From a virus: a stretch of 23,785 bases of DNA. A program made the translations under genes and the position numbers. The stretch lies in IMG/VR virus record IMGVR_UViG_3300032236_000938, positions 1 through 23,785 of that record. The stretch is one strand, 5' to 3'. Under the pieces are notes generated by a model, which saw only the letters and a list, made by a program, of their open reading frames with translations, was not told the origin of the DNA and made no database searches. This document shows, piece after piece, positions 1 through 23,785 of the stretch (position 1 is the first letter of the stretch; each line of letters begins with the position of its first letter).

Positions 1-1
1 A

Positions 2-1162
2 GGAACATTAAGTGGAAATACTATTTCGGGAGCAGGATTTATATTAAATTCTGGTGGCTTACAATTTAATTCATCAAGTACGACGGGAATAGTAAGCATA
101 GATGCACAATCAGGATTATTTACTGCAAGATCAGCAAAGCTAGGTGTGTCTGGATCAGAATGGTTTATAAATCCTTCAACAAACTCCGGATCAATTTATG
201 CTACATCAGGAACTGGAACAATATATCTTGATTCACAAAACACTAGAGTCTATGTTGCAAATGCATTAGGTGGATCTACAAATTATACAGCAGGAATAGC
301 TTTGCCTTCAACAGCATCTTCCCCTGTTATTTGGGCGGGAACAGCAGGTATTGCAAATACTGGAAGTGAATTTTTAGTAGACGCATCTGGAAACGTAACA
401 ATTAAAAGAGGTAATCTTGATATTGGTTCAGGTGGCGTAGGTGTTAAATTAACAGGTATAACAACAACTAAAGATAGTGTAACGATAGGCGTTTCATCAG
501 TAGCAGGAATAAGTGTAGGTATGTACTTATCAGCAGCCGGAGTACCATCAGATGCAACAGTTGCAACTGTAGGAACTTCAAGCATAACAATGTCAAAAGC
601 AAGCACTGCAACGGGATCGGCAACGGGATATTTTGCTGGAGCCGGAGCACACATATTTTCAGATGGATATTTAATAGCAACCAGTGCAAAAATATTCGGA
701 GACATTAACGCTACATCAGGAACATTTAGCGGAAATATTATTTCTACTGCAACAATTTATGGAGGTAAGCTTGCCGGAGGAGCAATTGAAGTCGGAGATT
801 CTGGAAATGGTCCATACTTCCTTCTTGATTCTGCAGGATCACCAAACGTAGTTAAAATAATGGGTAAGACCTACACAAGCTCAACAGCTCCATCGGGATC
901 TACTTCAATCAGTGCTCCTACAATAGCATTTACTTCGGGAGGAAAACTTACAATATCTAATGTTGACTACGTTGGAGATTTAACTAGTTCTCAAGTTCCT
1001 TCAGATAATGCAGGATCTTCAGGGTTTGTAAGAATGATAGCATCTAATCCACTTTCAGGATCATCAGGAAATCTAGAAAGAGGTCCAGCCATTTATTATC
1101 AAAGTGGAGGTACAGGACCAGTTAATGCCGGTTTCGTCGGAGATATCTGGATTCAATACTAA
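2..1162 (+). CDS. Phage tail-tip / tail fibre protein, 5' end outside window
   Basis: The frame is open from base 2 to the TAA at 1160-1162, so this is the last 386 codons of a longer protein whose start lies upstream; the GTG at 146 is only an internal codon. The sequence is low complexity and rich in Gly, Ser, Thr and Ala. It contains the A-T-S-G-T-F-S-G-N type motif (near 709-735) that recurs in C-terminal parts of siphovirus tail-tip and host-specificity proteins. A segment at about 440-640 (G-I-T-T-T ... I-S-V-G-M-Y-L ... G-V-P-S-D-A-T-V) resembles a beta module common in phage tail proteins. It overlaps the next tail gene by one base (TAATG). I infer a receptor-contacting virion protein; the exact structural role cannot be told without the N-terminus. 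Confidence 0.75.
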   Translation, partial: GTLSGNTISGAGFILNSGGLQFNSSSTTGIVSIDAQSGLFTARSAKLGVSGSEWFINPSTNSGSIYATSGTGTIYLDSQNTRVYVANALGGSTNYTAGIALPSTASSPVIWAGTAGIANTGSEFLVDASGNVTIKRGNLDIGSGGVGVKLTGITTTKDSVTIGVSSVAGISVGMYLSAAGVPSDATVATVGTSSITMSKASTATGSATGYFAGAGAHIFSDGYLIATSAKIFGDINATSGTFSGNIISTATIYGGKLAGGAIEVGDSGNGPYFLLDSAGSPNVVKIMGKTYTSSTAPSGSTSISAPTIAFTSGGKLTISNVDYVGDLTSSQVPSDNAGSSGFVRMIASNPLSGSSGNLERGPAIYYQSGGTGPVNAGFVGDIWIQY

Positions 1163-3525
1163 TGGCATTGTGGATTAAAAAAACAACGGGAACTACTCAG
1201 TCAAGCTGGAAAAATCCTTCTGCGGTATGGATTAAAAAAACAACGGGAACCACTCAAACCAGCTGGACAAAAGTAAAAAAGATGTATGTTAAAAAAGCGT
1301 CTGCAGCATGGGCATTGTTTTATCCAAATACTGGACCTTATATTGATACTGATGTTACTTTAACTAAAAGTACTCCTACGTCCCCAAGTTACACTGTAAC
1401 GCTTACAGGAACGAATAATAAATGGAGTACAAATACCGGAGAAGTTTATTACTTTAAGCATTCATCAGATGGCGGAACTACATATAATACTTTAAAAACA
1501 GGAACTGCAGTTGATTCAGGAGTTTACACTTATACCCTTTTAAATAATGGAACTGATGTTACTCCAAATGTTAACAATATATATGTATTTACAGTTGAAG
1601 CAACAGATTCAAGTGGAATTTCAACATCACAATCTAACTTAACTTCATTTGCTGGTGCTGAAAATATAACTATATCTCTTACAAGTAAAACTGCTAATAC
1701 TGCTATAATTAATTGGACAAGTGCTCCAAGTGCCAACAGATATATGGTTGAGTATAAAAAAGCTGCCGACTCATCTTGGACAACTTCTGGAAATGGAGCA
1801 GGAGGCCGGGCATCCAGTCCAGCAACCCTTACAGGTTTAACTCAAAATACACCATACTCAGTAAGAGTGATACCTTGGACGGGAAGCTCTGATAACACAG
1901 GTTACGCCGGAAATTATTCCAACACCCTTGCATTTACTACAAATCCAACTCCCCCTCCAACACAATTAACAAAACCAACTATATCCGGAACCGGGAAAGC
2001 ATTTACTTCTATTTCAGCTACTAGCGGTACATATCAATCAGGAACTTATTCAAGTAAAACCACTTCAATTGCTTATTATATTGGATCAATGCCATCTTTA
2101 ACCGATGGATTAACAACTTTAAATGCAAATGGAACTATATCCACACCACATAATGTAACTCAATCTGATGCTACAACTCCAGTCAGTTATTTTTATGCAG
2201 TAGATATAGTTACTACGGCAGACGGCACAATTTTTTATTTTTACAGTTCTGCAAATTTAAAAGCAACAGTTGGAACAATTACGGATGATTATTCAAGAAC
2301 TATTTCAACGGCGGGATCAAGTTTGGGAATAATGACTCCAGCTTCTAATTCGGTAATGTCTCCCAATTCTTATATTTACAATGGACCATCTACATCAAGC
2401 AATTGGAAAGTTGATGGACAGGTAGCGATAAATACTACAAACCCAGCAATTGGAAGCACAAATGCAGCAGCATATCCATTTCAAACTGTAGAGCTATCAG
2501 GAAAAACAGATCTTACGGTATCTGTAAATACATATTTATTAGCAGGTGCGGGAACAGGTGTAATGTTTTGGGCTGCTTCAACAGGAAGCTGGTATGCAGC
2601 ATCATCATACCAATATACAGGTACAGCTACAGTTTATACATGCAATCAAACAGGAGGAAGCAATACAACAGGTTGTCCCGCAGATAATTCAGGTGTAGCA
2701 AATGGAGTGTGTGGATGTACATCATCAACATCTTCAGATTACGCTTGCAATCAACCCGGAGGATCCGGAGTTTCAACGTGTACAAATGGATCAAATAGTG
2801 CCGGAGCAGTTTGTAATTGTACAGCAACAACAACTACTTCATGTTCAGGGCCAGGCTACACCGGGTACACAGATATCAGCTCTGCAATTGCTGCATGTGG
2901 TGCAGCATGTGTACAAACTTTACCGGGAACTACTACTTATGCTTTTTCAGGTGCTTCAAGTATCAACTATCCACCAGCACCAACTTCTTCTGTTTGCAAC
3001 TCTTCAACTGTTGGCTATACTCAAACCGGAAGCGTAGTTTATAGTAGTGGACTTTATAGATGGAATCAATGTACAGCAACATCAAGCGGTTCTACCTATG
3101 GATGCACACATTCATCTGTTTCTTCAACAACATATTCATACAATACACGATCAAGCACTCCAACAGTAACTACAACCTACACTTGGAAAACAAATGATTC
3201 AGGATCAACTGTTACAGCTTATTTAACTAATTTAAGAATATACGCTGCTTCCGGATCAACTGTTTCTATTTTATCAGATGTTACAAAAGCCAGCAGTACA
3301 TCCGGATACACATCTGTAGGAGGAATTAAGGTTGCTACAAGTGGAAATACTATTACTGCAGGGCTATATTCAGACTTAAACTTTGCATCTTTAATAAATA
3401 GCAATACTGTTTACACCGCAACAAGCCCAGTAAAAGCAGCTGCAAATGGTGCTTCATCAGCAGGAATATTTAAAGCGGGAAGCAACAATCAAGGAACTAC
3501 CTGGGATAACCTGTCTATAGTATAG
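1162..3525 (+). CDS. Large tail protein: repeated W-I-K-K N-terminus, Fn3-like domain, cysteine-rich insertion
   Basis: 787 aa, ATG overlapping the previous stop. Residues 1-57 hold two near-identical copies of W-I-K-K-T-T-G-T-T-Q plus a degenerate third copy (V-K-K-M-Y-V-K-K), like the short W/Y-x-K repeats at the start of many phage tail-tip proteins. Residues about 60-160 look like a beta-sandwich. Residues about 167-262 match a fibronectin type III domain (A-I-I-N-W-T, Y-M-V-E-Y-K, L-T-G-L-T, Y-S-V-R-V) followed by a Pro linker. From about 375 the protein resembles a concanavalin/laminin-G-like sandwich (W-K-V-D-G, V-M-F-W-A), interrupted at residues 494-648 by 14 cysteines, and resuming with W-K-T-N ... 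L-T-N-L-R-I-Y. Likely a receptor- or glycan-binding tail component (inference). No chaperone or enzymatic signature is seen. Confidence 0.8.
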   Translation: MALWIKKTTGTTQSSWKNPSAVWIKKTTGTTQTSWTKVKKMYVKKASAAWALFYPNTGPYIDTDVTLTKSTPTSPSYTVTLTGTNNKWSTNTGEVYYFKHSSDGGTTYNTLKTGTAVDSGVYTYTLLNNGTDVTPNVNNIYVFTVEATDSSGISTSQSNLTSFAGAENITISLTSKTANTAIINWTSAPSANRYMVEYKKAADSSWTTSGNGAGGRASSPATLTGLTQNTPYSVRVIPWTGSSDNTGYAGNYSNTLAFTTNPTPPPTQLTKPTISGTGKAFTSISATSGTYQSGTYSSKTTSIAYYIGSMPSLTDGLTTLNANGTISTPHNVTQSDATTPVSYFYAVDIVTTADGTIFYFYSSANLKATVGTITDDYSRTISTAGSSLGIMTPASNSVMSPNSYIYNGPSTSSNWKVDGQVAINTTNPAIGSTNAAAYPFQTVELSGKTDLTVSVNTYLLAGAGTGVMFWAASTGSWYAASSYQYTGTATVYTCNQTGGSNTTGCPADNSGVANGVCGCTSSTSSDYACNQPGGSGVSTCTNGSNSAGAVCNCTATTTTSCSGPGYTGYTDISSAIAACGAACVQTLPGTTTYAFSGASSINYPPAPTSSVCNSSTVGYTQTGSVVYSSGLYRWNQCTATSSGSTYGCTHSSVSSTTYSYNTRSSTPTVTTTYTWKTNDSGSTVTAYLTNLRIYAASGSTVSILSDVTKASSTSGYTSVGGIKVATSGNTITAGLYSDLNFASLINSNTVYTATSPVKAAANGASSAGIFKAGSNNQGTTWDNLSIV
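1171..1267 (+). repeat. Two 40-bp near-identical direct repeats in tail gene
   Basis: Copies at 1171-1210 and 1228-1267 (57-base period, 19 codons) both begin tggattaaaaaaacaacggg and end agctgga, with three base differences. They encode the W-I-K-K-T-T-G-T-T-Q-x-S-W units at the N-terminus of the tail protein. The near identity at DNA level suggests recent duplication or gene conversion. Confidence 0.9.
2641..3105 (+). other. Cysteine-rich insertion inside tail protein sandwich domain
   Basis: This stretch encodes residues 494-648 of the tail protein and contains 14 Cys in an otherwise Cys-free protein. Two tandem units follow C-x10-C-x10/11-C-x-C, each opening C-N-Q-x-G-G-S (Cys494 and Cys529), followed by a less regular part with C-G-A-A-C. 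The flanks look like two halves of one beta-sandwich domain. The even cysteine number and the spacing would suit disulfides or metal binding; neither can be decided from sequence. Confidence 0.7.
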
Positions 3526-3528
3526 ACA
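3512..3528. repeat. 17-bp perfect palindrome over a promoter -35 box (candidate operator)
   Basis: TGTCTATA g TATAGACA: 8-bp arms with one central base. It covers the end of the tail gene and the whole -35 hexamer (TAGACA, 3523-3528) of the promoter for the following small gene. A dimeric repressor could bind here. As RNA it would be a short hairpin, but no U-run follows, so an intrinsic terminator is less likely. Confidence 0.55.
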
Positions 3529-3552
3529 AATTAAATATGCATATGATATAAT
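3523..3552 (+). promoter_or_regulatory. Sigma70-type promoter before 3570 gene
   Basis: TAGACA (3523-3528), 18-base spacer, perfect TATAAT (3547-3552). Transcription would start near 3559, giving a leader of about 10 bases that is essentially just the ribosome-binding site AAAGGAGA (3558-3565). It would uncouple the small genes from the tail operon. Confidence 0.65.
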
Positions 3553-3569
3553 AAAAAAAAGGAGAAAAT

Positions 3570-3800
3570 ATGCCAGAAGTAATACAAGATAATTTGCCAC
3601 CAATCAAGGTAGCATTTATAATTGACAATGAGGTAGTTGAAGTCCTTCATACGGACGAAAGACTAGCAGCAATTTTTTTAAGTAATCCAAAGATCATGGA
3701 TGTTTCTAATAAGTTTACTGATGAAAATTCAGTATTTATCAACGCAACATATGATCAAGAATCAAATACTTTTACCAATCCAGACGGAACAAATGTCTGA
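3570..3800 (+). CDS. Hypothetical 76-aa protein
   Basis: ATG at 3570 follows a good ribosome-binding site (AGGAG at 3560-3564) and its own promoter. The product is acidic and has no cysteine, signal peptide or membrane segment. The run P-P-I-K-V-A-F-I-I-D-N-E-V-V-E-V-L-H-T-D-E-R-L-A-A-I-F-L-S reads as a short beta-hairpin then helix, followed by D-A/N-T-Y-D-Q-E-T-F type strands, so it should fold as a small compact domain. Its stop codon overlaps the start of the DUF6171-like gene (ATGTCTGA), so the two are co-translated. I do not recognise a function; small proteins in this position after tail genes are often virion accessory or assembly factors. Confidence 0.7.
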   Translation: MPEVIQDNLPPIKVAFIIDNEVVEVLHTDERLAAIFLSNPKIMDVSNKFTDENSVFINATYDQESNTFTNPDGTNV

Positions 3801-4065
3801 TAAAACACGTTGGCAGTTATGGAAAGAAAAACAAGACGGGGACTCAGCAAGACCCTGGGATCTATTAAATCCTAAGATACAAGATGTAGATGAAGATATA
3901 TTTAAATACAGATATGATCTATGCATGTCATGTCCATCATTAATTAAATCTACAAGGCAATGCAAAAAGTGTGGATGTTTGATGCATCAAAAAGCTAAAT
4001 TGCCACATGCAGGTTGTCCCCTAGGAAAATGGGGTCCAGTAACACAAACAGAAGATGTGGTATAA
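3793..4065 (+). CDS. DUF6171-like small zinc protein
   Basis: I place the start at ATG 3793, overlapping the previous stop, giving 90 aa; the frame stays open further upstream to ATG 3700, but that would bury the start inside the preceding gene. The protein carries Cys44-x2-Cys47 (C-M-S-C-P), Cys57-x2-Cys60 (C-K-K-C-G-C) and a later Cys75 within A-K-L-P-H-A-G-C-P-L-G-K-W. This matches my recollection of the DUF6171 family of small phage proteins with a conserved cysteine core, probably a zinc site. The N-terminus is hydrophilic (W-Q-L-W-K-E-K-Q). The family has no known function. It sits in the post-tail small-gene cluster. Confidence 0.75.
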   Translation: MSDKTRWQLWKEKQDGDSARPWDLLNPKIQDVDEDIFKYRYDLCMSCPSLIKSTRQCKKCGCLMHQKAKLPHAGCPLGKWGPVTQTEDVV

Positions 4066-4066
4066 T
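4058..4066 (+). promoter_or_regulatory. Extended -10 promoter candidate
   Basis: TGG-TATAAT: perfect TATAAT at 4061-4066 with the TGn extension at 4058-4060, overlapping the end of the DUF6171-like gene. I see no good -35 at 17-18 bases. The start site would be near 4073, so the leader again consists almost only of the GGAGGA ribosome-binding site (4074-4079). Confidence 0.45.
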
Positions 4067-4082
4067 TTAATATGGAGGAAAA

Positions 4083-4292
4083 ATGGATTTAACTAATGAA
4101 GAAAAAATAAGCATAATTAATCAACATATTAGGTCGTCTCTTGTGAATTCTTTTAATTTACAGGTCAGCTTAATAGAAGAAAATGCCAATCCTACTCCTA
4201 ATCAAGAAACAATTGATGCGTTAAATGGTCAACTATCTATTGAAACTGCTAAACAAGAAGCCTTGCAAAACGAAATAGCTTCACTTTCATAA
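4083..4292 (+). CDS. Small helical protein, 69 aa
   Basis: ATG 4083 with GGAGGA at 4074-4079. The product is acidic and almost entirely helix-forming. Two helical halves are separated by N-P-T-P-N at residues 37-41, and the second has heptad-like hydrophobics (L-N-G-Q-L-S-I-E-T-A-K-Q-E-A-L-Q-N-E-I-A). There are no Cys, Trp or membrane segments. The gene after it encodes a protein of the same length and coiled-coil character, so the pair may be paralogues or form a hetero-oligomer (inference). I do not recognise a named family. Confidence 0.7.
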   Translation: MDLTNEEKISIINQHIRSSLVNSFNLQVSLIEENANPTPNQETIDALNGQLSIETAKQEALQNEIASLS

Positions 4293-4312
4293 TAATAGAA
4301 ATAGGAATATAA

Positions 4313-4522
4313 ATGGATAAAGCGGAATTAATTATTACCGCCCTGCAGCAACGCATGGGCGAAATGTCTGCAAACTATGAATTGCAGATTGCTGTTTTAA
4401 GAGCAGATCTTACTCAAATGTCTCAAGAGCTTGAGGGCATTAAAAATGCTGAAATTGAAAAGCAAAAGGCGGTAGATGAATATAATGCCAGCCTCAATGA
4501 CTTGACTATTAAATCAGAGTAA
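4313..4522 (+). CDS. Small coiled-coil protein, 69 aa
   Basis: ATG 4313 with a weak purine stretch (aggaa near 4302). Nearly the whole chain is predicted helix with heptad spacing of Leu, Ile and Met (L-I-I-T-A-L-Q-Q-R-M ... L-R-A-D-L-T-Q-M-S-Q-E-L-E-G-I). It has no Cys and no membrane segment. It is the same length as the neighbouring helical protein, with a 20-base gap between them, so co-transcription is likely. Coiled-coil proteins at this place could be tail-fibre attachment or assembly factors, but nothing here proves a role. Confidence 0.7.
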   Translation: MDKAELIITALQQRMGEMSANYELQIAVLRADLTQMSQELEGIKNAEIEKQKAVDEYNASLNDLTIKSE

Positions 4523-4530
4523 GAGATAAT
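4502..4530 (+). promoter_or_regulatory. Promoter before metallophosphoesterase
   Basis: TTGACT (4502-4507), 17-base spacer, GATAAT (4525-4530). An alternative -10 is TATACT at 4530-4535. The -10 region lies inside a 6-bp inverted repeat, AGAGTA (4516-4521) and TACTCT (4532-4537). Confidence 0.45.
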
Positions 4531-4556
4531 ATACTCTACAAACGAAGGGTTTTATA

Positions 4557-5360
4557 TTGACAAACGACCTTAAATGGATGCTGTCGTCTGACCAGCAATT
4601 TCCATATCAGGATGATAAAGTTATTGAACTTTGGTTCAAGGTGATGAAGTGGTTTAAGCCAGATGTAGTTGACTACCTTGGTGACACAGATGATCAGGCC
4701 TGTTACAGTAAGTATACAGAGGGAAGATCTGCAGAGTTTATGCAGCTTCATAAAGATGACAGTAAAGATTTAATCGTTCCCCTCATCAGACAAGAGTCTA
4801 AAGGCGCAAGAGATTTTTATACAAAGACTAGAGACATGCTTCCAAATGCACAGCTATTTTCTGCACTTGGAAACCATGACATTAGAATCTTTGATTATTT
4901 AGATAAAAAGCTTCCAGAATATTTAAGCGAAGTTACGCCGGAAGCATTATGGGGACTTGATTCCCTTGGATATGACTATATCTATTACAATGAATTGCCT
5001 AAGCATCGTTTTGGCGACATTCACGTACATCATGGCCTTTCTATTGCCGATACTGGTGCAGTAAGAAAAGATATTGATGATCTACAAATTTCTTTAATTA
5101 GAGGACATTCACACAGAATTGCTTCACATTTTCAGACATACGAACTTCCAAAGGCCACTGGCGGAAGAACAATTCGTGGATATGAAATTGGTCATATGTG
5201 TGATGAAAAAAGTGATGGTATGAAGTATACTCAAAATCACAATTGGCAAAAAGGTTTTGCTATCGCCCACATTGAGAATGGTAATCATCCTCATGTACAG
5301 ATAGTAGAAGTTTCCCCCGACTATACATGTTATGTTGACGGGAAATTATTTAGTGTCTAA
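4557..5360 (+). CDS. Calcineurin-like metallophosphoesterase
   Basis: 267 aa from a TTG start preceded by gaaggg (4544-4549). The motif series of the calcineurin-like phosphoesterase fold is in order: S-D-Q-Q (Asp12), G-D-T-D-D (Asp43), G-N-H-D (Asn106, His107), H-V-H-H-G (156-160) and G-H-S-H (183-186). The first motif has Gln at position 14 where the usual D-x-H has His; some phage members share a D-x-Q-x-P variant. Such enzymes use two metals to cleave phosphomonoesters or diesters. The substrate is unknown: nucleic acid ends, cyclic nucleotides or cell-envelope phosphodiesters are all possible. It lies just before a holin-like protein, which could suit an envelope role, but no lysozyme or amidase signature is present in it. 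Confidence 0.85.
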   Translation: MTNDLKWMLSSDQQFPYQDDKVIELWFKVMKWFKPDVVDYLGDTDDQACYSKYTEGRSAEFMQLHKDDSKDLIVPLIRQESKGARDFYTKTRDMLPNAQLFSALGNHDIRIFDYLDKKLPEYLSEVTPEALWGLDSLGYDYIYYNELPKHRFGDIHVHHGLSIADTGAVRKDIDDLQISLIRGHSHRIASHFQTYELPKATGGRTIRGYEIGHMCDEKSDGMKYTQNHNWQKGFAIAHIENGNHPHVQIVEVSPDYTCYVDGKLFSV

Positions 5361-5373
5361 AGGAGACAAACTA

Positions 5374-5649
5374 ATGAATGCAAAAACAAAGTCACTCGTT
5401 GAGCATTACGTTATTGCTGTTGCTACAGCAGGCGTTGCTATCTATCAGGGTGGAAATCATGACATTAAGAAGGTTGCTTGGGCAGCCCTCGTTGGTGTCC
5501 TCGGTCCAGTTGCTAAGGCAGCATGGGGCAAGCTAGACCCAAATGTAAAGGCAGAAATTACTGCTATCGCATTAGACCCAAAGGTTAAGGAAGAAATTTC
5601 TGCTGTTGAGTCCAAGGTAAAGGCTAAAGTAAAGAAGACTGCTAAGTAG
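5374..5649 (+). CDS. Small two-helix membrane protein, holin candidate
   Basis: I start at ATG 5374 because AAAGGAG lies just before it (about 5359-5365); this gives 91 aa. An earlier in-frame ATG at 5332 lacks such a site and overlaps the previous gene. Two hydrophobic segments are visible at about residues 12-24 (Y-V-I-A-V-A-T-A-G-V-A-I-Y) and 34-51 (V-A-W-A-A-L-V-G-V-L-G-P-V-A-K-A-A-W), followed by a charged tail rich in Lys and Val (V-K-A-K-V-K-K). The size, hairpin topology and basic C-terminus fit class II holins. No endolysin is visible next to it, so the lysis role is an inference; another small membrane protein is possible. Confidence 0.6.
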   Translation: MNAKTKSLVEHYVIAVATAGVAIYQGGNHDIKKVAWAALVGVLGPVAKAAWGKLDPNVKAEITAIALDPKVKEEISAVESKVKAKVKKTAK

Positions 5650-5656
5650 TACAATA

Positions 5657-5842
5657 ATGTATTGTAAGAAGTGCAATGGCAGGGTATTTGTAGATCGTAT
5701 GTTTTCTCAAAAACTACGGATGGAATTATTCTGCCTTATGTGCGGTAAAAGATGGGTAATCAAAAAAGATGGAAACGAGTTCAGCAAATGGCTAGAAAAA
5801 GTAGAAAACAGCCTGAACAAAAAATTCTATATTTCTACTTGA
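5657..5842 (+). CDS. Zinc-ribbon protein, 61 aa
   Basis: Two C-x2-C knuckles, Cys3/Cys6 and Cys26/Cys29, spaced as in a zinc ribbon, followed by a basic helical tail (W-L-E-K-V-E-N-S-L-N-K-K). The ATG at 5657 lies seven bases after the previous stop and has no clear ribosome-binding site, so translation may depend on coupling. Small zinc ribbons like this are frequent in phage early regions and may bind nucleic acid or host transcription factors; no specific family is recognised. The downstream HTH gene starts inside this one. Confidence 0.7.
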   Translation: MYCKKCNGRVFVDRMFSQKLRMELFCLMCGKRWVIKKDGNEFSKWLEKVENSLNKKFYIST

Positions 5843-6303
5843 ACGGGGCTTTACACAAAGCTTTACAAGTAAATAAACCTGATGATACCATTATCGCATG
5901 GAACTTTATTGAGGATAAGCGTGTCGCCTATAACTACTCTGATGTTCAGAGAAATAAGCGACATGCTTACTCCATCTCTGAAGTTGGCAAATTGATGAAT
6001 CGTCACGTTGACACGATCAAAAGACATTTGAGGGCGGGAGATATTAATAAGCCCCAACAAGCCCATGCCATAGATGATAAGACTAGGCTTGGAAGATATT
6101 ATTTTTCAGAAGATGATATAAGACAAATAAGAGAATTTTTTAAAACAGTGCACATCGGCAGACCTAGAATTGACGGTGGAGTAACAGCAAGCAATATACC
6201 AAGCAAGATAGAATTAGATGCAATGCTTAAGAATGCAAAGATCCTATACGCTAAAAACGACGATGGAACATATGTTCCGGTTTGGAGACAACCAGAGTGG
6301 TAG
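5788..6303 (+). CDS. MerR-like helix-turn-helix DNA-binding protein
   Basis: I choose ATG 5788 (171 aa, beginning M-A-R-K-S-R-K-Q), which resembles the N-terminus I recall for related actinophage proteins; ATG 5752 would add 12 residues and overlap the zinc-ribbon gene more. Residues 1-55 form a beta-rich part (Q-K-I-L-Y-F-Y-L-N-G, A-W-N-F, R-V-A-Y-N). Residues about 62-88 are a clear winged HTH (Y-S-I-S-E-V-G-K-L-M-N-R-H-V-D-T-I-K-R-H). The G-R-P-R motif and W-R-Q-P-E-W end are also typical. The HTH suggests a sequence-specific binder at the start of the early/replication block, so it is a candidate regulator of the palindromic promoters (inference). Confidence 0.75.
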   Translation: MARKSRKQPEQKILYFYLNGALHKALQVNKPDDTIIAWNFIEDKRVAYNYSDVQRNKRHAYSISEVGKLMNRHVDTIKRHLRAGDINKPQQAHAIDDKTRLGRYYFSEDDIRQIREFFKTVHIGRPRIDGGVTASNIPSKIELDAMLKNAKILYAKNDDGTYVPVWRQPEW

Positions 6304-6536
6304 ACAATAAGATTAACAAGGAAGCAAGACAAACGTTGGAAATGGCGTTAAAGGTTCTTGAGCATGCTATGGAATTGGCTTTACAAAAAGAAGATCTAGA
6401 TGCTATAATTGCTATCTCAGACAGACTTATGATTCTTTACCAGCATTTGGCTGATAAGAGTGTTAAGAAATTTAAGCCGGGATTCTCATTAGCTACACCA
6501 ATAGGAGAAGAAGATGACTCAACAGAATCAGACTAG
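6297..6536 (+). CDS. Hypothetical helical protein, 79 aa
   Basis: GTG 6297 is preferred: it overlaps the previous stop and has TGGAG nine bases upstream. A TTG at 6282 would add five residues. The product is a long amphipathic helix pair (L-E-M-A-L-K-V-L-E-H-A-M-E-L-A-L ... A-I-I-A-I-S-D-R-L-M-I-L-Y-Q-H-L) with a K-K-F-K-P-G-F-S-L turn and an acidic D-D-S-T-E-S-D tail. The helices look tetratricopeptide-like in character but are too short to assign. Its end overlaps the next gene by 23 bases, so the pair is translationally coupled. Function unknown. Confidence 0.7.
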   Translation: MVDNKINKEARQTLEMALKVLEHAMELALQKEDLDAIIAISDRLMILYQHLADKSVKKFKPGFSLATPIGEEDDSTESD

Positions 6537-6729
6537 TGTCCGTGTAGAATTACAATTTACACGTAACCTAGGTAATTACGAAAGCATCAAGTTATCAATT
6601 GGTGTTGAAGATTTTGTTCGTACAGGAGAAAACACAAATACCGCAACAGATCGTGTATATAAGTTTGTTGAGGAGAAATTGGTTGAAAAAGTACAAGAGA
6701 TAGAATCCGAGCTTAAAGGAAAGAAATAA
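6514..6729 (+). CDS. Hypothetical 71-aa phage protein
   Basis: ATG 6514 follows AGGAGAAGA. The beta-rich first half (V-R-V-E-L-Q-F-T-R-N-L-G-N-Y-E-S-I-K-L-S-I-G-V-E-D-F-V-R) is followed by a C-terminal helix (V-Y-K-F-V-E-E-K-L-V-E-K-V-Q-E-I-E). This pattern is familiar to me from small actinophage proteins next to replication genes, but I know no function. The single-base overlap with the following gene (TAATGG) points to one operon leading into the helicase. Confidence 0.75.
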   Translation: MTQQNQTSVRVELQFTRNLGNYESIKLSIGVEDFVRTGENTNTATDRVYKFVEEKLVEKVQEIESELKGKK

Positions 6730-7058
6730 TGGCTAAAGAAGATGCAAAGCAGGCATACTCGCTAGTATCCCTGTATATTGCCCTATATAAATCCAGGTAC
6801 AATAAGCAACCAATTGTCAATCGTTACCGTGAAAAGTGGGCGATGCAAGATGTTATTGATAGCGTGGGATTTGATAGAGCAAAAGAACTTCTTGAGTATT
6901 ATTTTAAGTGTACAAGAACCGGGCACCCTTTGCAATGGTTTTTTTACAACTTTGACAGGCTAGATGACGTTATGGTAAAATCAGAACTTGATGCTGATAA
7001 GCGCAAGCGTTTAAGAGAGCAAACAAAATTATTAGTGGAACAGGAATTAAATGAATAG
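6729..7058 (+). CDS. Hypothetical protein before helicase, possible loader
   Basis: 109 aa, ATG sharing its A with the upstream stop, with AAAGGAAAG just before. It is basic and helical, with W-A-M-Q-D-V-I-D, A-K-E-L-L-E-Y-Y-F-K and W-F-F-Y-N-F-D-R-L-D motifs and a Lys/Arg-rich C-terminal helix (D-A-D-K-R-K-R-L-R-E-Q). The gene overlaps the helicase start by 8 bases. In many phages the gene directly before the replicative helicase is a loader or replication organiser, and this one has a suitable size and charge, but no AAA+ motif is present. The role is therefore an inference from position only. Confidence 0.7.
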   Translation: MAKEDAKQAYSLVSLYIALYKSRYNKQPIVNRYREKWAMQDVIDSVGFDRAKELLEYYFKCTRTGHPLQWFFYNFDRLDDVMVKSELDADKRKRLREQTKLLVEQELNE

Positions 7059-8280
7059 TGAAGCAGCGGTAATTTCTGCTGTTTGTAAGAACAAGGATAT
7101 GGCTACAGTTCTTACAGATAATGTTGATGATATTTTTACTTCCCACCGAGATGTGTGGGAGGGCTTGAAGTCTTATTATTTAAAGTTTCGTGCTGTTCCA
7201 GATATATCTGTATTGCAAGAGAAGTTTAAAGACTTTGAACCTGAGCAAGTAAAGGGCGAGACGGGCTATTACCTAGACAACCTAAAGAATGAATTCTTAA
7301 CTGCAAAGATTAAAGATGTTCTACTTAAGAACGGTGCAAGTCTAAAGCATAACTCAGCCACTAGAGTCTTGCTTGAAATGCAAACACAGCTTTATGGTCT
7401 ATCCCGACTCACGGGAACGGTTAGAGATGTTGACTTAACAGACTTTGAATTAGCTGAAGATCATTATGAAAAGGTTCGTGAGCGTTCTGCTGCAATGGGT
7501 GGAAGTCCGGGAATCAAGACTGGCTTTAAGGCTATTGATCTTGCTTACCCTACAGGAATGGCCCCAGGACACCTTATCGTGATGATTGGATGGGCGGGTA
7601 GGGGTAAGACATGGTTCTCCTCTTATCTGGCTTGTAAGGCATGGGAGCAGGGCTTTAAGCCTATGATTATCTCTCTTGAAATGTCACCTGAGAATATGCG
7701 TGACCGTATTTACACCATGATGGGGTCGGGACTATTCAAGGCTAACGATTTTTCTAGAGGTCTTGTTAATACAGATGATTTTCGTTCGTTTGGTGAAAAG
7801 ACATTTAAAGATAAGCAGGGATTTATTCTTATCTCAAATGAGGGACAAGGACAAGTAACCCCCAATACAGTTCAAGCAAAGATTGACCAGTATAAGCCTG
7901 ACATGGTTATCCTTGATTATCATCAACTATTTAATGATTCATCCGGAGCTAAATCAGAAGTAGAGCGTAATCGTAACATCTCTCGTGATTTTAAGTTGCT
8001 TGCTATGCGTAACAATATCCCAGTAATTGATATTACCGCTGCCACGATGGACGACGTATCAGATCAAGACGGGCCTCCAATGTTATCACAGGTTGCATGG
8101 TCTAAGGCTATTGAATACGATGCTGATATGGCTATTGCAGTTCATAAAAATCCTGATACAAATATTATGGAGATTGTATCTCGTAAGAATCGTCATGGAA
8201 CAGACTTCTCATTCTACCTAGATTGGGATTTGAATCGTGGTGTTGTAAAAGAAATCTACGAAATGGATATTCAGCAATAA
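7051..8280 (+). CDS. dnaB: DnaB-like replicative DNA helicase
   Basis: 409 aa. Residues 1-130 are a helical N-terminal domain like DnaB_N (A-V-I-S-A-V-C-K ... H-R-D-V-W-E-G-L). The RecA-type SF4 core follows: Walker A G-W-A-G-R-G-K-T at 180-187, I-I-S-L-E-M-S at about 206-212 (DnaB motif), and Walker B M-V-I-L-D-Y-H-Q-L with Asp289. R-N-I-S-R-D-F-K-L-L-A near 310 and the C-terminal S-R-K-N-R-H-G arginine-finger-like segment also match. It would unwind the fork and recruit the primase encoded downstream. The start overlaps the previous gene by 8 bases, with caggaa upstream. It is somewhat shorter than bacterial DnaB (about 450-470 aa), mainly in the N-terminal part. Confidence 0.92.
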   Translation: MNSEAAVISAVCKNKDMATVLTDNVDDIFTSHRDVWEGLKSYYLKFRAVPDISVLQEKFKDFEPEQVKGETGYYLDNLKNEFLTAKIKDVLLKNGASLKHNSATRVLLEMQTQLYGLSRLTGTVRDVDLTDFELAEDHYEKVRERSAAMGGSPGIKTGFKAIDLAYPTGMAPGHLIVMIGWAGRGKTWFSSYLACKAWEQGFKPMIISLEMSPENMRDRIYTMMGSGLFKANDFSRGLVNTDDFRSFGEKTFKDKQGFILISNEGQGQVTPNTVQAKIDQYKPDMVILDYHQLFNDSSGAKSEVERNRNISRDFKLLAMRNNIPVIDITAATMDDVSDQDGPPMLSQVAWSKAIEYDADMAIAVHKNPDTNIMEIVSRKNRHGTDFSFYLDWDLNRGVVKEIYEMDIQQ

Positions 8281-8307
8281 TCTTTATGTAATAGACTGTA
8301 TTTTTAG

Positions 8308-8313
8308 TATAAT
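8308..8313 (+). promoter_or_regulatory. -10 element for leaderless gene at 8323
   Basis: Perfect TATAAT at 8308-8313. A start site six or seven bases on would be at about 8320, only 2-3 bases before ATG 8323. No ribosome-binding site precedes that ATG, so a leaderless mRNA is likely. I see no convincing -35 at the right distance. Confidence 0.45.
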
Positions 8314-8322
8314 TATCATGTT

Positions 8323-8601
8323 ATGCTAAATAAAACTATTAAAAGTTTTATCATTTCAGGGGTAATCAAAGACGATTCCGCAATTGGTAGAATACGGCTA
8401 ATGCAAGAAAAATTATTGCTGGAGGACATGAGAGATAGAGGATATGTCCCAGTATTGGATCTTGACTCCCAATTTTCAATATCATATAATGAAGCAAGAG
8501 ATAATTATAGTTTTTATTTAGAAATGTTTGGGGTCTACGTTGGAAAGAAAAAAGCTATGGAGCTTGAAGGCTTTTCTGGACAACAATTTTATAAGAGGTA
8601 G
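8323..8601 (+). CDS. Hypothetical 92-aa protein, probably leaderless
   Basis: ATG 8323 lacks a Shine-Dalgarno sequence and stands ten bases after a TATAAT. The product is mixed alpha/beta: a helical N-terminus (I-K-S-F-I-I-S-G-V-I-K-D-D), R-I-R-L-M-Q-E-K-L-L-L-E-D-M-R-D-R-G-Y with V-P-V-L-D-L-D after it, then Y-N-E-A-R-D-N-Y-S-F-Y-L-E-M-F-G-V-Y-V-G. The last part resembles a short phage motif found beside primase or helicase genes, but I cannot name it. It has no cysteines. It lies between helicase and primase with its own promoter, so a replication-accessory role is plausible but unproven. Confidence 0.65.
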   Translation: MLNKTIKSFIISGVIKDDSAIGRIRLMQEKLLLEDMRDRGYVPVLDLDSQFSISYNEARDNYSFYLEMFGVYVGKKKAMELEGFSGQQFYKR

Positions 8602-8628
8602 ACAAGCAATATCCCGGTCTGGTAAAAT
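8599..8628 (+). promoter_or_regulatory. Promoter for leaderless primase mRNA
   Basis: TAGACA (8599-8604), 18-base spacer, extended TGG-TAAAAT (TGn at 8620-8622, -10 at 8623-8628). The predicted +1 is at 8635, exactly the A of the primase ATG, and no ribosome-binding site is present. The 16-bp inverted repeat TGGTAAAATATTACCA (8620-8635) spans the -10 and the start site. Confidence 0.6.
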
Positions 8629-8634
8629 ATTACC

Positions 8635-9597
8635 ATGATGACCGAAACATATAATCAGAGACAATTAAAGGAAATACTTAACACTGTGGGTGTTAAGATT
8701 TCTTCTGAGACAAGCACTGATTTTTTATGTTTATGTCCATTTCATGACAATCATTACAGCCCCTCATTTGCAATATCTTATGAAAAGGGTTTATATGTTT
8801 GCTACAATCCGTCTTGCGATGCAAGAGGAACGCTTCTTGATTTAATTCAAAAGGCGGGAGATATGAATTACTTCCAGGCATTAAGACTTGTAGACTCTAT
8901 GAAGAAGGAAGCTAATAATCATTTTGATGAGGACCTGGCTGCCTTAATGGAAGACAAGCCTGAGTTTGAAGAATTTGACCAAAATGTGCTGGATAACCTA
9001 CATGCCAATCTGCTATCAGATACAAAGGGTTCAGATTACTTTTTGTCAAGAGGCATTAACTTAGATTCAATGAAGCATTTTCAGTTGGGATATTCTACCT
9101 CGCAGGGCATGGTAACTGTTCCAGTCCATAGCCCTACCGGAATTCCAGTGGGATTGGTAGGAAGATCTGTTGAGGGAAAGCGTTTTAAAAATAGCACCAA
9201 CCTTCCAAGATCTCAAACTATGTTTAACCTACACAGGGCTAGACGAGAGAGTGCTACCATTATTGTTTGTGAATCGTCATTTGATGCCATTAGAATTCAT
9301 CAGGCGGGATTTCCAAATGTTGTTGCCACACTAGGTGGTAGTTTATCCAAAGAGAATGTACAAAATCTAAATAAGTATTCTTCATCCATCATTATTGCTA
9401 CTGATGCAGATGAAGCAGGTAGAAAGCTCGGAAGAGAAATTGCTACCAAATTAAAGAACAAAGATATTCTGTGGGCTTCCTATGAAAATGAGGTGGTCTA
9501 TCCACATAATGCAAAAGACGTCGGGGACCTTACAGAACAAGAAATAAGTCAATGTATCAAGAATGCCGTAGGCAATTTTGAATATAATAATTGGTGA
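8635..9597 (+). CDS. dnaG: DNA primase (CHC2 zinc finger + Toprim)
   Basis: 320 aa. The N-terminal CHC2-type zinc finger uses Cys34, His37, Cys56 and Cys61 (C-P-F-H-D-N-H-Y-S-P-S-F-A, Y-V-C-Y-N-P-S-C). Residues about 110-200 form the DnaG-like RNA-polymerase N-domain (L-S-R-G-I, F-Q-L-G-Y, G-L-V-G-R). The Toprim domain holds Glu213 (V-C-E-S-S-F-D-A-I-R) and the D-A-D of A-T-D-A-D-E-A-G at 257-259. It lacks the C-terminal helicase-interaction domain of bacterial DnaG (about 600 aa), so it is a compact phage primase that makes RNA primers for the polymerase below. The start is ATG 8635; a second ATG directly follows at 8638. Confidence 0.92.
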   Translation: MMTETYNQRQLKEILNTVGVKISSETSTDFLCLCPFHDNHYSPSFAISYEKGLYVCYNPSCDARGTLLDLIQKAGDMNYFQALRLVDSMKKEANNHFDEDLAALMEDKPEFEEFDQNVLDNLHANLLSDTKGSDYFLSRGINLDSMKHFQLGYSTSQGMVTVPVHSPTGIPVGLVGRSVEGKRFKNSTNLPRSQTMFNLHRARRESATIIVCESSFDAIRIHQAGFPNVVATLGGSLSKENVQNLNKYSSSIIIATDADEAGRKLGREIATKLKNKDILWASYENEVVYPHNAKDVGDLTEQEISQCIKNAVGNFEYNNW

Positions 9598-9603
9598 TAT
9601 AAT
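9598..9603 (+). promoter_or_regulatory. Extended -10 promoter before ssDNA-binding gene
   Basis: TGA-TATAAT with the TGn at 9595-9597 and TATAAT at 9598-9603, starting at the primase stop. A weak TTGAAT (9578-9583) is only 14 bases away. The start site would be near 9610, giving a 39-base leader with a small gggc/gccc stem (9614-9617, 9626-9629) and a good AAGGAG (9637-9642). This fits high expression of a protein needed in quantity. Confidence 0.5.
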
Positions 9604-9648
9604 AGTATATACAGGGCATTATACAGCCCACTACACAAGGAGATATAT

Positions 9649-10323
9649 ATGGGAATCGTAAAAGGTTTAACAGCAATTAATAAAGCAATGGACAAGCCAA
9701 CACACAATTCTTCCGATGGACCAAAGGGAAGATGGCTTGCACTAAAAGATGGTCAGTCAGTAAAAATTCGTTTCTTGCAAGAAATTGATCCGGACTCAGC
9801 AAACTATAATGAAAAGGCTGGACTAGGATTCGTTGCAATTGAACACACAAATCCAAAAGATTATCGCCGTAAGGCACTCTGCACAATTGAAGACCAAGGT
9901 CAGTGCTTTGGTTGTGAGCAGCACCGTCGTGATGTAAAGGCGGGATGGAAGGGTAAGCCACGCTTCTATGTAAATGTTTTAGTTGACGATGGCGAAGAAG
10001 AGCCATATGTTGCAATTTTTTCACAGGGAACAGGCCCAAAGTCTGCTACTCCAGAAATTAGTTCTTATGCAACTGAGACAGCAAGCATCACAAATCTAAT
10101 CTGGAAGTTAAAGCGACAGGGAGAAAAGACTGATACAAGTTATAGTATAATTCCACTACCAACCGCAGATGTAAAGCCAATTGATTTTAGTAAGTATGAA
10201 TTGTTTGATCTTGAAAAGACAGCAGTTCGTGACGTACCTTATGCAGATCAAGAAGCATTCTACTCAGGAATTACATCAGACTCATCTGAAGAGTCAACCA
10301 CATCATCATCTGTTGAGTGGTAA
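9649..10323 (+). CDS. Single-stranded DNA-binding protein, gp32-like
   Basis: 224 aa, ATG after AAGGAG. His66, Cys78, Cys86 and Cys89 have spacing close to the zinc ligands of T4 gp32 (His64, Cys77, Cys87, Cys90). The OB-fold core is suggested by S-V-K-I-R-F-L, P-R-F-Y-V-N-V-L-V-D-D and Y-V-A-I-F-S-Q-G. The C-terminal tail is Ser/Glu/Asp-rich and ends in Trp, the usual acidic tail through which ssDNA-binding proteins recruit replication partners. It would coat ssDNA at the fork between primase and polymerase and support RecA strand exchange. It is shorter than gp32 (301 aa). I assign the family by motif spacing rather than strong overall similarity. Confidence 0.82.
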   Translation: MGIVKGLTAINKAMDKPTHNSSDGPKGRWLALKDGQSVKIRFLQEIDPDSANYNEKAGLGFVAIEHTNPKDYRRKALCTIEDQGQCFGCEQHRRDVKAGWKGKPRFYVNVLVDDGEEEPYVAIFSQGTGPKSATPEISSYATETASITNLIWKLKRQGEKTDTSYSIIPLPTADVKPIDFSKYELFDLEKTAVRDVPYADQEAFYSGITSDSSEESTTSSSVEW

Positions 10324-10330
10324 TTTAATG

Positions 10331-10360
10331 TTGACAGGGTTATAGGAAAGGTAGTATACT
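10331..10360 (+). promoter_or_regulatory. Strong promoter before glycosylase-polymerase operon
   Basis: Perfect TTGACA (10331-10336), 18-base spacer, TATACT (10355-10360). The start site would be near 10367, with a leader of about 24 bases to ATG 10391. It probably drives the pyrimidine-dimer glycosylase and DNA polymerase genes. The whole spacer and -10 sit within a long inverted repeat. Confidence 0.6.
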
Positions 10361-10371
10361 TTCCTATAACC
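10338..10371. repeat. 13-bp perfect inverted repeat over promoter -10 (operator or hairpin)
   Basis: Arms GGTTATAGGAAAG (10338-10350) and CTTTCCTATAACC (10359-10371) with an 8-base spacer containing part of the -10. It begins one base after the -35 box and ends at about +5. A repressor bound here would block the promoter. As RNA it would be a strong hairpin terminating the ssDNA-binding transcript, but there is no U-tract. Confidence 0.7.
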
Positions 10372-10390
10372 TATTACAGATTGGAATATA

Positions 10391-10867
10391 ATGCAAACGT
10401 TTCTACCGTATCCTACACTCAAGGATAGTCTAGAAGCTCTAGACAACAAGCGTTTAAATAAGCAGATTCTTGAAACATATCAAATACTAAATGTTCTTTC
10501 CGGTCAATCCAAATCAGGTGCTTGGCGTAATCATCCTGCAGTTCTAATGTGGGAGGGTGCAGAAGCTGAGCTTTATCGCTATGGTATGATTGCTGTATCT
10601 ATAGCAAGCGGACGTGGTATTAAGACAGATAAGAACGAAGCAAACCTTAAAGCACTTGCACGTAAGTGTGGTTCAGCGTGGGGAGATGATGATCCTGCAT
10701 GGCGTAAGAACACAACAACAATGCGTAAGGTAAATACCACACACAAAGTTAATCTTTTCCGCAAAGATCCTGAGTATTATGCAGACTTTGCAGAGTTTGA
10801 GAACAGCTCATACAACACCCCATGTTGTGATAAGTGCAAGTATTATTGGGCAACACATAGAGGATAA
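10391..10867 (+). CDS. Pyrimidine dimer DNA glycosylase family protein
   Basis: 158 aa. The N-terminus M-Q-T-F-L-P-Y-P ... A-L-D-N-K-R-L-N-K-Q ... W-R-N-H-P-A-V-L-M-W matches the MSMEG_6728 / Pyr_excise family, relatives of T4 endonuclease V that cut the glycosidic bond at UV-induced pyrimidine dimers. The C-terminal C-C-D-K-C-K-Y-Y-W may bind a metal and is an addition beyond the core. The gene ends directly against the polymerase start (TAAATG) and shares its promoter. Carrying a UV-repair enzyme beside the polymerase would suit a phage exposed to sunlight, which is consistent with a surface-water host (inference). Activity against dimers is assumed from the family. Confidence 0.8.
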   Translation: MQTFLPYPTLKDSLEALDNKRLNKQILETYQILNVLSGQSKSGAWRNHPAVLMWEGAEAELYRYGMIAVSIASGRGIKTDKNEANLKALARKCGSAWGDDDPAWRKNTTTMRKVNTTHKVNLFRKDPEYYADFAEFENSSYNTPCCDKCKYYWATHRG

Positions 10868-13800
10868 ATGAATTTTACACACCTTCACGTTCACAGCCAT
10901 TACTCGCTGCTAGACGGCCTATGCTCTGCAAGAGAGCTTTTAGAGGCTGCTAAGGCAGCGGGTCAGACTGCTATGGCTATCACAGACCACGGCACCCTAG
11001 CCTCGCATAGAGAGATGCAGGTGGCAGCTAAAGAGTTGGGAATCAAACCAATCTTGGGACTTGAAGCGTACATATCCTCAACTGATCGCTTTGATAAACG
11101 TGATATTAAGAATAGAGATGATAACACTCAGGTATTCAACCATATCATTTTACTTGCAAAGAACAACGATGGATTAAAAAATCTACAAAAGCTTTCTGAG
11201 ATTGCTTGGACTGAAGGCTTTTATCGCAAGCCCCGAATTGACCTAGACGTACTTGATGAGTATGGCGACGGTCTTATTGTCTTGTCCGGATGTTTGAATG
11301 GACTTATTTGTAAAGCCATTGAGCGTGGGGATATGGCAAAAGCCGAAGAATACACTAACTGGTTTGCAAATAGATTCGGTGATGATTTCTATTTAGAAGT
11401 TCAGTCGCATAATCCAAAAGAAATTAACGAGGCTTTAGCTAAGTTATCTATTTCAAGTGGTGTTAAGATGGTAGCAACAGGAGATTGCCATTATGCAACA
11501 AAAGAGCAAAAGGCACTTGAAGAAGCACTGTTGATTATTTCATCTAAGCCTGATATTAATAAAGAGGCAACTTATGAGTCAGGCAAAAAGATTAAGAATA
11601 TCTACGAGAGATTTGACCATATCTATCCTGATCGCTTTATGTCGTTTGCAGATATTAATGTTTACATTCAAAGTTATGACGAAATCAAGGCAGATTTCGG
11701 GGATTCATTAAGCGAAGAGATTTATGAATCTTCAATGGAGATTGCAGATAAGGTGGAAGAATATGAATTTCACGAAAACCTACAATTGTTACCTAAGCCA
11801 AAAACAGACCCACACAAACAGCTTATTAAAATGTGTGAGGAATCACTTATTGAAAAAGGATTAGACAATGAGCAATACCGAGCAAGGCTTGAAGAAGAAC
11901 TTCAGGTCATTTATGATAAAGAGTTTAGTAGTTACTTCCTTGTTGTTGGCGACATGGTTCGTTGGGCGAAAGAGAATGAAATCCTTGTTGGACCGGGACG
12001 TGGATCTGCAGCAGGATCTCTAGTATGTTATTTGATGGGTATTACAGAGGTAGACCCAATTGAATATGACCTACTCTTCTTCCGATTTATTAACCCTGAG
12101 CGTAATGACTTCCCTGATATTGATACAGACTTCATGGATCGCCGTCGTGGAGAAGTAAAAGAATTTCTTCGTAAGAAGTTTAAGAATGTTGCATCCATCT
12201 CAACCTATCAATACTTTAAAGATAAAGGTGTTGTGCGAGATGTGGCAAGAGTATTTGACGTACCCCTAGGAGAAGTAAATAAGGCTTTGAAGGGAATTGA
12301 AACCTTTGAAGACTTTGAGAATAACCCTAACTCGCTTGAGTTTAGAGATAAGTATCCAGAGGTAGTAGATTTTGCTTCTAAGCTACGTGGCAGAATTAGA
12401 GGTGTGGGTATTCACGCAGCGGGAGTTGTTGTGGCAAAAGACTCCATTTCTAAATATGCTCCGATTGAAACTAGAAGCGATAAAGATGATTCAGTATCCG
12501 GACGTGTTCCTGTTGTTGCTTATGATATGGAACAGGCAGCAGATATTGGACTAATTAAGTTTGACGTGCTTGGCCTAAAAACTTTATCAGTTATTAAGGA
12601 TACTGTTGATATGATTCAAGAACGTCATGGAAAGGCTATTAACCTAAATAGTCTAAGCCTTGATGACCCTGAAGTGTTTCAGGATCTAAGCAATGGATAT
12701 ACAAAAGGCGTTTTCCAGGCAGAAGCAACTCCATATACTAACCTTCTGATAAAGATGGGTGTGGATAAGTTTGAGGACTTGGTTGCTTCTAATGCGCTGG
12801 TCCGTCCGGGTGCGATGAACACCGTAGGTGTCTCTTATATCAAGCGTAAGGGCGGGGAAGAAGTAATCTCTTATACCCACCCTGTTATGCAACCATTTAC
12901 TGAGAGAACCTATGGTGTTATCATCTACCAAGAGCAAGTTATGCAGGCATGCGTACATTTAGGCGGTATGTCATGGGCTGAAGCAGATAAAGTCAGAAAG
13001 ATTATTGGTAAGAAAAAAGATGCAAGAGAATTTGATGTATTTAAAGATAAGTTTATTGAAGGTGCTAAAAGATATATCTCAACTGAAGATGCGGAGAAGC
13101 TTTGGCATAATTTTGAAGCTCACGCTGGCTATTCTTTTAACCGTTCTCACGCTGTTGCTTACTCTATGCTTAGTTACTGGACTGCTTGGCTTAAACATTA
13201 TTACCCGCTTGAGTTCATGTTTGCAATCCTCAAGAACGAAGGAGATAAAGATGCGAGAACAGAATACCTCCTTGAAGCTAAGCGATTGGGAATTAAGGTC
13301 TTACTACCCCATGTAAATGAATCTGATTTGGATTTTAGCCTTCAAGGTAATAGTATTAGGTTTGGATTGGCAAATATTAAATATATATCTGAAGGTATAG
13401 GAAAGAAGATCATTGATGCAAGACCATTTAAATCTTTTGCTCACCTTATGGAAGTGGCTTCACAAAAGGGATCAGGAATTAACTCAAGAGCAGTTGCTAC
13501 CTTAAACCTAATTGGTGCTGCTGCTTTTGATGATAACGGCAGGTCGGGAAAAGAATCAGAAAGTTATTACGAATACTTAGGTATTCCAAAGTTTGATACC
13601 AAGGGAATTACCCCTTATATCAAGTCGCAAATTACTCCGCTAGAGGAGTTTTTAGAACAAGGTACATATGTATTGTGTGCTATGGTTAAATCAATTAAAA
13701 AGGGCAAGGGCTGGTCTCGTGTAGAATTAATTGATGATACAGGATCTATTGGTATTTTCCATACAGAGAATACACAAATTGAAACCGGGAACATGTATTT

Positions 13801-14134
13801 CTTCCTTGTTGGCGACAATAGAATTCATAGATATGTTACAATAGGTGATGTGGTTGACAAGAAGGATGACCCTTTTATTAGATACCTGCACAATAAAGAC
13901 TTAAGCATACCAGAGTATAAAGTTTATGTTGTAGACTTTACGCATTATAAAACAAAACAAAATAAAATGATGGCTCACATTATTTACTGCGATGCAGACA
14001 AAAACATGATGAGAGCTATTGCGTTTCCAAAGATTTATACAACAGCTTTAGGAAAAATGAGAGCGGGAGGATATAGTTCCCCTACCGTTGGAAAATTAGA
14101 TGATGGAACTAACTATATAAAGGAGATAGCATGA
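10868..14134 (+). CDS. dnaE: DNA polymerase III alpha subunit (C family, PHP domain)
   Basis: 1088 aa, close to bacterial DnaE (about 1160). The PHP domain at residues 1-280 contains the expected metal ligands: H7-V-H9, Asp16, T-D-H-G, G-L-E-A-Y, N-H-I-I-L-L, L-S-G-C, and G-D-C-H. The polymerase core has G-P-G-R-G-S-A-A-G-S near 376 and P-D-I-D-T-D-F with Asp417 and Asp419, plus K-F-D-V-L-G-L with Asp566, matching E. coli D401, D403 and D555. The fingers (Y-Q-E-Q-V-M, H-A-G-Y-S-F-N-R-S-H-A), helix-hairpin-helix region and C-terminal OB fold (S-R-V-E-L-I-D-D-T-G-S-I) follow. The internal clamp-binding motif and C-terminal tau-binding region were not identified. It is the phage replicase; ATGA overlap couples it to the next gene. 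Confidence 0.95.
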   Translation: MNFTHLHVHSHYSLLDGLCSARELLEAAKAAGQTAMAITDHGTLASHREMQVAAKELGIKPILGLEAYISSTDRFDKRDIKNRDDNTQVFNHIILLAKNNDGLKNLQKLSEIAWTEGFYRKPRIDLDVLDEYGDGLIVLSGCLNGLICKAIERGDMAKAEEYTNWFANRFGDDFYLEVQSHNPKEINEALAKLSISSGVKMVATGDCHYATKEQKALEEALLIISSKPDINKEATYESGKKIKNIYERFDHIYPDRFMSFADINVYIQSYDEIKADFGDSLSEEIYESSMEIADKVEEYEFHENLQLLPKPKTDPHKQLIKMCEESLIEKGLDNEQYRARLEEELQVIYDKEFSSYFLVVGDMVRWAKENEILVGPGRGSAAGSLVCYLMGITEVDPIEYDLLFFRFINPERNDFPDIDTDFMDRRRGEVKEFLRKKFKNVASISTYQYFKDKGVVRDVARVFDVPLGEVNKALKGIETFEDFENNPNSLEFRDKYPEVVDFASKLRGRIRGVGIHAAGVVVAKDSISKYAPIETRSDKDDSVSGRVPVVAYDMEQAADIGLIKFDVLGLKTLSVIKDTVDMIQERHGKAINLNSLSLDDPEVFQDLSNGYTKGVFQAEATPYTNLLIKMGVDKFEDLVASNALVRPGAMNTVGVSYIKRKGGEEVISYTHPVMQPFTERTYGVIIYQEQVMQACVHLGGMSWAEADKVRKIIGKKKDAREFDVFKDKFIEGAKRYISTEDAEKLWHNFEAHAGYSFNRSHAVAYSMLSYWTAWLKHYYPLEFMFAILKNEGDKDARTEYLLEAKRLGIKVLLPHVNESDLDFSLQGNSIRFGLANIKYISEGIGKKIIDARPFKSFAHLMEVASQKGSGINSRAVATLNLIGAAAFDDNGRSGKESESYYEYLGIPKFDTKGITPYIKSQITPLEEFLEQGTYVLCAMVKSIKKGKGWSRVELIDDTGSIGIFHTENTQIETGNMYFFLVGDNRIHRYVTIGDVVDKKDDPFIRYLHNKDLSIPEYKVYVVDFTHYKTKQNKMMAHIIYCDADKNMMRAIAFPKIYTTALGKMRAGGYSSPTVGKLDDGTNYIKEIA

Positions 14135-14385
14135 CAGAAGAAACAACCCCTGTTGAGCAGACAGAAGAGGCACAAAATAAGCAAGTTTCAATTTCTATTG
14201 ATCAGATTCTTGCTTCCGTAGTTGCAACACTTGGCGAAGTAACAGTTCCACTTAAGGATCTTGTTACAAACTACAGCAATAAGACCATTCGTGTTGACCA
14301 AAATGAAGATGGCTCAGTTACTTTTAAGCTTGAGGATCTTCCAGTTGAGGCAGAAGAGTCAAGCACTGAAGACGATGCTGAGTAA
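14131..14385 (+). CDS. Small acidic protein, 84 aa
   Basis: ATG 14131 overlaps the polymerase stop and has AAAGGAG at 14119-14125. The ends are strongly acidic (T-E-E-T-T-P-V-E-Q-T-E-E-A and E-A-E-E-S-S-T-E-D-D-A-E) around a mixed core with V-S-I-S-I-D-Q-I-L-A-S-V-V-A-T-L-G-E-V-T-V-P-L-K-D-L-V and I-R-V-D-Q-N-E-D-G-S-V-T-F-K-L. I do not recognise it. The charge and the position between replicase and MazG make a DNA-mimic or replisome-associated role conceivable, but that is speculation. It overlaps the MazG-like gene by 11 bases. Confidence 0.7.
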   Translation: MTEETTPVEQTEEAQNKQVSISIDQILASVVATLGEVTVPLKDLVTNYSNKTIRVDQNEDGSVTFKLEDLPVEAEESSTEDDAE

Positions 14386-14692
14386 GTTAGCAAATGACTT
14401 TCACGAAGTAGCCGTGTCCAAAGGCTTCTGGGATGGAGAATATAATTATGACAAGGTTGGCAATAAGCTAGCACTCATACATTCTGAGGTCACAGAAGTC
14501 TTGGAAGCTATTCGTAAAGATAAGGGCTCTGAAGAAATTGTAACAGAGATGGCAGATATTATTATTCGCTTGCTTGATCTATATGCAGCGATGAAAGATC
14601 ATGGAGATATAACTCATGACCTGGATACCATCATTGAAGAAAAGAATAAAGTTAATAAAGAACGTGCTAAACTTCACGGTAATAAGTTTTAA
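14375..14692 (+). CDS. mazG: MazG-like nucleotide pyrophosphohydrolase
   Basis: I place the start at ATG 14375 (105 aa), just inside the end of the acidic gene; the open frame continues upstream but without homology. Glu38-x2-Glu41 (S-E-V-T-E-V-L-E-A) and Glu58-x2-Asp61 (E-M-A-D-I-I-I-R) are the metal-binding pairs of the all-alpha NTP pyrophosphatase (MazG) fold, and K-L-A-L-I-H precedes the first pair. Such enzymes split NTPs or dNTPs to monophosphates and pyrophosphate. In phages they are suggested to adjust nucleotide pools or (p)ppGpp during infection. Single-domain length is normal for phage members. Confidence 0.85.
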   Translation: MLSKLANDFHEVAVSKGFWDGEYNYDKVGNKLALIHSEVTEVLEAIRKDKGSEEIVTEMADIIIRLLDLYAAMKDHGDITHDLDTIIEEKNKVNKERAKLHGNKF

Positions 14693-14707
14693 TAGTTAAG
14701 GATAAAC

Positions 14708-15709
14708 ATGTCAGTAGTATTAGCAGAAGATATTTTAGCAAAGCTTGATGCAAAAACAAGACAACGTGTTCAAATGGCAACAAACGTTGAGTCAAAAAAG
14801 CAAAGAACTCCAAGCATAGGTCTTAATCAGGCTTTAAAAGGAGGCTTAGGCTTTGGTCGTCAAGTCCTAGTCTGGGGAAATAAATCTGCAGGTAAATCAT
14901 CTTTTTGCTTACAGATGATCGCAATCGCCCAAAAAGAGGGTAAGACTTGTGCATGGATTGATGCTGAGGCTTCATATGACCCAGCATGGGCGGAAAAGCT
15001 GGGAGTAGATTCATCTTCCCTTATCTATTCTCCTGCTAAAACTATTAATGACATGGTTGATGTGGCAACACAGTTAATGGAAGCAGAAGTTGATATAATA
15101 GTAGTAGATTCAATTTCTGCCTTGCTTCCCGCCATCTATTTTGAAAAAGATAGTTCTGAGTTGAAGAAGCTTGAGGATACCAAGCAAATTGGTGCAGAAG
15201 CAAAGGATATGACTCACGCAGTCAAGATGTTAAACTATGCCAACAAAAACACGCTATTGGTTCTCATTTCACAACAACGTAATCAGTTTGGTAGCATGCA
15301 TGCCTCCCACATCCCAACCGGCGGAATGGCAGTCAAGTTCTTTTCGTCAACGGTTATTAAGCTTTGGTCCTCGGAGGCTGAAGCTAACGCTATTAAGTCT
15401 GGTATTCAAGTGGGCGATAAGATCATTGAACAAAAGGTCGGAAGACCCGTCAATTGGATTATTGATTACAATAAACTCGGACCGCCAAATCTCTCAGGAC
15501 AATATGACTTTTACTACCAGGGTAATACACTTGGCGTAGATTCTGTTGGTGAAGTTCTTGACACAGCAGAGATGATGGGTAAAATTCAAAAAGGTGGCGC
15601 ATGGTATACTATAGGAGAAGAACGTTTTCAAGGTAGAGCAAAGGCTCTTGAGTACCTTAGAGAAAACGCTGATGTAGTAGAAAGCTTGCGAGAACAAATT
15701 TATGAGTAA
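14708..15709 (+). CDS. recA: RecA recombinase
   Basis: 333 aa, ATG with aaggat upstream (14698-14703). Walker A G-N-K-S-A-G-K-S lies at residues 57-64, Walker B at I-I-V-V-D-S-I-S-A-L, and L-V-L-I-S-Q-Q-R-N-Q provides the L1/gamma-phosphate sensing glutamine. P-T-G-G-M-A-V-K-F-F-S-S and a UvsX/RecA-like C-terminal part (W-I-I-D-Y-N-K-L-G-P-P ... G-G-A-W-Y-T-I-G-E-E-R-F-Q-G) follow. It would form filaments on ssDNA and drive strand exchange, supporting repair and recombination-dependent replication with the ssDNA-binding protein and the resolvases. Length and motifs suggest an active ATPase. The next gene starts inside its last codons. Confidence 0.93.
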   Translation: MSVVLAEDILAKLDAKTRQRVQMATNVESKKQRTPSIGLNQALKGGLGFGRQVLVWGNKSAGKSSFCLQMIAIAQKEGKTCAWIDAEASYDPAWAEKLGVDSSSLIYSPAKTINDMVDVATQLMEAEVDIIVVDSISALLPAIYFEKDSSELKKLEDTKQIGAEAKDMTHAVKMLNYANKNTLLVLISQQRNQFGSMHASHIPTGGMAVKFFSSTVIKLWSSEAEANAIKSGIQVGDKIIEQKVGRPVNWIIDYNKLGPPNLSGQYDFYYQGNTLGVDSVGEVLDTAEMMGKIQKGGAWYTIGEERFQGRAKALEYLRENADVVESLREQIYE

Positions 15710-15881
15710 GATTAGCAATTTCATGGGATCATCAGATCAACCAAACTGTGAAAAGTTAATCGGAACTTACGGATGCAAGTATTGTGATAAGAATATGGAC
15801 TTTGCTTGGTGGGATCCTGCCAAGCAAATCATATTTTGGGTATGCCCAGATAATCATAGATCGGAGCAACAGTTTGTCTGA
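15702..15881 (+). CDS. Small zinc-binding protein, 59 aa
   Basis: ATG 15702 overlaps the end of recA (TATGAGTAAG) and runs to the TGA at 15879-15881. Cys25-x2-Cys28 and Cys48-x3-His52 form a zinc-ribbon-like pair around W-W-D-P-A-K-Q-I-I-F-W-V; Cys16 is extra. The Trp-rich middle between the two knuckles resembles a small beta-hairpin. No function is recognised. It is too short for a conservative gene finder, but overlaps with both neighbours, Cys spacing and sensible codons support it. Confidence 0.65.
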   Translation: MSKISNFMGSSDQPNCEKLIGTYGCKYCDKNMDFAWWDPAKQIIFWVCPDNHRSEQQFV

Positions 15882-16185
15882 ACGAGGAGAAGTAAAGCGT
15901 GATAAAGCAAAAGCTCAAAAGAATTCTGGGCGTGGGGATTATCAAAAAGGTGATGCTGTCTGGAATGATTTTGTCGTTGATTATAAAGAGTACTCAAAGT
16001 CAATTTCCATTAGTAAGGAAATTTGGGCAAAGATTTGCACAGACACTTTTAAAGTCAGCAGGGATAAATATCCGCTTCTTAAATTAATTTTGGGCGGAGA
16101 AGGAGCAAAGACCCGATTAGCAGTAGTTGAATGGTCTTTATTTGAGCAAATGGAGGAAGCATGGCGGAACAGCCAACAACAGTAG
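15874..16185 (+). CDS. PDDEXK-like nuclease, Holliday junction resolvase candidate
   Basis: I choose the TTG at 15874 with CGGAG 7-11 bases upstream (103 aa, beginning M-S-E-R-G-E-V-K-R-D). An ATG further up would overlap the zinc gene by nearly 100 bases. The order K-N-S-G-R-G, G-D27-A-x-W-N-D-F-V-V-D36-Y-K38-E-Y-x-K-S, then helix K-E-I-W-A-K-I-C-T-D and strand L-L-K-L-I-L-G, R-L-A-V-V-E-W fits a minimal PD-(D/E)xK nuclease. I recall similar proteins annotated as phage Holliday junction resolvases. The context between RecA and the Cas4-like nuclease agrees. Active-site details and substrate remain inferred. Confidence 0.6.
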   Translation: MSERGEVKRDKAKAQKNSGRGDYQKGDAVWNDFVVDYKEYSKSISISKEIWAKICTDTFKVSRDKYPLLKLILGGEGAKTRLAVVEWSLFEQMEEAWRNSQQQ

Positions 16186-16481
16186 AAGTTATTAGTAAAG
16201 TAACAGAGTTTAATGATATGTCAGAGTATATGCAGGATAAAGATCTTGATACTGCTCTTGAAATGATTATTAAGCTTATAACAAAACCTGACATTCCCTC
16301 CACAAAAGCTCCAATGTTAATTGTTCAACTTCAAGCAATTAGTGCTAAGTTTGCTATGCAGGCAAGATTTTATACCAGCCTATCAAAGGATTCTAATAGA
16401 AAAAATATCTATTATACTGCAGCAGATACCGTTGATAAATTAGTTGATGCATTAAAGTATTCAGCAAGGTTTGGTGCTTAG
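16161..16481 (+). CDS. Hypothetical helical protein, 106 aa
   Basis: ATG 16161 with GGAGGA at 16152-16157, overlapping the nuclease gene by 25 bases. Mostly helical (D-T-A-L-E-M-I-I-K-L-I, A-P-M-L-I-V-Q-L-Q-A-I-S-A-K-F-A-M-Q-A-R-F-Y, A-A-D-T-V-D-K-L-V-D-A-L-K-Y-S-A-R) with a central Y-T-S-L-S-K-D-S-N-R-K-N. No catalytic motif, cysteine or membrane segment. This type of small helical protein commonly precedes the Cas4-like nuclease in actinophages as I recall, which would make it a partner or regulator, but this is weak. Its last base overlaps the next start. Confidence 0.7.
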   Translation: MAEQPTTVEVISKVTEFNDMSEYMQDKDLDTALEMIIKLITKPDIPSTKAPMLIVQLQAISAKFAMQARFYTSLSKDSNRKNIYYTAADTVDKLVDALKYSARFGA

Positions 16482-17266
16482 TGTCAATTGGAAGACTTGT
16501 AAATAAAAAGGTTGATCCCGCTAAATCAGGATTAAGTGTCTTTAAGCTTGCAGAAGAGTTTGATAGCACCTATGAAAGCAAAGCTGGATTTACTCAAAAG
16601 AAAACATTTGCTCCAAGCACTATCGGCTACGGTCATGGTAATTGTGCTAGATACTGGTACATTGCTTTTAATGGTGCGGAGTTTGAAGATACCGCAGATG
16701 CTAAGGCTAAGGCAAATATGGAAAATGGTACTCATGTACATACCCGCCTTCAAGAAAGATTAAGTAAGTTAAACGGTACATACAAGGTTGTTCAACATGA
16801 AATTGAAGTAACTCATGACGATCCACCAATTCGTGGCTTCCTAGATACTTTAATTGCCGATGGTGAATCTGAGTATCCACTTGAAATTAAGTCTGCAAAA
16901 GATGAGGTATGGAGTTCTAAGGCAGTCAGCATGGAGCCGAGCCCCAATCACAGACTTCAACTGCTTACATACATGAAGATTAAAGGCTACAAGCAAGGTG
17001 CATTCATGTATGAAAATAAAAATGATAATACAGTGCTCTGGATTCTTTTAAACTTTGATAAGAAAAATGAAGAAACTATTGATTATGTCTTTGACTGGTT
17101 GCGTGGAGTGTACAAGCTTTATGAAGATAAAACTCTTCCAAATAGACCTGCGGAAAGCAAGTCTAAGATGCCATGTACTTACTGCCCTGTAAAAAATGTC
17201 TGCTGGAAAGACATGAAGCATGAAGAGGGGGACGTTGAGTATCCTCTAATGGTGGTAAAGAAATGA
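16481..17266 (+). CDS. Cas4/RecB-type nuclease with Fe-S cysteine pattern
   Basis: 261 aa from GTG 16481, which shares its first base with the previous stop. PD-(D/E)xK motifs are G-T-H-V-H (His85/87), G-F-L-D (Asp122), L-E-I-K-S (Glu135, Lys137) and Q160-x3-Tyr164 (Q-L-L-T-Y). One N-terminal Cys55 (G-N-C-A-R-Y-W) and three C-terminal Cys (232, 235, 241; C-T-Y-C-P-V-K-N-V-C) match the 4Fe-4S cage of AddB and Cas4 nucleases. It likely degrades or resects DNA ends. It is in the recombination block after RecA. No CRISPR array or other cas gene is nearby, so Cas4 here means fold, not function. Confidence 0.88.
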   Translation: MSIGRLVNKKVDPAKSGLSVFKLAEEFDSTYESKAGFTQKKTFAPSTIGYGHGNCARYWYIAFNGAEFEDTADAKAKANMENGTHVHTRLQERLSKLNGTYKVVQHEIEVTHDDPPIRGFLDTLIADGESEYPLEIKSAKDEVWSSKAVSMEPSPNHRLQLLTYMKIKGYKQGAFMYENKNDNTVLWILLNFDKKNEETIDYVFDWLRGVYKLYEDKTLPNRPAESKSKMPCTYCPVKNVCWKDMKHEEGDVEYPLMVVKK

Positions 17267-17550
17267 TGATCTGTGCAAGTAAATCTTGTAATAATAAGTT
17301 TGAACCAAAGACACATAATCAAAAATACTGTTCAGATGAATGTTGCAAGATTGCAACTAACCTTAAGATAAAAGAAAAGTATAATGCAAAGAAAGATCGT
17401 CTTGCGGGTAAAAAGAGAATTTGCAAGAACAAAGGGTGTACAAGCGAACTAGGCAGATATAATGAAGGTGATGTTTGCGGTGGATGCGTTTCCAAGCAAA
17501 AAGAAATGGAGCGTCAGGAGATACTGGCTATACTAAATGGGGCTTCATAG
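17263..17550 (+). CDS. Double zinc-knuckle protein, 95 aa
   Basis: Starts M-M-I-C at 17263, overlapping the nuclease stop by 4 bases. Two four-cysteine sites are visible: Cys4-x4-Cys9 with Cys23-x3-Cys27, and Cys54-x4-Cys59 with Cys72-x2-Cys75. The first one resembles N-K-F-E-P-K-x-x-x-Q-K-Y-C-S, a treble-clef/zinc-ribbon motif frequent in small phage and HNH-associated proteins. The linker is basic (K-I-K-E-K-Y-N-A-K-K-D-R), which favours nucleic-acid binding. No catalytic residues are recognised. It overlaps the RuvC-like gene by 14 bases. Confidence 0.75.
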   Translation: MMICASKSCNNKFEPKTHNQKYCSDECCKIATNLKIKEKYNAKKDRLAGKKRICKNKGCTSELGRYNEGDVCGGCVSKQKEMERQEILAILNGAS

Positions 17551-18109
17551 TTTAATTAAACAAACAAATAGAGTTATCGGCATTGATGCAAGCACAAATA
17601 GCTTTGCATTTTGTGTTATAGAAGATGGCAAGGCTATTAAATGGGGCGAAATTCATTTTTATGGAAACAACATTTATGATAGAATTGTAGATGCAAAGAG
17701 AAAAATAAGGGCATTAAAGGCAAGCGGTGCTTTAGAAGCAGATGCTATGGCACTAGAAGCAGCAGTGATGGTAAGATCTGCAGCAACTGGGTTAAAGATG
17801 GCCTACGTATTTGGTGCTATATTGGGGGAGCTAGTTGATGATGAACTTAAAGTATCTGAAGTCCATCCTATTGAGTGGCAGAGTTACATTGGCAACAAGA
17901 ACTTTACAAAAGCTCAAAAACTCTCAGTCAAATCGGAAAACCCAGGAAAGTCAGAAACCTGGATCAAAAACAGAATAAGGGAGATGCGTAAGCAGATAAC
18001 CATAGACTTTGTTAAAAATCTGGGGATTGAAACAGACAATAACAATGTTGCAGATGCAGCGGGGATCGCATGGTTTGCTTATAACACATTAAATGGCAAA
18101 GCTGTATGA
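17537..18109 (+). CDS. ruvC: RuvC-like Holliday junction resolvase
   Basis: 190 aa. The RNase H-like fold is marked by Asp17 in V-I-G-I-D-A-S-T-N-S-F-A-F-C-V-I, Glu74 in M-A-L-E-A-A-V-M-V-R, and Asp173 in N-V-A-D-A-A-G-I-A-W-F-A with Asp167 close by. These are the positions of the acidic catalytic residues of RuvC. G-L-K-M-A-Y-V-F-G-A-I-L and S-E-V-H-P-I-E-W also match family patterns, while K-N-F-T-K-A-Q-K-L-S-V replaces the usual K-x-A-V-T-G-x-G-x-A-x-K-x-Q-V loop. The enzyme would cut four-way junctions or other branches before packaging. A second resolvase candidate lies 1.6 kb upstream. Confidence 0.85.
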   Translation: MGLHSLIKQTNRVIGIDASTNSFAFCVIEDGKAIKWGEIHFYGNNIYDRIVDAKRKIRALKASGALEADAMALEAAVMVRSAATGLKMAYVFGAILGELVDDELKVSEVHPIEWQSYIGNKNFTKAQKLSVKSENPGKSETWIKNRIREMRKQITIDFVKNLGIETDNNNVADAAGIAWFAYNTLNGKAV

Positions 18110-18236
18110 AAATAAAAACTGGCTATATAGTCGTTATGTAGTACAAAGAAAAGATGTTTTTGCAATAGCAAAAGAAGCCGGATGTAGTCATATGACTATA
18201 GTAAGGTATTTAGAGAAGTTTGGATTAAAAAAATGA
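18093..18236 (+). CDS. 47-aa helix-turn-helix protein
   Basis: ATG 18093 overlaps the RuvC-like end by 17 bases and the TGA at 18234-18236 overlaps the next ATG (18233). The sequence begins M-A-K-L-Y-E-N-K-N-W-L-Y-S-R-Y-V and continues R-K-D-V-F-A-I-A-K-E-A-G-C-S-H-M-T-I-V-R-Y-L-E-K-F-G-L, a clean homeodomain-like HTH (residues about 21-45). This W-L-Y-x-x-Y-V followed by HTH arrangement is known from small phage proteins and parts of homing endonucleases. The overlaps on both sides suggest translation coupling. It could bind DNA as a regulator or be the remnant of a larger protein. Confidence 0.75.
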   Translation: MAKLYENKNWLYSRYVVQRKDVFAIAKEAGCSHMTIVRYLEKFGLKK

Positions 18237-18658
18237 GTGTTGTTTACACAGGCGGAACATTTGATTTGTTCCATTCAGGTCATGTCAATCTATTAAAAAG
18301 ATGCAAAGAGTTAGCTGGGGAATCCGGTAAGGTTGTAGTATCTTTAAATCCCGATTCATTTATTGAAGATTATAAGGGCAAGGCTCCAGTTTGCGATCAA
18401 GTTGAAAGAAAGACAGTCCTATTGGCTTGCAGGTATGTGGATGAAGTCATAATGAATTTTGGCGGGGCTAATTCAAAGTTAGCCATTGAAGAAGTATCAC
18501 CAGACTACATAGTGGTCGGATCAGACTGGGCAAAGAAAGATTATTATAAGCAAATGCAATTTACCCAAGACTGGCTAGATGAAAGAAACATTGGTTTAAT
18601 TTATATCCCTTACACCAAGACAATTTCAAGTACCGAGATTAAGAAGAAGATGGCATGA
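18233..18658 (+). CDS. Cytidylyltransferase-like nucleotidyltransferase (TagD/RfaE type)
   Basis: 141 aa. The N-terminal T-G-G-T-F-D-L-F-H-S-G-H holds the H-x-G-H motif (His14, His17) of the nucleotidylyltransferase superfamily. V-V-V-S-L-N-P-D-S-F, V-V-G-S-D-W and the C-terminal I-S-S-T-E-I-K-K (131-138) correspond to the conserved substrate and CTP/ATP contacts in glycerol-3-phosphate cytidylyltransferase (TagD) and RfaE C-terminal domains. It would activate a phosphorylated polyol or sugar as a nucleotide diphosphate derivative. The length is normal. Its stop overlaps the start of the glycosyltransferase (ATGA), so the product may feed that enzyme. The exact substrate cannot be read from motifs. 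Confidence 0.82.
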   Translation: MSVVYTGGTFDLFHSGHVNLLKRCKELAGESGKVVVSLNPDSFIEDYKGKAPVCDQVERKTVLLACRYVDEVIMNFGGANSKLAIEEVSPDYIVVGSDWAKKDYYKQMQFTQDWLDERNIGLIYIPYTKTISSTEIKKKMA

Positions 18659-20082
18659 GTTTTCAAACATACATAGTTAATTGGAATGAAGTTGAGTCAA
18701 ATGTTAAAGACATTGAAAGAAACTTTACTGAACTAAATCAATCATTTAAGATTATTAATTCCGGCACATCCGTCAATGAAAATTGGATGAACGTAGGAGA
18801 TATTAGATACTATAGACAACTTAGGGTTGCAGTACAAGATTTTAATAAATCAGATAAAGAATACATGTTGTTTTTATGCGGAGACGTAAGTTCTTCAAAT
18901 TGGAATTTTGTCTTAAATAGAGCTGAATATGTATTTAATTCATACTCTCCCGCTCTTTATGCTCCACATCTAACTCACGAACCCTGGAGTGCAAATTCTT
19001 CGCAGATTGGCACCATGAGCGTAGATCGTAACTTATTGCTATCTTGTCAGACAGATGGCATCATGGTCTTTATGCATAAAGAGATTACCCGTCACATTGA
19101 AAATTATTTTGATTATCTTGAAACTCAAGTTGATATAACAGAATTAAAGTCTGGGTGGGGCATGGACATGATCTGGTGCTCTCTTGCCATTTACTTAAAT
19201 AAAGTAATCATTAGAGATACAAGATATATCCCTAACCATCCTGCAGGAAGCAGTTACGATCACGGCAGGGCGGGACAAGAACTTAATATAATTCTAGAAA
19301 ACTTTTATAAGTATTGCAATACAATAGATATTGATTCAGAAAAGATTAAAGATATACATGGCAAAATCTATGGCAGAATGAACCAAGAGCCAAATTGCAT
19401 GAACGTTTTAGATTTTTATAACAGCGTACCTTCATATATTAAAAAAGGCTTTCAGCCAAACTATTATACAATTTATATAAATGATGATCGTAAGGTCAAC
19501 AGAGATGCAATTGATGCTGTAGTAAAAGGCAATAAGGTTAACTTAAAAGCTTTAAACGGCAGAGATCCTAAAGACGTAGAAGCTTTCATGCTTGAAAATC
19601 CAGAATTTAAAATGCCTTGGCAAAGCCCAAAGCCGGGAGAGCTAGGAAATTTTGGTAGTCATTACAGGGCATGGAAGTATGCTAAAGAAAACAATACAGC
19701 CCTGTTGATATTTGAAGATGATGCCATAATTCATTCATTTTTTATGGATACATTAAATATTGCAATGAATAATGTGCCGGAAGATTATGATGTATTAAGT
19801 ATTTATGTTGATGAAAATCAGTATGAAAGATACAATAACTCAGAATACATTAATGAATTTATATCAAAAGGATATCAAGACTGGTCTACATTATGCTATG
19901 TAATATCTCCACAAGGAGCTCAAAAGTTATGCGACTATGTATCAACTACAGGATTTGATGCACCTACAGACTGGTTTATATTTAGAAAAGGACATGCGGG
20001 GATCTTTAATGTGTATACCCTAATGCCATTAACCGTTAGACCCATAGAGATAGATGGAACATATCAGTCACAGGTTCAATAG
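18655..20082 (+). CDS. Two-part glycosyltransferase with C-terminal GT25-type domain
   Basis: 475 aa, ATG overlapping the previous stop. Residues about 275-475 show the GT25 (LPS-type galactosyltransferase/procollagen galactosyltransferase) signature: Y-Y-T-I-Y-I-N-D-D-R near the start, G-E-L-G-N-F-G-S-H-Y-R-A-W, then L-L-I-F-E-D-D-A-I with E354-D355-D356 as the metal/nucleotide-sugar motif, and a later S-P-Q-G-A-Q-K-L-C-D-Y. Residues 1-250 form another alpha/beta domain (Y-M-L-F-L-C-G-D-V-S, G-W-G-M-D-M-I-W-C) that looks like a degenerate GT-A glycosyltransferase domain. It probably transfers an activated sugar or polyol to an unknown acceptor: phage DNA, virion protein or host glycan. Linked to the cytidylyltransferase just upstream. 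Confidence 0.8.
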   Translation: MSFQTYIVNWNEVESNVKDIERNFTELNQSFKIINSGTSVNENWMNVGDIRYYRQLRVAVQDFNKSDKEYMLFLCGDVSSSNWNFVLNRAEYVFNSYSPALYAPHLTHEPWSANSSQIGTMSVDRNLLLSCQTDGIMVFMHKEITRHIENYFDYLETQVDITELKSGWGMDMIWCSLAIYLNKVIIRDTRYIPNHPAGSSYDHGRAGQELNIILENFYKYCNTIDIDSEKIKDIHGKIYGRMNQEPNCMNVLDFYNSVPSYIKKGFQPNYYTIYINDDRKVNRDAIDAVVKGNKVNLKALNGRDPKDVEAFMLENPEFKMPWQSPKPGELGNFGSHYRAWKYAKENNTALLIFEDDAIIHSFFMDTLNIAMNNVPEDYDVLSIYVDENQYERYNNSEYINEFISKGYQDWSTLCYVISPQGAQKLCDYVSTTGFDAPTDWFIFRKGHAGIFNVYTLMPLTVRPIEIDGTYQSQVQ

Positions 20083-20085
20083 TGA

Positions 20086-20115
20086 TTGACAGAGTATATA
20101 AGAGAGTGATATAAT
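20086..20115 (+). promoter_or_regulatory. Near-consensus promoter for leaderless packaging transcript
   Basis: Perfect TTGACA (20086-20091), 18-base spacer, extended TGA-TATAAT (TGn 20107-20109; TATAAT 20110-20115). Expected +1 is 20121-20122, coinciding with ATG 20121; there is no ribosome-binding site. This is the best promoter in the window and probably starts the FmdB-terminase operon. Confidence 0.7.
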
Positions 20116-20120
20116 TAAGC

Positions 20121-20306
20121 ATGCCAATTTACGAGTACGGATGTATAGAGTGTGAGACAAAACAGGAGATTACCCGAGGTTTTTCTGATGAAGAGGTTAT
20201 TCCTCCATGTCCAAAATGTGGTTATAGTATGGTAAGAGTATATGGTACTCCCGGCATCCAATTCAAGGGGTCTGGCTTTTATAGCACAGATCATGGTAGA
20301 CGATGA
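20121..20306 (+). CDS. FmdB-family zinc ribbon protein
   Basis: 61 aa. M-P-I-Y-E-Y-G-C-I-E-C, C-P-K-C-G and F-K-G-S-G-F-Y-S-T-D are the hallmark pieces of the FmdB putative regulatory family: two C-x2-C knuckles and a conserved C-terminal F-K-G-S-G-F-Y. Bacterial homologues are small zinc proteins with no firm function; named for a proposed regulator of formamidase genes. It is the first gene after a near-consensus promoter, is likely translated leaderless, and overlaps the terminase small subunit start (ATGA). FmdB-like genes in phages are common near structural or packaging genes, but their role is unknown. Confidence 0.85.
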   Translation: MPIYEYGCIECETKQEITRGFSDEEVIPPCPKCGYSMVRVYGTPGIQFKGSGFYSTDHGRR

Positions 20307-20827
20307 ATGAAATAGAATCGCTCAAAGAAGACTTTGAGCAAATGAACAATGTTGTTGCAGAGTTCATTAAAGGAAATAGCCCAACCCAAATTGCTAAACA
20401 ACTTGCATTAAAGCCAGTACAGGTTACACAAATATTAGCCAACTGGCGTGAACTTATGCAGGGAGACACGGGTATTCGTGAAAGAGCAAGAGAAGCCCTT
20501 GGTGCTGCTGATCAACATTACTCCATGATTATTAAAGAAGCCTGGGAAACAGTACGTCAAGCAGACGTTCAAGATGCATTAAATGTTAAAGCCCAATCAT
20601 TAAAGCTTGTTGCAGATGTTGAGCAAAAAAGAATTGACATGCTTCAAAAAGCGGGAGTGCTTGAGAAGAATGATATGGCAGATCAAATTCTTGAAACCGA
20701 AAGAAAGCAAGAAATCCTAGTAGGTATATTAAGGGATGTAACTTCAAGTTGCGATACATGCAAGCAGGAAGTTGCTAGAAGATTAAAAGATGTAACTGGT
20801 CGTGTAGAGGTAATTACAGTTGAATGA
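20303..20827 (+). CDS. terS: Putative terminase small subunit
   Basis: 174 aa. Residues 21-48 contain a helix-turn-helix (F-I-K-G-N-S-P-T-Q-I-A-K-Q-L-A-L-K-P-V-Q), followed by long helices (A-R-E-A-L-G-A-A-D-Q-H-Y ... V-K-A-Q-S-L-K-L-V-A-D-V-E-Q-K-R-I-D-M-L-Q-K-A-G-V-L) typical of the oligomerisation region. A C-x2-C (C-D-T-C) lies near residue 150. The gene directly precedes and overlaps the large terminase by 8 bases, which is the usual place for the DNA-recognising small subunit. Small subunits are poorly conserved, so this assignment depends on the HTH and the position. Confidence 0.72.
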   Translation: MNEIESLKEDFEQMNNVVAEFIKGNSPTQIAKQLALKPVQVTQILANWRELMQGDTGIRERAREALGAADQHYSMIIKEAWETVRQADVQDALNVKAQSLKLVADVEQKRIDMLQKAGVLEKNDMADQILETERKQEILVGILRDVTSSCDTCKQEVARRLKDVTGRVEVITVE

Positions 20828-22670
20828 TTTTGGTGATTTTTTAGAAGCACTTGAAGAAGATGCTTTTGAGGAAATTCCTGTAGATATTGAGGAGTTTGTA
20901 ACCTCAAAAGATTATCTTGGCCTACCGCCTTTGTCTGACTATCAGTATCAGATGATTAAGGCATCAAGTCAGATTTACAAAAAAGAAACATTAATTAAAC
21001 TATACGGGGAAACTGAAGGACTCAAGCGTTGGGGACAAACTTGTAATGAAGTTATCTTCCAGCTCGGTAAGGGTTCAGGAAAAGACTATACTTCTACGAT
21101 TGCATGCTCATATATAGTTTATCTTCTTTTATGCTTAAAAGATCCAGCCAGATATTATGGCAAGCCTCCCGGTGACTCTATTGATATTATTAACGTTGCT
21201 ATTAACGCAGTTCAAGCACAGCAAGTTTTCTTTAAGGGCTTTAAGAATCGTATTACCCGATGCAAATGGTTTGCAGGAAAGTATGATGAAAAAGTTGGAA
21301 GCATCAATTTTGACAAATCCATTACAGTACACTCAGGTCACTCACAAAGAGAGTCTTGGGAAGGATACAACCTTTTGTTTGCGGTACTTGATGAGATTTC
21401 AGGCTTTGATCTAGATTCTACTAGCGGTAATGAGCAGGCTAAGACCGCATCTGCTATCTATAAGATGTTTAGAGGATCAGTAGATTCACGTTTTCCACAG
21501 TTTGGAAAGCTTGCATTGCTTTCATTCCCACGATTTAAAAACGACTATATTCAGCAAAGATATAATGAAGTTGTTGCTGAAAAAGAAATTGTAATTAGAA
21601 AGCATAAGTTTAAGATTGATATAGATTTGCCGGACGGGATCAAAGAAAATGAATTTGAGATTGAATGGGAAGAAGATCATATCATTAACTATTCAGTACC
21701 TAGAGTGTTTGCACTCAAAAGACCTACATGGGAAATTAATCCTACTATTCACATAGAAGACTTGGCAAGCAACTTCTACGCAGATCCAGTTGATGCATTA
21801 TCTCGTTTTGCATGTATGCCTCCAGAAGCTGTTGATGCATTGTTTTCTTCTCGTGAAAAAGTAGAAAAAGCATTCAATAATTTAAATGTAGCACTAGATG
21901 ATAATAATTCTTTTAGAGACTGGTTTAAGCCTGATCCAGAAAAAGCTTATTATATTCACGTTGACTTGGCGTTAAAGCATGACCATTGTGCCGTATCTAT
22001 GGCTCACGTTGACCGTTGGGTTACTATGAAAATGTCGGGAGCGTATACAGATGCTCAGCCATATGTTGTGGTAGATGCAGTAAGATATTGGACTCCTACA
22101 AAAGAAAAGGTAGTTGATTTTACAGAAGTTAAAAACTATATAATTAGTTTAAAGCAAAGAGGATTTAACATTAAGCGTGTAACATTTGACCGATGGAATT
22201 CATATGACATGATGGAGCAGTTAAAGTCATACGGAATGAACTGTGAGGTATTGTCTGTTGCTAAAAAGCATTATGAGGATATGTTATTAGGCGTAATGGA
22301 AGAAAGAATATCTGGACCAAAACTAAATCTTTTAATTGATGAGCTTCTTGAATTAAGAATTGTTAAAAAAGATAAGGTTGATCACCCACGCAAAGGCTCA
22401 AAGGATTTGGCGGATGCGACTTGCGGAGCAATTTATAATGCGATATCATTAACTCCTAAAGGTGACAACGAGGTTCAAATTTACTCATATGATCAGTATG
22501 AAGAAAATACGCTAGAAGAAATTCAAGCGGGACACAGAACTGATAATACTATCAGAACACCTCCAAAGAATTCAATGCCAGCAAACCTCAGAGACTATCT
22601 AGGAATAGATGACGATGATGATGTAATGCCGGGAGAGACTGGATTCGTAGACAACTTTACCATATTGTAG
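20820..22670 (+). CDS. terL: Terminase large subunit
   Basis: 616 aa from TTG 20820, overlapping the small subunit. Walker A Q-L-G-K-G-S-G-K-D-Y-T-S lies at about 81-92 and Walker B F-A-V-L-D191-E192-I-S-G-F with the catalytic Glu next to Asp. The arginine-rich region follows (V-D-S-R-F-P-Q, L-S-F-P-R). The C-terminal RNase H-like nuclease contains Asp382 (Y-I-H-V-D-L-A-L), D-R-W-N-S-Y-D near 460 and a late K-D-L-A-D-A. The ATPase pumps DNA and the nuclease cuts concatemers. An insert at about 100-180 and the long C-terminal acidic stretch (D-D-D-D-D) make it larger than common 450-550 aa types. The 11-base TTG context has only weak ribosome-binding similarity. Confidence 0.93.
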   Translation: MNDFGDFLEALEEDAFEEIPVDIEEFVTSKDYLGLPPLSDYQYQMIKASSQIYKKETLIKLYGETEGLKRWGQTCNEVIFQLGKGSGKDYTSTIACSYIVYLLLCLKDPARYYGKPPGDSIDIINVAINAVQAQQVFFKGFKNRITRCKWFAGKYDEKVGSINFDKSITVHSGHSQRESWEGYNLLFAVLDEISGFDLDSTSGNEQAKTASAIYKMFRGSVDSRFPQFGKLALLSFPRFKNDYIQQRYNEVVAEKEIVIRKHKFKIDIDLPDGIKENEFEIEWEEDHIINYSVPRVFALKRPTWEINPTIHIEDLASNFYADPVDALSRFACMPPEAVDALFSSREKVEKAFNNLNVALDDNNSFRDWFKPDPEKAYYIHVDLALKHDHCAVSMAHVDRWVTMKMSGAYTDAQPYVVVDAVRYWTPTKEKVVDFTEVKNYIISLKQRGFNIKRVTFDRWNSYDMMEQLKSYGMNCEVLSVAKKHYEDMLLGVMEERISGPKLNLLIDELLELRIVKKDKVDHPRKGSKDLADATCGAIYNAISLTPKGDNEVQIYSYDQYEENTLEEIQAGHRTDNTIRTPPKNSMPANLRDYLGIDDDDDVMPGETGFVDNFTIL

Positions 22671-22676
22671 GAGAAC

Positions 22677-22907
22677 ATGTTTAAGCGTAAAAATAAGATA
22701 GATTATGAATCTTTATACCATGATTCTCAGCAAAAATTAAGTTTCTATGTGAACGCATTAGAGACAAAACAAATGCAATGTGATAAAATAGAGTCTATTG
22801 CTGAATCTCTTAAAGAAGAAAATCAAGCACTCAAAGATAAGCTTTCTAAAATAGAAAAGCAATTATTAGATTTGCCTAAATTATTGGGTAAAAACCTAGG
22901 AAAATAA
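22677..22907 (+). CDS. Small coiled-coil protein, 76 aa
   Basis: ATG 22677 six bases after the terminase stop, with AGGAG at 22669-22673. Basic N-terminus (M-F-K-R-K-N-K), then a long helix with heptad Leu and Ile (I-E-S-I-A-E-S-L-K-E-E-N-Q-A-L-K-D-K-L-S-K-I-E-K-Q-L-L-D-L-P-K-L-L). There are no enzymatic motifs. It lies where a portal or other packaging accessory gene would be expected, so it may be a small assembly or scaffold factor, but the sequence gives only the coiled coil. Confidence 0.72.
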   Translation: MFKRKNKIDYESLYHDSQQKLSFYVNALETKQMQCDKIESIAESLKEENQALKDKLSKIEKQLLDLPKLLGKNLGK

Positions 22908-22928
22908 CCTAACATAGAAAAGGAAAAT

Positions 22929-23785
22929 ATGAAGACAACAAAGAAGATCGCAATTGCTACCGCTGCAGCCCTAGCAATGTTTGGCATCTCATCAATCGCA
23001 CATGCTGCTCCGCTTGCAGTTACAGTAGCAAGTGCAGCAAACACAACAACTTCTGCAGCACCAGCAACGGTGGCAGTACCAGTATCAAATGTAATTGATT
23101 CTTCAAATACAGTAGCACTTGCTGCTACAGCAGATACTTCAACAACAATTTCTTTTGTTGCATCAGGCGTAAAGCTTGTTTCAGCACTTAACACATCTCT
23201 TGCACCAGTTTCTGTTGCATCAGGCGTATCATCACTTCTTGTAACATCAACTGGTGTTGCAGCAACTGTCTATGCGTACACAACCTCAACATCTGTTGGA
23301 TCAGTTACCATTACAAATGGTGCATATTCAACCATTGTTTACATTAAGGGTACAGCAGGAGTTGCAGCAAATATTGCTGTAGCAGTGCCATCAGCAACAG
23401 CAGTCGGAACTGTCCCAGCAATTTCTGTTTCAGCGACAGACGTATTTGGAAATCCTGTTGCTTCTGAGGGTATTTCTGTAACTTTGATTGGTTCAACATT
23501 CTCTGATTCATCAATCACAAAGACACTTACAACCTCTTCAGTTACTTCTGCAGCAGGAGTAGCCCCAGTAACAGTCCTTGGCTCAGCAACAGGAACACTT
23601 GCTACAGCAGTAGCAGGAACAGTAACTGTAGTCGCAACAGATGCTTCAATTGCAGCAACTGCAACAGGACTTCCTGCAGCAGTTAAGTCAGCAATTGCAA
23701 CATTCTCAGTATCTGATCTTGGTGCACAGATTACTGCATTAAATGCACAGGTTGCATCACTTACCTCGCAACTTGCATCAGCAAA
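22929..23785 (+). CDS. Secreted S-layer-like protein with Big-like domain, 3' end outside window
   Basis: ATG 22929 with AAAAGGA just before; the frame is open to the window end (285 codons, no stop). A classic Sec signal peptide is visible: M-K-T-T-K-K, hydrophobic 7-23, and A-H-A|A-P cleavage after residue 26. The mature part is Ala/Thr/Ser/Val-rich. A bacterial Ig-like (Big-1-like) segment I-S-V-S-A-T-D-V-F-G-N-P-V-A-S-E-G is at about residues 161-177 and a coiled coil begins near residue 262 (L-G-A-Q-I-T-A-L-N-A-Q-V-A-S-L-T). This resembles abundant cell-surface proteins of Actinobacteria rather than a known virion protein. The G+C of sampled 60-base lines here is 43-50% (23041 and 23581) against about 32% in the line at 22741, and its codon use differs. 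A moron gene acquired from the host is likely (inference). Confidence 0.75.
   Translation, partial: MKTTKKIAIATAAALAMFGISSIAHAAPLAVTVASAANTTTSAAPATVAVPVSNVIDSSNTVALAATADTSTTISFVASGVKLVSALNTSLAPVSVASGVSSLLVTSTGVAATVYAYTTSTSVGSVTITNGAYSTIVYIKGTAGVAANIAVAVPSATAVGTVPAISVSATDVFGNPVASEGISVTLIGSTFSDSSITKTLTTSSVTSAAGVAPVTVLGSATGTLATAVAGTVTVVATDASIAATATGLPAAVKSAIATFSVSDLGAQITALNAQVASLTSQLASA

Follow-up and report, generated by a model that had tools for sequence, protein, structure and literature searches.

A secreted phage protein family with two Ig-like domains

We describe a family of phage-encoded exported proteins, found in several hundred freshwater phage contigs or more and yet uncatalogued in the protein-family libraries that we searched, which join a cleavable Sec signal peptide to two Ig/Big-like domains, a predicted helical stalk, and a strongly basic C-terminus. 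Covering the surface of the infected cell or blocking superinfection is the best inference that its sequence allows regarding function, and we tentatively favor an abundant exported surface protein that would alter phage adsorption, either against rival phages or by sparing the phage's own progeny from cell debris.

The gene and its surroundings in the window

The analyzed window comprises 23,785 bases and is the complete IMG/VR record, a linear fragment. The secreted gene, the small ORF before it, and TerL lie on the plus strand. At the right end of the window, an ORF that is open at the contig end (22,929 to 23,783) encodes the first 285 residues of the secreted protein. It is preceded by the gene of the large terminase subunit TerL (20,820 to 22,670, TTG start; PHROG 2, E 1e-17), but a coiled-coil-like ORF of 76 amino acids, the position of which is conserved in relatives, separates the two (22,677 to 22,907), so that the secreted gene does not directly follow the terminase as had been thought. 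This small ORF has a G+C content of 27% and TerL one of 37%, neither of which is the 32% attributed earlier to the preceding gene, while the secreted gene reaches 44.0%. Because many independent contigs repeat the order of TerL, an ORF of 76 to 82 amino acids, and the secreted gene, the contig is not chimeric around position 22,900, which the original prediction had named as a finding that would speak against it. In record G012, the ORF in the corresponding position has gp161 of phage Gilson as a match (E 4e-12).

TerL is 64% to 66% identical to its counterparts in Gilson and other Streptomyces phages of the Stanwilliamsviridae, and the gene order of RuvC, glycosyltransferase, heptose kinase-like protein, FmdB-like protein, and TerL is common to Gilson as well, which places these phages among Stanwilliamsviridae-like actinophages by both homology and gene order. 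WhiB, a mark of actinophages (PMC10202952), is encoded in 13 of 16 related records. Given these likenesses, the host is very probably an actinobacterium; its assignment to acI (Nanopelagicales) is a guess based on the habitat and the low G+C content. Elsewhere in the window, a tail-like protein of 787 amino acids (1,162 to 3,525) matches the fibronectin-like N-terminal domain of purple acid phosphatase just under the cut-off and contains a cysteine-rich stretch (CNQTGGSNTTGCPADNSGVANGVCGC). A protein of 1,088 amino acids (10,868 to 14,134) begins with what by eye resembles the PHP domain of DnaE-type DNA polymerase III alpha, and a gene of Gilson at a comparable place carries the annotation DNA polymerase.

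Domain architecture of the secreted protein

The window protein starts with a Sec signal peptide (residues 1 to 26, 22,929 to 23,006; N-terminus MKTTKKIAIATAAALAMFGISSIAHA, followed by APL after the cut) in which AHA occupies residues 24 to 26, precisely where cleavage had been predicted. The tripartite n-h-c organization with an AxA motif recurs, though the letters vary, in all 119 full-length members that we compiled from alignment A1 (42/42) and from a second subfamily (77/77 among the matches listed), as judged by a pattern test for a basic N-terminus, a hydrophobic core, and AxA and not by SignalP. The mature part consists of ectodomain D1, a beta sandwich and the most conserved part of the protein (residues 27 to 145, 23,007 to 23,363), ectodomain D2, which is Ig/Big-like (residues 146 to 262, 23,364 to 23,714), and the start of a long helix that is predicted to form a coiled coil (residues 263 to 285, 23,715 to 23,783). 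Judged by its relatives, the whole protein has about 350 to 370 amino acids; most full-length relatives measure around 345 to 377 and continue this helix over about 90 residues, up to around residue 352, before ending in a basic tail that closes on lysine.

These boundaries follow an AlphaFold2 model of the L011 relative, which is 90% identical to the window protein (pLDDT 78, pTM 0.58). The model displays two beta-sandwich domains (about 30 to 142 and 148 to 262), one long helix (264 to 352), and a short basic tail, the placement of which relative to each other is uncertain. Structural comparison with VIA-align found tandem Ig-like beta sandwiches of the type known from invasin (1cwv, Z 10.8 over residues 27 to 264) and intimin (Z 9.8); since the rmsd to 1cwv is 7.8, the invasin match holds domain by domain and not for relative domain placement. 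D2 alone (residues 143 to 264) reaches Z scores of about 10 to other Ig-like domains at an rmsd of 2 to 2.6. The best Foldseek matches, transglutaminases and complement, were put aside as generic Ig-like likeness. By sequence, the protein is far less recognizable: Neither the window protein nor any of seven relatives matched a Pfam Big family (Big_1/Big_2) at E<=1, no S-layer or wall-binding family (SLH or similar) was detected at E<=1 in Pfam and NCBIfam, where all matches were low-scoring and mostly to coiled-coil families, and the PDB sequences searched with A1 gave nothing beyond weak coiled-coil matches. The earlier description of an Ala/Thr/Ser-rich, phage-borne secreted protein with a Big-like segment and a coiled coil holds well, given the clear signal peptide, homologues in phages, and the fold matches.

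Cysteine is absent from 118 of the 119 full-length members, and with it the cleavage-site Cys of a lipobox; none of the 119 has an LPxTG-like motif or a C-terminal hydrophobic stretch, and no likely transmembrane segment was found beyond residue 30. The last residue is Lys or Arg in every one of the 119, and the last 15 residues carry a median net charge of +5. That no lipid anchor, sortase anchor, or membrane span was found counts toward a role at the surface, and the basic tail as a wall anchor is our guess.

The layout invites comparison with known surface proteins. Like the bacterial adhesins invasin and intimin, the protein has two tandem Ig-like domains in a cell-surface layout, but it shows no Pfam Big match at E<=1, has no outer-membrane barrel, and its Ig domains lead into a helical stalk with a basic tail. 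With bacterial S-layer proteins it shares the signal peptide, the richness in Ala, Thr, and Ser, and likely abundance. Unlike in S-layer proteins with SLH, searches of Pfam and NCBIfam revealed neither an S-layer homology domain nor another that binds the wall; many S-layer proteins have no known domains.

Family size, conservation, and distribution

A first scan found close relatives in at least 84 IMG/VR contigs, of which 80 were kept, and a distant member led to the second subfamily, which is matched by at least 414 stretches of the same database. The family is absent from Pfam, NCBIfam, PHROGs, and INPHARED, tblastn against the INPHARED phages gave no match, and a search of open-licence papers found no description of it. 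Between the subfamilies, D1 is 42%, D2 33%, the stalk 32%, and the tail 46% identical, and mean pairwise identity of D1 within A1 is 0.74. The dN/dS ratio of the secreted gene is about 0.27, and the gene is therefore under purifying selection.

One copy of the gene was found in each of the first 16 long records; in two of them it is split into two matches. Among 20 records derived from TerL searches, many of which are fragments, 7 contain the gene. Universal presence in related phages was rejected because the long records G587–G589 (79 to 95 kb, related, possibly incomplete) have neither an A1 match nor a similar exported protein by the pattern test. The secreted gene is thus accessory in these phages.

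Codon usage close to that of virion genes

In three relatives of 107 to 120 kb, we scored all main-strand genes of at least 150 codons for the likeness of their synonymous codon usage to that of the major capsid gene after subtracting the contribution of amino-acid content. The secreted gene ranked 3 of 54, 3 of 64, and 6 of 62 (z 10.3, 6.3, and 4.5; uncorrected ranks 2, 3, and 4), in two of the three directly under the capsid and major tail proteins. The reference capsid and tail-tube genes had been assigned by their place in the gene order and by homology to Gilson gp220 and gp214, which are annotated as “virion structural protein” and “protein with Ig domain”, respectively. In the same long relatives, lysine is encoded almost exclusively by AAG and ATA never occurs in the secreted gene; in the second subfamily, AAG makes up 93% of lysine codons among the matches listed. 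Since codon usage near that of the major capsid protein implies high expression, these data suggest that the secreted protein is made at the level of virion proteins, an investment that, to our knowledge, phages rarely spend on an exported protein.

Composition and cellular relatives

The original prediction had read the composition of the gene as host-like and suggested capture of a host cell-surface gene, and signal peptide and Ala/Thr/Ser-rich layout indeed resemble those of secreted bacterial proteins. The G+C content of 0.440, however, compares to 0.454 predicted from its amino acids and the window's own codon usage, so that it is the high content of Ala, Thr, Ser, and Val that explains the value, and GC3 lies below expectation (0.168 versus 0.232). 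The gene does lack the NCG-GGA codon pairs, as had been noticed, but this means little because only about one would be expected there: The remaining 7,341 codons of the window contain 33, of which 14 fall into the two leftmost tail-like genes; 7 of the 33 lie in the gene at 1,162 to 3,525. We therefore rejected the argument for host capture from composition.

Searches for cellular relatives gave a similar picture. When 84,980 cellular species were scanned with a pattern, a type of search that detects close relatives only, none was found; the one weak match was an actinobacterial lipoprotein-like protein with a Big-like motif (L082, 37% over 72 residues). Profile searches with A1 yielded five weak matches and nothing convincing among 396 actinobacterial genomes, none identified as acI, and again nothing convincing among 198 genomes of the order of G330, mostly large and likewise none identified as acI. 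The four matches other than L082 aligned over the coiled-coil end, did so in differing frames, and were regarded as chance hits. Together with codon usage that matches the phages' own highly expressed genes and a family that is large, diverse, and of phages, these results make recent capture of a host S-layer gene very improbable. Capture may have happened anciently, as the genomes searched by profile include none identified as freshwater acI.

Exchange of the gene between phage lineages

The secreted gene occurs in two genomic settings. In one, it stands behind TerL, and the genes after it often encode a PnuC-like membrane protein, a CHAP endolysin, an exported PA14 protein, and small membrane proteins; in the other, it lies away from TerL and has thioredoxin, an exported subtilase, or a proteasome-like gene as its neighbor. 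Downstream of the gene in the first setting, the exported PA14-domain proteins span about 900 amino acids (L021:10071–12851 and L003:9254–11965) and are followed by small membrane proteins that resemble holins. Exported subtilase-like proteins of the same phage group are encoded at L066:6158–7273, L075:6150–7271, and L108:18531–19418, with an S8 match for L066 as the one searched, and a small protein resembling a proteasome beta subunit stands beside a thioredoxin-like gene at L014:7227–7769 and L011:7359–7913 (Pfam Proteasome E 0.0026, below the cut-off, for L014 as the one searched).

Over 171 record pairs, TerL identity and secreted-protein identity show only a weak correlation (r 0.32). 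The L031/L048 pair shares 56% identity in TerL and 86% in the secreted protein, and its DNA match of 84% stops at the stop codon without including neighboring genes; in three further pairs, the match extends from about 15 to 17 bases before the ATG to within 6 bases of the stop. Altogether, the secreted genes of such pairs are 80% to 84% identical in DNA beside TerLs of around 56% protein identity, and in the reverse case TerLs of 95% to 96% identity accompany secreted proteins that are 63% identical, as in L005/L048 (96% and 63%). These discordant identities and matches that end at the gene edges show that the gene is swapped between phage lineages as a one-gene cassette, which is what one would expect if a gene for surface recognition were under pressure from an arms race. 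In L153 (11114–12766), the slot behind TerL encodes an exported protein of 550 amino acids whose ectodomain is unlike that of the family but whose C-terminal tail, AWNKAHPTKKVALKK, is similar; it was found in two contigs only.

Discussion

When the secreted protein is made, in what amount, where it is anchored, and what it does are our inferences from the features described above. The gene would be expressed late and in very large amounts, and its product would be exported by the Sec pathway and cut between AHA and the following alanine, leaving a helical stalk that bears two Ig/Big-like domains at its outer end, while the strongly basic, Lys-ended C-terminus would probably hold the protein to the negatively charged cell wall. 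Attachment of phages to the infected cell or its remains would thereby be altered, most likely such that rival phages are kept off the cell or that released progeny are kept from binding the host surface again. We prefer a change in adsorption, though with less than even confidence, because it best explains abundance, export, exchange, and accessory status together. Known superinfection-exclusion lipoproteins of phages such as Llp of T5 and Ltp of TP-J34 are likewise phage-encoded and exported and act at the cell surface, as this protein might; unlike them, it has no lipobox, is cleaved at AxA with no Cys in 118 of 119 members, and combines two Ig-like domains and a stalk with virion-level codon usage. 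Two points sit less well with a change in adsorption: The gene was not found in G587–G589, and in the classic picture of an arms race over receptor blocking, D1 would not be more conserved than the stalk. As a bolder extension, which we regard as rather unlikely, the phages might coat the infected cell with a layer of their own protein, exported at the level of virion proteins, and pass the coat gene between lineages in the manner of a serotype cassette; coat type and not lineage would then decide which phages can occupy a cell together or enter it again.

A structural protein would be expected to show high codon adaptation just as well, and the secreted protein could instead be an accessory virion component, i.e., an Ig-like decoration or fiber that is first exported and then joins the particle, for instance by attaching to virions upon their release. 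Ig-like domains are common in virion proteins of tailed phages such as T4 Hoc or major tail proteins, viral folds were among the structural matches, and likeness to these proteins extends to probably high expression. The original prediction would have yielded to a typical virion component with homologues in phages only, and such homologues are all that we found, but the cleavable Sec signal of all 119 members removes the protein from the cytoplasm where tailed phages assemble. Encoded as a separate gene with a signal peptide outside the head and tail block, it is also distinct from the Ig-containing tail protein homologous to Gilson gp214 that these phages already have, and we consider a place in the virion unlikely. 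We see the same low probability for an adhesin that sticks infected cells or debris to other cells or particles and so helps progeny reach hosts; a stalk with exposed Ig domains is an adhesin layout and invasin and intimin are among the closest folds, but Ig-like folds are generic, and the hosts, if acI as we suspect, are free-living plankton. Still less probable is a wall-spanning helper of the adjoining endolysin and membrane proteins in lysis or envelope remodeling, as the many records with such neighbors stand against many others of the second setting and the gene is accessory among related phages.

With the swapped cassette, protein type could be related to host range or to superinfection groups in metagenomic data. 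If confirmed, virion-level expression of this exported protein would show how phages of abundant freshwater actinobacteria take control of the cell surface late in infection.
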